Origin: Mesorhizobium sp. ES1-4
Lineage (GTDB): Bacteria > Pseudomonadota > Alphaproteobacteria > Rhizobiales > Rhizobiaceae
Assembly (NCBI RefSeq): GCF_020164745.1
Contig: NZ_JAIUGV010000008.1
Span: 248,001-312,000 of the forward strand
Reading direction: 5' to 3'
Length of the DNA stretch: 64,000 nt
Below are positions 1 to 64,000 of the stretch, in pieces. Made by a program: the position numbers and the translations under genes. The notes beneath the pieces were generated by a model. It ran no database searches. It was not told the origin of the DNA and saw only the letters and a program-made list of their open reading frames with translations. Each line of letters begins with the position of its first letter. The first letter of the stretch is position 1.

Positions 1-674
1 TTCAGTGGTACGCGACCCTCTATGGCAATTCGGCCCTCTCCGGCGCGCTCTTGAACAGTCTCGTCATCGGCGTCATCGCGGCCACCGGCGCCACGCTGTG
101 CGGCATCACCGTGTCCTACATGGACCTCTACGGCCGCTCGCCCTTGGCCGCCACCATCAGCGCCATCGCGCGGCTGCCGATCCTCATTCCCGGCGTCATC
201 GTCGGCATATCGCTGCTGATCCTGATCAACCTCGTCGGCCTCGGACCGTCGCGTATCGCCATCGTGCTCGGCCATATATTGGTGGCGCTGCCGACCACGG
301 TGGTCGTCATGCGTAGCCGCTTTGCCGCCATTCCCAAGACGGTTCGCGAGGCGGCCCTCGACCTTGGCGCCTCCGACTGGACGACGTTCCGGCGCGTCAT
401 GCTGCCGCTCAGCCTGCCCGCGGTGCTGTCGGCCTTCATGCTCGCCTTCCTGATCTCCTTCGACGAATTCATCGTCGTCTTTTTCCTTGCCGGCACGCAG
501 CCGACACTGCCGCTCTACATTTGGAGCCAACTGCGCTTTCCCCGGTCCCTGCCGACCGTCATGGCGCTAGGGACGATGATCCTGGCCGTATCTTTCATCA
601 TTGCCGGCACCGCCGAGATCCTGCGCCATCGCGGGCTCGGTGCGGTGCGCCGGACACTTGCAAATCCAGCATGA
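1..674 (+). CDS. ABC transporter permease, PotC-like (5' partial)
   Basis: Inner-membrane permease of a spermidine/putrescine-type ABC importer, cut at the left edge. The frame is open from base 3, giving 223 residues and a TGA at 672-674, so the first third of the usual ~260-270 aa is missing. A TTG at 51 is internal and not the true start. Several hydrophobic segments are visible. The cytoplasmic EAA loop that docks on the ATPase is present (EAALDLGASDWTTFRRVMLP, about residues 115-134 of the visible part). The binding-protein gene follows after 38 bp, so they are co-transcribed. The substrate class is inferred from the family and from the PotD/PotA-like neighbours. Confidence 0.88.
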   Translation, partial: QWYATLYGNSALSGALLNSLVIGVIAATGATLCGITVSYMDLYGRSPLAATISAIARLPILIPGVIVGISLLILINLVGLGPSRIAIVLGHILVALPTTVVVMRSRFAAIPKTVREAALDLGASDWTTFRRVMLPLSLPAVLSAFMLAFLISFDEFIVVFFLAGTQPTLPLYIWSQLRFPRSLPTVMALGTMILAVSFIIAGTAEILRHRGLGAVRRTLANPA

Positions 675-712
675 CCACAACGCCGATCACAACAAAGAAG
701 AGGAGAACGAAA

Positions 713-1783
713 ATGGCATTCCACCTGAAATCGATAGCCGGACACAAGGCTAGGGCCGGCCTCGCCGCACTGGTGCTCGCACTGTCGTCGACCGTGGCGC
801 TGGCCGCCGAGAAGCTGCAATATTTCACTTGGTCGGGCTATGAGTTGCCCGACTTCAACAAGAGCTTCCTTGCCGCCCATCCCGATGGCGTCGAGGCCTC
901 GATCTTTGGCGACGACGACGACGCCTTCACCAAGGTCAAGGCAGGCTTCCGCCCCGATATAGCGCATCCCTGCTACGACAAGGTGGCACGCTGGAACAAG
1001 GAAGGCCTGCTGCAGCCGATCGACACCAAGCGCATCAAGAACTGGGATTCGATCTTCCCGGTTTTCAAGAACCTGCCCGATTTGCAGGCCGGTGACGGCA
1101 AGGTCTGGATGGTGCCGTGGGACTGGGGCAACACCTCGATCCTCTATCGCACCGATCTGGTGAAGAACCCGGAGGCGAGCTGGAACATGCTGTGGGACAA
1201 GCAGTATGCCGGCCGCATGGCGACTATAGACGCCGTCCACGACACGCCCATCGTCGCGGCGCTGCTCGCCGGCGTGAATCCCTTCGACATGACGGCGGAC
1301 CAGATGGACAAGGTCGCCGAAAAGCTGCGCGAACAGCGGCCGCTGCTGTCGAGCTACACCACCGACATGACGTCGGTGGAACAGGCGCTGGCCAGCGGCC
1401 AGTTGGTCGCCGCCATGACCTGGAACGCGTCGGCCACTTCGCTCAAGAAGCAGGGCGTGCCGGTCGAGTTCATGAAGCCGAAGGAGGGCATGCTGACCTG
1501 GGCCTGCGGCTTCGTCATGCTCAAGGACGCCAAGAACGTCGATCTCGCCTACGACTTCATCAACAGCCGGCTGGACGCCGAGTCGGGCAAGTTCCTTATC
1601 GAGTCCTACGGCTATGGCAGTTCACTCAGCACCGCCTTCGCCGGCGTGCCGAAGGAGGAACTGGAAAAGCTGCAGCTGCCGTCCGACCCCGAAGTCATGC
1701 TGAAAAGCACCATCTTCACCGGCCCGATGAAGCAGAACGACGATATGGCGAAGATGTTCGAGAAGGTGAAGGCCGGCGGGTAA
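713..1783 (+). CDS. ABC transporter substrate-binding protein, PotD-like
   Basis: Periplasmic binding protein (356 aa) for a polyamine or related small cationic substrate. The N-terminus has basic residues, a hydrophobic stretch and an ALA-AEK cleavage site near residue 31. The mature protein opens with YFTWSGYELPD, which resembles the N-terminal strand of PotD/PotF proteins (YNWSGYI-like). The ATG at 713 was chosen because AGGAG lies at 701-705 and the signal peptide starts there; the open frame runs further upstream. It sits between the permease and the regulator/ATPase genes. The true ligand cannot be read from the sequence. Confidence 0.87.
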   Translation: MAFHLKSIAGHKARAGLAALVLALSSTVALAAEKLQYFTWSGYELPDFNKSFLAAHPDGVEASIFGDDDDAFTKVKAGFRPDIAHPCYDKVARWNKEGLLQPIDTKRIKNWDSIFPVFKNLPDLQAGDGKVWMVPWDWGNTSILYRTDLVKNPEASWNMLWDKQYAGRMATIDAVHDTPIVAALLAGVNPFDMTADQMDKVAEKLREQRPLLSSYTTDMTSVEQALASGQLVAAMTWNASATSLKKQGVPVEFMKPKEGMLTWACGFVMLKDAKNVDLAYDFINSRLDAESGKFLIESYGYGSSLSTAFAGVPKEELEKLQLPSDPEVMLKSTIFTGPMKQNDDMAKMFEKVKAGG

Positions 1784-1794
1784 GCGCGGTTCTT

Positions 1795-1938
1795 CCTTCT
1801 CCCTCTTGTGGGAGAAGGTGGATCGGCGCGCAGCGCCGAGACGGATGAGGGGTGAGTGAAGGATCGCCGTCCTTGCCAAGCTGGAACACCCCTCATCCGT
1901 CGCCTTCGGCGACACCTTCTCCCACAAGGGGAGAAGGG
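1795..1938. repeat. Inverted pair of RIME-like intergenic palindromes
   Basis: Two copies of a rhizobial intergenic mosaic-type repeat face each other. Each carries a CTTCTCCC...GGGAGAAG stem, and the two share a perfect 15-bp inverted match (GACGGATGAGGGGTG at 1840-1854 against its complement at 1887-1901). The pair fills most of the space between the binding-protein gene and the XRE regulator, so a long hairpin would form in a read-through transcript and could lower expression of the downstream genes. The family assignment is from memory of rhizobial RIME elements. Confidence 0.75.
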
Positions 1939-1992
1939 AGGCCCTCTCGGCGCTGCGCCGCGCCCGCAAATAAAACGCAACAAGGATCACCG

Positions 1993-2601
1993 ATGGACAT
2001 GCTTGACGAAGCCGCCGAGAAGCCCAAAGACGATGCCGACGTTCGCGTCGGCCGGCGCGTGCGGGCACTACGGCTCGAGCGCCGCCTTTCGCTGGCGGAG
2101 CTTGCCGCCAGGGCAGGCGTATCCATCGGTGCGCTGAGCCAGATCGAGCGCGGCATGTCCTCGTTGCGCGTCAAGGTGATCTGGCCGCTCGCGGCGGCTC
2201 TGGACATCGAACCCTCGGCGTTGATCGCCGACGGCGACGATGCCGTCAGCGATCTTTATTGCGTGCGCGCCAACAGCCGCCGCGCCATTCCTGTGAAGTC
2301 CGAAGGCATCGCCAAGGCGCTGCTGTCGCCGCCGGGCGCGACGCTGACCGGCATGCTGGTGACGGTGGAAGCCGGTGGTGGCACGGCGGAAGCATACGCG
2401 CATGCCGGCCATGAATTCGGCTTGGTGCTTTCGGGCGAGGTCGAACTGGTGGTGGACTCGACAAAATACGTGCTGAAGACCGGCGACAGTTTTGCCTTCA
2501 AGAGCACGCTGTTGCACGCTTTCCGCAATCCCGGTGGCGAGCAATGCCGGATCCTCTGGGTCAACACCACGAAACCCTCGGAGGTTCGTGATGGCGCCTG
2601 A
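1993..2601 (+). CDS. XRE-family transcriptional regulator with cupin domain
   Basis: DNA-binding regulator of 202 aa. An XRE helix-turn-helix spans about residues 17-72 (LSLAELAARAGVSIGALSQIE) and a small-molecule-binding cupin covers about residues 125-192 (HAGHEFGLVLSGEVELVVD). This architecture is typical of PuuR-like regulators of polyamine and amino-acid use. Its place inside the transporter cluster suggests it controls that cluster in response to the substrate. The ATG at 1993 follows CAAGGATCACCG, with AAGGA as ribosome-binding site; the open frame continues upstream only through the repeat. Its last 11 nt overlap the ATPase gene, indicating translational coupling. Confidence 0.88.
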   Translation: MDMLDEAAEKPKDDADVRVGRRVRALRLERRLSLAELAARAGVSIGALSQIERGMSSLRVKVIWPLAAALDIEPSALIADGDDAVSDLYCVRANSRRAIPVKSEGIAKALLSPPGATLTGMLVTVEAGGGTAEAYAHAGHEFGLVLSGEVELVVDSTKYVLKTGDSFAFKSTLLHAFRNPGGEQCRILWVNTTKPSEVRDGA

Positions 2602-3676
2602 TCCGCTCGTCCGGCTGCAGGCTGTCTCGAAGATTTTTCCCGGCGGCATTGTCGGGCTCGACGCCGTCGATCTCGACATCATCAGCGGCGAATTCATTAC
2701 GCTGCTCGGGCCGTCCGGCTGCGGCAAGACCACCAGCCTGCGCGTCATCGCCGGTTTCGAAAGCCCGTCGAGCGGCGCAGTGCTGCTCGACGGCCGCGAC
2801 ATCACCGCGCTTCGGCCCTTCGATCGGCCGGTCAACACGGTGTTCCAGGACTACGCGCTGTTTCCGCACATGAACGTCGCCGAGAATGTCGGCTTTGGTC
2901 TGTCGCTGCGCAAATTGTCGGGAGCCGAACAGGCAAAACGCGCCGGTGAGGCGCTTGACATGGTCGGCCTTTCCGACAAGCTTCGCGCCCGCGTTTCCGA
3001 ACTGTCCGGCGGTCAGCGCCAGCGCGTCGCGCTCGCACGCGCCATCGTCTGCGAACCGCGCGTGCTCCTGCTCGACGAACCGCTGTCGGCGCTCGACGCA
3101 CACCTGCGCGAACAGATGCAGGTCGAGTTGAAGCGGCTGCAATCGCGGCTTGGCACCACCTTCGTCATGGTTACCCATGACCAGACCGAAGCGCTGTCGA
3201 TCTCCGACCGCATCGTCGTCATGAACAAGGGCCGCATCGAACAGATCGCGCCACCGGCAACACTCTATGATCGACCCGCAACGAAGTTTGTGGCGAGCTT
3301 CATCGGCACCATGAATCTCCTGCAGTCGCATTTTGTCGGCCGCGACGGAGATCGCCTGCGTTTCACCGCCGGTGCCCTGGCGCTGGAGGCAACTTCTGAA
3401 ACTGGTAAGTCACCCGGGCAAGGCGAGGTGCGGACCATCGGCGTGCGTCCAGAGGATTTGCTGGCGACGACCGAGGCCGCGCCCGGCACGGCGCCGGCGC
3501 GCGTCAACAGCATCGTCTTTCATGGCCGCATGCTGCGGCTGCATGCCGAACTTGGGAAAGGCGCACCTATCGTCATCGATGCGCCGCGCCAAGCCGAGGG
3601 TTTTCAATTCAGCGTCGGCGATGTGGCGCATGTCAGCCTTCGCCGTGGCGCCAACTGCCCTATGCTGCCCGGCTGA
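2591..3676 (+). CDS. ABC transporter ATP-binding protein, PotA-like
   Basis: Cytoplasmic ATPase (361 aa) of the importer. Walker A GPSGCGKT is at residues 40-47, signature LSGGQ at 138-142, Walker B LLLDE at 159-163 and the H-loop histidine at about 196. The C-terminal ~80 residues fit a TOBE_2 regulatory domain, as in PotA/FbpC-type subunits. The start ATG overlaps the regulator's stop by 11 nt. With the permease and binding protein it gives an importer from which a first permease (potB-like), expected upstream of base 1, is missing in this window. Confidence 0.92.
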   Translation: MAPDPLVRLQAVSKIFPGGIVGLDAVDLDIISGEFITLLGPSGCGKTTSLRVIAGFESPSSGAVLLDGRDITALRPFDRPVNTVFQDYALFPHMNVAENVGFGLSLRKLSGAEQAKRAGEALDMVGLSDKLRARVSELSGGQRQRVALARAIVCEPRVLLLDEPLSALDAHLREQMQVELKRLQSRLGTTFVMVTHDQTEALSISDRIVVMNKGRIEQIAPPATLYDRPATKFVASFIGTMNLLQSHFVGRDGDRLRFTAGALALEATSETGKSPGQGEVRTIGVRPEDLLATTEAAPGTAPARVNSIVFHGRMLRLHAELGKGAPIVIDAPRQAEGFQFSVGDVAHVSLRRGANCPMLPG

Positions 3677-3804
3677 ACTGGCCCATAGGCGGCTACAAGC
3701 CGGCCACGAATACGCTGACGGCGATTCATGATTTCCTCAAGGTCAAGGGCATCATCTGCTGCGAGGCGCAGGTTCAGACTATTCACGCTTGACTTAAAGA
3801 CTTC

Positions 3805-3819
3805 GTTCCTGTTTCGTTC
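3805..3819 (+). promoter_or_regulatory. LexA-type SOS box (GTTC-N7-GTTC)
   Basis: GTTCCTGTTTCGTTC is a direct repeat GTTC-N7-GTTC, the established LexA operator of alphaproteobacteria; the complement GAACGAAACAGGAAC resembles rhizobial SOS boxes. It lies 47 bp before the start of the 2H phosphoesterase gene, and a TATACG hexamer follows directly at 3820-3825. One such match can occur by chance, but position and spacing fit a real operator. Confidence 0.6.
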
Positions 3820-3866
3820 TATACGTTAGGGCAAAAATAGGAGCGTTCCTTTGCGAGCGTACGCGC

Positions 3867-4469
3867 ATGTACCAAGGCGAGTTCGATTTCGGAATTCCAG
3901 AGCCGCCATGGCGGCCTAAGCGGCCGGAGCGCGTCTTCTACGGCTTGTTTTTGCAGCAGAAGGACTATTCGCGGTTTGCGGATTGCCAAGGCCAGCTGTG
4001 CGACCAATGTGAGATAACCGGCTCACGTTTGCTGTATCACCGGTTTCACGTCAGCCTGCAGCACGTCGGTGATTACAAGAGACTGCGAGAGAAAGTCATC
4101 TTCGCAGCCGCCCGATCCGGGCGGCGCATCGCGATGTCTGGCTTTGAGGTCACCTTTCGCCATTTCAGGAGCTTTCCCGGCCGTCCGGCGACAAGGAGCA
4201 GTCCGGCAAAGCATCCCTTCGTGCTTCTCGCCGACGATGGACCGGTTTGTGAATTGAGTAGGAAGCTCGGCGCCGAAATGCTGCGCGAAGGGCTCAAGGC
4301 ATCAGACGGTTTCGTTCCGCACTTGACGCTTGCATATGACCAGAAACTTGTTCCGCAACAGCCTATCGGCCCGATCAGCTTTGTTGCCCGGGAGTTCGTC
4401 CTTGTTCACAGCCTGCGCGGCTTGACGAAGTACAATTTCCCGGAAGCTTGGCCGCTTGGCGCGACGTGA
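3867..4469 (+). CDS. 2'-5' RNA ligase / 2H phosphoesterase family protein
   Basis: Member of the 2H phosphoesterase superfamily (LigT/ThpR-like), 200 aa, cytoplasmic. Enzymes of this family act on 2',3'-cyclic or 2'-5' RNA linkages. The two catalytic tetrapeptides are present: HVSL at residues 61-64 and HLTL at 152-155, about 90 residues apart as expected. The N-terminal ~25 residues (GEFDFGIPEPPWRPKRPERVF) are a proline- and arginine-rich lead-in common in rhizobial members. It is a single gene behind a LexA-type box, so a role during DNA damage is possible. Substrate unknown. Confidence 0.82.
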   Translation: MYQGEFDFGIPEPPWRPKRPERVFYGLFLQQKDYSRFADCQGQLCDQCEITGSRLLYHRFHVSLQHVGDYKRLREKVIFAAARSGRRIAMSGFEVTFRHFRSFPGRPATRSSPAKHPFVLLADDGPVCELSRKLGAEMLREGLKASDGFVPHLTLAYDQKLVPQQPIGPISFVAREFVLVHSLRGLTKYNFPEAWPLGAT

Positions 4470-4609
4470 TCGACCGATCGCCCTTACATCGTCGTCGCGT
4501 ATTTCGCGCCATCATCCTGACAGGGCCATGTCAGCTATCGACCGGTCAGCCGATGGCAGTCCAGCGGGTTGCTCCCTATTTTCAATGGGTCTGAACAGGA
4601 GGAACACAA

Positions 4610-4963
4610 ATGACCATCACCGAAATCGCCAAGGATTTCACCGAACTTCTCAAGCAGGGCAACAATCAAGGCGCTGCCGAGAAGTACAATGCCGACGATA
4701 TCGCCAGCTACGAGGCCATGGAGGGGCCGATGGCCGTCAGCCACGGCAAGGCGGCCCTCAAGCAGAAGAGCCAGTGGTGGCAAGAAAACAACGAAGTCCA
4801 TGGCGGCTCGGTCGAGGGTCCCTACGTCAATGGCGACCAGTTCGCGGTGCGCTTCACGTTTGACATAACGCCCAAGGCCACCGGCGAGCGTGTCACCATG
4901 GACGAGGTGGGCCTGTACACGGTCAAGGACGGCAAGATCACCGAAGAGCGCTTTTACTACTGA
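4610..4963 (+). CDS. SnoaL-like / NTF2-fold small protein
   Basis: Small cytoplasmic protein of 117 aa with the pattern of the SnoaL-like NTF2 fold: an N-terminal helix (EIAKDFTELLKQG), a middle part with KAALKQKSQWWQENNEVHGG, then beta strands ending in GLYTVKDGKITEERFYY. Such proteins are often ligand-binding or polyketide-cyclase-like, and no specific reaction can be assigned. The start is secure: AGGAGG lies at 4599-4604, 5 nt before the ATG. It is probably monocistronic, because a strong hairpin follows at 5021-5051. Confidence 0.8.
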   Translation: MTITEIAKDFTELLKQGNNQGAAEKYNADDIASYEAMEGPMAVSHGKAALKQKSQWWQENNEVHGGSVEGPYVNGDQFAVRFTFDITPKATGERVTMDEVGLYTVKDGKITEERFYY

Positions 4964-5020
4964 GGCCGGAAACCAGGTCTTCCGAACCTTACTCTCTTCG
5001 CGGCAAGTTGGAAAAATGAA

Positions 5021-5051
5021 CATGGCGGCCGGGCAACCCCTGGCCGCCATG
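5021..5051 (+). terminator. Strong hairpin after the SnoaL-like gene
   Basis: CATGGCGGCC and its exact complement GGCCGCCATG flank an 11-nt loop, giving a 10-bp GC-rich stem 57 nt after the stop codon. There is no following T-run, so it may be a factor-dependent or bidirectional end or an RNA-stabilising stem rather than a classic terminator. Confidence 0.5.
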
Positions 5052-5141
5052 GTGGCAGATTTCGAGAGCTGCTGGCCAAGCGGGACGGACGGTTTTAGGT
5101 TGCGAAAACGGATTCGAACGTCAGCCCAAAGGAAGCACGTC

Positions 5142-5495
5142 TTGACGGTCACCATGTACGGCATCACCACCTGCGACACGATCAAGAAGGCGCGCGTCTG
5201 GCTGGAGGGTCACGAGGTGCCGTATCGTTTCCATGACTATCGTGCCGAAGGGATCGAGGCAGCCAGGTTGAATGGCTGGGTCGGAAAGGTCGGCTGGGAA
5301 AAGCTGCTCAACAAGGGCAGCACCACGTTCCGCGAGCTGCCCGAGGCGGACAAGCAGTCGCTCGACGAAAACAAGGCCAAGGCGCTGATGCTGGCCAGGC
5401 CGACGATGATCAAGCGGCCGGTGCTGGAGGTAGGGGACAGTATTCTCGTCGGGTTCAAGCCGGATGTTTATGAGCAGGTGGTTGGTGCAAAGTAG
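5142..5495 (+). CDS. ArsC/Spx/YffB-family protein
   Basis: Thioredoxin-fold protein of the ArsC family, YffB/MgsR branch, 117 aa. It begins MTVTMYGITTCDTIKKARVWL: the YGIxxCDT signature has one cysteine rather than a CxxC. RPTMIKRPVLE near residue 90 matches the conserved RPxxKRP element of the fold. Family members may act as glutathione-dependent reductases, but the reaction is not established. I chose the TTG at 5142 because GGAAG at 5131-5135 is 6 nt away; an ATG at 5154 is the alternative (113 aa) but is poorly spaced. Confidence 0.85.
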   Translation: MTVTMYGITTCDTIKKARVWLEGHEVPYRFHDYRAEGIEAARLNGWVGKVGWEKLLNKGSTTFRELPEADKQSLDENKAKALMLARPTMIKRPVLEVGDSILVGFKPDVYEQVVGAK

Positions 5496-5545
5496 ATAGG
5501 CGGCCCTTCGCGCCCCCTCTGTCCCGCCGGCTTCCGAAAACCGCT

Positions 5546-5905
5546 TCAATCTCCGCGCAAATACCCCGCCAGTGCCACCGCATTGTTGTGCGCTTCGTCA
5601 TGCGCTCCGTAGAGCAACGTCACTCGGCCTTTGCCAAGCAAGGCGCGCAACTCCGCCACTGCCCGGTCATTGCCGTCCAGCTCGGCTCGGTAACGCTTCT
5701 GGAACTCTTCCCACCGCGCCGGCTCATGGCCGAACCATATGCGCAGGTCGTCGCTCGGGGCGATGTCCTTCAGCCATAGCGTCAGCGCGGCGTTCTCCTT
5801 GCTGACGCCGCGCGGCCAGATGCGGTCGACCAGCACACGCAGCCCATCGCCTCGATCCGATGGCTCGTAGATCCGCTTAACCGCCAAATCGAAGGCCATG
5901 GACAC
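5546..5905 (-). CDS. DUF488 family protein
   Basis: Cytoplasmic protein of 119 aa with hallmarks of DUF488 (YeaO-like): IYEPSDRGDGLRVLVDRIWPRG near the N-terminus, WLKDIAPSDDLRIWFGH in the middle, and a C-terminal GRVTLLYGAHDEAHNNAVAL that ends in helix. The function of the family is unproven. It is convergent with the ArsC-like gene (50 bp between stops) and lies just after the aminopeptidase gene in the divergent sense. The start is either M1 or the second methionine (codon 3); both fit. Confidence 0.86.
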   Translation of the reverse strand: MSMAFDLAVKRIYEPSDRGDGLRVLVDRIWPRGVSKENAALTLWLKDIAPSDDLRIWFGHEPARWEEFQKRYRAELDGNDRAVAELRALLGKGRVTLLYGAHDEAHNNAVALAGYLRGD

Positions 5906-5926
5906 CTCGGGGAATCGTGGCGGCTG

Positions 5927-7183
5927 TCAGGCCCATTCACCCCTGCGCATCACTGGCACGCGGCTGCCGTCCTTGCTGACCCCATCGATGTCGATCTTGT
6001 CCGACCCGATCATCCAGTCGATGTGGATGAAGCTCTTGTTGCCGCCGCGCGCCGCGATTTCGTCCTGGCTGAGCGAGGCGCCGTCGACGAAGCACTTCGA
6101 ATAGCACTGGCCGAGCGCGATGTGGCAGGCGGCGTTCTCGTCGAACAGCGTGTTGAAGAACAGCAGGCCGCTGGCCGAGATCGGCGAGGAATGCGGCACC
6201 AGCGCCACCTCGCCGAGGCGGCGCGCGCCTTCGTCGGTGTCGAGCACCTTCTTCAGCACGTCCTCGCCTTTCGAAGCCTTGGCCTCGACGATCCGTCCGC
6301 CTTCGAAGCGCACCGAGATGTCGTCGATCAGCGTGCCCTGGTAGGAGAGCGGTTTGGTCGAGGAGACATGGCCTTCGACGTGCCTCGCATGCGGCGTGGT
6401 GAAGACCTCCTCGGTCGGGATGTTGGGGTTGCAGGTGATGCCGTTCTTGGCGGTCGAGGCGCCGCCCATCCATTCATGGCCGTCCGCCAGACCGACGGTC
6501 AGGTCGGTGCCCGGCCCGGTGAAGTGCAGGGCGCGGAAGTTGTGGCCGTTCAGCCATTCGGTGCGCCCGCGTAGCGCTGCATTGTGCGCCTTCCAGTTGC
6601 CGATCGGATCCTCCACATCCACCCGCGAGGCTGCAAAGATGGCATCGGCGAGTTTCGCCACCGCCACGTCGTCGGCGTCGCCGGGGAAAACCTGCCTGGC
6701 CCAGGCCAGATCCGGATAGGCGACGATGTTCCAGTTGATGTCGAAACCGGTGATCTTCTCCAGAGCCGGCTGGTAGGCCATCGAATTGGCCCTGTTGGCG
6801 CGCGCCACCTTCGCCGGGTCCTGCGCCGACAGCAGCGATGGATCCTCGCCGCGCACGGCGAGCCTAGCGGCATTGTTGGAGAAGGCCTTCGCCATGCCTT
6901 CGTAGAGCCAGCCGGCGGCGCGGTCGAAACCGGCGTCGGCGCCGAAGCGGTAGCGCGCGAGCGTCATCTCGTCGTCGTTGAAGATCGGCGTCACCAGCCC
7001 CGCGCCGGCCTTGTAGGCGTGTTCGACGATGCGCCTAGTCAGCGGCAGCGCCGCGATCGAGGAGGTCAGTACCAGGTCCTGTCCGGGCTGCAACTGCAGC
7101 CCGACCTTGATGGCGACTTCCGCCAGCCTGTCGAGCTTCACCGGGTCGATCGTTGCGGAAACGCCGCGCGAATGTGTGGTCAT
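5927..7183 (-). CDS. M29 family aminopeptidase
   Basis: Metallo-aminopeptidase of family M29 (AmpS/aminopeptidase T type), 418 aa, the usual family size. It removes N-terminal residues from peptides in the cytoplasm using two metal ions. The conserved metal-binding block is in the C-terminal third: GEVALVPHSSPI, then NTLFDENAACHIALG, then FIHIDWMIG. I start it at the ATG at 7183 rather than the longer open frame to 7504, because this ATG overlaps the stop of the LysR gene (ATGA) and gives the family N-terminus. Expression is therefore probably coupled to the regulator upstream. Confidence 0.9.
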   Translation of the reverse strand: MTTHSRGVSATIDPVKLDRLAEVAIKVGLQLQPGQDLVLTSSIAALPLTRRIVEHAYKAGAGLVTPIFNDDEMTLARYRFGADAGFDRAAGWLYEGMAKAFSNNAARLAVRGEDPSLLSAQDPAKVARANRANSMAYQPALEKITGFDINWNIVAYPDLAWARQVFPGDADDVAVAKLADAIFAASRVDVEDPIGNWKAHNAALRGRTEWLNGHNFRALHFTGPGTDLTVGLADGHEWMGGASTAKNGITCNPNIPTEEVFTTPHARHVEGHVSSTKPLSYQGTLIDDISVRFEGGRIVEAKASKGEDVLKKVLDTDEGARRLGEVALVPHSSPISASGLLFFNTLFDENAACHIALGQCYSKCFVDGASLSQDEIAARGGNKSFIHIDWMIGSDKIDIDGVSKDGSRVPVMRRGEWA

Positions 7184-8172
7184 GATCCTGCCTGTCGTAG
7201 TGGGATGTCTGATTGAACATAGACCGGCGCCGCACTGCTTTCCACCGCGATCGCGCCGCTGGGCTCCGCGACAAACGATCCGAACCGCGCCATCGTCGCC
7301 GCGATCTCTTCCTTGATCCAGATCTTGAAGTCCCGGACCTTGCGGCTCTCGGCCTTGGTGGCTGAGGTCACCAGCCAGTAGCCGAGCCCGCTCTGGGCGC
7401 GGATTCCGAACGGCGCCACCAGCCGTCCGTCGGCCAGCGCGTCCGCCGCCAGCAATTGCCAGCCCAGCATGACGCCATGGCCGGCGATCGCCGATTCCAG
7501 GCACAGCATCGGATCGGTGAAGCGCGCGCCTTTCTGGAAGGTGACGGGCTGAACGCCGGCGGCCGCGAACCAGCTCTCCCAGTTGATCATCGCCCGTTCG
7601 TCGGTGATGGCGCAGGTCCGCGCAAGGTCGCCGATCGACTTCAGTTTTCTTGCAATGCCAGGCGCGCAGACCGGGAAGACTTCCTGCGCCAAAAGCAGTT
7701 CAGCCTTCCCGCCCGGCCATTTGCCGTCGCCAAGCCGGATGGCGATGTCGATGTCGGAGTGATCGAGATCGGCCAGGCGCACCGAGGCATCGATGCGCAG
7801 CAGCACGTTGGGATGACGGTCGAAGTGCCGCGACAGCCTGGGCAGCAGCCATTTGGAAGCAAAGGCCGGTGCTGCCGAAACGACCAAAGTGCATTGGGTT
7901 GCCTCGTCGGCCAGTGCCACGGCCTGGGCAAGCTCGCGAAATCCAGCACCAAGACGGGCAGCGAAGACGGCGCCGAACTCGGTCAGCACCAGACCGCTCG
8001 CCGTGCGCTCGAACAGCGCCTGGCCGAGCTGTTTTTCGGTGCGGCTGATCTGCTGGCTGACGGCGCTGACGGAAACGTTGAGTTCACCGGCGGCGGTCGC
8101 GAGCGAGCCGAGACGGGCAACGGTTTCCACGGCGCGAAGGCCGTTGAGATGAACGCGGTTGAGGATGGCCAT
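7180..8172 (-). CDS. LysR-family transcriptional regulator (GcvA-like)
   Basis: DNA-binding regulator of 330 aa. The winged HTH is at about residues 8-66 (NGLRAVETVARLGSLATAAGELNVSVSAVSQQI, read in parts), followed by a LysR substrate domain. The start at 8172 (MAILNRVHL) gives the standard LysR N-terminus; an in-frame ATG at 8208 would add 12 residues. A ~30-residue tail after the substrate domain is longer than usual. The stop codon overlaps the aminopeptidase ATG by four bases. It is divergent from a small gene at 8218 across 45 bp that should hold its operator. Confidence 0.9.
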   Translation of the reverse strand: MAILNRVHLNGLRAVETVARLGSLATAAGELNVSVSAVSQQISRTEKQLGQALFERTASGLVLTEFGAVFAARLGAGFRELAQAVALADEATQCTLVVSAAPAFASKWLLPRLSRHFDRHPNVLLRIDASVRLADLDHSDIDIAIRLGDGKWPGGKAELLLAQEVFPVCAPGIARKLKSIGDLARTCAITDERAMINWESWFAAAGVQPVTFQKGARFTDPMLCLESAIAGHGVMLGWQLLAADALADGRLVAPFGIRAQSGLGYWLVTSATKAESRKVRDFKIWIKEEIAATMARFGSFVAEPSGAIAVESSAAPVYVQSDIPLRQAGS

Positions 8173-8217
8173 TTGAGATTTTCTAAACCGTTCCGGCTGA
8201 AATCTCAATTGAAAGAC

Positions 8218-8490
8218 ATGCCGAAACGGTGGACTTTATCGGTGGGAGCCAGACCCGCGGAGCCGGAAATGCTGAGCATGCTGTCGTCGCTGAAAGCCCT
8301 GTTCGCCATTTCGTCGGATGACACACGCGGCGACATCGATACGCTGAGGTGGCTGACCGATCCGCTTGCGCATCCCGCGCTGGAGGCGATGTCGGAGCGC
8401 GAGCTTGGTGATGTGCCATTCCGGTTGACGGCGCGGCGGACCTTGCATGAGACTATTTCGCTGAGCGCCGGTTTCGGCGGGCGCTGCTGA
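8218..8490 (+). CDS. Small DUF1127-like protein
   Basis: Predicted protein of 90 aa. The middle region, LEAMSERELGDVPFR, resembles the LxxMSDRELADIGL core of DUF1127 proteins, small arginine-containing regulators common in rhizobia, but the rest is not typical and the match is by eye. It starts 45 bp from the divergent LysR gene, which may control it. A longer frame open to 7456 on this strand is antisense to the LysR gene and is not the gene. Confidence 0.5.
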   Translation: MPKRWTLSVGARPAEPEMLSMLSSLKALFAISSDDTRGDIDTLRWLTDPLAHPALEAMSERELGDVPFRLTARRTLHETISLSAGFGGRC

Positions 8491-8562
8491 ACGCGCGACC
8501 CCTGCACTGGCCCAACACAAGGCGGATTGTTTCACCCGCTCGCGCATTTATTGTGCACTGCA

Positions 8563-9723
8563 ATGAACTCGGCCTCATCGACAGCGCTTCGCTACGCCTT
8601 CGCCGGCATGATCGCCATGGCCGTCGCCATGGGAATAGGCCGCTTCGTCTACACGCCGATCCTGCCCGGCATGATGGAGGAACTGCATCTGTCGCCCGCC
8701 GATGCCGGCTGGATCGCTTCCGCCAACTATCTCGGCTACCTCGTCGGCGCGTTGGTGGCGGCGGGCAACTGGGCGCATGGACGCGAGCGTTTGCTGATGC
8801 TGGCCGCCCTTGGCGCAAGTGCCGTGCTGGCCGCCCTGATGGGCCTGACCGGCGCCATGGCCGCCTTTCTCGCCATCCGTTTTCTGGCCGGTCTGGCGAG
8901 CGCCTTCGTCATGGTATTCATGGCCAGCATCGTCTTCAGCCATATCGGGGCGGCCCGGCGTGGCGACCTGCAGGCCTGGCATTTCGGCGGCGTCGGCCTC
9001 GGCATCGCGATATCGGCGGCAATGATGGCCGTGCTGGTCACCGAGCATGCCGGCTGGGCGCAGGGCTGGCTGTGGTCGGGCGCGATTTCGGCTTGCGGCT
9101 TCGTCGCCGTGGCGCTGCTGGTGGACCAGGGTCCGCTCACCGACGGCGCAGCCCGCCATGAACCGGCGCTGCCGAAAGACCGGTCGCTGATGAAGCTGAT
9201 CGTTGCCTATGGCCTGTTTGGTTTCGGCTATGTGGTAACGGCGACCTTCCTCGTCGCCATCGTGCGGCAAGGCGGCGGCAGCCGCGTTTTCGAGGCCGTG
9301 GTGTGGATGGTTGCCGGCCTTGCCGGTTTCCCTTCGGTCTGGCTGTGGCAGAAGATATCGGCGCGGATCGGGCTTTATGCCGCCTATGCCTTGGGATGCT
9401 TCGTCGAAGTTGTCGGTGTTACCGCGAGTGTTGCCGCCGACGGGCGCACGGGGCCGCTGCTTGGGGGCGTACTGCTCGGCGGCACCTTCATCGCGGTCAC
9501 CGCGTTGGGCCTGCAGGCGGCACGGCAACAGGCGCCAGGGTCACCCCGGCGCATCTTTGCCTTGATGACCGCTTCCTTCGGTCTTGGCCAGATCATAGGC
9601 CCGATCGCGGCCGGGCTTCTGGCCCAGGCGTCGGGCAATTTCTTCCTCGCCTCCATCGTCGCCGCGGCCGTCCTGGTCGTGTCCGGCGCCGTCACGTGGT
9701 CGGCTGCGCCAAAATCGCCATGA
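8563..9723 (+). CDS. MFS transporter, YbfB/YjiJ family
   Basis: Inner-membrane transporter of 386 aa with about 12 hydrophobic segments. The first segments (FAGMIAMAVAMGIGRFVYTP, then ILPGMMEEL, then GWIASANYLGYLVGAL) match the YbfB/YjiJ branch of the major facilitator superfamily, where the GRF-YTPxLP motif is typical. The substrate is unknown; members are treated as putative drug or sugar exporters. The ATG at 8563 has no clear ribosome-binding site. It is 72 bp after the DUF1127-like gene and could share its transcript. Confidence 0.88.
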   Translation: MNSASSTALRYAFAGMIAMAVAMGIGRFVYTPILPGMMEELHLSPADAGWIASANYLGYLVGALVAAGNWAHGRERLLMLAALGASAVLAALMGLTGAMAAFLAIRFLAGLASAFVMVFMASIVFSHIGAARRGDLQAWHFGGVGLGIAISAAMMAVLVTEHAGWAQGWLWSGAISACGFVAVALLVDQGPLTDGAARHEPALPKDRSLMKLIVAYGLFGFGYVVTATFLVAIVRQGGGSRVFEAVVWMVAGLAGFPSVWLWQKISARIGLYAAYALGCFVEVVGVTASVAADGRTGPLLGGVLLGGTFIAVTALGLQAARQQAPGSPRRIFALMTASFGLGQIIGPIAAGLLAQASGNFFLASIVAAAVLVVSGAVTWSAAPKSP

Positions 9724-9836
9724 TTGTGGTCTTGCTCTGCACCTGGGTCCGGGCAGGCATTTTCTTTCCCTCTAATGTGTGACCTTATGCCCGCGATAGT
9801 CAGCTGATTTGCGCACCGACCGAGGAATTCGCCACA

Positions 9837-11096
9837 GTGTTCGTATCCTTCTTCCCGCAGCCGAAGCTCTTCTTTTCCTCGGCCGCCATCTGGAGTCTTG
9901 CGGCGGTCTTGTTCTGGTTTTTCGGCGGTGAGCAATTGGGAGCGGTTTTCGGTCTGCCGCCGGCCGCCGCGGGGGCGCCGCCGATCATTGGCATCGCTGT
10001 TCTGGTGTCAAAGCCGTTCCTCTGGTTCTATATCTATTTCGTGGCCTGCGTGGCCATCTTCTACGCGTTCTGGAGTTGGTATTCGCCGCATCCATGGCAG
10101 CGCTGGTCGATCCTGATGACGGCGGTCATCCTGTTCTTCATCTATTTCAACGTGCAGGTCAGCGTCGCCGTCAACGCCTGGTACGGTCCGTTCTTCGACT
10201 ATGTACAGGGGTTGATGTCGGGGACCGGAAAGTCGACGAATGCGGAGTTCTACACCGGATTGGCCGACTTCTCATGGCTGGCGCTGGTCGGCATGAACGT
10301 GCAGGTGGTCAACGCCTTCATCGTCAGCCACTGGATCTTCCGCTGGCGCACTGCGATGAACAATTACTTTATCGAGAACTGGAGCAGGCTTCGCCATATC
10401 GAGGGCGCCTCGCAGCGTATCCAGGAAGACACGATGCGGTTCTCTCAGATCATGGAGGATCTCGGTTCCAGCTTCGTCCAGTCGATCATGACCCTGATCG
10501 CCTTCCTGCCGGTGATGATCCAGTTGCAGGCCCACATCAGCGAACTGCCGATCATCGGCGCGATCCCTCAGCCATTGGTGGTTGCGGCGCTTGCCTGGTG
10601 TCTGTTCGGCACCATCTCGGTGATGATTGCCGGCATGAAGCTTCCGGGGCTACAGTTCCGCAACCAGCGCGTCGAAGCCGCCTACCGCAAGGAACTGGTC
10701 TATGGCGAGGACCATATGGACAGGGCGCAACCCGCCACCACCGCAGAGCTGTTCGCAAATGTCCGGCACAATTATTTCCGGCTCTATTTCCACTACATCT
10801 ATTTCAACGTCGTCCGGTATACCTACCTGCAGGCCGACAACATTTTCTCGCTGCTGATCCTGGGTCCATCGCTGGTCGCGCACAAGATAACGTTCGGCGC
10901 CTTGAACCAGATATCGAACGCATTCGGCAAGGTGACGGGTTCGCTGCAATTCCTGCTGACCTCCTGGTCGACAATCGTCGAACTTCAGTCGGTGCACAAA
11001 CGCCTGCGTGCCTTCGAGGCGACGCTGCAGGGCGAACCACTGCCTGATATCGATCAGCGCTATCTGGCAAGACGGGGCGCCGAGGATCCGGCTTGA
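9837..11096 (+). CDS. bacA: BacA/SbmA-type peptide transporter
   Basis: Inner-membrane peptide importer of 419 aa, the length of Sinorhizobium BacA (420 aa). The family takes up antimicrobial and nodule-specific peptides, and is needed for bacteroid survival in some legumes and for very-long-chain fatty acid modification of lipid A. It has the ABC-transporter-like membrane fold without an ATPase domain: FWSWYSPHPWQRWSI and FYTGLADFSWLALVGMNV near the N-terminus, and the conserved WRTAMNNYFIENW block. The start is GTG at 9837. Assignment to BacA/SbmA is clear; whether it is the symbiotic copy or a second SbmA-like paralogue cannot be told here. Confidence 0.9.
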   Translation: MFVSFFPQPKLFFSSAAIWSLAAVLFWFFGGEQLGAVFGLPPAAAGAPPIIGIAVLVSKPFLWFYIYFVACVAIFYAFWSWYSPHPWQRWSILMTAVILFFIYFNVQVSVAVNAWYGPFFDYVQGLMSGTGKSTNAEFYTGLADFSWLALVGMNVQVVNAFIVSHWIFRWRTAMNNYFIENWSRLRHIEGASQRIQEDTMRFSQIMEDLGSSFVQSIMTLIAFLPVMIQLQAHISELPIIGAIPQPLVVAALAWCLFGTISVMIAGMKLPGLQFRNQRVEAAYRKELVYGEDHMDRAQPATTAELFANVRHNYFRLYFHYIYFNVVRYTYLQADNIFSLLILGPSLVAHKITFGALNQISNAFGKVTGSLQFLLTSWSTIVELQSVHKRLRAFEATLQGEPLPDIDQRYLARRGAEDPA

Positions 11097-11124
11097 GAAT
11101 GCTTCGAAAAAGAGGGGTGGCGGC

Positions 11125-12144
11125 TCAACCGCCAATCGTCGACTGTGTCTGGTTGCCGTCCCGCCGCTCGACATAGTCGCGAAAACTGATGCATTCGACG
11201 TCGGCCTTGACGCAGACATCGCCGGCAAAGCGCTCCAGCGCGTTCCAATAGGCGCCGTCATTCATCAGCGTGAAGTGGAAGCCGAGTTCCAGCGGGATGC
11301 GTTTGCCCTGATATTGCGTGTCGAAGGCAGCGCGAAACGCCTGGTAGGTCCGGTCGGCGAATTCGCTCGCCTCGCTCGGTCGCTCGAAGCCGCCGGAATG
11401 CCGGACATAGAGATTGTAGTCCATGGCGATCACCGGCCGCGATTTCGGCCCTTCCGGGATCTGCGGCAGGGAAAAGCGGGTTATGCCGCCGACGGTTGGC
11501 GGCAGGGCAGGGCCGTTTGAAACGCCGCTGGCGTCGAAATGATAGCCGGCTGCCGGCAGTGCCTCGTAAAGCGCCTTGCTTGTCGACAGATACGGCGCCC
11601 GGAAACCCAGCACCGCATGCCGCGCGAGATCGCGCCAGCCCTCGGGTTCGGGCGCAATGCCGTTGATCGCATAGGCGTTCTCTAAAATGTGCTCGAACGA
11701 AGCGAATTCTTTCAGCCAGTCGGCCTTGCTCCAGTCCTTGCCGTCGAAATGGCCGCAGGCGTGGCTGGCGATGTCGTGGCCCTCATGGACGGCGAGGCCG
11801 ATCTGTTCCAGCCGCTCGGCCACTTCCTGCCTGGAGGCGGCAAAGCCGATATTGGATTTGCCCGCGGTCTTGCCTGGCGCGGTGTATTGGCCGCGTGTCT
11901 CGGGCGACAACAGGAAGACGCACGACAGGAAATAGGTGAAATGCGCGCCGGTGCGTTGGGCCAGCGCCCGGCTGCGTTTCCACTGCGAGATGTCGCGGGC
12001 GCTGTCGAAGGAGATGATGACGATCTGCTTCGGCTTTGCCGATGCCGGTGGCGCGGGCGGGTCGGCCAAGGCCGCGCCGGTGGCGGCGAGCGAGGCAAGC
12101 GACAACGCAACAACGCGGGACAAACAAAGCATCGGCAGATTCAA
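11125..12144 (-). CDS. Secreted polysaccharide deacetylase (NodB-fold)
   Basis: Exported carbohydrate esterase of 339 aa. A signal peptide covers about residues 1-28 (hydrophobic run ending ALADPP). The NodB homology region shows the metal/catalytic Asp in IISFDSARD and the zinc pair in SHACGHFDG (His-x3-His), preceded by HEGHDIA. RAPYLSTSKALYEALPAAGY fits motif 3 of the family. It likely removes acetyl groups from an envelope or exogenous amino-sugar polymer. It is tail-to-tail with bacA, only 28 bp between stops, and divergent from the YfgM-like gene. It is not nodB itself: that protein is ~220 aa and not exported. Confidence 0.8.
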   Translation of the reverse strand: MNLPMLCLSRVVALSLASLAATGAALADPPAPPASAKPKQIVIISFDSARDISQWKRSRALAQRTGAHFTYFLSCVFLLSPETRGQYTAPGKTAGKSNIGFAASRQEVAERLEQIGLAVHEGHDIASHACGHFDGKDWSKADWLKEFASFEHILENAYAINGIAPEPEGWRDLARHAVLGFRAPYLSTSKALYEALPAAGYHFDASGVSNGPALPPTVGGITRFSLPQIPEGPKSRPVIAMDYNLYVRHSGGFERPSEASEFADRTYQAFRAAFDTQYQGKRIPLELGFHFTLMNDGAYWNALERFAGDVCVKADVECISFRDYVERRDGNQTQSTIGG

Positions 12145-12323
12145 GGCTCCGGGTGGTCGGCAAGCCGGCTATCGCGAAAATGTGGCGCGGGTGCGATTGG
12201 GGTTTTCGTGGCTTTGCCCCGGCAATGGCCGATTTTCCGCTCGAACCCCTTCCATGCCGACAAAATTTCGCTAAAACGCGGGCTCATGAACCGCCCCGGC
12301 CCGGGGCAGGAATGGTTTGATTG

Positions 12324-12989
12324 ATGTCCGACGACAGTTTTATCCGTGAAGTCAATGACGAGATGCGTCGCGAGCAGGCGCAGAAGCTGTGGGACCGTTT
12401 CGGCCCGGCCTTGCTTGTGGTTGCCGTCCTCGTGGTGCTCGGCACCGCCGCCGTCGTCGGCTATCGCTATTGGGACGAAACGCGCGCCAACCGCTCCGGC
12501 GATGCCTTTTCGCAGGCACTGAAGCTTGCCAATGATGGTAAGAGCAATGACGCGCTGGCCGCGCTCGATCAATTGGAAAAGGATGGCTACGGCGCCTATC
12601 CGCTGCTCGCCCGCATGCGCGCCGCGACCGTCAAGGCCAACAAGGGCGACGTCGATGCCGCCGTCAAGGATTTCGACGATGTCGCCGCCGACACCGCAAT
12701 TCCCCAAGGCCTGCGCGACATGGCGCGGTTGAGGGCGGCGCTGCTGCTCGTCGATCACGGCTCTTTCGCGGATGTCTCCAGCCGCGTCGAGGCGTTGACC
12801 TCGGACACCAATCCGTTGCGCGCCACGGCGCGTGAGGCGCTCGGGCTTGCCGCCTGGAAGGAAGGCAAGGCCCAGGACGCGCTGAAGCTGTTCGACCAGA
12901 TCGCCGCCGATGACGGCGCCCCGCGCAACGCGCGCGAGCGGGCGACCTTGATGTCCGAGTTGATTCGCGGGTCGGGCAGTGCATCGTGA
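12324..12989 (+). CDS. YfgM-like tetratricopeptide membrane protein
   Basis: Membrane-anchored TPR protein of 221 aa. A short cytoplasmic N-terminus ([18 protein letters not shown]) is followed by one transmembrane helix at about residues 28-50 and then a periplasmic helical-repeat domain (TPR_21 type). E. coli YfgM of this architecture associates with the SecYEG translocon and periplasmic chaperones. It precedes der, as the yfgM-bamB-der order does in many proteobacteria, although bamB is missing here. Its stop overlaps the GTG of der (GTGA). Confidence 0.85.
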
Positions 12990-14422
12990 CCTTCAAAGTC
13001 GCCATCATAGGCAGACCTAACGTCGGCAAATCGACGCTTTTCAATCGGCTGGTGGGAAGGAAGCTGGCGCTTGTCGACGACACGCCGGGCGTCACCCGGG
13101 ACCGCCGCGTCCACGCCGCCAAGCTTTACGATCTTCATTTCGACGTCATCGACACCGCGGGCTTCGAGGATGCCGGCGCTTCGACCTTGCCGGGCCGCAT
13201 GCGTGCGCAGACCGAAATCGCCATCCGCGATGCGGATCTGATCTTTTTCACGATCGACGCCAAGTCCGGCCTGTTGCCGGATGACAGGACCTTTGCCGAG
13301 ATCGTGCGCAAATCCGGCAAGCCCGTGGTGCTGGTCGCCAACAAGGCCGAGGCGCGCGGCGCGCAAGGCGGCATGCTGGAGGCTTGGGAGCTCGGGCTTG
13401 GCGAGCCGATCCCAGTTTCGGCCGAGCACGGCCAGGGCATGCCCGACCTTCGTGACGCGGTTATCGAGGCTCTGGGCGAGGCGCGTGCTTTCGGCGAGGA
13501 TGAAGACGGCGATGACGAGGAGATCGCCGCCAGCGAAGTGCTGATCGGCGAGGATATCACCGATCCGGACGCCGAGGATGCGCCGGCCTATGACGACACC
13601 AAGCCGATGCGCATCGCTGTCGTCGGCCGGCCGAATGCCGGCAAATCGACACTGATCAACGCGCTGATCGGCGAGGAACGGTTGCTGACCGGACCGGAAG
13701 CCGGCATCACCCGCGACTCCATCTCCGTCGACTGGGATTGGCGCGGCCGCCGCATAAAGCTGTTCGATACGGCCGGCATGCGCCGCAAGGCCAGGATTCA
13801 CGAGAAGCTGGAAGTGATGTCGGTGCAGGACGGCTTGCGCGCCATCCGCTTCGCCGAGATCGTCATCATCGTGCTCGACGCCACCATTCCCTTCGAAAAG
13901 CAGGATCTGCAGATTGCCGACCTGATTATCCGCGAGGGCCGGGCACCGGTGATCGCCTTCAACAAATGGGATCTGATCGACAACCCTCAGGAGCTGTTGG
14001 CCGAACTGCGCGAGAAGACCGAGCGGCTGTTGCCGCAGGCGCGCGGCATCCAGGCCGTGCCGGTCTCGGCCGAGACCGGCCGCGGCCTCGACAAGCTGAT
14101 GGATGCGGTGCTGAAGACGCACAAGGTCTGGAACAGCCGTGTCTCCACCGGCAAGCTAAACCGCTGGCTTGAAGCCATCCTGACGCATCATCCGCCGCCC
14201 GCCGTCGCCGGGCGCCGGCTGAAGGTCAAATACGTCACCCAGGCCAAGACGCGGCCGCCGGGTTTCGTGGTCCAGTGTTCGCGGCCGGACGCGATGCCGC
14301 AAAGCTATGTGCGCTATCTCTCGAACAGCCTGCGCGAAGCCTTCGACATGCCGGGGGTGCCGATCCGCATCGCGTTGAGGACATCCGATAACCCCTTCGC
14401 CGGCCGGGCGAAGAAGCGCTGA
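12986..14422 (+). CDS. der: Ribosome biogenesis GTPase Der (EngA)
   Basis: Essential GTPase for 50S subunit assembly, 478 aa, with the diagnostic tandem G domains. The first P-loop is [12 protein letters not shown] (about residues 9-20), the second [12 protein letters not shown] (about 213-224), followed by NKWDLI in G-domain 2. A C-terminal KH-like domain binds rRNA ([19 protein letters not shown]). An acidic linker (DEDGDDEE) joins the G domains. It starts with GTG at 12986, overlapping the previous stop by four bases, so it is co-translated with the YfgM-like gene. Confidence 0.96.
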
Positions 14423-14508
14423 GATTTTGGGCGGCAACGCCCATCCGAGCCTCATCCCGGATCTCTACGAGGAGCTTCGCTCTGAGATGACGACGCCGAG
14501 AGGCCGCG

Positions 14509-15429
14509 TTAAGCGACCTTCAGCGGGTTTTCTTTCATCTCGGCGTCTTCGGGCAACGCCTCGATCGCCGATTGCAGCAGGATGTCGGCCAGCCGCGCCG
14601 CGACCGGATCGAGTTCGGCATCCTTCTGATGCAGGTGCAGCACCATCTTCGGCAGCGGCGGCAGCCCGAGCATTCCGGGCGCGAGCGCCCTGACATTGGC
14701 GGGCAGGCCGACATCGGTGCGGATCGTCAGCCCGAGGCCTGCCGCCACCGCCGCCCATATGCCGCCAAGGCTGGGGCTGGAGAACGCCATGCGCCAGGGC
14801 CTCCCGGCACGATCCAGCGTCTCGGTCGCCACGGTGCGCAGCAGGCAAGGCGCCTCGAACGCCACCAGCGGCAGCGCCTCGCCATTGTGGGGGCCTGCCT
14901 CCATGGGCTTCGCCGGGCCGATCCAGCGCGCCTGCACGTCGGCGACATGCCGGCTGTAGGGCAGCGTCGTGCCGTCATGCCAGGCGAGCGCAATGTCGAG
15001 GTTGCCGGAGAGAACACGCTCGGCCAATTCGTGGCTGCGTCCGATCCGTGCTTCGATCCGAACCTTGGGATGGGCGCGGGTGAAGCGCCCGAGCACTTCC
15101 GGCAACACGGCCTCGCCGAAATCCTCCTGCAGGCCCAGTCGCACCCAGCCCTCCAGTTCGACGTCACGTATGGCGAAGGCCGCCTCGTCATTGAGTTCGA
15201 TCAGGCGCCGCGCATAGCCGAGCATCGTCTCGCCGGCTTCGGTCAGTGACAGGCCGCGCCCGGCCTTGCGGAAGATCGGCGTATTGGCCTGTTCCTCCAG
15301 CTTCTTCAACTGCGCGCTGACAGCAGAGGTCGAGCGGCCAAGCCGCTCGGCCGCCCGGGCGAAACTTCCCAGCTCCATGCCGGTGACGAAAGTCCTCAGA
15401 ACGTCGAGATCGAACGTGACACGTCGCAT
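14509..15429 (-). CDS. LysR-family transcriptional regulator
   Basis: Regulator of 306 aa: winged HTH at about residues 6-65 (LDVLRTFVTGMELGSFARAA, then STSAVSAQLKKLEEQ) and a LysR_substrate domain. The start at 15429 (MRRVTFDLDVL) gives the usual spacing to the HTH; an ATG at 15462 would add 11 residues. It is divergent from the MFS gene at 15545 across about 115 bp, the usual arrangement for a LysR protein controlling its neighbour. Effector unknown. Confidence 0.9.
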   Translation of the reverse strand: MRRVTFDLDVLRTFVTGMELGSFARAAERLGRSTSAVSAQLKKLEEQANTPIFRKAGRGLSLTEAGETMLGYARRLIELNDEAAFAIRDVELEGWVRLGLQEDFGEAVLPEVLGRFTRAHPKVRIEARIGRSHELAERVLSGNLDIALAWHDGTTLPYSRHVADVQARWIGPAKPMEAGPHNGEALPLVAFEAPCLLRTVATETLDRAGRPWRMAFSSPSLGGIWAAVAAGLGLTIRTDVGLPANVRALAPGMLGLPPLPKMVLHLHQKDAELDPVAARLADILLQSAIEALPEDAEMKENPLKVA

Positions 15430-15544
15430 GCGGTCGTCCTTGTTTTCAGGACTATTTATCAAAAACTTCCTGATTTTGTGGATGAAGCTATGGCGCTACA
15501 TCCCTTCCGTCAAGCCGCTCGACCGGCGTCACGGGAATGGAATC

Positions 15545-16840
15545 ATGTCTGCCACCGTCTCTCGCAACGACTGCCAGCCATCCGGGCGAGGCGCCGCCGC
15601 CACCGCCGCGGCCGGCCGAACCTTCGGGCCCAACCACCGCTGGAAGGTCCTGGGCATCGGAGTTGCGGCGAATGCTGGCTTCTCGGCCACCTTCTCGGGC
15701 ATACCGGCGACGGCGGTCGTGCTCCGCCAGAACTATCATTTGAGCAATGCCGAACTTGGCCTGGCGCTCGGCCTGCTCGGGCTGGGGGTTGCGCTCAGCG
15801 AACTGCCGTGGGGCCTGCTCACCGACCGCTGGGGGGATCGCCGCGTGCTTCTGATCGGCCTCGGCGCGACGGCGGCGTGGCTGCTTGCGATGGCATTGCT
15901 CGTCGTGCCGACAAGCTCGGGCATTCCCGATGTCATGCTGCTGGCAATGAGCCTGCTCGTCACGGGACTGCTCGGCGGCAGTGTCAACGGCTCGAGCGGC
16001 CGCGCCATCATGGTGTGGTTCCGGGAGAATGAGCGCGGTTTTGCCATGAGCATCAGGCAGACGGCGGTGCCGCTTGGCGGCGGCCTCGGCGCGCTCATCC
16101 TGCCTTCGCTTGCCCTGGCTTTCGGCTTTTCGGCCGTGTTCGGGCTCCTGGCGGCGGCATCCGCTCTCTCGGCCCTGTTCGCCTGGCGTTGGCTGCACGA
16201 ACCGCAGGCAGCGGTTGGCGGTCATGCCGTTTCCTCTGGTGTGACCGGGCCGGTGCCTTTGCGCAACGTCGAGGTCTGGCGCATCTCGACAGCGATCGGC
16301 CTGCTCTGCTTTCCGCAAGTGGCGGTTCTCACCTTCGCCTCGGTGTTCCTGCACGACTTCGCCGGACTTGGCACGGCGGCGATCAGCGCGAGCCTCGCGG
16401 CGGTACAGGTCGGCGCCATGGTCATGCGCGTCTGGAGCGGCCGCTTTACCGACCGCCACGGCAACCGCCGTCAGTTTCTTCGCTGGTGCAGTGCGCTGAG
16501 TGCACTGGCCTTCATGATGCTGTGGCTGCTGGTTCTGGCCGTTCCCGCAATGCCTGCCAGCCATTCCTCCCTGATCGCCATCCTGCCCTTGGTGCTTGTC
16601 GCTGCCGGCATCTCCGTCTCCGCCTGGCACGGCGTTGCCTATACCGAGCTTGCCACGCTGGCCGGTGCCGGCCATGTCGGAACGGCTCTCAGCCTTGCCA
16701 ACAGCTTTGTCTTCGTCGGCTTCTTCCTGGTTCCGGTGGCCATTCCAGGCCTGCTGCGCCTCTGGTCATGGCCCGGCGTCTGGCTGTCGGCAGCCGCCTG
16801 CGCCCTGGTCGCCTGGCCGATCTTCCTGAGGCGGGCCTGA
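15545..16840 (+). CDS. MFS transporter (CynX/NimT-like or related)
   Basis: Inner-membrane major facilitator of 431 aa with about 12 hydrophobic helices. It shows the loop 2-3 signature region (LPWGLLTDRWGDRRVLLIG, the G-x3-DRxGxRR motif) and a repeated weaker version in the second half (RVWSGRFTDRHGNRRQF). The N-terminal ~35 residues are hydrophilic. The ATG at 15545 was chosen because the open frame further upstream runs into the regulator. It is the likely target of the divergent LysR regulator. Substrate not predictable. Confidence 0.87.
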   Translation: MSATVSRNDCQPSGRGAAATAAAGRTFGPNHRWKVLGIGVAANAGFSATFSGIPATAVVLRQNYHLSNAELGLALGLLGLGVALSELPWGLLTDRWGDRRVLLIGLGATAAWLLAMALLVVPTSSGIPDVMLLAMSLLVTGLLGGSVNGSSGRAIMVWFRENERGFAMSIRQTAVPLGGGLGALILPSLALAFGFSAVFGLLAAASALSALFAWRWLHEPQAAVGGHAVSSGVTGPVPLRNVEVWRISTAIGLLCFPQVAVLTFASVFLHDFAGLGTAAISASLAAVQVGAMVMRVWSGRFTDRHGNRRQFLRWCSALSALAFMMLWLLVLAVPAMPASHSSLIAILPLVLVAAGISVSAWHGVAYTELATLAGAGHVGTALSLANSFVFVGFFLVPVAIPGLLRLWSWPGVWLSAAACALVAWPIFLRRA

Positions 16841-16983
16841 GCTTCCGCCGCACAATCGCCCGACTTCGAAGCCACGACCGCTAGCCGACTGAGAAAACCC
16901 GACCAATCCCGTTAACGTCCCATCAAGGTTAATGCATCAATTTGCTCTCCAGTGGGGTCAGTAGCGTTCCTGGAGAGAGTTCC

Positions 16984-18165
16984 GTGCATCGACGTGTCTT
17001 GAAGCGGCTGCTGGCCGCCGCCGGTGAGAAACGCGGCCTTGTGTCTCCGTTCATCATCGGTCTCGGTATCTGGATCGGCTTTCCGACCGTCGTCGCCTAC
17101 CAGGACATGACAAGCCTCGTTTCCGGCCTTGAATCGCCGACCACGCGCTGGAATTCCTATGTCGAGAAATCGGTCGCCGGCTCGGTCCACGCCGCCGAGA
17201 TGCCCTTCGTCGATTCCGACGTCACCGGCTCGATCTCGGGTTCCGGCGTTCGCCTTCCCGGTATCGGCTCCGTCTCGTTCCGGGGCAAGGGCGGCAAGGT
17301 CAGCGGATCGCCCGACGAGGATCGCGTCGTGCGCGCCGACAAGAAGGGCCGCATCGTCCAGGTCTCCCCCGTGGCCCCGCCGAAGAACTTCAATGCCGGC
17401 TCGATCTTCCAGCGGACCTCCTCGCTGATGCGGCCTAGCATGGACAGCGGCCTGAAAATGGCGTTCGCCAAGCCCCAGATCAAAGGCAAGGAGATCCAGA
17501 TCGCAGCGGAATTCCATGTCCGTGAGGACAAGAAGCCGGATCCCGGCGTGCCGGCCATGCTTGCCGCCCTGGTCAACAACGATCATCCCGATGTGCTGGC
17601 GACCGCCTATGCGCAATCCAAACCGGACTATGCCAAGGCTTCGCCGTTCGAGGCCCTGCTTCAGGACGAAGAGCCCAACAACGGCCGCTTCATTCCGCCG
17701 ATGGCCAAGGGCGATCACGCCTGGATCCAGAATCCGCTTCCGGCAAGCGTCTTCTCGAAGCCGGAGCAGAAATGCCTGGCCAACGGCATCTATTTCGAGG
17801 CGCGCGGCGAAACCGTGCGCGGTCAGGCCGCCGTTGCCCAGGTCATCCTCAACCGGGTCCGCAATCCCGCCTATCCGGATTCGATCTGCGGCGTCGTTTA
17901 CCAGAACGACAACTGGTTCAACCGCTGTCAGTTTTCATTCGCTTGCGACGGCAGGAAAAAGCGCATCGACAATCCTGTCGCCTACAAGACCGCCCAGGAT
18001 GTCGGCATGGCTGTGACCGCCGGCAAGATCTTCATCCCGGAGGTCGGGTCGTCCACCCACTACTATGCCAACTATGTCCATCCCGGTTGGGCGCGCACGA
18101 TGCAGAAGATGACCAAGATCGGCCTGCATATCTTCTACCGCACCTATGGCGGCGGCTGGAGCTGA
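16984..18165 (+). CDS. SleB-type cell wall hydrolase
   Basis: Peptidoglycan hydrolase (Hydrolase_2/SleB domain) of 393 aa, probably membrane-anchored: one hydrophobic helix at about residues 20-37 and a long periplasmic linker. The catalytic domain fills the C-terminal ~140 residues: CLANGIYFEARGE (catalytic Glu), RGQAAVAQVILNRVRNPAYP, then CQFSFACDG and STHYYANYVHPGW. SleB and CwlJ relatives are lytic transglycosylases; in rhizobia they are thought to remodel the wall. The start is GTG at 16984, with GGAGAGAG just upstream. It stands alone, before the atp operon. Confidence 0.9.
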   Translation: MHRRVLKRLLAAAGEKRGLVSPFIIGLGIWIGFPTVVAYQDMTSLVSGLESPTTRWNSYVEKSVAGSVHAAEMPFVDSDVTGSISGSGVRLPGIGSVSFRGKGGKVSGSPDEDRVVRADKKGRIVQVSPVAPPKNFNAGSIFQRTSSLMRPSMDSGLKMAFAKPQIKGKEIQIAAEFHVREDKKPDPGVPAMLAALVNNDHPDVLATAYAQSKPDYAKASPFEALLQDEEPNNGRFIPPMAKGDHAWIQNPLPASVFSKPEQKCLANGIYFEARGETVRGQAAVAQVILNRVRNPAYPDSICGVVYQNDNWFNRCQFSFACDGRKKRIDNPVAYKTAQDVGMAVTAGKIFIPEVGSSTHYYANYVHPGWARTMQKMTKIGLHIFYRTYGGGWS

Positions 18166-18336
18166 GCGAGCCGCGGCGCGCTGGTCTTTTCAGGAGGCCG
18201 GGCGGTCGATTGGCGAGCCATTGCCGCGGGGATTCGCGCGATGCATCCCCGTCACCACGGCGGGCACGATGTCGCACCTCGCTAGTGGGCTGATTTTATT
18301 AGCTAAAATACATGGCGATGAACTTCCATCCGTGGC

Positions 18337-18365
18337 TTGACGGGCGCAAACCCTCTAACTATGTT
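18337..18365 (+). promoter_or_regulatory. Predicted sigma-70 promoter of the atp F0 operon
   Basis: TTGACG (18337-18342) and TATGTT (18360-18365) are separated by exactly 17 bp and stand 57 bp before the atpI start. This is the best promoter match in the 257 bp intergenic region. The rest of that gap (18166-18336) has no gene I can support. Confidence 0.55.
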
Positions 18366-18422
18366 GCCGGCGACTTTAGAAGCGGACGGACGGTGACGGT
18401 CTGCCCGGGCAGGGGGGTTGCG

Positions 18423-18824
18423 ATGGCCAAGAAAAACAGGCCAGACGGAACCGGAGAAACCGGCCGCGGCAATCAGCATGAAACCGGTATCCGCGATGAC
18501 GATCTTGAACGACGTCGGCGTGAACTTGAAGCATCGCTTGCGACAAGGCTGCCGAAACGGCTCGAGGGGAAAGACGACGCGAAACCAGTGACCGGATACG
18601 GTCAGGCGGTCAAGCTGTCCAGCGAGTTTGTCGCCGGGGTGGTGGTGGGCGCCGGGATCGGCTGGATCATCGACCGTATGGCGGGGACATCGCCGTGGGG
18701 TCTGATCGTTTTCCTGCTGCTTGGTTTTGGCGCTGGCGTGCTCAATGTCATGCGTTCCGCAGGCGTTGTGGCAGAATTCGGACAGGGCAATAAATCGCGC
18801 TCTGACCGGGACGAAAGCAAATAG
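18423..18824 (+). CDS. atpI: F0F1 ATP synthase assembly protein AtpI
   Basis: Small inner-membrane protein of 133 aa, first gene of the F0 operon; AtpI helps assemble the c-ring. The N-terminal half is charged (DDDLERRRRELEASLATRL), followed by two hydrophobic helices at about residues 68-88 and 93-112 with the conserved glycine-rich GAGIGWIIDRMAGTSPWG and GFGAGVLNV. The ATG at 18423 follows GGGGGGTTGCG. The alphaproteobacterial order atpI-B-E-b'-b follows. Confidence 0.9.
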   Translation: MAKKNRPDGTGETGRGNQHETGIRDDDLERRRRELEASLATRLPKRLEGKDDAKPVTGYGQAVKLSSEFVAGVVVGAGIGWIIDRMAGTSPWGLIVFLLLGFGAGVLNVMRSAGVVAEFGQGNKSRSDRDESK

Positions 18825-18907
18825 CCGCCCTTCAGGCGGCATTTGGAAATAGCCGCTTCCTGCGGCAAAGGTAATTTGGCCGTACGCGGCATTGACGGGG
18901 TTTGAAC

Positions 18908-19666
18908 GTGGCAGCTGACAAGGTCGATCCGATCCACCAGTTCCATATCAACAAGCTGATACCGATCGAGATCGGCGGCTATGACCTGTCTTTCACCAAT
19001 TCCGCTCTGTTCATGGTCGCCACGGTGGTCGTTGCCGCGGCGTTCCTGTTCCTGACGACGTCGAGCCGCAGCCTGGTTCCCGGCCGGCTGCAGTCGGTCT
19101 CCGAAATGGCCTATGAATTCGTCGGCAACATGCTGCGCGACGCCGCCGGCACTCAGGGCATGAGATTCTTCCCCTTCGTCTTCTCGCTGTTCATGTTCGT
19201 GCTGGTCGCCAATCTGCTCGGCCTGTTCCCCTATTTTTTCACCGTTACCAGCCACATCATCGTCACCTTCGGCCTCGCGGTCCTGGTGATCGGGACCGTG
19301 GTGGTCTACGGGTTCATGAAGCATGGTCTTGGGTTCCTCAAGCTGTTCGTGCCGCATGGCGTTCCGGCGTTCCTGCTGCCGCTGGTGGTGCTGATCGAGG
19401 TCATCTCCTTCGTATCGCGACCCGTCAGCCTCTCGGTTCGTCTGTTCGCCAACATGCTCGCCGGCCACATCACGCTCAAGGTGTTCTCCGGATTCGTCGT
19501 CAGCCTTTCCGCGCTGGGCGCGGTCGGTGTGGCGGGTTCGGTGCTGCCGTTGGCGATGGCGGTGGCGCTGACGGCACTTGAACTGTTGGTCGCCTTCTTG
19601 CAGGCCTACGTGTTTGCCGTGTTGACCTGCATGTATCTCAACGACGCCCTGCATCCCGGGCACTGA
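18908..19666 (+). CDS. atpB: ATP synthase F0 subunit a
   Basis: Subunit a of the F0 proton channel, 252 aa, inner membrane. Five to six helices are visible. The essential arginine that faces the c-ring is in [14 protein letters not shown], and the last helix carries [17 protein letters not shown] chose the GTG at 18908 because GACGGGG lies 7 nt before it; a TTG at 18902 would add two residues. The length fits the family (about 250 aa). Confidence 0.95.
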
Positions 19667-19749
19667 GGCAAGAGTTTCGGCCCAAGAGTCTTCAACTTTG
19701 GTGCCGGATGAAATCGCAACAGAATTTTCAGATCAAAGGAGTTGAACAA

Positions 19750-19974
19750 ATGGACGCAGAAGCAGCAAAGTACATCGGCGCCGGCATCGCTTGCCTGGGC
19801 ATGGGTGGCGCGGGCATTGGCCTGGGTAACATCTTCGGCAGCTATCTGTCGGGCGCGCTGCGCAATCCGTCGGCTGCCGACGGCCAGTTCGGCCGCCTGA
19901 TTTTCGGCTTCGCCGTGACCGAGGCTCTGGGCATCTTCTCGCTTCTCATCGCACTGCTGGCCCTGTTCGGCTGA
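19750..19974 (+). CDS. atpE: ATP synthase F0 subunit c
   Basis: Subunit c of the rotor ring, 74 aa. Two hydrophobic helices are joined by the polar loop RNPSAADGQ (about residues 38-46). The proton-carrying carboxylate is Glu58 in [10 protein letters not shown], and the glycine motif GIGLGN is in helix 1. A strong AAAGGAG ribosome-binding site at 19736-19742 fits the high copy number of this subunit. Confidence 0.96.
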
Positions 19975-20036
19975 GAACTGGGAAGATTGGACAGGCCGGC
20001 CGCGCAAGCGGCGGGCCTGATATCTGGGGATAGTCC

Positions 20037-20636
20037 ATGTTCGTGACATCTGCCTTCGCGCAAGAGTCCGCGCCTGCCGCCGACACCAGCCACGCTGCGA
20101 CCGGAGGCGACACGCATTCCGGCACCAGCGTGCCTGCCGAAGCGCACGGCACGTTTCCGCCATTCAATCCGGAGACGTTTCCGTCGCAGCTTCTGTGGCT
20201 GGCGATCACGTTCGGGCTGTTCTACCTCTTCCTGAAGAGGGTGGTGATGCCGCGTGTCGGTGGCATCATCGATGTCCGCAACGACCGCATCAGCCAGGAC
20301 CTCGACCAGGCAGCCAGGTTGAAGGGCGAGGCGGATGCCGCCGTTGCCGCTTACGAGCAGGAACTGGCTGAGGCCAAGAAGAACGCCAACTCGATCGGCC
20401 AGCAGGCCAACGATGCGGCCAAGGCGGAAGCCGATACCGCGCGCAAGAAGATCGAGGCCGCGCTCGACGAGAAGCTTGGCGAGGCCGAGGCGCGCATTTC
20501 CGCCATCAAGGCCAATGCCATGAAGGAAGTCGGCAGCATCGCCGAGGACACCGCTTCGGCGATCGTCGAGGCACTCGTTGGCGGCAAGGCCAGCAAGGCC
20601 GAGATCGCGGCCGCGGTCAAATCCGTGGCCCGGTGA
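20037..20636 (+). CDS. ATP synthase F0 subunit b'
   Basis: Second b-type stator subunit (b', often named atpG or atpF2), 199 aa. It has a longer N-terminus than subunit b, with a signal-like start (MFVTSAFAQ) and a Ser/Thr/His-rich stretch. One membrane helix follows (QLLWLAITFGLFYLFL, about residues 57-72), then a long coiled-coil stalk rich in Ala, Glu and Lys. Paired b and b' genes are typical of alphaproteobacteria and phototrophs. It lies 62 bp after atpE and 10 bp before atpF. Confidence 0.92.
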   Translation: MFVTSAFAQESAPAADTSHAATGGDTHSGTSVPAEAHGTFPPFNPETFPSQLLWLAITFGLFYLFLKRVVMPRVGGIIDVRNDRISQDLDQAARLKGEADAAVAAYEQELAEAKKNANSIGQQANDAAKAEADTARKKIEAALDEKLGEAEARISAIKANAMKEVGSIAEDTASAIVEALVGGKASKAEIAAAVKSVAR

Positions 20637-20646
20637 GGAGCGCATC

Positions 20647-21138
20647 ATGGACGCTACATCTCTCGCAACGCTCTGGGCCACGATCGCCCTGATCATCTTC
20701 CTGGCCATCGCCGTCTACATCAAGGTACCCGGCATGATCACCAAGGCGCTCGACGCCCGCGCCGCCAGGATCAGTGGTGAGCTCGATGAGGCACGCAAAC
20801 TGCGCGAAGAAGCACAGCAACTGCTCGGCCAGTACCAGAAGAAGCGCAAGGAAGCCGAGCAGGAAGCCGCCGACATTGTCGCGGCCGCCAAGCGCGAGGC
20901 CGAACTGCTCGCCGCCGATGCCCACAAGAAGACCGAGGATTACGTTGCCAGGCGCACCGCGCTGGCCGAACAGAAGATCGGCCAGGCTGAGCGTGAGGCG
21001 ATCGGCGAAGTGCGCGCCAGCGCCGTCGACATCGCCGTCGAGGCCGCCCGCGCGCTGCTCGCCGCCAAGATCGACGTCAAGGCCGGGGCCGACCTGTTCA
21101 AGGCTTCGCTCGCGGACGTGAAGGCCAAGCTGAACTGA
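20647..21138 (+). CDS. atpF: ATP synthase F0 subunit b
   Basis: Stator subunit b, 163 aa: one N-terminal membrane helix (LWATIALIIFLAIAVYI, about residues 8-24) and a long charged coiled coil (EARKLREEAQQLLGQYQKK and onward) that contacts F1. It starts 10 bp after b', preceded by GAGGAG. Last gene of the operon; a clear terminator follows. The F1 genes are not in the window, as expected for this class. Confidence 0.95.
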   Translation: MDATSLATLWATIALIIFLAIAVYIKVPGMITKALDARAARISGELDEARKLREEAQQLLGQYQKKRKEAEQEAADIVAAAKREAELLAADAHKKTEDYVARRTALAEQKIGQAEREAIGEVRASAVDIAVEAARALLAAKIDVKAGADLFKASLADVKAKLN

Positions 21139-21160
21139 GCGGGCCTAAGCCGCCGACATG

Positions 21161-21190
21161 AAGCCGCCCGGGCAACCTGGCGGCTTTTTT
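21161..21190 (+). terminator. Rho-independent terminator of the atp F0 operon
   Basis: AAGCCGCC and GGCGGCTT form an 8-bp stem across a 10-nt loop, followed by a run of Ts. It lies 23 nt after the atpF stop. Confidence 0.9.
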
Positions 21191-21269
21191 GTTGTGCAGC
21201 GATAATCTCTCCCGTTCCGACTGCGAGGAGGCAATGGAGCCGCCGCCTTCGAAGGTTTCGGCGAGCATC

Positions 21270-22079
21270 CTACTGTGGTTGGCTAATATCGCGCGGCGGG
21301 TGCCCGGTGACTCGGCTGAACACCCGCGAGAAGGCGGCCGCGCTGTCGTAGCCGACCTGTGCTGCGACGGTCTTGACAGGTTTGCCCTTACCAAGAAGCT
21401 GGCGCGCGATCGTGATGCGCCAGACCGTCAGGTATTCAATCGGTGGCCGACCGACCAGCTTCCGAAAACGCTCGGCGAAACGCGTGCGTGACATGCCTGC
21501 GACTTCGGCGAGCTCCTCGAGCTTCCAGGGCTTCTTCGGCGCTTCGTGTATCGCCGTCAGCGCTTTGACGAGGCGTGGGTCGGCGAGCCCGGCGAGAACG
21601 CCAGTCGAGACAACGCCGCATTCAATGACGTGTCGCACGATCAGGATCAGGAGATACTCGAAGAGCCGGTCGAGCGCCGTCTGGCGACCACCACCTTCCG
21701 CGAACGCTTCGCCGACCAGCAGGTCACAAACCGGCCGCAGCGCCGGATGCTCTGCGAGCGGCAGGACCACGCATTCTGGCAGGCCCAGTGCAATGGGATT
21801 GCCCTCCGCACCCCCGAGTTCGACGGTTGCGCACACGAGGTCGGCCCCGCGCCTGGAATCAACTGCGAAGTCATGGGTCCGCCCACGCGGAAAAAACAGC
21901 AGGGTTGGCTCAAGGAATTCAAGATCGGCCTCTCCGCTCCGGCTGACCCTGAGCTCGCCAGCCTTGAGCATGTGCAGATGACCCACACCAGTGAATTGCA
22001 GCGCCTGGCACAAGGTCCCGGTGAAGAACGTCCGAGCGGTTGGCGTAACATGGGTAAAGAGGGCGGCTAACGGGTCCAT
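21270..22079 (-). CDS. AraC-family regulator with cupin_6 domain
   Basis: Regulator of 269 aa. An N-terminal cupin_6-type sensor starts MDPLAALFTHVTPTARTFFTG and carries GADLVCATVEL. Two AraC HTH motifs are at the C-terminus (LEELAEVAGMSRTRFAERF, then VKTVAAQVGYDSAAAFSRVF). The start at 22079 was chosen by family alignment; the frame is open to 22274, past the divergent gene's start. It is divergent from the AhpD-like gene (88 bp), the common set-up where this class controls a redox or detoxification gene. Confidence 0.9.
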   Translation of the reverse strand: MDPLAALFTHVTPTARTFFTGTLCQALQFTGVGHLHMLKAGELRVSRSGEADLEFLEPTLLFFPRGRTHDFAVDSRRGADLVCATVELGGAEGNPIALGLPECVVLPLAEHPALRPVCDLLVGEAFAEGGGRQTALDRLFEYLLILIVRHVIECGVVSTGVLAGLADPRLVKALTAIHEAPKKPWKLEELAEVAGMSRTRFAERFRKLVGRPPIEYLTVWRITIARQLLGKGKPVKTVAAQVGYDSAAAFSRVFSRVTGHPPRDISQPQ

Positions 22080-22167
22080 TGGGACGATCAGCAAAGTTAT
22101 TGGCACCGAAGAGTACTTGGAGTGCTGCATATAGGAGTGGCGTGCAATCAACACAAGGAACTCTGAC

Positions 22168-22719
22168 ATGCCCCGTATCGCTCCTATCGACACTGCCCAT
22201 GCCGACGCTGCCGTCCTGACCACGCTGGCGGGCGTCAAAGCCAAAATCGGCATGGTGCCGAATCTCTTTTCCACCTTCGCCCAATCGCCCGCCGTGCTGA
22301 ACGGCTACCTCGCTTTGTCCGATGCCCTTGGCAAGGGCGTGCTCACGGCGAAGCAACGCGAGATCATTTCGCTCGCTGTCGGGCAGGCGAACGAATGCTC
22401 TTATTGTCTCTCGGCTCATACGCTGATGGGCAAGGGCGCAGGCTTGTCCCCGGAAGGAATTCGCAAAGCCCGCGAGGGCAACGCCGAAACCGCGCTGGAC
22501 GCCGCCGTTGCCTCGTTGGCGCGTCGTCTCATTGACGTGCGGGGGCAGGTTCTGGATGCGGATCTTGTCGCAGCGCGTTCGGCCGGTCTCGGCGATGCGC
22601 ACATCATCGAGGTTGTCGCAAATGTCGCCATCAATGTGTTGACCAACTACACCAACAACGTCGCGTTGACGGAGATCGATTTCCCCAAGGTCGACGTCGA
22701 ACTGCGCTCTGCCGCCTGA
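22168..22719 (+). CDS. Carboxymuconolactone decarboxylase / AhpD-like peroxidase-related protein
   Basis: All-helical CMD-family protein of 183 aa. The redox pair is ECSYCLSAH (Cys-x2-Cys-x3-His, about residues 75-83), as in AhpD and peroxidase-related alkylhydroperoxidases. The start contains PNLFSTFAQSPAVLNGYLALS, typical of this subclass. It likely reduces peroxides or handles reactive metabolites. It is divergent from an AraC regulator and followed, after 78 bp, by a small membrane protein that is probably co-transcribed. Confidence 0.88.
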   Translation: MPRIAPIDTAHADAAVLTTLAGVKAKIGMVPNLFSTFAQSPAVLNGYLALSDALGKGVLTAKQREIISLAVGQANECSYCLSAHTLMGKGAGLSPEGIRKAREGNAETALDAAVASLARRLIDVRGQVLDADLVAARSAGLGDAHIIEVVANVAINVLTNYTNNVALTEIDFPKVDVELRSAA

Positions 22720-22797
22720 CCCGATGGGCGCGGCGCACAATCGGTCCGGCGCCGCGCCCGTTTGCCTCAAAACCTTCAAACGCAATCGGAGAGTGTC

Positions 22798-23184
22798 ATG
22801 AATATTCGTTTCGTCACAAAGACCGTTCACGCCTTCCTCGACTATCCCGTTGCGCTGAGCCTGGCAGCCACGCCGTTCCTGCTCGGACTTGGCCGCGATA
22901 ATCCGCCGGCGCTCTGGGTGTCGGTCGCAGCCGGCATGGCCGCGTTCATCCTGACCCTGTTCACCGATCATAGGACCGGTGTGTTCCGTGTGCTGCCATA
23001 TTGGCTGCATTTGGCGGTTGACCGTCTCGTCGGAATTGTTTTCGTCGCAGTGCCCTTCGCGCTCGGCCTCCAGGGTCTGGACGCCTTGTACTACTGGGCA
23101 AACGGCGCTGCGGTTCTCCTGGTCACCTTCGTATTCAATGCTCCCAAGGGTGAGAATCGCGCGATGGGAGCGGTGCACACCTGA
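22798..23184 (+). CDS. Small membrane protein, SPW-repeat-like
   Basis: Integral membrane protein of 128 aa with four hydrophobic helices. It begins with HAFLDYPVALSLAATPFLLGL, which resembles the H-x3-DY-x-G-x3-AxPFLLG pattern of SPW-repeat proteins. A second similar half starts at LPYWLHLAVDRLVG. Function unknown. The ATG at 22798 follows GGAGAGTGTC. It is 78 bp downstream of the AhpD-like gene and probably part of the same AraC-controlled unit. Confidence 0.72.
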   Translation: MNIRFVTKTVHAFLDYPVALSLAATPFLLGLGRDNPPALWVSVAAGMAAFILTLFTDHRTGVFRVLPYWLHLAVDRLVGIVFVAVPFALGLQGLDALYYWANGAAVLLVTFVFNAPKGENRAMGAVHT

Positions 23185-23395
23185 AAGCTGGTGGGAAATC
23201 ACTGGACAGCGGCTGAGTTGTCTTGGGCCGTTGCTGCGACAAGGTCAGCGCTGAGCCTAACCCTTGGTGGTCACCCAATGAAATCGCGACCCTCTGGCGG
23301 TCAGCGCCGGTCGATGCCGTTATTGGCTAATCGAAACCGGAAGCAGCCATTCGGCTGCGCGTTATGCGGGAAGTGGCCGATAGCGGACTAAGTGT

Positions 23396-24088
23396 TTAAT
23401 CCAGCCCTGCGAGGCTCTCTTCTTCGACTTCAACCCCACCAAGCCTGAAGGGCGCGAAGGACACGCGGTGCAGCCGAGCGACGGGGCCATGCGCCTCGAT
23501 CGCCGTGCGGTGCCGGGCCGTGGCGTAGCCCATGTGGACTTCGAAGCCGTAGCGGTCGTGATGGCTGCCGCAGCCGCACATCATGCGGTCGCGCATGACC
23601 TTGGCGACGATCGAGGCGGCGGCGATCGATTGCGAGCGCTGATCGCCCTTGATCAGCGCGCGCCCCTCGCAGGGCAATCCCGGCGGCACGTCGCGCCCGT
23701 CGGCGAGCGCGAGCTTCGCCTGAACCGGCAGCCCGACCAGCGCGCGGCGCATCGCTTCGAGGCTCGCCTTCAGGATGTTGCTGCCATCGATGCCCTCTGC
23801 GCTGATCGACGCCATCGAGACGCCGAGCGCGGAACCGATGATGCGCAGGAACAGCGCTTCGCGTTGCAAGTGGCTAAGCCGCTTGGAATCGTCTAGCCCA
23901 TCGGGAATGTTGGCTGGGTCGAGCACCACCGCCGCCGCGACGACGGGACCGGCCAGCGGGCCCCGGCCGGCTTCATCCATCCCGGCGACCGGCCACAAAC
24001 CATCGGCCATCGCCTTCGTCTCGAAGGAGAAATCGGGTTTCTCTACCATTTCGAAGAGAAGCGGAGAATCGGAACGCGCGCGAGCCAT
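23396..24088 (-). CDS. rnhB: Ribonuclease HII
   Basis: Cytoplasmic endonuclease of 230 aa that cuts the RNA strand in RNA-DNA hybrids and removes single ribonucleotides from DNA. Active-site motif 1 is [14 protein letters not shown] (Asp and Glu, about residues 36-49), followed by LDDSKRL. The third Asp is in [11 protein letters not shown] and [17 protein letters not shown] is the downstream block. I start at 24088 (MARARSD), giving the family length. The frame is open to 24166, so an extra 26 residues are possible. Confidence 0.93.
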
Positions 24089-24239
24089 GTTGCGGCGAGG
24101 TTCGCATCGGCTCCGATTCTCCGCAAGTCCCTCCGGGTCGGGTGGGGCGCCGGACCGGGAGGGCACCGTCTGCGGGCCGGGGCAGGCCGGACGGAATTTC
24201 TTGCAACGGCGGCAGTGACAGCCGCGGCGGTTTTCGGCT

Positions 24240-25445
24240 TCAGAGCAGCATCAACTGCTCCTGGTCTTTGCCGGCGGCGATGAACTGGTCGGTCCGCAGC
24301 GTGCGCCGTTCGGCATTGAGGCCGAGCCGCTTGGCGGTGATCTCGAAGCGCCGGCCGATCTGCCAGGCATAGGGTCCGGCGCCCTTCATGCGTTTGCCCC
24401 ATTCCGAATCGTAGTCCTTGCCGTCGCGCATCGAACGGATCAGCGACATGACGTGGCGATAGCGGTCGGGATAATGGCGCAGCAGCCAGTCCTTGAAGAT
24501 CGGGCTGACCTCCAGCGGCAGGCGCAGCACCACATAGCCAGCCTCGCGCGCACCGGCATGGTATGCCGAGTCGAGGATGCGCTCCATCTCCTGGTCGGTC
24601 AGGCCCGGAATGATCGGCGCCACCATCACCGATGCCGGGATGCCGGCATCCGAAAGCTGCCTGATCGCCTCCAGCCGCTTGGTCGGTGTCGATGCGCGGG
24701 GTTCCATTGTCCTCGCCAGCATCCGGTCGAGCGTCGTCACCGACAGCGCCACCTTGGCGAGCCCGCGCTCGGCCATGCGCGACAGGATGTCGATGTCGCG
24801 CACCACCAGGGCCGACTTGGTGACGATGCCGACCGGATGGCCGCGTGCCTCCAGCACTTCGAGGATTTCACGCATGATCCGGTACTGCTTTTCGATCGGC
24901 TGGTAAGGATCGGTGTTGGTGCCGATGGCGATGGTGCGCGGCTGATAGCTGTCCTTCGACAACTCCTTGTCGAGCAGGCGTGCAGCGTCCGGCTTGGCGA
25001 ACAGCTTGGATTCGAAATCCAGGCCCGGCGACAGGCCCATGAACGAGTGCGTCGGCCGCGCGAAGCAATAGACGCAACCGTGTTCGCAGCCGCGATAGGG
25101 GTTGATCGACCGATCGAAGGAGATGTCGGGCGATTCGTTGCGGGTGATGATGGTGCGCGGCTTCTCTACCTGCACTTCGGTCTTGAACGGCGGCAGTTCC
25201 TCCAGCGAACTCCAGCCGTCGTCGAAGACATGCCGGCTGACGGGTTCGAACCGGCCGGACGGATTGATGCCTGCCGACCGGCCGCGGTTGCGATCCGGAC
25301 GGACCCGCATGCCACTTTGCTCGATCATCGCGTTGGCCATCTCGGCTCGTCCTGCCCCGAAGGCTGCAATGTCGGCGCGCATGATCGGTTCCATCTTCGC
25401 CCGCTCCCAGGGACTGTCCATGTTGTGTCGAATCGCTCTGCTCAT
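24240..25445 (-). CDS. PA0069-family radical SAM protein
   Basis: Radical SAM enzyme of 401 aa of unknown reaction. The iron-sulfur motif is Cys120-x3-Cys124-x2-Cys127 (CEHGCVYC), preceded by SINPYRG, the signature of the PA0069/SplB-like group. [15 protein letters not shown] and [12 protein letters not shown] follow as in a TIM barrel. The C-terminal domain ends in [15 protein letters not shown]. The start is at 25445 ([17 protein letters not shown]). It often neighbours rnhB in Rhizobiales. Substrate unknown. Confidence 0.9.
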
Positions 25446-25541
25446 GAAATTATTCCTATTTGCTTGATGAGAACAAAGCAAGAACTTTCTATGGTGCGCT
25501 GCAAAAACTGGCGTCGCCCAACGCTTTCCGCTATTCGGCTA

Positions 25542-26072
25542 ATGATGCTCAGTGTTCTCATCGAAACGCGCAATGACGAGGAGGGGCTCGCCCGCACGCT
25601 GGCGACGCTGATTGGCGGCGCGGTCGAAGGCGTGGTGCGTGAGGTCGTCGTCTGCGACGCCGGTTCCTCCGACCAGACGCATCGTGTCGCCGAGCATGCC
25701 GGCTGCCAGTATCTGGGAAGCGGCGGCATCGCCGCCGGGATAAAACAGGCCAAGGGCGACTGGCTGTTGTTGCTGGAGCCTGGGGCGCGGCTGGCGGAGG
25801 GCTGGATCGAGGCGGTCGTCGCCCACACCGCCAGGCAAACCATGGCGGCGCGCTTTTCTCGCGCACGCGGCAACCGCATGCCCTTCCTGGCCCGGGTCTT
25901 TTCGGGAAACCGTGCTTTGGCTGACGGGCTGGTGATCAGCAAGCGCCAGGCCGCTTCCTTGTCGAAAAGTGCCGGCAACGCCGAGGCGCTGGCGCGCGGC
26001 CTGGCGACAAGGAAACTCGACGCCGAGATATGGGCGGCGCCGCCAAGGCATCAGCACCGCTCCTCGAAATAA
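25542..26072 (+). CDS. Short glycosyltransferase family 2-like protein
   Basis: Predicted glycosyltransferase-A-fold protein of 176 aa, shorter than the ~220-230 aa usual for the TIGR04283-type group. The N-terminal Rossmann part is clear (LSVLIETRNDEEGLARTLATL, then VVCDAGSSDQTHRVAE). The expected DxD metal motif is replaced by LLLEPGARL, so activity is doubtful. The start is one of two adjacent ATGs (25542 or 25545); no good ribosome-binding site is seen. It is divergent from the radical SAM gene (96 bp). Confidence 0.7.
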   Translation: MMLSVLIETRNDEEGLARTLATLIGGAVEGVVREVVVCDAGSSDQTHRVAEHAGCQYLGSGGIAAGIKQAKGDWLLLLEPGARLAEGWIEAVVAHTARQTMAARFSRARGNRMPFLARVFSGNRALADGLVISKRQAASLSKSAGNAEALARGLATRKLDAEIWAAPPRHQHRSSK

Positions 26073-26217
26073 TTTTTGCAACTGCTCTGTCCATAGTGCG
26101 TTGCACAAGAACCGACGCGGGGATAGCCTTCCTGCAAGGTGGGCAAGTTGGGTTTGGGTCATGCCGGGCTGTAAGTACTGACGCGGCATGGGTGGCGTTA
26201 TCGCAGCCGAGGATCCG

Positions 26218-27192
26218 ATGAAGCTTTCGACCCCTGACAAATCCGGCACGGCGAGTCTCGAAGCGATCGCACGCAATGGCAGCCTGCTGCGCCGCATCGC
26301 CGTGCGCATCCCGACCTATCTGAAGGACCTGCGTGAAAACCCCGCCTGGCTGCCGATGTTCGTGCTGGCGCGCACCATGCCCGGGCGCCGCTTGCACTGG
26401 CTGGCCGCGAAGCGCCCTCGTCCGGCCGACAATGCAGGGGATACGATGTTCAGGGGCGTCGAGCGCGAGGCCGTCGTCGGCGCGTTGCGGTCGGACGGGC
26501 TATTCTCGGGGCTGATCCTGCCGCCTGATATCCACCAGGAGATTGCAGGTTTCGCCCGGCGCACGCCCTGCTACGGCAATTTCGACCGCCGGCTCGAATT
26601 CATGCCGGGCGACCATGCTGAAGCCGAGAAGCGGTTGGGCCGCTCATTGCTCAGCGGACATTATTTCGAGCGCATCCTCGACTGCCCGGCGGCCCTTGCC
26701 ATACAGCGCGATCCGCTGCTGCTCGACATCGCGGCGCACTATCTCGGCGCTCAGGCGAAGCTGATCACGACGCGCGTCTGGTGGAGCTTTCCGACAGGCG
26801 AGGCCTCCGACGCTGACAAGAACCTGGCCTCGCTTGGCAAGTATCATTTCGATCTCGACGACTGGCGGATGCTGAAATTCTTCTTCTATCTGCTGCCGGT
26901 CGACGCCGAGACCGGCCCGCATGTCTACGTCAGGGGCAGCCACAGGCGCCGCGCCATAAAACATCAGCTGACGCTGCTGGTCGGCCATCCCGCCCAGGAG
27001 GTGCTGGACGTCTATGGCGAGCAGAGCCCGGTGACCCTGACTGGAGAGGCTGGCCTCGGCTTCGTCGAGGACCCCTTCGGTTTCCACATGGGCACCGTGC
27101 CGACGCGGACGCCACGGCTGATGATGGAAGTCGGCTTCGGTGTTTCTCGTCCGTCGCGCCGGCGCTTTCATGGCGAACCGGTCATTCGCTGA
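26218..27192 (+). CDS. Phytanoyl-CoA dioxygenase-like (PhyH) protein
   Basis: Protein of 324 aa with the iron(II)/2-oxoglutarate oxygenase pattern of the PhyH family: the first His-x-Asp is in YHFDLDDWRMLKFFFYL, and the distal His and Arg are in GFHMGTVPTRTPRLMMEVGF. GPHVYVRGSH is the linking strand. Substrate unknown. The ATG at 26218 follows GAGGATCCG; another in-frame ATG at 26188 is possible. It is 145 bp after the glycosyltransferase-like gene; that gap holds nothing I can name. Confidence 0.78.
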   Translation: MKLSTPDKSGTASLEAIARNGSLLRRIAVRIPTYLKDLRENPAWLPMFVLARTMPGRRLHWLAAKRPRPADNAGDTMFRGVEREAVVGALRSDGLFSGLILPPDIHQEIAGFARRTPCYGNFDRRLEFMPGDHAEAEKRLGRSLLSGHYFERILDCPAALAIQRDPLLLDIAAHYLGAQAKLITTRVWWSFPTGEASDADKNLASLGKYHFDLDDWRMLKFFFYLLPVDAETGPHVYVRGSHRRRAIKHQLTLLVGHPAQEVLDVYGEQSPVTLTGEAGLGFVEDPFGFHMGTVPTRTPRLMMEVGFGVSRPSRRRFHGEPVIR

Positions 27193-27297
27193 AGCTGATT
27201 GTCCGAAGCCGTCATTGCTCTCGTTGTCGCCTGCGGCGTTTCACGAGCAGTTGTTGTTCTCCAAGATCCGGTTTGGAACGAGTGCGCGCCTCGGCTG

Positions 27298-27852
27298 CTA
27301 TGGAGCGGTCTTGCCGCGCCGCAGATGCTCGTCCAGGCGCGGCATGATCTCGACGAAGTTGCAGGGCATGTGCCGATAATCGAGTTGCGCCTCGATGATC
27401 CCGTCCCAGGCGTCCTTGCAGGCGCCGGGCGAGCCTGGCAGCACGAAGACGAAGGTGGCGTTGACGACACCGCCGGTCGCCCGGCTCTGGATCGTCGAAG
27501 TGCCGATCTTGTCGTAGGAGATGCGGTGGAACACCTCCGAAAAGCCGTCCATGCGCTTTTCGAAGATGGGCTCCAACGCCTCGGGCGTCACATCGCGGCC
27601 AGTGAAGCCGGTTCCGCCGGTGGTGATCACGACGTCGATGGCCTCGTCCCGCGACCATGCCAAAACGGTGTCGCGAATTTTTTCGCGGTCGTCGGTGACG
27701 ATCTTGCGGCCGGCTAGGATGTGGCCGGCCGCGGTGATGCGATCGGCAAGCGTCTGGCCGGATTTGTCGTCGGCGAGGCTGCGTGTGTCGGAAACCGTCA
27801 GCACCGCGATGCGCACCGGAATGAAGGCACGGCTCTCGTCGATCCTGGCCAT
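27298..27852 (-). CDS. moaB: Molybdenum cofactor biosynthesis protein B
   Basis: MoaB/Mog-fold protein of 184 aa that binds molybdopterin and adenylylates it, or acts in an equivalent step, in molybdenum cofactor synthesis. The conserved binding loop is VVITTGGTGFTGRDVTPEAL (about residues 75-94). The N-terminal IAVLTVSDTRSLADDKSG and the later GVVNATFVFVLPGSPGACKDAW are family blocks. The start is ATG at 27852. Only one base separates its ATG from the ispE stop, so it is co-transcribed behind ispE. Confidence 0.93.
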   Translation of the reverse strand: MARIDESRAFIPVRIAVLTVSDTRSLADDKSGQTLADRITAAGHILAGRKIVTDDREKIRDTVLAWSRDEAIDVVITTGGTGFTGRDVTPEALEPIFEKRMDGFSEVFHRISYDKIGTSTIQSRATGGVVNATFVFVLPGSPGACKDAWDGIIEAQLDYRHMPCNFVEIMPRLDEHLRRGKTAP

Positions 27853-27853
27853 C

Positions 27854-28741
27854 TTACCCGGCCTCCGATGCCATGCTGCGCGTTGCCGCTACGAACCAGT
27901 CGGGCTGGCGGCTGCGGATTTCGGCAGCAGCGCGCTTGGCGACATTGCCGGTCTCGAACAGGCCGAAGCATGTCGCGCCCGATCCCGACATGCGTGAAAA
28001 CCCCGATCCGGCCTTATCAAGCCATGAAAGCGCCCTGCCTATGGCGGGCTGCATCGCAAGGGCCGCCGGCTGAAGATCGTTGCGGGTGACCTCCAGCCAG
28101 TTGCGCAGGCTGTGAAAGTCGACGCCGCGCGGCAGCGGCGGCAGTGGCTCGTTGTCGCGACGGGACAGCGCGGCGAAGGTTTCCGCCGTCGAGATAGGCA
28201 TCCCCGGATTGACCAGCACGAGCCCCACCGCCGAAAAATCCGGCACCATCGACAACTCCTCACCGATGCCGCGTGCCACCAGCGGCTTTGCCGCCAGGCA
28301 CATCGGCACATCGGCGCCAAGCGAAAGTGCGATCCGCGCCAGCTCGGCGCTATCGATGTCCAGCCCCCAGCTCTCCGCCAGCCCGCGCAGCACGGCCGCC
28401 GCGTCGCTCGATCCTCCACCCATGCCGGATGCGACTGGAAGATTCTTTTCCAGCCTGATGGCCACGGGCGGCGTGCTCCGAATGCCGGCGGCATGCCGCA
28501 ATGCGTCGCGGGCCTTCAGCACCAGATTGCCGCCATCGAGCGGAACGTCGGGCGCATAGCGGCCGGACACGCTGAAATCGTCGCTTTCGTCCGGCGCGAT
28601 CTCGATCCGGTCGCCAAATCGCGTGAACACAGCGAGGCTTTCGATCAAGTGGTAGCCGTCGGGGCGCCTGCCGGTGACATGCAGGGCAAGGTTTATCTTG
28701 GCGGGTGCCGCCCATGTCCGGACACGCGGACCGGATTCCAC
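27854..28741 (-). CDS. ispE: 4-diphosphocytidyl-2-C-methyl-D-erythritol kinase
   Basis: GHMP kinase of 295 aa in the non-mevalonate isoprenoid pathway; it phosphorylates CDP-methylerythritol. GHMP motif 1 is APAKINLALHVTGRRPDGYH (about residues 12-31), motif 2 is LPVASGMGGGSSDAAAVL, and the C-terminal motif is SRMSGSGATCFGLF. It lies just before moaB. A polyprenyl diphosphate synthase gene, which uses the products of this pathway, is 2.4 kb away on the other strand. Confidence 0.95.
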   Translation of the reverse strand: MESGPRVRTWAAPAKINLALHVTGRRPDGYHLIESLAVFTRFGDRIEIAPDESDDFSVSGRYAPDVPLDGGNLVLKARDALRHAAGIRSTPPVAIRLEKNLPVASGMGGGSSDAAAVLRGLAESWGLDIDSAELARIALSLGADVPMCLAAKPLVARGIGEELSMVPDFSAVGLVLVNPGMPISTAETFAALSRRDNEPLPPLPRGVDFHSLRNWLEVTRNDLQPAALAMQPAIGRALSWLDKAGSGFSRMSGSGATCFGLFETGNVAKRAAAEIRSRQPDWFVAATRSMASEAG

Positions 28742-28767
28742 AGTCTCGATTGCGAGTGAAATGAGGG

Positions 28768-28953
28768 TCAGTCCTTGGCCAGCCGGTATTCGCCGGTCTT
28801 CGGATCCTTGACCAGCGTTCCCATCGCGCCGTTGGCCGCCTGTTTTTCGGTCCGCCGCACCTTGGCGGTCACGCGTTCAGCCTCGCGCACGAAGGTGCGG
28901 TAGCCGAAATAGGCTGCGACGCCGACGACGGCGAAGAAGATGAGCTGCGGCAT
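28768..28953 (-). CDS. Small single-pass membrane protein
   Basis: Predicted 61-aa protein. It has a hydrophobic N-terminal helix (LIFFAVVGVAAYFGYRTFV, about residues 4-22), a basic middle (REAERVTAKVRRTEKQAA), and a C-terminal LVKDPKTGEYRLAKD with the KDPxTGxYRL pattern seen in small rhizobial membrane proteins. Function unknown. The start at 28953 is supported by AGGAGT 8 nt upstream. It lies between ispE and the S49 peptidase on the same strand. Confidence 0.75.
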   Translation of the reverse strand: MPQLIFFAVVGVAAYFGYRTFVREAERVTAKVRRTEKQAANGAMGTLVKDPKTGEYRLAKD

Positions 28954-29037
28954 GTTCAAAACTCCTGCCACGCTGGGCCGGTAAGGGCGGCCGATCGGGT
29001 CTTTCGGGCAGCCATGCTAGACGCTTTCATGGGTTTT

Positions 29038-29901
29038 TCAAAGCCCGAAGCGCGCCCACGATGCGCGCTCTTCCGCCGCATCGATGATGCCGCTGGCGGC
29101 AGCGGCGGCGATGTCGGGCGCCGAAAAGCCCTTGCTTGAGCCGAACAGGCCGAAGCGGCCGAACAGACCGCGCGGCGCCGCCACCAGCCTGAGCCGGGTC
29201 TTCGGCCCAAAACGGGTCTTCAGCACCGTGCGCATGTCGCCGAGCGCATCGACGAGACCAAGCTCCAGGCCTCGCTTGCCGGTCCAGAACAGGCCGGTGA
29301 ACAGGTCCGGATCGTCCTTGAGCCTGGTGCCGCGCCGTTCCTTGACCAGATCGATGAAGGTCTCGTGCACTTCGAGTTGCAGCGCCTTCAGCCGCTCGAC
29401 GTCTTCCTTCTTCTCGGGCTTGAACGGATCGAGCACCGCCTTGTTCTGGCCGGCGGTGTGGACACGGCGCTCGATGCCGATCTTCTTCATCAGTTCCGGA
29501 AAGCCGAACGAGGCCGACACCACGCCGATCGAACCGACGATGGAGGAGGGATCGGCGAAGATCTCGTCACCGGCGACCGCGATCATGTAGCCGCCAGACG
29601 CCGCGACATCCTCGACGAAGACCAGCACCTTCTTGTCTTTCTCGACCGCAAGATCGCGGATGCGCCTGAAGATCAGCCGCGACTGCACCGGCGAGCCGCC
29701 CGGCGAATTGATCGACAGGGCGACCGCCGGCGCGTCGAAGGAGAACGCCTTTTCGATCAGTCCGGCGGTGGAGGCGAGCGACAGGCTCGGCCGGAACTGG
29801 CCGCCGCCGGCCATGATGGTGCCGTGCAGCCGGATGACCGGGATGGTGACGACGGTGGAGCGCCAGGACTTCGGCAGCAGACGGTTGAAAAGACGTTTCA
29901 C
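29038..29901 (-). CDS. S49 family serine peptidase (SppA/SohB-like)
   Basis: Single-domain signal-peptide-peptidase-type protease, 287 aa. The nucleophile Ser is in EDVAASGGYMIAVAGDEI (about residues 97-114), and the candidate general-base Lys is in TAGQNKAVLDPF. SINSPGGSP forms the oxyanion part and TGKRGLELGLVDALGD is the C-terminal block. It lacks an obvious N-terminal membrane helix (only mild hydrophobicity), so it could be cytoplasmic or peripheral. The start is GTG at 29901. Upstream, 77 bp away, is the methyltransferase gene on the same strand. Confidence 0.9.
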   Translation of the reverse strand: MKRLFNRLLPKSWRSTVVTIPVIRLHGTIMAGGGQFRPSLSLASTAGLIEKAFSFDAPAVALSINSPGGSPVQSRLIFRRIRDLAVEKDKKVLVFVEDVAASGGYMIAVAGDEIFADPSSIVGSIGVVSASFGFPELMKKIGIERRVHTAGQNKAVLDPFKPEKKEDVERLKALQLEVHETFIDLVKERRGTRLKDDPDLFTGLFWTGKRGLELGLVDALGDMRTVLKTRFGPKTRLRLVAAPRGLFGRFGLFGSSKGFSAPDIAAAAASGIIDAAEERASWARFGL

Positions 29902-29978
29902 GATGACGTGGTCTCCGGCGATGGTTGCAGGGATGTAGGAATTTCCCCGCCAAGGGCAATGAGCAAGCCAGGATCAGC

Positions 29979-30779
29979 TCAGTCTCCGAACAGCGAGGCG
30001 AGCCCGTTGGTGATCATTTCGCTGCGCTCGTCGGGGCCGTTGCCCGATCGGGCGTGAAGCATCAGGGGCGGACGGATGGCGAGCTTTCCCCGTGCTCCAA
30101 GCGCCGCCCGCACGACGATGCGTATTGCCGCCGCGTCCGGGCGCGGATGCACGGCGAGCATCTCGGCTTCGCCGAAGCGGCCTGAAATCGCGTCGAGAAT
30201 GGCGCCGAGCTGTTCTGGCCGGGCGATGACGGCAAGCCCGCCACGCGGCCTGACAACCGCCGCCGCACTGCGGATCCAGCTTTCGAACAGCCCATCCTCC
30301 ATGACATGGGCCTGTTTCCGCAGACGGTCCGGTGTGGCGCGGTCCCGTGCGGCGTTGAAAGGCGGGTTCATGATGACGAAGTCGAAATCATTGTCGGCAA
30401 GGCCGGCCGCGGCCCGCGCCCGGCCCGAGACGGTGACATCGGCGACGAGCACGGCCGCCCGATCGCTGAGGTGCGCATTGCCGGGATGGGCAAGCGTGGC
30501 CGCCGCGAACGCCGCCATCTCGGGCGCGCGTTCGACCAGCACAGCCTGGGCGCCCGGACAGCGCGACAGCACCGCCAGACCGGCAGCGCCGGCGCCGGCG
30601 CCGAAATCGGCGAGACGTCCGCCAAAGGAGGATGGCACGGCTGCGGCCAGCATCATCGCATCCATCCCGGCGCGATGGCCGCCATGCTTGGGCTGCACGA
30701 GCCAGAACCGGCCGCGGTGGAAGGCATCGACCGTGTGGGCCGGCGTATCCGTGGCGAGGGCGGATGGCGCGGCGGACAT
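29979..30779 (-). CDS. Methyltransferase, tRNA1(Val) m6A37 type
   Basis: SAM-dependent N6-adenine methyltransferase of 266 aa, TrmN6/YfiC-like. The SAM-binding motif I is LADFGAGAGAAGLAVL and the catalytic motif IV is NPPF in VIMNPPFNAARDR. The N-terminal DAFHRGRFWLVQPKHGGHRAGMD is typical of the group. The substrate is inferred from the family as A37 of tRNA1(Val). Its ATG overlaps the DUF2007 stop by one base (TAATG), so the two are translationally coupled. Confidence 0.87.
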   Translation of the reverse strand: MSAAPSALATDTPAHTVDAFHRGRFWLVQPKHGGHRAGMDAMMLAAAVPSSFGGRLADFGAGAGAAGLAVLSRCPGAQAVLVERAPEMAAFAAATLAHPGNAHLSDRAAVLVADVTVSGRARAAAGLADNDFDFVIMNPPFNAARDRATPDRLRKQAHVMEDGLFESWIRSAAAVVRPRGGLAVIARPEQLGAILDAISGRFGEAEMLAVHPRPDAAAIRIVVRAALGARGKLAIRPPLMLHARSGNGPDERSEMITNGLASLFGD

Positions 30780-31003
30780 TACTTCTGGCGGATCTCGTTG
30801 GCGATGCCGGCATCGGTCAGGATGCGGCGCGCTGCGTCGGCCTGGTCCGCGTCGACCATGACGCGCCGCGGCAGGATGCCGAGCGAGCCGTCGAGCACGC
30901 TCATGTTCTGGTCGGCGACGAAGCAGCCGATGCCGGCATCGCGCATCAGCGATTCGACAAAGGAGATGATGACGGCGTCGTTGGTGCGGATGAGCTCTAC
31001 CAT
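30779..31003 (-). CDS. DUF2007-type small protein
   Basis: Small protein of 74 aa: MVELIRTNDAVIISFVESLMR, then DAGIGCFVADQN, SILPRRVMVDADQADAARRIL and so on. This is the DUF2007 pattern of signal-transducing-like small domains (an antiparallel fold with the LxxAGIxxFVxDxN core). Function unknown. It is translationally coupled to the methyltransferase. The start at 31003 is the first methionine of the domain; the frame continues upstream as antisense of the polyprenyl synthase gene. Confidence 0.8.
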   Translation of the reverse strand: MVELIRTNDAVIISFVESLMRDAGIGCFVADQNMSVLDGSLGILPRRVMVDADQADAARRILTDAGIANEIRQK

Positions 31004-31192
31004 CGCAGGAAACTCGCAGGTTGCAGCATGCATGTAAACGTGTGGCCCCATTCCCGCATTTCCCGGAGTTGACACGCTGTCATCGCCGCCGCGCCAATTC
31101 GCCTCTTGCCGTGTCCGCATCCGCCGCCCTAGAGTCAATGCCGGGACTAAGGGTGCCGTCGCACGCGTTATACCAAGACGGGAGTGATTGTC

Positions 31193-32209
31193 GTGGGTGT
31201 CGTTCTCAACATCGAAAACGGGAAGCGGGAACCCGCCTCCATTAAAGATCTGATCGATCTGACGGCGGCCGATATGGGGCGCGTCAACGAACTGATCCTG
31301 TCCAAGGCGGGCTCCGACGTCGAGATGATTCCCGAGGTCGCCAACCATCTGATCTCGTCCGGCGGCAAGCGGCTGAGGCCAATGCTGACGCTCGCCGCGG
31401 CGCAGATGTTCGGCTATGCCGGCGAGGGCCATGTCAAGCTCGCCACTTCGGTCGAGTTCATGCATACGGCCACGCTCCTGCACGACGACGTCGTCGACGA
31501 AAGCGGCATGCGGCGCGGCAAGAAAACCGCCCGCATGATCTGGGGCAACCAGGCAAGCGTGCTGGTCGGTGACTTCCTGCTCGGCCAGGCCTTCCGCATG
31601 ATGGTCGATGTCGGCTCGCTCGAAGCACTCGACATCCTGTCGAGCGCCGCCTCGATCATCGCCGAGGGCGAGGTGATGCAGCTCGCCGCCGCCAAGAATC
31701 TCGAAACCACCGAGGACGAGCACTTCGCCGTTATCAAGGCCAAGACCGCCGCGCTGTTTTCGGCCGCCGCCGAGGTTGGCCCGGTCATCGCCCTGGCGAC
31801 CCGCAACGACCGCGCGGCGCTGCGCTCCTACGGCATGAATCTCGGCCTAGCCTTCCAGCTTATCGACGATGCGCTGGACTATGGCGGCACCAGCAAGGAT
31901 CTCGGCAAGAATGTCGGCGACGATTTCCGCGAGGGCAAGGTGACCTTGCCGGTCATCCTCGCCTACCGGCGTGGCAGCAAGGCCGAACGCACCTTCTGGA
32001 AGCGTGCCATCGAGGACAATGTCGTCGATGACGCCGGGCTGGAGAAGGCGATCGGCCTGATGACCCGCCACGCCGCGATTGCCGACACGATCGGGCGCGC
32101 CCGCCATTTCGGCGAGATCGCCCGCGACGCGCTGGCGCCGCTTGAAGAGACGCCGCAGAAATCGGCGCTGATCGACGTCATCGATTTCTGCATCAGCCGG
32201 GTGAACTGA
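31193..32209 (+). CDS. Long-chain polyprenyl diphosphate synthase
   Basis: Trans-prenyltransferase of 338 aa, probably octaprenyl or decaprenyl diphosphate synthase (IspB-like), which makes the ubiquinone side chain. The two Asp-rich motifs are LLHDDVVDESGMRRG (about residues 92-106) and QLIDDALDYGG (about 220-230); SGGKRLRPML is the N-terminal substrate block. I prefer the GTG at 31193, 8 nt after GGAG at 31181-31184; a GTG at 31184 is the alternative. It is divergent from DUF2007, with 189 bp between them. Chain length cannot be read by eye. Confidence 0.92.
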   Translation: MGVVLNIENGKREPASIKDLIDLTAADMGRVNELILSKAGSDVEMIPEVANHLISSGGKRLRPMLTLAAAQMFGYAGEGHVKLATSVEFMHTATLLHDDVVDESGMRRGKKTARMIWGNQASVLVGDFLLGQAFRMMVDVGSLEALDILSSAASIIAEGEVMQLAAAKNLETTEDEHFAVIKAKTAALFSAAAEVGPVIALATRNDRAALRSYGMNLGLAFQLIDDALDYGGTSKDLGKNVGDDFREGKVTLPVILAYRRGSKAERTFWKRAIEDNVVDDAGLEKAIGLMTRHAAIADTIGRARHFGEIARDALAPLEETPQKSALIDVIDFCISRVN

Positions 32210-32306
32210 GGAGACCGACTGTCACGGCGGCTTCTTCCGGGCTGCATCGGTAGAAGGACGCCTTCGAATTCGTCCCTGCGGCCTCGACAAGCCACCTTGC
32301 CGCAAA

Positions 32307-32316
32307 TTATCTATAA
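32307..32316. promoter_or_regulatory. BioR box before bioR
   Basis: TTATCTATAA matches the known BioR operator consensus TTATMKATAA and ends 3 nt before the bioR start codon, so binding would block its own expression. An identical box precedes bioY. Confidence 0.85.
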
Positions 32317-32319
32317 ACC

Positions 32320-32988
32320 ATGGCAAAGGGCACGGACGACACCATAGCGGTGCGCATAAGCAAGGCACTGGCGGACCGCATTATCTCCGGCGCGATCGAG
32401 CCGGGGGCCAGGCTGCGGCAGGATCATGTCGCCGAGGAATTCAACACCAGCCATGTACCCGTGCGCGAGGCCTTCCGCCGCCTCGAGGCGCAAGGCCTCG
32501 CCGTCAGCGAGCCGCGCCGTGGCGTCCGTGTCGCGGCTTTTGATCTCGGCGAAGTCAAGGAAGTCGCCGAAATGCGGGCCGCGCTCGAAGTGCTGGCACT
32601 GCGCCACGCCGCGCCGCATCTGACTTCGGCCATTCTCGACCGGGCCGAGGAGGCGACAAAAGCCGGCGACAAATCCCACGACGTCAGGTCATGGGAAGAA
32701 GCCAACCGGGCTTTTCACCGGCTGATCCTCACGCCTTGCGGCATGCCGCGCCTGCTTGCCACCATCGATGACCTGCACGCGGCAAGCGCCCGCTTCCTGT
32801 TCGCGGCTTGGCGCTCGGAGTGGGAGACGCGCACCGACCAGGACCACCGGGCGATCCTCACCGCCTTGCGGCAGGGAAACGCCGAATCGGCCGCTGCGAC
32901 ATTGGGGCGGCATGTCCAATGGATTGGCCGCAAACCGGTCAGGACGGCCTCCGGCGCCACGCGCGAGGCCTTCGCCATCGTGGGTTGA
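32320..32988 (+). CDS. bioR: GntR-family biotin repressor BioR
   Basis: Regulator of 222 aa: winged HTH at about residues 10-70 (LADRIISGAIEPGARLRQ, then VPVREAFRRLEAQGLAV) and an FCD effector domain (residues 80-205). The identification rests on a perfect BioR box upstream of itself and of bioY, the next gene. BioR is the established alphaproteobacterial repressor of biotin uptake and synthesis. The 107 bp to bioY contain a separate operator, so bioY is a distinct unit. Confidence 0.88.
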   Translation: MAKGTDDTIAVRISKALADRIISGAIEPGARLRQDHVAEEFNTSHVPVREAFRRLEAQGLAVSEPRRGVRVAAFDLGEVKEVAEMRAALEVLALRHAAPHLTSAILDRAEEATKAGDKSHDVRSWEEANRAFHRLILTPCGMPRLLATIDDLHAASARFLFAAWRSEWETRTDQDHRAILTALRQGNAESAAATLGRHVQWIGRKPVRTASGATREAFAIVG

Positions 32989-33060
32989 GCGACCTTTTCC
33001 CCACCTCGGGCTTGCTACCGATCCAAAAATGTGGATTCGATAATAGATCGAACACAGAAA

Positions 33061-33070
33061 TTATCTATAA
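33061..33070. promoter_or_regulatory. BioR box before bioY
   Basis: TTATCTATAA, identical to the box before bioR, 25 bp upstream of the bioY start. An adjacent palindrome ATTCGATAATAGATCGAA at 33036-33053 and TTTTAGATCGATCG at 33071-33084 make this promoter region unusually AT-rich for the window. Confidence 0.85.
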
Positions 33071-33095
33071 TTTTAGATCGATCGAAGGGAAGCCT

Positions 33096-33689
33096 ATGAC
33101 CAACCTCGCATTCTCGTCCGCCAGACCGTCCTTCAGCCCGCTGCGCCTGCAGCAACGATCGCTCGGCTGGCAGGCCGGCGCCGTCATGCTCGGCACGCTG
33201 TTCCTGGCGCTGTCGTCCTACATCGAGGTGCCGATGGTGCCGGTTCCGGTGACCATGCAGACGTTCGCCGTGACGCTTATCGGCGCGCTCTACGGCTGGC
33301 GGCTTGGCGCCGTGACGATCGCCGCATGGCTGGTCGAAGGCGCGGCCGGCTTCTCGGTCCTGGCCGGCGGCGCTGCCGGGATACAGCATTTCGTCGGCCC
33401 GACGGGCGGCTATCTCTTTGCCTTCCCCGTCACCGGCGCGCTGGTCGGCTGGCTGGCCGAACGCGGTTGGAACGGCAACAGGGTTTTATTCGCCTTCGCC
33501 GCCATGCTGCTCGGCAATCTCGCCTGCCTGGTTCTCGGCACGGCCTGGCTTGCCGTCATGATCGGTACCGAGAAGGCCATCACCTTCGGCTTCGTGCCGT
33601 TCATCGTCGGCGGATTGCTCAAGTCGGCGCTCGGTGCGGCGACGCTCATGGCTCTTCGCGGCGGCAAGGCGAAGCCGGCCAATATGTGA
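33096..33689 (+). CDS. bioY: Biotin transporter BioY
   Basis: S component of the biotin ECF transporter, or a stand-alone biotin transporter, 197 aa with about six membrane helices. Family motifs are visible: SSYIEVPMVPVPVTMQTFAV (about residues 44-63), WLVEGAAGFSVLAGGAAG and GPTGGYLFAFPVTGALVGWLAE. In rhizobia BioY often works with BioMN, but neither is here. The ATG at 33096 follows GAAGGGAAGCCT. It is controlled by BioR. Confidence 0.94.
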   Translation: MTNLAFSSARPSFSPLRLQQRSLGWQAGAVMLGTLFLALSSYIEVPMVPVPVTMQTFAVTLIGALYGWRLGAVTIAAWLVEGAAGFSVLAGGAAGIQHFVGPTGGYLFAFPVTGALVGWLAERGWNGNRVLFAFAAMLLGNLACLVLGTAWLAVMIGTEKAITFGFVPFIVGGLLKSALGAATLMALRGGKAKPANM

Positions 33690-33699
33690 TTATCGGGCC

Positions 33700-34149
33700 G
33701 TGACGATCAGGCTGCGCGCGCATCACCTCCTTTGCCTGCTCACCTATGTGGGCAAGGGATACAGCCCCGCTTTCACCGCCAATTATGACGAGATCGCGGA
33801 GCGGCTGAGCCGGGGCGAGGACATCCTCCTCGTTTCCGGTCCGGACGACATATGCGCTCCGTTGCTTGACGGGCCGGAACCGCACTGCCTGCGCGACGGC
33901 GCGTCCGGGCGGGACCGGCAGGCCGCGGATGAGGTGGAAGCGCTGCTGGCGCGTCCGATCCGGGACGGCGTCCGCCTCGATCTCGATGGCGCGATGCTGA
34001 TACGGCTACGGCGGGCGTTCTCGGCCGGCCACGTGCGCAAGGCATGCGGCGGCTGCGAATGGAGCGGGCTGTGCGGCGCGGTCGCAAGCGGCGGCTATCG
34101 CGATACGCGGCTGCAACGTCTTGTTGACGCGCCAAGCTGTCCCTTCTAG
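33700..34149 (+). CDS. DUF1284 family protein
   Basis: Protein of 149 aa with the DUF1284 start (RLRAHHLLCLLTYVGKGYSP) and the cysteine set ICAPLLDGPEPHC and ACGGCEWSGLC that suggests a metal or iron-sulfur site. The function of the family is unproven. The start is GTG at 33700, because the longer open frame overlaps the bioY end; this is the natural family N-terminus. It starts 10 bp after the bioY stop, so it may be co-transcribed and under BioR. Confidence 0.85.
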   Translation: MTIRLRAHHLLCLLTYVGKGYSPAFTANYDEIAERLSRGEDILLVSGPDDICAPLLDGPEPHCLRDGASGRDRQAADEVEALLARPIRDGVRLDLDGAMLIRLRRAFSAGHVRKACGGCEWSGLCGAVASGGYRDTRLQRLVDAPSCPF

Positions 34150-34274
34150 CCATGATTTGTTAATCGGGTGACCCGATTGTGAATTTCGGGCGGATTGAAG
34201 CGCGACCCCAAAAAGGCCATGCTTTGCCCGGAAAGATCGAGTCTGGGTCGATCCCGCTGACGCGGAGATGGCGC

Positions 34275-36068
34275 ATGGCTGAAAGGGATACGATGCAGCA
34301 AGGACGTGCGCGCTGGCTGACAAGGCTGGCAATTGTGACGGGCATGGCGATCTCGGCTTTGCCGGCCTATGCCAAGCAATCCACCGAACCGGTCAAGATA
34401 TCGTCGTTCTCGGGCGCATATCTGGCTGCCCGGATCGCCGAAGGCGACAACGACCTCGACAGCGCCATCGCGTACTACAAGCAGGCCTTGGCGTTCAATC
34501 CGAACGACACCACACTGCAGCAGAGCCTGATGCTGTCGCTGATCGCTCAAGGGCGCTTCGACGAATCGCTGGTCTATGCCGACAAGCTCAAGGAAGTGCC
34601 CGATGTCGAGCGCTTCTCGCGCCTGGCGCTGGCTGTCGATTCCTTCCACAAGAAGGACTTCAGCAAGGCGCAGTACTGGCTCAAGCTATCGCTGGAATCC
34701 GATCTCGACAGGCTGATCTCCGGTGTCATGTCCGGCTGGGCCCAGCAGGGTGCCGGTCAGGCGGTCGACGCAATGGCATCGATCGACAAGCTGCGGGGAC
34801 CGGACTGGTTCGGCCTGTTCAAATCCTTCCACCGCGCCTTGATCGCCGATGCCGCCAACATGCCCGAAAAGGCCGAGGCGATCTACGCCGCGACGATGCA
34901 GGATACCGCCGCGGGCGGCGCCGCTCCCGAAACCTGGATGCGCAACGCGCAGGCCTATGCCTCGTTCCTGGCCCGCAAGGGCGACAAGGCCAAGGCGATC
35001 TCGGTACTCGATCAGGCCGAGGCGTTTTCGCCGGGCAAGCTGGAAATCGTCGCCTTGCGCGACAAGATCGACAAGGGCGAGAAGATCGCGCCCTTCGTAT
35101 CCGGTCCGTCCGACGGCGCTTCTGAAATCCTGCTCGATCTTGCCACCGCGCTCAACCGCGGCGGGGGCGAGCCGTTCGTGCGCCTCTATCTGCAATACGC
35201 CTTGGCTCTGAAGCCCGATAGTGATGCGGCCCTCGTGCAACTCGCCGCCGTTGCCGAACAGCTGAAAGACGGCGAGGGCGCCATCGCGCTCTACCGGCGC
35301 ATCCCCGACTCTTCGCCGCTGAAGGAGATTTCGGACCTGCAGCTTGGCCTCAACCTTGCCGATCTCGACCGCCAGGACGAGGCGATCACGCATCTGAAGG
35401 CCTTTGTCGAAGCCCATCCCAACGACATGCGCGCCTATCTGGCGCTCGGCGGTGTCTACTCCTCGAAGGATGATTTCCGCTCCGCCGCCAATCTCTACGA
35501 CAAGGCCGTCGAGGTGCTGAAGACACCGACCGCCGCAAACTGGAACATCTTCTATCAACGTGGCATCGCCTATGAGCGGCTGAAGGAATGGCCGAAGGCC
35601 GAGCCGAATTTCCGCAAGGCGCTGGAATTGCAGCCAGACCAGCCGCAGGTGCTGAACTATCTCGGCTATTCCTGGGTCGACATGAACACGAACCTGAAGG
35701 AAGGCCTGGAGATGATCCAGAAGGCCGTCGATCTCAGGCCAAGCGACGGCTACATCGTCGATTCCCTCGGGTGGGCCTATTTCCGCCTCGGCCGGTTCGA
35801 TGACGCTGTGCGCGAGATGGAACGCGCGGTCTCGCTGAAGCCGGAAGATCCGGTCCTCAACGACCATCTCGGCGACGCCTATTGGCGCGTCGGCCGCAAG
35901 CTGGAAGCGACCTACCAGTGGGCCCAGGCGCGCGACCTGAAGCCGGATCCGGACGTGCTTGCCGCGTTGCAGCAGAAGCTGATGAAGGGCTTGCCGCCGA
36001 TCGAGTCCAACACGGCGCAGGAAACCCCAAAGGTCAAGCCGGAGCCCGTTCCCGCACCTAAGGGTTGA
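34275..36068 (+). CDS. Large secreted TPR protein
   Basis: Tetratricopeptide repeat protein of 597 aa, exported or periplasmic: a signal-type N-terminus ([20 protein letters not shown], cleavage near residue 33) is followed by many TPR units. The cleanest repeats are near the C-terminus, from [20 protein letters not shown] through [21 protein letters not shown] Pro/Glu-rich tail ([15 protein letters not shown]) ends the protein. Such proteins are conserved in rhizobia and probably act as protein-protein scaffolds in the envelope. The start at 34275 has GGAG 7 nt upstream; later methionines are possible. Confidence 0.88.
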
Positions 36069-36091
36069 AATCGGCTTTTTTCGAACGCGAA

Positions 36092-36114
36092 CGGGGCTCT
36101 CGGAGCCCCGTTTT
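36092..36114 (+). terminator. Rho-independent terminator after the TPR gene
   Basis: CGGGGCTC and GAGCCCCG form an 8-bp stem with a TCG loop followed by TTTT, 23 nt after the stop codon. It may serve both directions, as the GNAT gene ends nearby on the other strand. Confidence 0.88.
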
Positions 36115-36159
36115 CATATCTGCCCGCTCAAAATATCCGCGGACGCGCAGGAAGAGTGC

Positions 36160-36621
36160 TCAGAACATCTTTCGATAGACGACGAAGCCCGAGCGTTCGC
36201 CGACCTTGTCATAGAGCTTCATCGCCGTGTGATTGGTTTCATGCGTCAGCCAGTATACCCGGCCGGAACCGGCCGCCTGCGCGCGCTCATAGACGCCTTC
36301 GATCAGCGCCCGGCCGATACCTTTGCCGCGCGAGGCCTCGTTGGTGAAAAGATCCTGCAGATAGCAGTTCGGCGCGATCGCCGTGGTGCTGCGGTGGAAC
36401 AGGTAGTGGACGAGGCCAAGAAGCCGGCCGCCGCTCTCGGCGACCAGCGCATGGACCGGCTCATAAGCGTCGAAGAAGCGCGACCATGTCATCGCGGTGA
36501 TCTCGCTTGCCAGCGCCGTTCCGCCCGAGCGGCCATAGAATGCATTGTAGCCGTCCCACAGCGGCAGCCATCGATCGAAATCCTGGCGCGTGACGGAGCG
36601 GATGATGATCGGGTTGGACAT
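36160..36621 (-). CDS. GNAT-family acetyltransferase
   Basis: N-acetyltransferase of 153 aa. The acetyl-CoA binding motif A is [20 protein letters not shown] (RGKGIG pyrophosphate loop, about residues 97-102), followed by [19 protein letters not shown]. Substrate unknown. It is convergent with the TPR gene. Upstream lies the 195 bp gap to glyQ on the other strand, so the two are divergent. Confidence 0.87.
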
Positions 36622-36816
36622 GGCGGAACCTGCTGTGATGGGAGCGGACGCTTTGTCGAATTGGATCGCGGACTCTTGCGGCGGGCAATGGGCCAGTCAC
36701 TGGCAAAGTCTTCAACCTCGCCTCACCGCGGCCCGGCATCGGACGCACCTTGCTTGACGCTTTGCCGCCGTGTCTCTAGGACGTGGCCGCAAGCAGCCTG
36801 TGTCGCCGAGGCCATC

Positions 36817-37761
36817 GTGACGATTGAAACATCAGCCCATATGCACCCCAGCCGCTCGTTCCAGGGGCTGATCCTGACCTTGCACAATTACTGGGCGGCT
36901 TATGGCTGCGTCATTCTCCAACCCTATGACATGGAGGTCGGCGCCGGCACATTTCACCCGGCAACGACGCTGCGCGCACTCGGACCCAAGCGCTGGAACG
37001 CCGCTTACGTCCAGCCCTCGCGCCGCCCCAAGGACGGCCGCTATGGCGAGAATCCCAACCGGCTGCAGCATTACTACCAGTATCAGGTGATCCTGAAGCC
37101 CAATCCGCCGAACCTGCAGGAGCTTTATCTCGGCTCGCTCGCCGCGATCGGCGTCGACCCTCTGCTCCACGACATCCGTTTCGTCGAGGACGACTGGGAA
37201 AGCCCGACGCTGGGCGCCTGGGGCCTTGGCTGGGAATGCTGGTGCGACGGCATGGAAGTGTCGCAGTTCACCTACTTCCAGCAGGTCTGCGGCATCGAAT
37301 GCGCGCCGGTGGCGGGCGAACTGACCTACGGCCTCGAGCGCCTGGCCATGTATGTTCAGGGCGTCGACAACATCTACGAGCTCAATTTCAACGGCCGCGA
37401 AGGTGCCGAAAAGGTCACCTATGGCGACGTCTTTCTGCAGGCCGAGCAGGAATATTCGCGCCATAATTTCGAATATGCCAACACGGCGATGCTGCTTCGG
37501 CATTTCGAGGACGCCGAGGCCGAGTGCAAGGCGCTGCTCGACGCCGGCGCGCCGGCGTCGAACGACAATCTGCCGATGCACAAGATGGTCTTCCCCGCCT
37601 ACGACCAGTGCATCAAGGCCAGCCATGTCTTCAACCTGCTCGATGCGCGCGGCGTGATCTCGGTCACCGAGCGGCAGAGCTATATCCTGCGTGTGCGCAA
37701 TCTGGCGAAAGCCTGCGGCGAGGCGTTCTTGAAGACGCAGGCCGGTGGATTGGCGGCTTGA
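36817..37761 (+). CDS. glyQ: Glycyl-tRNA synthetase alpha subunit
   Basis: Catalytic subunit of the bacterial alpha2-beta2 glycyl-tRNA synthetase, 314 aa. Family blocks are clear: [56 protein letters not shown] and [21 protein letters not shown] chose the GTG at 36817 because GAGG precedes it; an ATG at 36841 (306 aa) is the alternative and matches shorter homologues. glyS follows, but a 612 bp stretch (37762-38373) lies between them. Confidence 0.95.
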
Positions 37762-37764
37762 GCC

Positions 37765-37941
37765 TCAGGCGCCGTTGATCATTTCGAGGGAAGCGTTGAT
37801 CGGCGGCAGGATCTGGCCGCTCGGACCAGCGATCGTGCGCAGCGCCTGCCGCACGCCCGGCATCGAGAAGGCGCCGTGGACCTGTGCGGCAAAGCAGGCG
37901 CTGAGCGCGAGGATCTGAAGAAGTCTGGATGCGGTTTTCAT
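37765..37941 (-). CDS. Small putative secreted protein
   Basis: Open frame of 58 codons on the opposite strand between glyQ and glyS. It begins MKTASRLLQILALSACFAAQ, a basic start and a hydrophobic core typical of a signal peptide, with a likely cut after VHGAFS. The ~30-residue rest (GVRQALRTIAGPSGQILPP) is not recognised. No good ribosome-binding site is visible, and the stop is 4 bp from the glyQ stop, convergent. I cannot exclude a chance frame. Confidence 0.45.
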   Translation of the reverse strand: MKTASRLLQILALSACFAAQVHGAFSMPGVRQALRTIAGPSGQILPPINASLEMINGA

Positions 37942-38135
37942 GATCGTTCAGCCAATAATTGCCTGCCTGAGCGTGGGTCGCTTCAGCGCAGCCTTCGGTT
38001 CATGGAAATCTTGATCCAAGGATGCGCGCGATCGCCCGGTCCCGAGACGGAGCCCAAAATTTCTGGAAAGGGTGACAGCGGCCAGCCGAGTTGCTATGCC
38101 CCGCGCGGACCACTCTCCCGCATGAGCTGACCCCT

Positions 38136-38255
38136 ATGCCTGACCTGCTTCTAGAACTTCGCTCCGAGGAAATCCCTGCCCAGCCGCGCGACCGCAGCGC
38201 CGGAGGCGCGAGGACGTGCAAACAGGAAAGTTGCATGCGGGTGGAGAGGCTCTGA
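38136..38255 (+). CDS. glyS leader mini-ORF 1
   Basis: Frame of 39 codons encoding the GlyS N-terminus [15 protein letters not shown], then [15 protein letters not shown] and a tail MRVERL. Its TGA at 38253-38255 overlaps the ATG of mini-ORF 2 (TGATG). No ribosome-binding site is visible before it. Compared with copies 2 and 3, its codons for D-L-L-L are GAC CTG CTT CTA, all synonymous. Translation is plausible but unproven; it may be a relic. Confidence 0.5.
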   Translation: MPDLLLELRSEEIPAQPRDRSAGGARTCKQESCMRVERL

Positions 38256-38373
38256 TGCCTGATTTATTGCTCGAACTTCGCTCCGAGGAAATCCCTGCCC
38301 AGCCGCGCGACCGCAGCGCCGGAGGCGCGAGGACGTGCAAACAGGAAAACGGCATGCGGGTGGAGAGGCTCTG
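38136..38373 (+). repeat. Two tandem 119-bp copies of the glyS start region
   Basis: Two 119-bp units (38136-38254 and 38255-38373) precede the glyS ATG at 38374. Each opens with a copy of the first 15 glyS codons followed by a 74-bp body that glyS does not have. The two bodies differ at only 3 positions (AGT TGC against AAC GGC, near 38230 and 38349). Each body holds a GCGCC-GGA-GGCGC hairpin. The ribosome-binding site GGAGAGG lies at the end of each unit, so units 2 and 3 have one while unit 1 does not. 119 is not a multiple of three, so each unit changes frame. Confidence 0.95.
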
Positions 38374-38374
38374 A
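38255..38374 (+). CDS. glyS leader mini-ORF 2
   Basis: Second 39-codon frame, the same as mini-ORF 1 except for the tail (GluAsnGly instead of GluSerCys before Met-Arg-Val-Glu-Arg-Leu). It is preceded by GTGGAGAGG, a usable ribosome-binding site, and its TGA overlaps the glyS ATG at 38374. If ribosomes start here, they would end exactly at the glyS start, so it could couple glyS translation to its own. Its first 11 codons are identical to those of glyS. Confidence 0.55.
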
Positions 38375-40605
38375 TGCCTGATTTATTGCTCGAACTTCGC
38401 TCCGAGGAGATCCCCGCCCGCATGCAGCGCAAGGCGGCGGGCGATCTGAGGAAGATGCTGACCGACGGTCTGGTCGAGGCGGGCCTGACCTACGAGGCGG
38501 CGCGTGAGTACTGGACGCCGCGGCGCCTTACCCTTGATGTCCGTGGGCTCAATGCACGCTCGAAGGATATTCACGAGGATATCAAAGGGCCGTCGACATC
38601 AGCGCCTGAGCAGGCGGTCCAGGGCTTTTTGCGCAAGGCAGGGCTGTCTTCGATCGCCGAAGCGCATGTTCATTCCGATCCGAAGAAGGGCGACTTCTAT
38701 GTCGCGCATATTGCGAAGCCGGGCAGGGCGGCCGAAGAGATCATCGCCGGACTGGTGCCTGATATCATCCGCAATTTTCCCTGGCCGAAATCGATGCGCT
38801 GGGGGCCGGCCTCGGCAAAACCGGGCTCGCTGCGCTGGGTGCGCCCGCTGCAATCGATCCTGTGCACCTTCGGCCCCGAGACCGAGGAGCCGGTCGTGGT
38901 CGATTTCGAGATCGACGGCATCCGCTCGGGTAACATCACCTACGGCCATCGTTTCCTCGCGCCCGGCGAAATCACCGTGCGCCGCTTCGACGACTATGTG
39001 AGCAAGCTGGAAGCGGGCAAGGTCGTGCTTGATGCCGACCGGCGCAAGGAAATCATCCTTGCCGACGCCCGCAACCTTGCCTTCGCCAACGGGCTCGACC
39101 TGGTCGAGGACGAGGGCTTGCTTGAAGAAGTGTCCGGGCTGGTCGAATGGCCTGTCGTGCTGATGGGCGAATTCGAACAGGCTTTCCTGGCCATTCCGGC
39201 GGAAGTGATCCGCCTGACCATCCGCGCCAACCAGAAGTGCTTTGTGACGCGGCCGCAGGGCGAAAGCGACGGGCTCTCCAACCGCTTCATCCTGACCGCC
39301 AACATCGAAGCGAAGGACGGCGGCAAGGAAATCGCCCACGGCAACGGCAAGGTGGTGCGCGCGCGCCTGTCGGATGCGCTCTATTTCTGGACGACCGACC
39401 AGGGCGACCTGCCTGATCTCGACCAACTCCATGCATCCGCGGAAAAATTCGGACTCGATCTGAAGAAGCCGCTCGACCAGCGCATGGCACGCCTCGACCA
39501 TCTTGGTGTTACCTTCCATGCCAAGCTTGGCACGCAGGGTGAACGGGTGGAGCGGATTGCCGAGCTTGCTGGAGAACTGGCGCCGGTCGTCGGCGCCGAT
39601 CCCGCGCTGGCGCGTCGCGCCGCTGTCCTGGCAAAGGCCGATCTCACCACCGAAGTGGTCGGCGAGTTTCCCGAATTGCAAGGCGCCATGGGCCGCAAAT
39701 ACGCGCTGCTCCAAGGCGAACATCCTTCTGTCGCCGCCGCCATCGAGGAACACTACAAGCCGCAAGGTCCGTCCGACTATGTGCCGAACGATCCGGTGTC
39801 GGTGGCCGTGGCGCTCGCCGACAAGCTTGATACGCTGGTTGGTTTCTGGATCATCGATGAAAAGCCGACGGGGTCGAAGGACCCCTACGCATTGCGCAGA
39901 GCCGCGCTTGGGATGGTGAGGCTGGCTCTGGAGAATGGGACGCCGCTGTCGCTTCTTGCCATCATGGCCAAACATCGAAAGACCACTGTTGACCAGATCG
40001 TTGAAAGACACGCCAGTGAGCAGGCTGGATCGGGCGGCGACCATGTGCGCGGGCGCGGGCAAATCGGCGACGGGAAATCTGTGGATCGAGACCTCCTCGC
40101 CTTTTTCCACGACCGCCTGAAAGTCTATCTCCGCGACCAGGGCGCGCGCCATGATCTGATCGACGCGGTGATCACGCCTCAGTCCGACGACCTGCTGCAG
40201 ATCGTGCGCCGCGTCGAAGCGCTTGGTTCCTTCCTCGACACAGAGGATGGCAAAAACCTGCTCGCCGGCACCAAGCGCGCGGCCAACATCCTGGCCGCCG
40301 AGGAGAAGAAGAAAACGGCGGTCGCCGAAACCGTTGAGCCTGCATTGTTCCGGCAGGATGCGGAGAAGTCGCTGTTTGCGGCGGTGAATCAGGCCGAGAA
40401 GCAAGCCGGCGAAGCGATTCAGAATGAAGACTTTTCTGCTGCCATGCTGGCGCTTAGTGTGTTGCGCGAACCCGTTGATTCATTCTTTGAGCATGTTCTC
40501 GTGAATGATGAGGACTTGTCCGTGCGCGCCAACCGTCTTGCGCTGCTCACGCGCATTCGCACGGCCACCGGTCAGGTCGCGGATTTCTCGAAAATCGCCG
40601 GCTGA
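38374..40605 (+). CDS. glyS: Glycyl-tRNA synthetase beta subunit
   Basis: Beta subunit of glycyl-tRNA synthetase, 743 aa; binds tRNA and is needed for charging. The N-terminal [17 protein letters not shown] and [10 protein letters not shown] are family blocks, [20 protein letters not shown] follows, and the DALR-like tRNA-binding domain is at the C-terminus. A Gly/Asp-rich loop ([20 protein letters not shown]) near residue 553 breaks the C-terminal part. The ATG at 38374 is chosen over 38335 because it gives the family N-terminus and has a ribosome-binding site. It overlaps mini-ORF 2 by one base. Confidence 0.94.
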
Positions 40606-40608
40606 GAG

Positions 40609-40660
40609 GCATGATCCCGAACAGTGGTTTTTCGGACATGGTCGTGCAGGATAAAGGGGC
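40609..40660 (+). repeat. Copy of a rhizobial CATGATC-type intergenic palindrome
   Basis: GCATGATCCCGAA ... GTTTTTCGGACATGGTCGTGC is a degenerate copy of a palindromic intergenic element common in Mesorhizobium and Bradyrhizobium chromosomes (a CATGATCCCGAAAAGTG-type start and a complementary end). It directly follows glyS. The family is from memory of such genomes. Confidence 0.6.
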
Positions 40661-40775
40661 CGCAGGCCTCGGGAAAAAATATCTTCGAGCCGACCGTTCG
40701 AGCCGGCTTACAGTCATATGACGATGACCTCTCCGTGGCAAAAGGGACATGTTCCCCAACCCAACGGAGGCTTCC

Positions 40776-41069
40776 ATGAATTCCGATCACGAAATCGAAG
40801 TGACAGAAGAAACCTCGGCCCCCGCCGAGGCGCTTGAATCCGCTTCCGAAACCGCCGTCGATCATGCCATTGCCACGGTCGAAGCCGCCGACCTGTCCGA
40901 TGAAGACGAAGATGGCGATGATGAAGAAGGCGACGACGAAGACGGCGAAGAGTCTGATGAAGACGAAGACGACGCCGATGAGGCCGTGAAGGCCGAAGGC
41001 GACGACGCCGAAGAAGAATCCGAGGACGGCGAGCCGGAAGACGACGACGACAAGGAAGAAGCAGCCTGA
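40776..41069 (+). CDS. Highly acidic low-complexity protein
   Basis: Protein of 97 aa of which more than half is Asp or Glu; from about residue 42 it is almost only D, E, G and S (for example [18 protein letters not shown]). It has no hydrophobic helix, so it is likely soluble and intrinsically disordered. A good GGAGG ribosome-binding site lies 6 nt before the ATG, and a terminator follows, which supports a real gene. A role as a nucleic-acid mimic, ion binder or protein chaperone is possible but only inferred. No family recognised. Confidence 0.75.
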   Translation: MNSDHEIEVTEETSAPAEALESASETAVDHAIATVEAADLSDEDEDGDDEEGDDEDGEESDEDEDDADEAVKAEGDDAEEESEDGEPEDDDDKEEAA

Positions 41070-41097
41070 GATTTCAGTACGGTCTGTCGAGAAGAGT

Positions 41098-41125
41098 GGG
41101 CGGCGCATCAGCGCCGCCCTTTTTT
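41098..41125 (+). terminator. Rho-independent terminator after the acidic protein
   Basis: GGGCGGCGC and GCGCCGCCC form a perfect 9-bp stem with an ATCA loop, followed by six Ts, 28 nt after the stop codon. Confidence 0.93.
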
Positions 41126-41149
41126 GCGGTCATTCCAAATGATGACTTT

Positions 41150-41536
41150 TCAGTTCTCCAGAATGCTGACGCGCACGCTGTTTTCGTAGACGTCGACCTG
41201 GATCAGTGGCTCGCCATTGATGATGGCGCGCTTGGTCGAGGAGCTCATCGCGCCGGGGCGCTCGAGCAGGCGCTGTAGCTCGGCGCGCCGATCATTGGTC
41301 GTGAACCGCTCGTCGCCTTGATCGTCTCTGTCGCGGCGATGGAACTTGTGCCAGTTCGCGCGATCCTGCCGTACCATTTGCGCGGCGCTGTCCAGCGCAT
41401 AGCCGTCGCTCGCCTGGTGATCGCGGTCTGAAATGCGCGCGACATAGGACCCCAGCATGTCGTCGGCATGCGCCGCGCCGCCAAGCAACGATGCTAACAG
41501 AAGCCCTGCCACGGTAACGGTCTTCGATTTCTTCAT
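41150..41536 (-). CDS. Small secreted protein of unknown function
   Basis: Exported protein of 128 aa. The signal peptide is MKKSKTVTVAGLLLASLLGG with a cleavage site after AAHA (about residue 24). The mature part is charged (HKFHRRDRDDQGDERFTTND) and ends QVDVYENSVRVSILEN. No family recognised. The start at 41536 has AAGGGGGG 8 nt upstream and gives a clean signal peptide; the frame is open further up. It is convergent with the acidic-protein gene. Confidence 0.72.
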   Translation of the reverse strand: MKKSKTVTVAGLLLASLLGGAAHADDMLGSYVARISDRDHQASDGYALDSAAQMVRQDRANWHKFHRRDRDDQGDERFTTNDRRAELQRLLERPGAMSSSTKRAIINGEPLIQVDVYENSVRVSILEN

Positions 41537-41709
41537 CAGCAACCCCCCTTGCCTTGAACAATGCAATCGCGTCTGCCGGCTGTTGGCGAAATTCAGGCGA
41601 CGGCGCGGACCGGCGAGATACCGGGACGAATGCGCCGGACAATGGTGCGCAGGGAGCCAGACCGCCGTCAAGCCGCTCAGCATTCCGAGTGCGCTGTTTG
41701 GCGAGGTCG

Positions 41710-42165
41710 CTATTTGACCTTGCCGGCTCCCGAAGCCGGCTGTCGGGCGACCGGCGCGGCGGCCGCCGGTGCCGCTGCTGCCTTCCCTTGCGTTGCCGGC
41801 GCGGGGGCTGCCGAGGCGGTGGCCGTGGCGGGGGCGGCCGCCGCGGCAGGTGCCTTGGCTTGAACGGGCGTCGCGAAGGCGCCGCCGACGATGCCGCCAC
41901 GAATGATCATCGGGCTCTGAGAGAAGGCGTGCTTCGCCTCGTCCTTATCCGGGATTGCCGCCACCTTTTCATAGGTAACGTCGGGCTCGCCAGGCGAAAC
42001 GACGGACACCACGTCGCTCGCCGTGCCGTCGGCTGCCTTCAGCGTAAGGACGGAAGGCGTCGAGGCCGGCGCGCCGGGAAAGACCAGCGACGAGGCCTGA
42101 GCCCCGCCAGCCGTCGCAGCCAGCGTGATAGCAAGCGTTCCCCAGATACGCACAGACACTGACAT
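41710..42165 (-). CDS. Secreted Ala/Pro-rich protein
   Basis: Predicted exported protein of 151 aa. The signal-type N-terminus (VRIWGTLAITLAATAGGAQA) is followed by a small folded part (SSLVFPGAPASTPSVLTLKA). The C-terminal ~50 residues are almost only Ala, Pro, Thr and Gln, a likely flexible tail. Function unknown. The start at 42165 is uncertain (42174 is possible). It lies upstream of the other small secreted gene on the same strand and is divergent from the Sua5 gene. Confidence 0.62.
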   Translation of the reverse strand: MSVSVRIWGTLAITLAATAGGAQASSLVFPGAPASTPSVLTLKAADGTASDVVSVVSPGEPDVTYEKVAAIPDKDEAKHAFSQSPMIIRGGIVGGAFATPVQAKAPAAAAAPATATASAAPAPATQGKAAAAPAAAAPVARQPASGAGKVK

Positions 42166-42318
42166 AGCTCCCATTGCCCAGAAGCCGAACGATAGTGCTC
42201 GGCGATTGATGCCGGCTTTCACGAAAAGATAGCATTTTAGGAATTGATGAATTGCCAATGCCCGCTTGCCCCGACGACGCCGTCGTATTACGCAGCCGGC
42301 ATCCGCGAGGTGACGAGA

Positions 42319-43293
42319 GTGGCTGAAATACTTGCCGTCGGCGAAGCGATGGAGCCGGCATTGGCGCTGCTTGAGGGCGGCGATATCGTCGCCATTCCAA
42401 CCGAGACCGTCTATGGGCTGGCCGGCGACGCCACCAATGGCATCGGCGTGGCGCGCATTTTCGAAGCCAAGGGCCGGCCGCGCTTCAATCCGCTGATCGC
42501 CCATGTCGCCGACATGGCGATGGCCGAGCGCATCGCTATTTTCGATCCGCTGTCCAGGAAACTCGCGCTTGCTTTCTGGCCGGGTCCGCTGACGCTGGTG
42601 TTGCCGCAGCGCCCCGGCAACGGCATTCATCCGCTGGTCACCGCCGGGCTCGACACGATCGCCCTGCGCATGCCGCGGGGTTTTGGCGGCGACCTGATCG
42701 CCAGGCTTGGGCGACCGCTTGCGGCACCCAGCGCGAATTCATCCGGCAAGATCAGCGCGACGACGGCGCAAGCGGTGGCGGCGGATTTAGGAGCGCGCAT
42801 CAAGCTGGTGGTCGATGGCGGTGCCACGCCGGTTGGGCTGGAATCGACCATCGTCAAGGCCGAGGGAGAAAGACTGCGGCTGCTGAGGCCCGGTGGCATC
42901 GCCGCCGGGGAGATCGAGGCCGCCATCGGCATGGACCTGCTGCGCCGCGGCGCGGCCGGCGTCGAGGCGCCGGGCATGCTCGCTTCGCACTATGCGCCGG
43001 GCGCCGCCGTTCGGCTCAATGCCGGCACGGTTGGCGAAGACGAGGCGTTGCTTGCCTTCGGCAATCACCGCGCGGAAGGCTGGCAACATGCCGCCGCGTT
43101 TTTAAACCTGTCCACAACAGGTGACCTGCGTGAAGCGGCAAGCAATCTCTTCGCCTACATGCAGGATCTCGACCGCAGCGGCGCGTGCACCATCGCGGTC
43201 GAGAAGATCCCCTTTGACGGGCTCGGAGAGGCGATCAACGACCGGCTTTCCCGCGCCGCCGCTCCTCGTGACAACACTGAGCCCACAACGTAG
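42319..43293 (+). CDS. L-threonylcarbamoyladenylate synthase, Sua5 type
   Basis: Enzyme that makes threonylcarbamoyl-AMP for t6A37 of tRNAs, 324 aa with the long Sua5 architecture: a YrdC domain (AIPTETVYGLAGDATNGIG, KGRPRFNPLIAHVAD, PLAAPSANSSGKIS) followed by a Sua5 C-terminal domain (PGMLASHYAPGAAVRL onward). I chose the GTG at 42319, preceded by GAGGTGACGAGA; the frame is open to 42244. It is followed 9 bp later by the FAD oxidase gene, so they are likely co-transcribed. Confidence 0.9.
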   Translation: MAEILAVGEAMEPALALLEGGDIVAIPTETVYGLAGDATNGIGVARIFEAKGRPRFNPLIAHVADMAMAERIAIFDPLSRKLALAFWPGPLTLVLPQRPGNGIHPLVTAGLDTIALRMPRGFGGDLIARLGRPLAAPSANSSGKISATTAQAVAADLGARIKLVVDGGATPVGLESTIVKAEGERLRLLRPGGIAAGEIEAAIGMDLLRRGAAGVEAPGMLASHYAPGAAVRLNAGTVGEDEALLAFGNHRAEGWQHAAAFLNLSTTGDLREAASNLFAYMQDLDRSGACTIAVEKIPFDGLGEAINDRLSRAAAPRDNTEPTT

Positions 43294-43302
43294 TTTTCCC
43301 AC

Positions 43303-44733
43303 ATGGCCGAAACTGCAAAGACACTCGATCCCGCTCTCATCGATCGCTTCGCGGCGATCGTCGGCGATAAATACGCCCTGCGCGACCAGCAGGACATCGC
43401 GCCTTACCTGACCGAGCGGCGCGGCCTCTGGCATGGCGCGACGTCCCTGGTGCTGCGGCCGGGCAGCGTCGATGAGGTCAGCCGGATCATGCGGCTGGCG
43501 ACCGAGACCGGAACGCCAATCGTGCCGCAAAGCGGCAACACCGGGCTGGTCGGCGCTCAGGTGCCGGACAAATCCGGGCACGAAATCGTCCTGTCGCTGT
43601 CGCGGCTCAACCGCGTCCGCGAGATCGATGTCCTGTCCAACACAGTCACGGCGGAGGCCGGGGTCATCCTCCAGACCTTGCAGGAAGCGGCCGAGGCCGC
43701 CGACCGGCTTTTCCCGTTGTCGCTCGCCGCGCAAGGTTCCTGCCAGATCGGCGGCAACCTGTCGTCCAATGCCGGCGGCACCGGCGTGCTGGCCTACGGC
43801 AATGCGCGCGAACTGTGCCTTGGCGTCGAGGTGGTGCTGCCGACCGGCGAGGTGTTCGACGACTTGCGCAAGCTGAAGAAGGACAACACCGGCTACGACC
43901 TGAAGAACCTGTTCGTCGGTGCCGAGGGCACGCTCGGCATCATTACCGCCGCCGTGCTCAAGCTGTTTCCGAAGCCGAAGGGCCGCGACGTCGCCTTCGT
44001 CGGCCTGTCGTCGCCCGAGGCCGCGCTTTCCCTGTTCAGCCTGGCCATGGACCGCGCCGGGGCAGCCCTCACCGCCTTCGAACTGATCGGCAAGCGGCCA
44101 TACGATTTCACGCTGGCGCATGCCCCGGGCGTGACGCGGCCGCTGATGGTGGATTGGCCCTGGTATGTGCTCATGCAGATATCGTCCGGCCGCTCATCGG
44201 AGGATTCGCGGGCGCTGATCGAGGACGTGCTTTCGGCGGGCCTCGAGCAGGAATTCGTCGGTGACGCCGTCATTGCCGCCAGCGTCGGGCAGGGCGATGC
44301 CTTCTGGAGTTTCCGCGAGCTGTTGCCCGAGGCACAGAAGCCGGAAGGCGCCTCGATCAAGCACGACATATCGGTGCCGATCGCATCGATACCGCGCTTC
44401 ATTGCGGAGGCCGCCGGCGCGGTGGCGTCGGTGAGCGCCGGCGCCCGCGTCGTCTGCTTCGGCCATATGGGCGACGGCAATCTCCACTACAACATCTCGC
44501 GGCCTGTCGACGGCGACGACGAGGCGTTTCTGGCGCTCTACCACGCCATGAACAAGGCCGTGCATGACGTGGTGCGCGGCCTGCACGGTTCGATCTCGGC
44601 CGAGCACGGTATCGGGCAGTTGAAGCGCGACGAACTGATCGCCACCGCGCCGCCGATGGCGATCGATCTGATGCGCAGGGTGAAAGCCGCCTTTGATCCG
44701 GCCGGCATCATGAATCCTGGTAAGGTTATCTGA
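43303..44733 (+). CDS. FAD-linked oxidase (D-2-hydroxyacid dehydrogenase-like)
   Basis: Flavoprotein of 476 aa of the GlcD/D-2-hydroxyglutarate dehydrogenase family, which oxidises D-2-hydroxyacids. The FAD-binding PCMH domain shows PQSGNTGLVGAQVPDKSG, GSCQIGGNLSSNAGG and FVGAEGTLGIITAAVLKL. The C-terminal FAD_oxidase_C domain has CFGHMGDGNLHYN and SAEHGIGQLKRDEL, including the metal-binding His residues. The exact substrate (D-2-hydroxyglutarate or D-lactate) cannot be read. Confidence 0.9.
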   Translation: MAETAKTLDPALIDRFAAIVGDKYALRDQQDIAPYLTERRGLWHGATSLVLRPGSVDEVSRIMRLATETGTPIVPQSGNTGLVGAQVPDKSGHEIVLSLSRLNRVREIDVLSNTVTAEAGVILQTLQEAAEAADRLFPLSLAAQGSCQIGGNLSSNAGGTGVLAYGNARELCLGVEVVLPTGEVFDDLRKLKKDNTGYDLKNLFVGAEGTLGIITAAVLKLFPKPKGRDVAFVGLSSPEAALSLFSLAMDRAGAALTAFELIGKRPYDFTLAHAPGVTRPLMVDWPWYVLMQISSGRSSEDSRALIEDVLSAGLEQEFVGDAVIAASVGQGDAFWSFRELLPEAQKPEGASIKHDISVPIASIPRFIAEAAGAVASVSAGARVVCFGHMGDGNLHYNISRPVDGDDEAFLALYHAMNKAVHDVVRGLHGSISAEHGIGQLKRDELIATAPPMAIDLMRRVKAAFDPAGIMNPGKVI

Positions 44734-44850
44734 TCCTTTCAACATCTTGTGGCTGGTGGCATTCCGATAACCATCCCTGAGATCAGCAAAATTTAACCGA
44801 CTTTCTTAAGCGCGGCGGTAAGGAGCCAGCGCTACTGTTTCCCCATACGA

Positions 44851-44892
44851 GGCCGGGAAAACTGGCCCGGAGAGAACCGGACACCGGCTCTC
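44851..44892 (+). promoter_or_regulatory. Two stem-loops in the leader of the DUF6101-like gene
   Basis: CCGGG (44853-44857) pairs with CCCGG (44866-44870), and GAGAACCGG (44872-44880) pairs with CCGGCTCTC (44884-44892) with one mismatch. They end 24 nt before the start codon. They may shape translation or be a processed leader; no known RNA family was recognised. Confidence 0.4.
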
Positions 44893-44916
44893 AGGAGACA
44901 GACAGGAAGGCACTCT

Positions 44917-45483
44917 ATGAACACTGGACTGAAGCCAGTCTGGGCGGGACGCAACATGCGTCTCGATCCATTCCGCCTGCCGCAGGTGGTGAGCTACGCG
45001 ACGCGTGACGATTACGGCGACGTAACCTTCACCATCGACCAGCGCGGCGCTGTGATCCGCCGCCTGCTCGAGATGAGCGGCCTGCCGGCGATCATTGTGC
45101 TGCCGGCCAACGCATTTCGCGGCGTCGCCGCCCGCGCCATGGAGGATGCGGAAGGCAATGTCACGGTGACCCTAGAACTCCTGCACAACGATCCGATGCT
45201 GTCGGTGCCGCTGCTGGTGGCCGACGATCTCGAAGACGTCGCCGCCGACTGGCGCGCCTGGGCCGACGCCTACCGTCTGCCGATGCTGCTGATCGAATCC
45301 GACGGCGTTGCCCGCACCCTGGAAGAATCGCTCGGCGCCGCCATCAAGACGTTGCCGGCGAAGGACCGCCGCAAGGGCCGTGTTTCCAACATGCGCCGCC
45401 CGCGCTTCCTTGCCCGCCGCAGGGCCGGCGACCTTGGCCTCAGGCTGGTCATCGGCGGCCAGGAGATCATTGCGCGGGAGTAG
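44917..45483 (+). CDS. DUF6101-like protein
   Basis: Soluble protein of 188 aa widespread in rhizobia: start MNTGLKPVWAGRNMRLDPFR, centre VVSYATRDDYGDVTFTIDQRG, then basic C-terminal KDRRKGRVSNMRRPRFLARR. I think it is DUF6101, from memory of such proteins. The strongly basic C-terminus could bind nucleic acid, but no function is established. AGGAAGG lies before the ATG at 44917. Confidence 0.7.
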   Translation: MNTGLKPVWAGRNMRLDPFRLPQVVSYATRDDYGDVTFTIDQRGAVIRRLLEMSGLPAIIVLPANAFRGVAARAMEDAEGNVTVTLELLHNDPMLSVPLLVADDLEDVAADWRAWADAYRLPMLLIESDGVARTLEESLGAAIKTLPAKDRRKGRVSNMRRPRFLARRRAGDLGLRLVIGGQEIIARE

Positions 45484-45529
45484 CTTCGCTTCGCACACTG
45501 GCGATTGGCGAAACCATCAATGACAGCCT

Positions 45530-45603
45530 CCTTCTCCCCGGCACTTACGGGGAGAAGTGCCCGGCAGGGCGATGAGGGGCGGTATAGTGACGGAGAGAAG
45601 GGC
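45530..45603. repeat. RIME-like intergenic repeat
   Basis: CTTCTCCCCG (45531-45540) and CGGGGAGAAG (45548-45557) form a perfect 10-bp stem, followed by GATGAGGGGCGG and a second GGAGAGAAGGG end. It lies between the DUF6101-like gene and ubiA, whose stops converge, and is the same type of element as the pair at 1795-1938. Confidence 0.7.
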
Positions 45604-45605
45604 CG

Positions 45606-46595
45606 CTATACCAGCGGCTTCAGCGCCACCCAAAGCGCGCCGCCGATCAAGCCGAGGAAGATCAGCCAGCCGACCTGGTTGTTCGACCGGAACAGCCGCA
45701 GGCACTGGTCCGGATTGTCGATATCGAGAACCGCGATCTGCCGGGCCATATGGGCGCCGGCGGCGATCAGTCCGGCGAGCGCCACCACCGGGGCCTGCGC
45801 CGAGGCGAAGGCGATGGCGAAGCAGACCAGCGTACCGCCATAGAGCCCGGCCAGCCACGCCTTGGTGTTGTCACCGAACAACCGTGCCGTCGAATGCACG
45901 CCGACAATGGCGTCGTCCTCCTTGTCCTGGTGTGCATAGATCGTGTCGTAGCCGATCACCCACAGGATCGAACCGATATAGAGCATGATGGCGGGACCAT
46001 CGAGATCACCGAACTCGACCGCCCATCCCATCAGCGCGCCCCAGGAAAAGGCAAGGCCGAGAAACAGTTGCGGCCAGTTGGTTATCCGCTTCATGAATGG
46101 ATAGACGGCCACGATCGCCAGCGAGCAGATGCCCAGTAGAATGGCGAAGCTATTGAACTGCAACAGCACCGCCAGACCGACCAAAGCCTGCAGCACAAGA
46201 AACAGCCAGGCCCGCCGGCGCGTGGTCTGGCCGGACGGCAGCGGGCGCGAGCGCGTGCGCTCGACCTGGTTGTCGATGTCCTGGTCGACAATGTCGTTAA
46301 AGGTGCAGCCGGCACCGCGCATGGCGATGGCGCCGATCAGGAACAGCACCAGGTACAAGGGCGCCGGCAGCAGCGAAAGCAACGGATCGCCAGGCCTGGG
46401 ATAGGCGCTCGCGGCGAGCGCGGCCGACCACCAGCACGGCCACAAAAGCAACTGCCAGCCGATCGGCCTGTCCCACCGCGCAAGCTGCGCATAGGGCCAG
46501 ATCGCGCGCGGCAGCACCCGGTATACCCAATGGCCGTTCGGCGCATCGGCGACGCGGCCCTGGGCCGCTTTCGACTGGACAGGTTCCATTGGCAT
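45606..46595 (-). CDS. ubiA: 4-hydroxybenzoate polyprenyltransferase
   Basis: Inner-membrane prenyltransferase of 329 aa in ubiquinone synthesis; joins the polyprenyl chain to 4-hydroxybenzoate. The two Asp motifs are NDIVDQDIDNQ (about residues 99-109) and DTIYAHQDKEDD. About nine hydrophobic helices are visible. The start at 46595 (MPMEPVQSKAAQG) is preferred; the frame is open to 46643. Its substrate comes from a polyprenyl diphosphate synthase such as the one at 31193. Confidence 0.93.
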   Translation of the reverse strand: MPMEPVQSKAAQGRVADAPNGHWVYRVLPRAIWPYAQLARWDRPIGWQLLLWPCWWSAALAASAYPRPGDPLLSLLPAPLYLVLFLIGAIAMRGAGCTFNDIVDQDIDNQVERTRSRPLPSGQTTRRRAWLFLVLQALVGLAVLLQFNSFAILLGICSLAIVAVYPFMKRITNWPQLFLGLAFSWGALMGWAVEFGDLDGPAIMLYIGSILWVIGYDTIYAHQDKEDDAIVGVHSTARLFGDNTKAWLAGLYGGTLVCFAIAFASAQAPVVALAGLIAAGAHMARQIAVLDIDNPDQCLRLFRSNNQVGWLIFLGLIGGALWVALKPLV

Positions 46596-46657
46596 GGAGT
46601 GGCAGCAGCGGCGGAACCCGTCAAGCGGCAAGCGGACGAGCAACGCCCGTCAAACCG

Positions 46658-47569
46658 TCAGGAGGTGAAGATGTCGCGCGTGGAAAACCAGACTTTCGCC
46701 ACCTCGATGAAAGCCAGCGCCGCATTCGATACGCGCTGATGCGTATCGTGGGTGAGGATGATGCGTTGCATCGGCAGCGGATCCGACAGCGGTTTACAGA
46801 CGAGGCGCAGGCCGTCATAGCTGTGGTCTCCATGCGGCCGTGTATAGCTGACCGCGACGCCGAAGCCGTTCGCCACCATGCTGCGCTGGAGTTCGAACGA
46901 GCTTGTGCGAATGTCGGCGGCGGGCGACAGGCCACGGCCGCGGAACAGGTCGAGCATATGCTGCCAGCTGTGCGGCTGGTCGGTCGTGATCAGCGTGTAG
47001 GCGGCCAGATCCGCCAGGCTGACCTCGGGACGGTCCGCCAGCGCATGGCCCGCCGGCAAGAGCGCATGCGGCCGCAGCTCGTGCAGCAGGACGCGGGCGA
47101 AATGCGACGGCAGGCCGAGATCGTAGCTGAGGCCGAGATCGACGGCGGCGTCCGCCAGGCGTCGCCCGAGCGTCTCGAACGTCTCGTCGCGGACGATGAC
47201 GGCGACCGCTGGATGGCTTTCCGAGAAAGCGCGCAGAAGGCCCGGCGCGAAATAGGGCGCCAGATCCTCGAAGCAGCCGAGCACCAGTTCGCCGCCGACA
47301 GCTGAATTGACCTTCCCCAGGCCCAGGAGTTCGTCCGTCTCGGCAAGAACCTGTTTTGCCTTGGCCACCACGACACGGCCGAAGGACGTCAGTGAAACCC
47401 CGCTTCCGCGTTGGCGCACAAAGAGCTTTTGCCTGAGATCCTTTTCGATTGCGTCGATAGCCACCGAGATCGATGGCTGAGAAATATTCAGCGCCCTGGC
47501 GGCGCCGGTGACGCTGCCGTGGCGGGCGACGGCAACAAGATAACGCAGTTGCGTGAGGGTCAGGCTCAT
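46658..47569 (-). CDS. LysR-family transcriptional regulator
   Basis: Regulator of 303 aa: HTH at about residues 3-62 (LTQLRYLVAVARHGSVTGAA, then SQPSISVAIDAIEKDL) and a LysR substrate domain of normal length. It is divergent from the PhyH gene at 47659, with an AT-rich 89-bp gap that should hold its operator, so PhyH is the likely target. The ATG at 47569 gives the family start. Confidence 0.9.
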   Translation of the reverse strand: MSLTLTQLRYLVAVARHGSVTGAARALNISQPSISVAIDAIEKDLRQKLFVRQRGSGVSLTSFGRVVVAKAKQVLAETDELLGLGKVNSAVGGELVLGCFEDLAPYFAPGLLRAFSESHPAVAVIVRDETFETLGRRLADAAVDLGLSYDLGLPSHFARVLLHELRPHALLPAGHALADRPEVSLADLAAYTLITTDQPHSWQHMLDLFRGRGLSPAADIRTSSFELQRSMVANGFGVAVSYTRPHGDHSYDGLRLVCKPLSDPLPMQRIILTHDTHQRVSNAALAFIEVAKVWFSTRDIFTS

Positions 47570-47592
47570 AGCAAAAATCTATGTGTCAGATG

Positions 47593-47601
47593 ATAAGTTA
47601 T
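47593..47601. promoter_or_regulatory. Possible LysR operator, ATAAGTTAT palindrome
   Basis: Palindrome in an AT-rich stretch (47585-47610) between the divergent LysR and PhyH genes. The composition differs sharply from the rest of the window. Suggestive only. Confidence 0.3.
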
Positions 47602-47658
47602 TATTTTACTGAATGAATAGGGAGCGCGATAGTGCCTCGATCCTGAAAGGAGGACGCC

Positions 47659-48480
47659 ATGGCTTCCCAAACTGCTACCCCAGCAATCGACAGGGACCTG
47701 ATCGATGCGCAGACAATCGCCGACTACCAGCGCGACGGCGCGGTCTGCATCCGCGGCGCCTTCAAGGGGTGGGTCGATACGATCGCCGCCGGCATCGAGC
47801 GCAACATTCAGAACCGCAGCGCCACGGCGTCCGACATCGCCAATGGCCGCGGCAGTTTCTTCGACGATTACTGCAACTGGGAGCGCATCCCCGAATTCGT
47901 CAAGGTGGTGCGCGAATCGCCTGCGGCCCGGTTGGCAGCCGCGGTGATGCGGTCGCGCACCGCGCAGTTCTTCCACGACCACGTCCTCGTCAAGGAACCT
48001 GGGACCCAGAAGCCGACGCCGTGGCACCAGGACATTCCCTATTATTTTGTCGACGGCCAGCAGACGGTGAGCTTCTGGATCCCTATCGATCCGGTGAAGG
48101 AGGCGACGCTGCGCCTGATCGCCGGCTCCCACAAATGGGACAAGATGATCCTGCCGGTACGCTGGCTGGACGACGGCAATTTTTACGCCGCCGAGGGCGA
48201 TTATCGTCCGGTGCCGGATCCCGACAACGATCCGTCGATGAAAGTTATCGAATGGGAGATGGAGCCGGGCGACGCCATCCTGTTCGATTTTCGCACCGCG
48301 CATGGCGCGCGCGGCAATATGACCGCGGCACGGCGCTGGGCGCTGTCGCTGCGCTGGGTCGGCGACGATGCCCATTATGTCGAGCGGCCGGGCCGCACCT
48401 CGCCGCCCTACCATGGCCATGGCATGCAGCCGGGGCAGAAGCTGCGCGAGGATTGGTTCCCGATCGTCCACCACGGCTGA
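47659..48480 (+). CDS. Phytanoyl-CoA dioxygenase-family oxygenase
   Basis: Iron(II)/2-oxoglutarate oxygenase of 273 aa. The metal motif is PTPWHQDIPYYFVDG (His-x-Asp, about residues 121-123), and the distal His is in DFRTAHGARGNMT, with the 2-oxoglutarate-binding Arg in RRWALSLRW. QTVSFWIPIDPV and LRLIAGSHKW are typical. The substrate is unknown. AGGAGG lies before the ATG. Probable target of the divergent LysR regulator. Confidence 0.88.
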   Translation: MASQTATPAIDRDLIDAQTIADYQRDGAVCIRGAFKGWVDTIAAGIERNIQNRSATASDIANGRGSFFDDYCNWERIPEFVKVVRESPAARLAAAVMRSRTAQFFHDHVLVKEPGTQKPTPWHQDIPYYFVDGQQTVSFWIPIDPVKEATLRLIAGSHKWDKMILPVRWLDDGNFYAAEGDYRPVPDPDNDPSMKVIEWEMEPGDAILFDFRTAHGARGNMTAARRWALSLRWVGDDAHYVERPGRTSPPYHGHGMQPGQKLREDWFPIVHHG

Positions 48481-48585
48481 ACGAGAGCCGGAATAGGGCG
48501 CCCGTGGTCGATGCCGTATTCGGCTGGGATAACGTTCCCGTGCGCAATTCCCATCAATCCACCCTGATGCCTTGACCCGTCGTCC

Positions 48586-48610
48586 AGAGAGCAATAGCGG
48601 GTTGTTCTCT
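48586..48610 (+). promoter_or_regulatory. Hairpin in the purD leader
   Basis: AGAGAGCAA and TTGTTCTCT can pair over a 7-nt loop (one G-T pair) 22 nt before the purD start. No known riboswitch family is recognised; a purine-linked control is possible but unsupported. Confidence 0.35.
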
Positions 48611-48632
48611 CTATCGGCATCAAGAGGTGGCC

Positions 48633-49910
48633 ATGAACGTTCTTCTTCTCGGCTCCGGCGGCCGCGAACATGCGCTGGCCTGGAAGATCGCCGCTTCGCC
48701 GCTGCTGACCAAGCTCTACGCGGCGCCCGGCAATCCGGGTATCGGCAGCGAGGCCGAACTGGTGAAGCTTGATATCACCGATCATGCCGCCGTCGCCGCG
48801 TTCTGCCGGGATAAGGAAATCGACCTCGTGGTGGTCGGCCCGGAAGGACCGCTCGTCGCCGGCATTGCCGATGACCTGCGCGCCGAAAACATCCGCGTCT
48901 TCGGGCCTTCGAAGGCCGCCGCCCGGCTGGAAGGCTCGAAGGGTTTTACCAAGGACCTCTGCGCCCGCTACAACATCCCGACCGCCGCCTATGGCCGTTT
49001 CGACGATCTGGCCTCCGCCCAGGCCTATGTCGAGAAGATGGGCGCGCCGATCGTCATCAAGGCCGATGGGCTCGCCGCCGGCAAGGGCGTCACCGTCGCC
49101 ATGACGATGGCTGAGGCACGGGCGGCACTCGCTTCCTGCTTCGAGGGGTCTTTCGGCGCCGCCGGCGCGGAGGTGGTGATCGAGGAATTCATGACCGGCG
49201 AGGAGGCGAGTTTCTTCTGCCTCTGCGACGGCACGACGGCACTTCCTTTCGGCACCGCGCAGGATCACAAGCGCGTCGGCGATGGCGACGTCGGCCCCAA
49301 CACCGGCGGCATGGGCGCCTATTCGCCAGCCCCTGTGATGACGCCGGAGATGGTCGAGCGCACCATGCGTGAGATCATCGAGCCGACCATGCGCGGCATG
49401 GCGGCATCAGGCGCGCCTTTCGCCGGTATTCTCTTCGCCGGCCTGATGATCACGGATAACGGGCCGAAGCTGATCGAATACAACACCCGCTTCGGCGATC
49501 CTGAGTGCCAGGTGCTGATGATGCGGCTGAAGGACGATCTGCTGGTGCTGCTCAATGCCGCGACAGACGGCCAGCTCGCGCATATGTCGGTGCGCTGGCG
49601 CGATGAGGCAGCGCTGACAGTGGTCATGGCGGCCAGGGGCTATCCCGGCACGCCGGAAAAAGGCTCCGTCATCCGCGGCGTCGAGAACGCCGCGGGCGAA
49701 GGCGTCCAGATTTTCCATGCCGGTACCGCCATCAATGGTGGTGCGCTGGTTGCCAATGGCGGCCGCGTGCTCAACGTCACGGCGACCGGCGCCACGGTCG
49801 CGGAGGCGCAGGCGCGGGCCTATGCCGCGCTCGACCGCATCGATTGGCCGGACGGATTCTGCCGTCGCGACATCGGCTGGCAGGCCGTGGCGCGCGAGAA
49901 GGCAGGCTGA
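48633..49910 (+). CDS. purD: Phosphoribosylamine-glycine ligase
   Basis: GAR synthetase of purine biosynthesis, 425 aa. N-terminal [17 protein letters not shown] and [16 protein letters not shown] are followed by the ATP-grasp domain ([33 protein letters not shown] and [20 protein letters not shown]), then the C-terminal part. The ATG at 48633 follows AAGAGGTGGCC; a GTG at 48627 is in frame. It is a separate unit from the PhyH gene, 152 bp apart. Confidence 0.95.
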
Positions 49911-49927
49911 AGCTACGACCAGCGGCG

Positions 49928-51097
49928 CTACCGCTGGCCGCGATCGAGTTCCGTCGAAGCCGTGCTCAGCGGGTCGGCGGCCGCCTCGAAAGCGGCTTCG
50001 AGTTGCGCGGGCGAGCGCTGTCCGGCCTGCTTCCAGGCAACATACTGGACAATGCCGAAGCTCGGCCGTCGCGGCACCGTCTTCACGACAGGCATGCGGA
50101 ACCCGTCGCGGAATCTTGACCAGCGCGAACCCAGCACCGCAACCATTTCCTCGAATGTCGGCGGCGTCGCCACATCGGCATAGATGATGGTCGCCTTGCC
50201 GGCCAGCGCGGCTTCCCGCGAGAGCGGCACCGGCACGCTGGCTAGATAATCGGGCGGCACGTCGATCAGCCCGCCAAAGGGCCATTGCTGGCGCAGCGTG
50301 GTGCCATCCGCCGGCGCGACGTTGACGTCGATATCGATGGGCGTGCCGGCAACCCTGTAGGGGCAACGGAGACGGCCGCAATTGGCCTGCGCCGAGAACT
50401 GCCAAAGCGCATATCCCCGCCAGTTGCCCATCGGAAAATGCACGTCGATGTCAGGCTTGTAGCGTGCATACCAAAGCGGCAGACGCGACAGGAGCCGGTA
50501 CTTGTAACGATTGTCGGCGATGTACTGGGCGGTCTTGCCATTGGTATAGAGCACCGGGAACCGCCCGGCGCGCCGATGCACCTGGCGCACGAATTCCTCT
50601 GCATCGTCGAGCGACATCCATTGCGAGGGATCGATGCCCTCGATGTCGAGAGCCATGAGATCGTCCGGCGCGGGATCGGCGAAATCGAGGAAATTGTTGG
50701 CCTGCTCGACCGGATTGCCGGGACGGGCGAGATGATAGGCGCCCCATTTCATGCCGAGCGCCTTGGCCACGACCCTGCGTGTCTGGAACAGCTCGCGCGT
50801 CACCGCATGGCGCTTCCACAGTGCCTTGCAGAGCTTCACGTCGGTGTCGCCGCCGAAACAGAAATAGGGCGGCGGCATGCCGTCGGAGGCCTTGTTGATG
50901 AAGGCGACGACGCGCTTGTCCGTGGCGAGTTGCGCCCAGTCGATCGAATTGTATTCGTAGGCGTCAACGACGAGCGCGCGGTCGGCGTTCTTCCATGGCT
51001 GGGAGAAGTCCGAAGCTTTTGCCGCCATCGCCAGCGCCACGGTCGCCGCGAAAGCGGGAAGCGCTGTGCGGCGAAGGAAACACGCCGTCCTTTTCAA
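49928..51097 (-). CDS. Glycoside hydrolase family 25 (muramidase-like)
   Basis: Exported lysozyme-type enzyme of 389 aa. A signal peptide covers about residues 1-28 (ALPAFAATVALAMAAKA). The GH25 barrel shows VVDAYEYNSIDWAQL (catalytic-region Asp), FINKASDG, MKWGAYHLARPGNP and LMALDIEG (second acid). It would cut peptidoglycan between MurNAc and GlcNAc. A ~120-aa C-terminal region follows the barrel and is not recognised. It is convergent with purD, 17 bp between stops. Confidence 0.88.
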   Translation of the reverse strand: MKRTACFLRRTALPAFAATVALAMAAKASDFSQPWKNADRALVVDAYEYNSIDWAQLATDKRVVAFINKASDGMPPPYFCFGGDTDVKLCKALWKRHAVTRELFQTRRVVAKALGMKWGAYHLARPGNPVEQANNFLDFADPAPDDLMALDIEGIDPSQWMSLDDAEEFVRQVHRRAGRFPVLYTNGKTAQYIADNRYKYRLLSRLPLWYARYKPDIDVHFPMGNWRGYALWQFSAQANCGRLRCPYRVAGTPIDIDVNVAPADGTTLRQQWPFGGLIDVPPDYLASVPVPLSREAALAGKATIIYADVATPPTFEEMVAVLGSRWSRFRDGFRMPVVKTVPRRPSFGIVQYVAWKQAGQRSPAQLEAAFEAAADPLSTASTELDRGQR

Positions 51098-51180
51098 ACA
51101 GGGAATCCCCGTTGGTCAAAGGCAAATCCTGAACCGCTATGGTTAAGGATTTACTTCTCCGGGGTCGGGCACCGGGGAGG

Positions 51181-51417
51181 TTACCGCCGGCTGAACGGCT
51201 GGAATTCAAATGGGTCAGGCGCGGGCTCTTGGCGGAGCGTCCCTTCGGCGGCGCGCTTGCGATGATGCGCCAGAGAGCACTGCGGCGAGCACAATATGCC
51301 GCGATCCGACCAGTAGGCGGCGCCGTTTGCCAAGTCGCCGTGATAGTAGGAAAACCCGGCTGCCCGGTAGGGTAAGCCACATTCGATACAGCGATAGGCG
51401 TCAGGTCTGGCAAGCAT
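51181..51417 (-). CDS. Small zinc-ribbon-like protein
   Basis: Protein of 78 aa with Cys pairs CIECGLPYRAAG and ILCSPQCSLAHHRKRAAEG (Cys-x2-Cys and Cys-x3-Cys), spaced like a small zinc-binding fold. Function unknown. The start at 51417 (MLARPDAYRC) is the best guess; the frame is open to 51468. It lies in the 500 bp between the GH25 and acyl-CoA dehydrogenase genes and reads away from the latter. Confidence 0.62.
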   Translation of the reverse strand: MLARPDAYRCIECGLPYRAAGFSYYHGDLANGAAYWSDRGILCSPQCSLAHHRKRAAEGTLRQEPAPDPFEFQPFSRR

Positions 51418-51517
51418 GATAATGTTCCGGTCGGCGGGTTTTCTGTTGCCGGTCAATTGATCCGGCATTGGTCGAATTTAGTCCAGCCCGGCGCGATTGC
51501 AAAATCCGTGACAAAAT

Positions 51518-51533
51518 TTGACGTTTACGTAAA
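51518..51533 (+). promoter_or_regulatory. LiuR-like operator palindrome before the acyl-CoA dehydrogenase
   Basis: TTGACGTTTACGTAAA is an imperfect palindrome (TTGACGT-TT-ACGTAAA), 92 bp before the start codon. It resembles operators I remember for MerR-family LiuR-type regulators of branched-chain amino acid degradation in proteobacteria. The same bases also hold a TTGACG that could act as a -35 element. Confidence 0.5.
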
Positions 51534-51625
51534 AAGAAGATGGGAGACCGCCCAAAGGCGGATGGTTTTGCGGCGGTCCTGGCTCTAGGGTCTGCGAGGC
51601 CGATGCATCAGGAGGATCGAGCGGC

Positions 51626-53395
51626 ATGTATCGGGCACCGGTTGAGGATATCGCGTTTACCCTGAAGCACGTGGCCGGCATGAAATCCGCTCTTGATGCC
51701 GGTGCGTTCGGCGATCTGGGCGAGGATCTGGTCGACGCCGTCCTTGGCGAGGCGGGCCGTTTCGCCACCGAGGAGGTGGCGCCGCTTTACAAGATCGGCG
51801 ACGAGCAAGGTGCCGTGCTGAAGGATGCTGTCGTCACCACGCCGCCTGGGTGGAAGGAGCTTTACCGCCGCTGGATCGACGGTGGCTGGAATGCGCTCTC
51901 CGGTCCCGAAGACTACGGCGGCCAGGCGTTGCCGACCATGCTCAGCGTCGCCGCGCTCGAAATGTGGAACTCGGCTGCCATGGCCTTCGGCATCGGGCCG
52001 ACGCTGACTATGGGCGCGGTCGAAGCGCTGGACAAGCACGCCTCGGAGCAGCTCAAGGCCAAATATCTCGCGAAACTCGTGTCCGGCGAGTGGATGGGCA
52101 CGATGAACCTGACCGAGCCGCAGGCCGGATCGGACCTCGCTGCCTTGCGCAGCCGCGCCGAGCCCGCCGGCGACGGCACCTACCGCATCTTCGGCCAGAA
52201 GATTTTCATCACCTATGGTGAGCATGATTTCACCGACAACATCGTCCATCTGGTGCTGGCGCGGCTGCCCGATGCACCGGCCGGAACGCGCGGCATTTCG
52301 CTGTTCCTGGTGCCGAAGTTCCTGGTTGGCGACGACGGCTCGATCGGCGCCCGCAACGATGTCTTCTGTTCCGGCCTCGAGCACAAGCTCGGCATTCATG
52401 CCTCGCCGACCTGCACCATGATCTATGGCGACGGTTTTCAGGGCGCCCAGCCGGGTGCGATCGGCTGGCTGATCGGCGAGGAGAACAAGGGCCTCGCCTG
52501 CATGTTCACCATGATGAACAATGCGCGCCTCGCCGTGGGCATGCAGGGCGTCGCGGTCGCGGAAGCCGCGACCCAGAAGGCGATCGCCTATGCCAATGAC
52601 CGGCGTCAGGGCAAGGCGGCGAGCTTCGGTGGCGCCGGCATGGCGCCGATCGTCCATCACCCCGACGTGCAGCGTAACTTGCTGACGATGAAGGCGCTGA
52701 CGCAAACGGCACGGGCGATCAGCTATTCCTGTGCCCACGCCATCGACATGGCACGGGTCTCGGGCGGCGACGAGGCGGCGCATTGGCGCGACCGTGCCAA
52801 TCTGCTGACGCCGTTGGCCAAGGCCTTTTCGACCGATGTCGGCGTGGAAGTCGCCTCGCTCGGTGTCCAGGTGCATGGCGGCATGGGATTCATCGAGGAA
52901 ACGGGCGCGGCGGCTCTCTACCGCGATGCGCGCATCGCGCCGATCTATGAAGGCACCAACGGCGTCCAGGCGATCGATCTGGTGACGCGCAAGCTGCCGC
53001 TTGGCGGCGGTGGGCACATTCATGGTTTCATCGACGAACTCGTCGCGGTCACGAACGCCGTGCGTACCTCAAACCTGCAAGGTTTCGGCCGCACTGCGGA
53101 TGCTCTCGACGCGGCACTTGGCGATCTGACGCAGGCGACGCGATTCCTGCAAAAGCTGTCGGCTGACGGCCGGACGGAAGAGGCGCTCGCGGGTGCGACG
53201 CCTTATCTGCGGCTGATTTCGCTCGCTGCCGGCGGTGCCTATCTGGCGCGGGCCGCTCTTGCCGACCAGGGCCGCATCGCGCTTTGCCGCTTCTTCGCCG
53301 AAAACCTGCTTGGCGAAGTCAGCGCTTTGAAGGAGCGTGTCATCGACGGCGCCGAAAGCCTGGCCGCTGCCGGCAAGGCACTGATTTCTGCCTGA
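51626..53395 (+). CDS. Acyl-CoA dehydrogenase
   Basis: Large flavin acyl-CoA dehydrogenase of 589 aa, the ~600 aa class with an extra C-terminal Z domain. The substrate/FAD motif is MNLTEPQAGSDLAALRSRAE (about residues 155-174), and the C-terminal QVHGGMGFIEETGAAALYRD and IAPIYEGTNGVQAIDLV match the family. It catalyses the first step of beta-oxidation. GGAGG precedes the ATG. It lies 19 bp before the enoyl-CoA hydratase gene, which supports a common operon. Confidence 0.93.
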   Translation: MYRAPVEDIAFTLKHVAGMKSALDAGAFGDLGEDLVDAVLGEAGRFATEEVAPLYKIGDEQGAVLKDAVVTTPPGWKELYRRWIDGGWNALSGPEDYGGQALPTMLSVAALEMWNSAAMAFGIGPTLTMGAVEALDKHASEQLKAKYLAKLVSGEWMGTMNLTEPQAGSDLAALRSRAEPAGDGTYRIFGQKIFITYGEHDFTDNIVHLVLARLPDAPAGTRGISLFLVPKFLVGDDGSIGARNDVFCSGLEHKLGIHASPTCTMIYGDGFQGAQPGAIGWLIGEENKGLACMFTMMNNARLAVGMQGVAVAEAATQKAIAYANDRRQGKAASFGGAGMAPIVHHPDVQRNLLTMKALTQTARAISYSCAHAIDMARVSGGDEAAHWRDRANLLTPLAKAFSTDVGVEVASLGVQVHGGMGFIEETGAAALYRDARIAPIYEGTNGVQAIDLVTRKLPLGGGGHIHGFIDELVAVTNAVRTSNLQGFGRTADALDAALGDLTQATRFLQKLSADGRTEEALAGATPYLRLISLAAGGAYLARAALADQGRIALCRFFAENLLGEVSALKERVIDGAESLAAAGKALISA

Positions 53396-53414
53396 TATTC
53401 ACAAGGAAAAGACC

Positions 53415-54185
53415 GTGACGGACCACATCCTCGTCGAGCGCCAGGGCGCCATCCAGATCATTCGCATGAACCGCCCGGACAAGAAGAACGCGCTGACGCG
53501 CGCCATGTATGCGAAGATGTCGACGGCCTTTGCCGAAGGCGACGCCGATCCGGCGGTCCGCGTTCATGTCTTGCTCGGCGTCCCCGGCGCCTTCTCCTCC
53601 GGCAACGACCTTGCCGACTTCATGGTGGTGGCCACCGGGGGCGATGGCGGCACGGAGGTCTGGGATTTCCTGATGGCGTTGGCCCGGGTCGAAAAGCCCA
53701 TTGTCTCGGGCGTCGACGGCATCGCGGTCGGCATCGGCACCACGATCAACCTGCATTGCGACCTGACCTTCGCCACGCCACGCACCGTGTTCCGCACGCC
53801 TTTCGTCGATCTCGGCCTTGTGCCCGAGGCGGGCTCAAGCCTTTTGGCGCCGCGCATCCTGGGCCAGCAGGGCGCTTTCGCGCTGCTCGGCCTCGGCGAG
53901 GGTTTTTCGGCCGAGCGCGCGAAGGCCGCCGGACTGATATACGAAGTGGTCGAGGAAGGCGCGCTGGAGGCTTCGGTGCTGGCTGCCGCCGGCCAGATCG
54001 CCGCCAAGCCGCCGCAGGCGCTGAAGATCGCGCGCGATCTCATGCGCGGCTCGCGCGACGACCTCGTCACCCGCATCGGGGCGGAAAGCGAGCATTTCCG
54101 CGAGCGGCTGAAATCCGATGAGGCGCGCGCCGCGCTGACCGCGTTCATGACCAGAAAAAGGGCTGAGGTCCCTTTTCAGGGATAA
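53415..54185 (+). CDS. Enoyl-CoA hydratase/isomerase
   Basis: Crotonase-fold protein of 256 aa. The oxyanion-hole loop [12 protein letters not shown] (about residues 58-69) and the second loop [22 protein letters not shown] are present. [17 protein letters not shown] carries the catalytic-region Glu. The start is GTG at 53415, after AAGGAAAAGACC. Next step in beta-oxidation after the dehydrogenase. Its stop lies inside the end of pdxH on the other strand. Confidence 0.92.
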
Positions 54186-54793
54186 AGCCTGGTCTTGTCC
54201 CAGCCGCCTTTGGCGTTGCGCGAAAAGACCATCCGGTCATGCAGCCGGAACGGCCTGTCCTGCCAGAATTCGATCGTCTTCGGCACGATGCGGAAGCCCG
54301 ACCAGTGCTTGGGTCGCGGGATTTCACCGATGGCATAACGCGCCGTGTATTCGGCGACCGCCTTTTCCAGAGCGAAGCGGCTTTCCAGCGGTCGCGATTG
54401 CTTCGAGGCCCAGGCGCCGATGCGGCTGCCGCGCGGCCGCGTCGCGTAATAGGCATCGGCCTCGGCTTCGGTGACGATCTCCACGGGACCGCGCACGCGC
54501 ACCTGCCGGCGCAGCGATTTCCAGTGGAAACACATCGCCGCCTTCATGCTGCCTAAAATCTCCTGGCCCTTGGCGCTCTCGAAATTCGTGTAGAACACAA
54601 AGCCGCTTTCATCGAATCCCTTGAGCAGCACCATCCGTACGTCCGGCATGCCTTCGGCATCGACGGTCGCCAGCGCCACGCCGTTGGCGTCGTTGATTTC
54701 GCTCTTGGTCGCGTCGTCCAGCCATGCGGCAAAAAGACGAAACGGCTCGGCGGCCTCGGTAAAGTCACCGGTTGTTAACTCTGTGTCACTCAT
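54176..54793 (-). CDS. pdxH: Pyridoxamine 5'-phosphate oxidase
   Basis: FMN-dependent oxidase of 205 aa making pyridoxal 5'-phosphate. The FMN/substrate regions are [21 protein letters not shown] (read in parts), [34 protein letters not shown] and the C-terminal [13 protein letters not shown]. The start at 54793 ([11 protein letters not shown]) is preferred. It ends inside the enoyl-CoA hydratase gene on the other strand (10 bp overlap). Confidence 0.94.
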
Positions 54794-54833
54794 AGTTTTT
54801 CTCAAATTGTCACGAGATCAGGGAGGTTGCCGA

Positions 54834-55295
54834 TTGTCGCGTATCGCGCAAGCTTTTGACAGCAGGCAATGGGGCGTTATCGCTTCAGCCAGCGCGAAAG
54901 CCGCGATCGTGTCAATCGTCCTGCCGCTTGCCGGCTGCGGTGCGGGTGGTTTCAGTCTTGAGAAAGCCGAAGTCGACCGCTCGATCCTGACCAGCAGCAC
55001 GTTGGCTCCGGCCAAGCCGGCCGATTCCGATCGCGACTCCGACCAGACGACGATCGGCAATGCGGTGTCCTCCGCCGACATCGAGCAACTCGGTGGCCAG
55101 GCAGTGCCCTGGGCGAATGCCGGCACCGGGTCGCGCGGTTCCATCACCGAACTGGCGGAGTTGAAGGACAGCGGCCAGACGTGCCGCCGCTTCAAGGCTT
55201 CGCGCGAGAGCTTCGACGGCGTTGCCATGTTCGAGGGCGAGCTCTGCCTTGCCAGCGCCGGCGGCTGGCACATGCAGGGCTTCAAGGCGCTCTGA
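54834..55295 (+). CDS. RT0821/Lpp0805-type surface lipoprotein
   Basis: Exported lipoprotein of 153 aa. A lipobox LPLAGC (Cys at about residue 35) follows a hydrophobic segment. The C-terminal AVPWANAGTGSRGSITELAE and GQTCRRFKAS match the RT0821/Lpp0805 surface protein domain (17-kDa antigen-like). The start is TTG at 54834, well supported by GGAGG 7 nt before; upstream ATGs in this frame lie inside pdxH. It is divergent from pdxH. Confidence 0.8.
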   Translation: MSRIAQAFDSRQWGVIASASAKAAIVSIVLPLAGCGAGGFSLEKAEVDRSILTSSTLAPAKPADSDRDSDQTTIGNAVSSADIEQLGGQAVPWANAGTGSRGSITELAELKDSGQTCRRFKASRESFDGVAMFEGELCLASAGGWHMQGFKAL

Positions 55296-55395
55296 ATTTC
55301 CGCCTTTGATATGACGGTCCGCTACTGGAATTTCTTCCTATGCGAGCGCATATAGGGGGCAAGTATGGACTCACTCCTATTCCAGGGCAGAACGC

Positions 55396-56328
55396 ATGCG
55401 CGACCCGTATGAGGTGCTGGGCGTTGCAAAGAACGCATCGGCCAAGGACATAAAATCGGCGTACCGGAAACTCGCCAAGAAGCATCATCCGGACCAGAAT
55501 CCGAATGATCCGAAGGCGAAGGACCGTTTTGCCGCGGCCAATCAGGCCTATGAGGTTATCGGCGACGAGAAGAGCCGTGCCGCTTTCGACCGTGGCGAGA
55601 TCGACGCCGACGGCAAGCCGCGTTTCCAGGGTTTTGAAGGTGCGGCCGGCGGTGGCGACCCCTTTGCCGGGTTTCGCCGTCAGCAGCAGGGGGCCGGCGG
55701 CTCGCGATTCGAGTTCCGCTCTGGCCGCCCCAGTGGCGATCCGTTCGACGGCAACAGCGACATCTTCAGCCAGATTTTCGGCGACGCCTTCGCCGGCGCG
55801 CGCGGCCCGGGCCAGGGCGACCGCCGCCAGCCGGCGGCATCGGCTGATCTCAATGTGACACTCGACATCACCATCGAGGAAGCCGCGAACGCCGAAAAGG
55901 TGACGGCGATGTTCCCGGATGGTCGCAAGGTGGCGGTCAAGCTGCCGGCCTATGTCGAGGACGGCCAGACCATCCGGTTGAAAGGTCAGGGTGAGCAGGG
56001 GCCGGGCCAACCCGGCGACGCACTGGTCAAGATCCACATCCGCCGGCATCCGCGCTACCGCATCGAGGGGCGCGACCTGCACGCCGATCTGCCGGTTTCG
56101 CTGGCGGATGCGGTGCTGGGCGCCAAGGTCCCGGTTGAGACTCCGACCGGCAGGCTCGCCGTCAACGTGCCTGCCTGGTCGAGTTCGGACAAGGTCCTGC
56201 GACTCAAGGGCAGGGGCTTGCCGGAAAAGGCCGGCGGCCATGGTGATCTCTATGCCCATGTGCGCATCATGCTGCCGGAGGGTGGTGACAGCGCGCTCGA
56301 ATCGCTGTTGCGCGGCCAAAAAGGCTGA
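55396..56328 (+). CDS. DnaJ-like co-chaperone (CbpA type)
   Basis: J-domain protein of 310 aa. The J domain is at residues 1-68 with the HPD motif in KKHHPDQN (about residues 31-38), followed by a Gly/Phe-rich linker (GGGDPFAGF, then RGPGQGDRR) and a DnaJ_C substrate-binding domain, with no zinc-finger region. This is the CbpA/DjlA-like class that stimulates DnaK. The ATG at 55396 gives the [10 protein letters not shown] start. It lies 105 bp before fabI. Confidence 0.92.
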
Positions 56329-56433
56329 TCGACCGCTTTTGTCCCCCGAACTGTCCGGTTTGAACGCTTGAAGGGGCTGTGTGCCTGTGCGATAGGCACT
56401 CCACAAAGCAGAAACCTTGCGGAGAGCGCTGAC

Positions 56434-57252
56434 ATGGCGGGTGAACAGGGCCTAATGGCCGGCAAGCGCGGCCTTATTCTTGGCATCGCCAACAACAGGT
56501 CGATTGCTTATGGCATTGCCAAGGCCTGCGTCGACCACGGCGCCGAGATCGCACTGACCTATCAGGGCGAAGCCTTCAAGAAACGGGTCGAGCCGCTGGC
56601 GGTGGAACTGGGCGCCTTTGTCGCCGGCCATTGCGACGTCACCGATCCGGCGAGCCTGGACGAGGTTTTCACCAATGTCGCCAATCATTGGGGCAAGCTC
56701 GATTTCCTCGTCCATGCCATCGCGTTTTCCGACAAGGACGAGCTGACCGGCCGCTATGTCGAGACGACGCGCGACAATTTCCTGCGCACCATGGACATCT
56801 CGGTCTATTCCTTCACCACCATCGCCAAGCGCGCCGAAGCGCTGATGACCGAGGGCGGTTCGCTGCTGACGCTGACCTATTACGGCGCCGAAAAGGTGAT
56901 GCCGCACTATAACGTCATGGGCGTCGCCAAGGCGGCACTCGAGGCCAGCGTTCGTTATCTCGCGGTTGACCTCGGCGCCAAGAAGATCCGCGTCAACGCG
57001 ATTTCCGCCGGCCCCATCAAGACGCTTGCCGCCTCCGGCATCGGCGATTTCCGCTACATCCTGAAGTGGAACGAATACAATTCGCCCCTGAAACAGACGG
57101 TCACGCAGGAAGAAGTCGGTGATTCCGGCGTCTATTTCCTGTCCGACCTGTCGCGTGGCGTCACTGGTGAGGTGCACCATGTCGATTCCGGCTATCACGT
57201 CGTCGGCATGAAGGCGGTCGACGCGCCTGATATTTCGACGGTCAAGGATTAG
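56434..57252 (+). CDS. fabI: Enoyl-[acyl-carrier-protein] reductase (NADH)
   Basis: Short-chain dehydrogenase of type II fatty acid synthesis, 272 aa. The FabI nucleotide motif is GLILGIANNRSIAYGIAKA (about residues 13-31). The catalytic Tyr and Lys are in TYYGAEKVMPHYNVMGVAKA (Tyr-x6-Lys spacing). The N-terminal MAGEQGLMAGKRG fits many rhizobial FabI proteins. The ATG at 56434 follows GGAGAGCGCTGAC. Confidence 0.94.
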   Translation: MAGEQGLMAGKRGLILGIANNRSIAYGIAKACVDHGAEIALTYQGEAFKKRVEPLAVELGAFVAGHCDVTDPASLDEVFTNVANHWGKLDFLVHAIAFSDKDELTGRYVETTRDNFLRTMDISVYSFTTIAKRAEALMTEGGSLLTLTYYGAEKVMPHYNVMGVAKAALEASVRYLAVDLGAKKIRVNAISAGPIKTLAASGIGDFRYILKWNEYNSPLKQTVTQEEVGDSGVYFLSDLSRGVTGEVHHVDSGYHVVGMKAVDAPDISTVKD

Positions 57253-57301
57253 TTCTCCGCCTATCCTCCGTCCAGGCCCTGGCCCGATCTCCGGAGAGCT
57301 G

Positions 57302-57889
57302 ATGTATCCGCTGGTTTATATCGTGCGCCACGGCCAGACGGCGTGGAACGCCGAGTTCCGGCTTCAGGGCCAGGCCGATACCGATCTCAATGCTCTCGGA
57401 CGCGAACAGGCGACCGGTAACGGACATCGGCTGGCCGAACTCGTCGGCGACCCCGAGGAATTCGACTTCGTCGCCAGTCCAATGAGACGGACGCGCGAAA
57501 CGATGGAACGAATCCGCGCCGCCATGAAGCTCGATCCGCCCGCCTACCGAACCGATATCAGACTCGTTGAAGTCAATTTCGGTGATTGGCAGGGTTATAC
57601 CTTCGCCGAGCTCGAGGCGCGGTCTCCCGGGACGAGCCGGTCCCGCGCACGGGACAAATGGAACTTTCAGCCGCCCGGCGACGGTGCGGAAAGCTACCAG
57701 ATGCTGCTCGAACGGGTGAAGCCTTGTTTCGACGAGATCGACCGCAGGACGATCTGTGTCACGCATGGCGGCGTCATGCGCACCCTGTTTCGCTTCGTGC
57801 TTGATATGCCCGAGGACGAGGCCGCGAACCTGGAGATACCGCACGATCGCGTGCTCAAGCTTGAAGGCAAGAGCCTGAAGTGGCTTTAG
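57302..57889 (+). CDS. Histidine phosphatase family protein
   Basis: Phosphatase of 195 aa of the phosphoglycerate-mutase-like superfamily. The catalytic RHG motif is IVRHGQTAWNAEFRLQGQAD (His at about residue 10); DFVASPMRRTRETMERI and CVTHGGVMRTLFRF (second His) complete the site. The substrate is not evident. The start at 57302 is 49 bp after the fabI stop, so co-transcription is possible. Confidence 0.9.
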   Translation: MYPLVYIVRHGQTAWNAEFRLQGQADTDLNALGREQATGNGHRLAELVGDPEEFDFVASPMRRTRETMERIRAAMKLDPPAYRTDIRLVEVNFGDWQGYTFAELEARSPGTSRSRARDKWNFQPPGDGAESYQMLLERVKPCFDEIDRRTICVTHGGVMRTLFRFVLDMPEDEAANLEIPHDRVLKLEGKSLKWL

Positions 57890-57908
57890 GCCGCCTGGTG
57901 ACGGCCAG

Positions 57909-57952
57909 TTCCTGATTCAGCCAATTCCTGATTCAGCCAATTCCTGACTCAG
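57909..57952. repeat. 16-bp tandem repeat
   Basis: TTCCTGATTCAGCCAA occurs twice in full, then TTCCTGACTCAG as a third partial unit, between the phosphatase stop and the DUF1344 stop; the third unit runs into the DUF1344 stop codon. Probably replication slippage. Confidence 0.85.
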
Positions 57953-58212
57953 TTTGTGTCGCTGTCGCCAGGCAACTGCATATCGGTGACGACGTTCTCG
58001 CCATTGGACACATCATAGGCGATGACGATGTCCATGCCTGGCTTCAGTGCGTCAAGATCGGTCTCGGCGTTCAGCTTGTAGGATTTGCCATCGTCCAGCG
58101 TCAGTGTCAGCGCGTCCTTGTCGATCTTCTTGATCAGGCCTTCGGTCTGGCCGGCAAAGGCGGCAGTGGAGAGCAGCAGCGTGGCGGCAACAGCGCCGAT
58201 CAGGATACGCAT
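57949..58212 (-). CDS. DUF1344 secreted protein
   Basis: Exported protein of 87 aa. The signal peptide is MRILIGAVAATLLLSTAAFA (cleavage after AFA). The mature part has the DUF1344 pattern GLIKKIDKDALTLTLDDGKSY and TDLDALKPGMDIVIAYDVSNG. It is a beta-rich, small periplasmic protein of unknown function, common in rhizobia. Its 3' end overlaps a 16-bp tandem repeat. It is divergent from aroC. Confidence 0.9.
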   Translation of the reverse strand: MRILIGAVAATLLLSTAAFAGQTEGLIKKIDKDALTLTLDDGKSYKLNAETDLDALKPGMDIVIAYDVSNGENVVTDMQLPGDSDTN

Positions 58213-58395
58213 TATCGTCCTCTTTGGTCATTGCGCCGGCTTGGATGGCGGCGGATCCTCAACGGCGGATGGAGCAGAGCAGAAACCAACCGAATGTGTC
58301 AAAACTAAATCCGCCAGATCACAGTTTGACCACTGTGGAAAACGCCAATAGAAGGCTGGCTTCAGCCGGTTTCTTTGCCGGGTAGGGCACTTTAC

Positions 58396-59511
58396 ATGTC
58401 TCACAACACGTTTGGCCATCTTTTCCGCGTCACCACCTGGGGCGAGAGCCACGGCGCGGCGCTCGGCTGCGTGGTCGACGGTTGTCCGCCGGGGATCCGC
58501 TTCACGCGCGATGAAATCCAGGCCGAACTCGACAAGCGCCGCCCGGGCCAGTCGCGCTTCGTCACCCAGCGCCGTGAACCGGACGAGGTGAATATCCTCT
58601 CGGGCTTCGTCCTCGACGAGGACGGCGCGACGATGATCACCACCGGCACGCCGGTGTCGATGTTGATCGAGAATGTCGACCAGCGCTCGAAAGACTATGG
58701 CGAGATCGCCCGCCAATTCCGGCCGGGCCATGCCGACTACACCTATGACGTCAAATACGGCATACGCGACTATCGCGGCGGCGGCCGCTCCTCGGCGCGC
58801 GAGACGGCGGCCAGGGTGGCCGCCGGCGCACTTGCCCGCAAGGTGGTGCCGGGCATGGTGGTGCGGGGCGCGCTGGTGTCGATGGGCGAAAAGTCGATCG
58901 ACCGCGCCAACTGGAACTGGAATTTCGTCGGCGACGCCGAGAATCCGTTCTTCACCCCCGATCCGGCTTCCGTTCCCGTCTTCACGCAGTATCTCGACGG
59001 CATCCGCAAGGCCGGCTCCTCGGTCGGGGCGGTGATAGAGATCATCGCCGACGGTGTGCCTCCCGGCCTCGGCGCGCCGATCTATGCCAAGCTCGACCAG
59101 GACATTGCCTCGGGCCTGATGTCGATCAACGCCGTCAAGGGCGTCGAGATCGGCAATGGTTTCGAGGCCGCCCGCATCACCGGCGAACAGAACGCCGACG
59201 AGATGCGCATGGGCAATGACGGCAAGCCGGTGTTCCTGTCCAACAATGCCGGCGGCATCCTGGGCGGCATCTCGACCGGCCAGGCGATCGTCGCACGTTT
59301 CGCCGTCAAGCCGACCTCGTCGATCCTGACGCCGCGCAAATCGATCGACAAGGATGGCAACGACGTGGAAGTGATGACCAAGGGGCGCCACGACCCCTGC
59401 GTCGGCATCCGCGCCGTACCGATCGGCGAAGCGATGGTCGCCTGCGCCATCGCCGACCACTATCTGCGGCATCGAGGACAGACAGGGAAGGGGATGGGCA
59501 GTAGGCAGTAG
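58396..59511 (+). CDS. aroC: Chorismate synthase
   Basis: Last enzyme of the shikimate pathway, 371 aa; converts EPSP to chorismate with reduced FMN. Signature motifs: [18 protein letters not shown] (about residues 16-33), [12 protein letters not shown] and the [20 protein letters not shown] block, split here. The ATG at 58396 (MSHNTFG) is the family start. It is 90 bp before ribB; the gap carries an imperfect hairpin made of GGCAGTAGG and CCTACTGTCTTTACTGCC. Confidence 0.96.
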
Positions 59512-59601
59512 GCCAGCCTGTCCGCCCGACACAGCTTCTGCGTTTCCCCTACTGTCTTTACTGCCTAGTCCCTATGTCCTGCGAGCGAAGCGAGCATTGC
59601 C

Positions 59602-60702
59602 ATGCCTTACGACCAGAAGAAGATCGTCGAAGCCATCCGTGCCTTCGAGCGCGGCGAGATCGTCGTCGTCATGGACGATGACGGGCGCGAGAACGAGGGC
59701 GACCTGATCGTTGCCGCCGTCCACTGCACGCCCGAGAAGATGGCCTTCATCGTGCGCAACACCTCGGGCATCGTCTGCACGCCAATGCCCCGCGAGGAAG
59801 CCAAGCGGCTCAATCTGCAGCCGATGGTCGCCGACAATGATTCGGCCCACACCACCGCCTTTACCGTCAGTGTCGATTTCAAGCATGGCACGACGACAGG
59901 CATTTCGGCCGACGACCGCACGCTGACCGTGCGCAATCTTGCCAACGGCAATGTCGGCGCCTCCGATTTTGTCCGCCCCGGCCACATCTTCCCGCTCATC
60001 GCGCGCGAAGGCGGCGTCTTGATGCGCTCGGGGCACACCGAGGCCGCCGTTGACCTCTGCAAACTCGCCGGGCTGCCGCCGATCGGCGTCATCTCGGAAC
60101 TGGTCAATGACGACGGCACCGTGAAGCGCGGGCCGCAAGTCGCGGCGTTCGCCGAGGAGCATGGTCTGAAGCAGGTATCCGTTGCCGACCTCATCGCCTA
60201 TCGGCAGCGCAAGGAAACGCTGGTCGAGCGTGTCGCCTGCTCCGACATCGAGACGCTGGGCGGCAAGGCGCAGGTCTTCACCTACACGCTGCCCTGGGAC
60301 ACGATGCATCACGTCGCCGTCGTCTTCGGCGACATCCGCGACGGAGAGGAGGTGCCGGTTCGGCTGCATTCGGAAGACGTCGTGACCGATGTGTTCGGCA
60401 CCAGCCACCGGCTCGACGGCATCATGAAGGCGATGGGCGAGCGCAAGCGCGGCGTCATCGTCTATCTGCGAGAGGGCTCGGTCGGCGTCGCCCACCAGGA
60501 GCGCAACCGGCCTGTGTCAGGCGACCGCGAGGATCACGAAGAGGCGCGCCGGCGCGAAAGCGAATGGCGCGAGATCGGCCTCGGCGCCCAGATCCTGAAG
60601 GATCTCGGCATTTCCTCGATCAACCTGATCGCCTCGCGCGAGCGGCATTATGTCGGGCTCGAAGGGTTTGGTATTCACATCGCCAAGACCGAGATTATTT
60701 GA
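59602..60702 (+). CDS. ribB: 3,4-dihydroxy-2-butanone 4-phosphate synthase with GCHII-like domain
   Basis: RibB enzyme of riboflavin synthesis, 366 aa. The DHBP synthase domain covers about residues 1-205: DDDGRENEGDLIVAA, GIVCTPM, DFVRPGHIFPL and GVLMRSGHTEAAVDLCKLAG are all intact. The C-terminal half has the GTP cyclohydrolase II fold, but the zinc-cysteine motif is gone: HSEDVVTDVFGTSHRLDG has no Cys where GCHII has three. So the second activity is almost surely lost and a separate ribA is expected elsewhere. Confidence 0.93.
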   Translation: MPYDQKKIVEAIRAFERGEIVVVMDDDGRENEGDLIVAAVHCTPEKMAFIVRNTSGIVCTPMPREEAKRLNLQPMVADNDSAHTTAFTVSVDFKHGTTTGISADDRTLTVRNLANGNVGASDFVRPGHIFPLIAREGGVLMRSGHTEAAVDLCKLAGLPPIGVISELVNDDGTVKRGPQVAAFAEEHGLKQVSVADLIAYRQRKETLVERVACSDIETLGGKAQVFTYTLPWDTMHHVAVVFGDIRDGEEVPVRLHSEDVVTDVFGTSHRLDGIMKAMGERKRGVIVYLREGSVGVAHQERNRPVSGDREDHEEARRRESEWREIGLGAQILKDLGISSINLIASRERHYVGLEGFGIHIAKTEII

Positions 60703-60926
60703 GCTCGACAAACCCTGGCTGTCACCGGCCGGGATTGCCACCTTGCATTCCTTCCCGCTCGCATCCACGGGTCGCGAGGGCTCGCTGGGCGAGCAACACG
60801 GTGACCAATGCGATGACACCTGAAGCCAGAATCCGTTCGGGCGCCCTGGCGTTCCCGCCATCCTGCAATTGACAATAGCCGGTTTGAGCGCATCCTCCGC
60901 AACCATCTCTGAGGGGAGAGTCGGGC

Positions 60927-61910
60927 ATGTGGGATTTCGATATCGGCAGGTCGGTGTCCATCATGATGCGGACCTGGCCCTTCATTGTCTTTCGCATGAT
61001 CGTCTATTTCGGCATCACGCTGGCCTATATCATGGCCACCGGCACCGGCGCCTCCGTCGGCTATGGCGTCGGCCATATCTCGACCGATCCGGAAGGGCCG
61101 CTGTCGTTTGCCTTGTGGGGCGGCGTGGTCGGTTTCGGGCTCGTCTCGATCGCCGTCTACTGGGTCCGCGAATACATCCTCTACGTCGTCAAGGCAGGTC
61201 ACATCGCCGTCATGGTGCATCTGATCGACGGTCATGACGTTCCAGCCGGCCAGAACCAGATCGCCTACGCAAAAGAGGTTGTGACCGAGCGTTTTGCCGA
61301 GGCGAATGTCCTTTTCGTCGTCGATCAGCTGGTCAAGGGCGCCATCCGCGCCATCACCGGCCTGCTCGGTGGCATCGCGGCCTTCCTGCCTATTCCCGGC
61401 CTCAGCGGCCTGGTCTCTTTCATCAACACGGTGATCCGCCTGTCGCTGACCTATGTCGACGAGATCATCCTCGGCTACAACATCCGCATAGGCTCGTCCT
61501 CGCCGTTCGAGACCGCACGGCAAGGCGTCGTGCTCTACGCCCAGAACGGCAAGACCATGGTCAAGAACGCCGTCTGGCTGGCGGTCATCATGTGGGGGGT
61601 CTCTTTCGTCATCTTCCTGCTGATGCTGGCCCCGGCAGCCGCTGTTCTTTACGCCATGCCCGGGCAACTCGCCGGCTGGGCCTTCGTTCTGGCCATCGTC
61701 TTCGCCTGGGCCTTCAAGGCGGCGTTCATCGAACCTTTCGCCATCGCCTGCCTGATGCAGGTCTATTTCAAGACCATCGAGGGCCAGGTGCCCGACCCCG
61801 CCTGGGACACCCGGCTGACCGAAGCTTCGTCGAAGTTCCGGGAACTCAAGGACAAGGCGTTGGCGTCTTTCGGTGGCTCACGCTGGGGCACCGCCGGCGC
61901 GACGCGCTGA
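60927..61910 (+). CDS. Uncharacterised membrane protein
   Basis: Integral membrane protein of 327 aa with about seven hydrophobic segments and a hydrophilic start. RLTEASSKFRELKDKALASF forms a soluble helical C-terminus. No family I can name. A strong GAGGGGAGAG ribosome-binding site precedes the ATG. Its last 148 nt are overlapped by the bluB gene on the opposite strand. The 224 bp between ribB and this gene hold no gene I can support. Confidence 0.82.
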   Translation: MWDFDIGRSVSIMMRTWPFIVFRMIVYFGITLAYIMATGTGASVGYGVGHISTDPEGPLSFALWGGVVGFGLVSIAVYWVREYILYVVKAGHIAVMVHLIDGHDVPAGQNQIAYAKEVVTERFAEANVLFVVDQLVKGAIRAITGLLGGIAAFLPIPGLSGLVSFINTVIRLSLTYVDEIILGYNIRIGSSSPFETARQGVVLYAQNGKTMVKNAVWLAVIMWGVSFVIFLLMLAPAAAVLYAMPGQLAGWAFVLAIVFAWAFKAAFIEPFAIACLMQVYFKTIEGQVPDPAWDTRLTEASSKFRELKDKALASFGGSRWGTAGATR

Positions 61911-62656
61911 TCGGCGGGGCTCGCCAGCGAACCGGCGACGGTGTTGAGGCGGGCTATCGTCGATTTGAGCGGTGTCTCCCCCTGGCCGCAAAACGTCTCG
62001 CTCATGATCAGGTCGGGCAGCGGCAGCCGCCGGCCCCAGCCATGCGTCTCGAGGTCGGGTTTCGGCGCGAACTCCGACACACGGCCGACGCAAAGATAGG
62101 CGATCGGCGTTACGTGGTCTGGAATGGCCAGCAGCCCTTTCAGCGCTCGTGGCTCGATGATGCTGACCCAGCCGACGCCGATGCCTTCGGCCCGTGCCGC
62201 CAGCCAGAAATTCTGCACCGCGCAGACAGTGCTGTAGAGATCCATCTCGGGATTGTGCCAGCGTCCCAGCGGCGAGCCTTTCGAGCGCTCCCGGTCGCAG
62301 GTAATGCAGATGTTGAGCGCACTTTCGCAGATGCCTTCGAGCTTGAGCTTGCGGTAGAGCGCCTGCCTTTCCGCGTCGATTTCAGGCAGTTCCTGTTCGC
62401 GCGCCGCGAGGAAGAGATCGCGCACCTCCGCCCGTCGCGCGGCATCGCGGATGACGATGAAATTCCATGGCTGCATGAAACCGACCGAAGGCGCGTGATG
62501 GGCGGCAAGCAGCAGCCGCGCCAGCACCGCATCGTCGATCGCCTCCGGTGTAAAATGGCTGCGCACGTCGCGCCGCGTGAACATGGCGCGGTAGACCGCG
62601 TCACGTGCGCCCTGGTCAAATCCATCGCCCACAGGAGCGGTCATGGCTTCCGGCAT
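61763..62656 (-). CDS. bluB: 5,6-dimethylbenzimidazole synthase BluB with C-terminal extension
   Basis: Flavin destructase that makes the lower ligand of vitamin B12 from FMN, 297 aa. The nitroreductase-like core shows FTRRDVRSHF, HHAPSVGFMQPWNF (FMN site) and ERSKGSPLGRWHNPEMDLYS, and ends near GWGRRLPLPDLIMSETF, where homologues (~227 aa) stop. A further ~70 residues follow, antisense to the neighbouring gene. The start at 62656 has AAGGGG upstream; 62644 is possible. A cobalamin riboswitch lies directly upstream, so it is repressed by B12. Confidence 0.9.
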   Translation of the reverse strand: MPEAMTAPVGDGFDQGARDAVYRAMFTRRDVRSHFTPEAIDDAVLARLLLAAHHAPSVGFMQPWNFIVIRDAARRAEVRDLFLAAREQELPEIDAERQALYRKLKLEGICESALNICITCDRERSKGSPLGRWHNPEMDLYSTVCAVQNFWLAARAEGIGVGWVSIIEPRALKGLLAIPDHVTPIAYLCVGRVSEFAPKPDLETHGWGRRLPLPDLIMSETFCGQGETPLKSTIARLNTVAGSLASPADQRVAPAVPQREPPKDANALSLSSRNFDEASVSRVSQAGSGTWPSMVLK

Positions 62657-62710
62657 CGCGTGTCCCCTTGCGATTGCGATCGATATCATCCGCCTGACCA
62701 TGCGGATTAC

Positions 62711-62867
62711 AATGCCTGCCAGGCCGGTCTTCTGGCTTGGGATCAACCCGCCTCCGGTGCCTTCCCGTCGTCGACAGTGGCATTTACCGGCGCGGTCCCC
62801 CTCACAGCGTTGGGCACGCCACGGAATCAAACCGTGTTCCCGATTCTCCCGCCAGAACATTTGCAGC
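62711..62867 (-). ncRNA. Cobalamin riboswitch upstream of bluB
   Basis: Read on the minus strand, the leader has the B12-riboswitch landmarks in order: GGGAACACGGTTTGATTCCG, CCCAACGCTGTGAGGG, GCCACTG, GGGAAGGC and the 3' box AAGCCAGAAGACCGGCCTGG. It ends about 55 nt before the bluB start, so the expected B12 repression of bluB fits. The boundaries are approximate. Confidence 0.9.
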
Positions 62868-62885
62868 CAAGTGGAATCACTTGGC
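62866..62885. repeat. Perfect 8-bp inverted repeat beside the riboswitch
   Basis: GCCAAGTG-GAAT-CACTTGGC forms a perfect stem with a GAAT loop at the 5' side of the riboswitch (minus strand). It may be part of the bluB promoter, an operator, or an intergenic repeat. The rest of the gap up to 63060 shows nothing I can name. Confidence 0.5.
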
Positions 62886-63060
62886 GTCGCAGGACGCGAC
62901 AACAAACAGACCGGCGGGCACCTGACAGTGCGGCGACCTTACGCCGAAGCACCGGCGCCGCCAATCCCCGCAGCGACGCGAATGGACGCAGGCGTCATTT
63001 TCCCCAGCGATCAAGCGGCGGCGCATGGTCATCGCGGCGCCGGGGCACTAGATAAGGGAC

Positions 63061-63987
63061 ATGGTCACCCGTCTCTACACGCACCCGATCTTTCTCGAAC
63101 ACATCACCCCTCCCGGTCACCCCGAGCGGCCTGATCGCCTGCGCGCCATCGAACGGGTGCTCGACGACGAAGCCTTTGCCGCGCTTGACCGAGCCAATGC
63201 GCCGCAAGGTGACGAGGCGACCATCCTCTACGCGCATCCCGCTGATTTCGTCGCGCGTGTCCGGGGCGCCATTCCCGACGAAGGCATCGCCCGCATCGAT
63301 GCCGATACCACCGCCAGCCCGAAGAGCTGGCAGGCGGTGATGACGGCGATCGGTGCTGCCAATGCCGCGGTCGACGACGTCTTCGCGGGCCGCGCCGACA
63401 ATGTCTTCGTCGCCGCCCGCCCGCCCGGCCACCACGCCGAAAAGACCACGGCAATGGGTTTCTGCTTCTTCAACACGGCGGCGATCGCCGCCCGCCATGC
63501 GCAGAAGAAGCATGGCGCGGAGCGCGTCGCCGTCGTCGACTGGGACGTGCATCACGGCAACGGCACTCAGGATATTTTCTGGGACGATCCGTCGGTGCTC
63601 TATTGCTCGACGCACCAGATGCCGCTCTACCCCGGCACCGGCGCGAAGAACGAGACCGGGGCCGGCAACATCGTCAACGCGCCGCTGGCGCCGCAGACCG
63701 GCAGCGAGGTGTTTCGCGACGCCTTCCTGTCGCGCGTGCTGCCGTCGATCGATAATTTCGCGCCCGACCTGATCATCATTTCGGCCGGCTTCGACGCACA
63801 CCACCGCGATCCGCTGGCCGAGATCAATCTGACCGAGGACGATTTCGACTGGGCGACCGGCCAGTTGATGCAGCGCGCCGCACGCCATGGCGGTAACCGG
63901 CTCGTCAGCCTGCTCGAGGGCGGCTACGATCTGCAGGGATTGGCATTTTCAGTCGCCGCCCATGTCGGGCGACTGATGAAAGGATGA
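63061..63987 (+). CDS. Histone deacetylase-family hydrolase
   Basis: Zinc-dependent amidohydrolase of 308 aa of the arginase/deacetylase fold (acetoin utilisation AcuC or acetylpolyamine amidohydrolase-like). The catalytic set is present: RPPGHHAEK (His pair, about residues 120-128), VVDWDVHHGNGTQ (Asp and His zinc ligands) and SAGFDAHHRDPL (second Asp ligand). In bacteria such enzymes deacetylate acetylpolyamines or proteins. AAGGG precedes the ATG at 63061. A new ATG follows 4 nt after the stop. Confidence 0.9.
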   Translation: MVTRLYTHPIFLEHITPPGHPERPDRLRAIERVLDDEAFAALDRANAPQGDEATILYAHPADFVARVRGAIPDEGIARIDADTTASPKSWQAVMTAIGAANAAVDDVFAGRADNVFVAARPPGHHAEKTTAMGFCFFNTAAIAARHAQKKHGAERVAVVDWDVHHGNGTQDIFWDDPSVLYCSTHQMPLYPGTGAKNETGAGNIVNAPLAPQTGSEVFRDAFLSRVLPSIDNFAPDLIIISAGFDAHHRDPLAEINLTEDDFDWATGQLMQRAARHGGNRLVSLLEGGYDLQGLAFSVAAHVGRLMKG

Positions 63988-63990
63988 ACG

Positions 63991-64000
63991 ATGACTGGTG
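63991..64000 (+). CDS. Start of the next gene (partial, possibly xseB)
   Basis: An ATG at 63991 follows AAAGGATGAACG and codes Met-Thr-Gly before the window ends. In many rhizobia the exonuclease VII small subunit gene sits here, but three codons cannot prove it. Confidence 0.3.

Follow-up and report, generated by a model that had tools for sequence, protein, structure and literature searches.

The window analysed here, a stretch of 64,000 nt from Mesorhizobium sp. ES1-4, raises the question of why a conserved gene should carry its own start three times. The gene is glyS, encoding the beta subunit of glycine–tRNA ligase (38374..40605, + strand; NCBIfam TIGR00211, E 2.2e-220), and its start at 38374 is preceded by two units of 119 nt, at 38136-38254 and 38255-38373. 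The first 46 nt of glyS are present three times at a spacing of 119 nt: an outermost, native-type copy (A1; 38136..38181, +), which resembles the start of single-copy relatives and forms the first 15 codons of mini-ORF 1; a second copy (38255..38300, +), detected by repeat comparison; and the working start (A2; 38374..38419, +), whose codons are of the element type as judged from copy comparison and A1/A2 distances. Copy 1 shows 87% identity to copy 2 and 83% to copy 3, and the two whole units are 92% identical. Both units are reading frames of 39 codons: mini-ORF 1 (38136..38255, +) ends with a TGA at 38253-38255 that overlaps the ATG at 38255, and mini-ORF 2 (38255..38374, +) ends with a TGA at 38372-38374 that overlaps the ATG of glyS. 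The sequence GGAGAGG, a ribosome-binding site, is located before unit 2 (38243..38249, +) and before glyS (38362..38368, +), and unit 1 has none. The units, start copies, frames and TGA/ATG overlaps had been described in an earlier note on this DNA, and every detail that we checked was correct, including the presence of GGAGAGG before unit 2 and glyS and its absence before unit 1.

The earlier note mentions neither of two further features of the units, a hairpin and a segment complementary to glyS itself. The other 73 nt of each unit contain a conserved hairpin. Its cores at 38182..38228 and 38301..38347 (both +) match the covariance model R1, each with 63 bits (E 5.8e-15 in unit 1, the hairpin sequence of which belongs to the set used for building the model). 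Downstream of each core, GCATGCGGG is found at 38233..38241 in unit 1 (+, inverted repeat I2) and at 38352..38360 in unit 2 (+, inverted repeat I3). This segment, referred to here as the junction-complementary segment b', is the reverse complement of glyS 38417..38425 (+; CCCGCATGC), its target, which spans the insertion junction after about nt 46 of glyS as judged from the inverted repeat and junction mapping. A 40-nt pattern taken from the hairpin, with three mismatches at most, gave two matches in the window and none in 100 shuffles, which excludes chance as the source of the units in the window. Two further features of the window were recorded: a 58-codon ORF between glyQ and glyS (37765-37941, −), the start of which looks like a signal peptide by eye, and a cobalamin riboswitch (RF00174, 92.8 bits) at 62706-62877 (−).

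The glyS units are not confined to this genome. A 345-nt query gave a match in 145 of 146 genomes of the same genus, and at least 27 of the 146 carry extra glyS start units, a minimum because strongly diverged units may escape the query. One unit was read at 23 of the 27 carrier loci, two at three (G000, G021 and G045) and three at one (G051), and some carriers lie on contigs longer than 5 Mb (G051, G103, G104 and G029). The unit is nearly always 119 nt long in the genus, and even units that end with TAA retain their joint with the next ATG. The copy number, which the earlier note had left to a comparison across Mesorhizobium, varies from one to three units in these carriers, and related genomes do possess the units. 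A chance tandem duplication or an assembly error in one genome is thus refuted, both by the at least 27 carriers, some of them on contigs of more than 5 Mb, and by the strict-pattern hits elsewhere, 40 of 40 of which lie at the same kinds of site. At several Mesorhizobium loci, another GC-rich palindromic stretch (CCCCACCCCGGCGCTAACGCGCCGACCCTCCCC..GGGGAGGGTGAGGAGC), alternating with a different flank, was observed directly before the first glyS start, as in L007 (1458-1517) and L028 (1441-1500).

Hairpin, gene ends and junction-complementary segment

The conserved hairpin consists of GCGMCCGCAG, a variable stem and GAGGACGCGC; its lower stem is GCGCG/CGCGC, the internal loop is conserved, and the apical stem varies by compensating changes. 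Among 30 diverse hairpins, 95.3% of the cells were paired, and covariation was 0.225, compared with 0.087 in shuffles and 0.04 or less once the partners were slid, a control that favours the hairpin because the structure was drawn on those 30 sequences. Cells changed on both sides numbered 29, against 11.5 in shuffles, and the number of pairs with change on both sides was not above shuffles (3 versus 2.9).

The hairpin of the glyS unit is also present close to the ends of other conserved genes, at fixed points and mainly in Hyphomicrobiales. The sites are the starts of hisF, hisA and rnhA, the ends of ilvC, mmsA, sdhB and groEL, and tRNA-Gln, and the insertion points lie about 10-75 nt inside the ends of this limited set of genes. 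Genes were named by eye, and one representative per protein gene was checked against NCBIfam, where a CoA-transferase fell below the curated cut-off; five tRNA loci with the element are tRNA-Gln(TTG) according to ARAGORN. When the 73 non-glyS nt were used as query, weak matches were obtained in other genomes (61 genomes), several being the hairpin beside the 3' ends of ilvC or mmsA. The pattern GCGMCCGCAGN{3,18}GAGGACGYGC gave 114 matches in 78 of the 146 genus genomes, at least one of which (in G061) looks like chance, compared with five for the reversed control; all 30 of these 114 loci that were read were glyS, ilvC or mmsA. At the family level, the pattern occurs in 42 of 394 genomes and in 30 of 109 genera, including the window genome and three others of its genus, and the element was present at 26 of the 30 loci read (four of the 26 in the same genus) and absent from L107, L111, L114 and L115.

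Model R1 extended this range. Matches were obtained in 106 of the 146 genus genomes at E 0.01 and, at E 0.001, in 42 of 347 genomes of the order (seven of the same genus) and in 11 of 337 genomes of the class, the window's own included. Twenty further R1 hits fetched from the genus all carry the element (nine mmsA, seven ilvC and four hisF). For the order, 22 of 30 loci were looked at, the rest being of the same genus or previously read, and apart from L197 these comprise eight hisF, four rnhA, three tRNA, two glyS, two groEL and one CoA-transferase locus, and one hairpin-only array at a MarR-type gene (21 loci). A strict pattern applied to the genomes of 84,980 species gave 40 stretches, all with the element: 17 at mmsA, eight at hisF, seven at glyS and two each at ilvC, sdhB, hisA and tRNA genes. 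Their hosts were judged to be Hyphomicrobiales from the organism names, and two genera were looked up. The window genome itself carries the element at glyS and mmsA, with two units each, that is, four R1 matches at two genes; the pattern with up to three mismatches detected only the two glyS copies in this genome.

Among the ten other class genomes with an R1 match, one (L311) shows the full plan, three (L312, L313 and L315) have hairpins without a gene-end copy, and six have no recognisable element. In L311 (G984:C1, about 1411-1600), from another order of the class, two hairpins separate a 5S rRNA gene from the 5' end of a tRNA gene, an initiator tRNA by eye, and the b' segment GCTACGGACTGC agrees with the tRNA junction apart from one missing base. 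The hairpins of L312, L313 and L315, also from other orders of the class, are close to model R1 in other settings and are possibly other branches of the hairpin family. Two further arrangements were observed. In L189 (G571:C10:244671 onward), seven R1 matches follow one another at 46-nt steps, with one step skipped and without gene-end copies; this array lies at the end of a MarR-type gene, the frame of which runs into the first hairpin. In L246 (Zhengella mangrovi), the element seems to be present at both of the neighbouring genes hisA and hisF (about 3694 and 4572-4676). Carriers borne on phages or plasmids were also sought and rejected: a glyS-type query gave no match at E 0.01 in 50,697 phage records, an mmsA-type query gave none at E 0.01 in 72,556 plasmid records, and none of 18 pattern hits in IMG/VR had a flanking repeat longer than 9 nt.

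The element has a usual order, read from the outside towards the gene: the old gene end A1, the hairpin, an A-rich linker, b', the working gene end A2 and the rest of the gene. This order is independent of the direction of transcription of the gene, and the element strand is therefore sense at glyS, hisF, hisA and rnhA and antisense at ilvC, mmsA, sdhB and groEL. Exceptions are loci in which A1 is missing (L096 and L171), units with two hairpins (L192, L201 and L208) and hairpins only (L189). The similarity between A1 and A2 ends at a nearly fixed position of the gene across genera: at nt 44-48 in 27 of 28 glyS units and 45-51 in 15 of 19 hisF units, at 27-28 from the anchor in 18 of 29 ilvC units, and at 41, 46 or 48 in 36 of 44 mmsA units. 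At the tRNA-Gln loci, the stretch common to the outermost A1 and A2 is only about 10 nt long, suggesting that a short junction may suffice for insertion; the longer gene-end copies at protein genes would then be the length needed to restore the gene. The units measure about 95-155 nt where measured, and up to 182 nt with rnhA included, and contain no genes.

At glyS, mmsA, ilvC and hisF, the linker has its best inverted match mostly at a single target position in each gene; the mean linker–target scores are 8.0-9.0, compared with 5.1-5.4 for shuffled linkers. Complementarity is weak at rnhA (6.6 versus 5.8 for shuffled linkers, seven units), and b' was seen by eye only at tRNA-Gln, hisA and sdhB. 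The segment b' is a closer match to the target in its own genome than to permuted targets at mmsA (n=43; 0 of 2000 permutations as good), ilvC (n=29; 0 of 2000) and hisF (n=19; 1 of 2000), relatedness being uncorrected. At glyS (n=27), likewise uncorrected for relatedness, b' was no better on its own target (8.70 versus 8.68; 919 of 2000 permutations as good). Compared with the commonest target, the own target was matched better or worse by b' in 12 and one cases at mmsA, seven and four at ilvC, four and four at hisF, and one and 12 at glyS. Taken as a whole, the best explanation is that the units in the window are probably two tandem copies of a small non-coding hairpin element.

Origin of the copies and role of the mini-frames

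The presence of glyS units was placed on a tree of glyS bodies from 70 of the 146 genomes (all 27 carriers and 43 single-copy genomes, the other 76 being left out). The carrier state changes 19 times on this tree, and 13 of the changes are forced by well supported branches. Shuffled carrier labels required 21.8 changes on average and were as low as 19 in 65 of 500 trials, indicating that the presence of the units is scattered. Among the Mesorhizobium carriers, the distance over hairpin, linker and A2 head follows the glyS-body distance (Mantel r 0.705, 0 of 2000; 24 of the 27 carriers, two being dropped for unit length and one for a short body), and recent mobility at glyS thus lacks support. 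The A1–A2 distance is 0.188 within a genome and 0.195 between genomes, compared with 0.119 for A1–A1 and 0.103 for A2–A2. Since the within-genome A1–A2 distance is close to that between genomes and above the A1–A1 and A2–A2 distances, A1 and A2 appear to be separate old lineages in Mesorhizobium, and, together with the Mantel correlation, these distances suggest that the glyS duplication is older than these species. The glyS element of Mesorhizobium therefore looks old and inherited, perhaps with exchange, and lost many times.

Could the element be nothing but an ancient relic, passed on by descent and homologous gene exchange alone, with many precise losses and no current mobility? The Mantel correlation of 0.705 at glyS agrees with this explanation, as does a stem sequence that is partly locus-specific across genera, and loss by A1 x A2 recombination would be clean. 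It leaves unexplained, however, the occurrence of one hairpin family at about ten unrelated genes in several families, and the fit of b' to host-specific target variants at mmsA and ilvC, and we regard it as having roughly one chance in four of being right.

Genomes without units match A1 better than A2 (mean 40.3 versus 37.5 of 45 nt; A2 was closer in four of 15) in 15 chosen comparisons of near relatives, in which two non-carriers were used twice. This likeness is no proof of an empty site, because clean loss predicts the same. Together with the presence of the same hairpin unit at many gene ends, it supports the second suggestion of the earlier note, that an insertion had rebuilt the start of the gene. 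Some other genera have A1 and A2 copies that do not differ anywhere along the duplicated part (for example, L117 and L250), which fits either a young insertion or gene conversion. Such identity, extending over 45-51 nt in L250 and L242, would also be expected if a hairpin-plus-b' segment of 50-75 nt had been inserted at a staggered cut, by transposition or target-primed reverse transcription, leaving A1 and A2 as a long target-site duplication. Against this mechanism, the duplication reaches to the start or stop codon, or to just beside it, and has no fixed length (glyS, hisF, mmsA and ilvC, by eye), the outermost copy at tRNA-Gln has only about 10 nt in common with A2, and A2 is a distinct lineage in Mesorhizobium; an insertion of this type is improbable, at about one chance in five.

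The mini-frames of the hairpin element were then compared by the position of their stops, with counts that represent non-independent events because the units are related by descent. In all 36 glyS units (29 loci), the stop of the mini-frame is located between −7 and +5 nt from the real ATG, with unit lengths of 112, 115 and 117-122 nt that cover all three phases. All 16 scored hisF units stop at −2 to +7 of the anchor, and their lengths (95, 104, 107, 110, 119 and 155 nt) are all 2 mod 3; seven of the 23 hisF units were left out, for some units the anchor is a few nt out of place, and two of the 16 are both hairpins of one L192 unit. At rnhA, four of eight scored units stop at +1 and four stop 49-83 nt earlier, three units being left unscored. 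A motif resembling a ribosome-binding site (GGAG, GAGG or AGGA) precedes the working start in 30 of 36 glyS, 16 of 24 hisF and 11 of 11 rnhA units; in Mesorhizobium, 14 of 27 carriers have such a motif before the outermost start, and 21 of 43 non-carriers have one before their only start.

The outermost A1 copies vary mainly at the third codon position at glyS (0.033/0.019/0.29 for positions 1/2/3) and hisF (0.076/0.08/0.317); beyond the gene stop, the corresponding values are 0.065/0.036/0.196 at mmsA and 0.113/0.125/0.138 at ilvC. Stops occur in none of 35 A1 copies at glyS and none of 19 at hisF, in two of 41 at mmsA and in one of 22 at ilvC; anchoring of A1 is imperfect, as one hisF A2 row contains a stop too, and ungapped A1 alignment failed for 0 of 36 glyS, three of 23 hisF, eight of 58 mmsA and five of 36 ilvC units. 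The codon-position bias between A1 and A2 was rejected as sole proof of selection on the mini-frames, the untranslated mmsA copies being biased too (0.67, versus 0.75 at glyS), and variability within A1 together with stop position was used in its place. By these measures, the mini-frames of glyS and hisF appear to be under selection for an open frame that ends at the real start, and we infer that they are probably translated.

A conserved mini-frame and stop position at glyS and hisF would also be expected of a cis-acting regulatory RNA, in which the hairpin and the repeated starts tune the expression of the adjoining gene. Such an RNA would accord with the covariation of the hairpin and with an excess of G-T wobbles over A-C mismatches at 5' loci (32 versus 13). 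The bias is lost at 3' loci (5 versus 8), though, and the orientation is fixed to the gene interior, so that the hairpin is antisense at ilvC, mmsA, sdhB and groEL and is found at tRNA genes too. In addition, the presence of glyS units changes 19 times on the tree of 70, and the RNA fold in the window is no better than shuffles (z 0.29). A regulatory RNA is accordingly unlikely, at around one chance in seven. Rfam gave no match on the element, whether 5 + 9 loci were searched at permissive E-values or the window was searched at gathering scores, and a known RNA family was rejected as a candidate.

These results also bear on the translational relay proposed in the earlier note, in which ribosomes ending one mini-frame would be placed on the next start. 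As an architecture read from the sequence, the relay is supported: the stops fall at the start in 36 of 36 glyS and 16 of 16 scored hisF units, with only four of eight at rnhA. Its suggested purpose, tuning of the beta against the alpha subunit, is unsupported, because the element occurs at unrelated genes and also at 3' ends, where a relay is impossible. The evidence supports the relay as the way in which the gene would live with the hairpin element, rather than alpha/beta tuning.

Proposed mechanism and comparison with known systems

For the hairpin element, we propose that the native gene end (A1) was pushed outward when, in an ancestor, the element integrated at a short junction sequence, and that the gene-end copy brought by the element (A2) restored the gene, as with phages and ICEs. 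The segment b' may reflect recognition or templating of the junction, possibly via a folded single strand. Recombination between A1 and A2 would multiply the units or delete them cleanly, which would explain both the varying copy number and the scattered absence. At glyS, the gene may cope with the element through ribosomes that terminate and then reinitiate. The analysis detected neither a recombinase or transposase nor an autonomous version; an autonomous partner beside the tRNA-Gln sites was rejected as a candidate, since the eight tested of 16 ORFs beside two tRNA-Gln loci included no integrase. Beyond the window, we tentatively suggest, at odds of about one in three, a class of tiny site-specific elements that consist of a hairpin and a junction-complementary segment of about 7-13 nt and might work as a folded single strand or guide together with a host or helper recombinase. 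Such elements would enter conserved gene ends and tRNA genes, bring the gene end along so that the host is unharmed, and be retargeted by rewriting of the complementary segment.

Phages, ICEs and genomic islands that use tyrosine recombinases likewise integrate at the ends of conserved genes and tRNA genes and displace the old end outward. Here too, a duplicated gene end flanks the insert and the gene is restored, some sites being without the outer copy (L096 and L171). The hairpin units differ from them in being about 95-155 nt long and without genes, in using several target genes and in carrying an inverted copy of the junction; at 95-182 nt, they are too short to encode an integrase. For the tripartite ICE of Mesorhizobium, the part of the published account consulted names phe-tRNA for IntS and contains no glyS site (PMC5882170), and the attachment site of this ICE was rejected as a candidate.

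Tandem arrays of short units and an imperfect, covarying hairpin are shared with integron cassettes and attC sites as defined in general terms and abstracts. Judged on the same footing, the inverted junction copy next to a hairpin would suit a folded single-strand recombination site, as in integrons and the folded attP of CTX-type phages. In contrast to integrons, again by general definitions and abstracts, the sites of the hairpin element are many unlinked housekeeping genes, and its cargo is the end of the target gene. The integron box motif is GTTRRRY, and this box was not seen by eye in the hairpin element.

REP/REPIN sequences, RIMEs and MITEs are small non-coding palindromic repeats without a transposase of their own. 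By these general definitions, the hairpin element is likewise small, non-coding and palindromic, but it differs from all three in its long gene-end duplication. Unlike REP/REPIN sequences, it is not scattered in intergenic space, its four model matches in the window's own genome lying at two genes. It also departs from MITEs, as no inverted repeat bounds the unit in the window and the duplicated stretch is about 46 nt at glyS and about 10 nt at tRNA-Gln. Rickettsia palindromic elements are small hairpin elements tolerated in reading frames; set against this general description, the gene considered here is kept working by a duplicated end and is not interrupted in frame. As in translational coupling through ATGA or TGATG, the stop of the mini-frame lies on or beside the following start, and a ribosome-binding site is often close by; the upstream frame in our case is a chimera of the gene's own start and the hairpin element.

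No matching description was found in the open-licence literature, searched by titles and the beginnings of abstracts, and we assign the element, for which no integrase was found, neither to phage or ICE integration nor to integrons. If this anatomy holds, elements of about 100 nt live inside the ends of conserved, mostly housekeeping genes across a bacterial order, which suggests a route by which selfish DNA may enter conserved genes without harm. Such elements could also mislead the annotation of glyS, hisF and rnhA, by adding starts and spurious small ORFs and by making start codons doubtful, and the segment b' turns the choice of target into a testable question.
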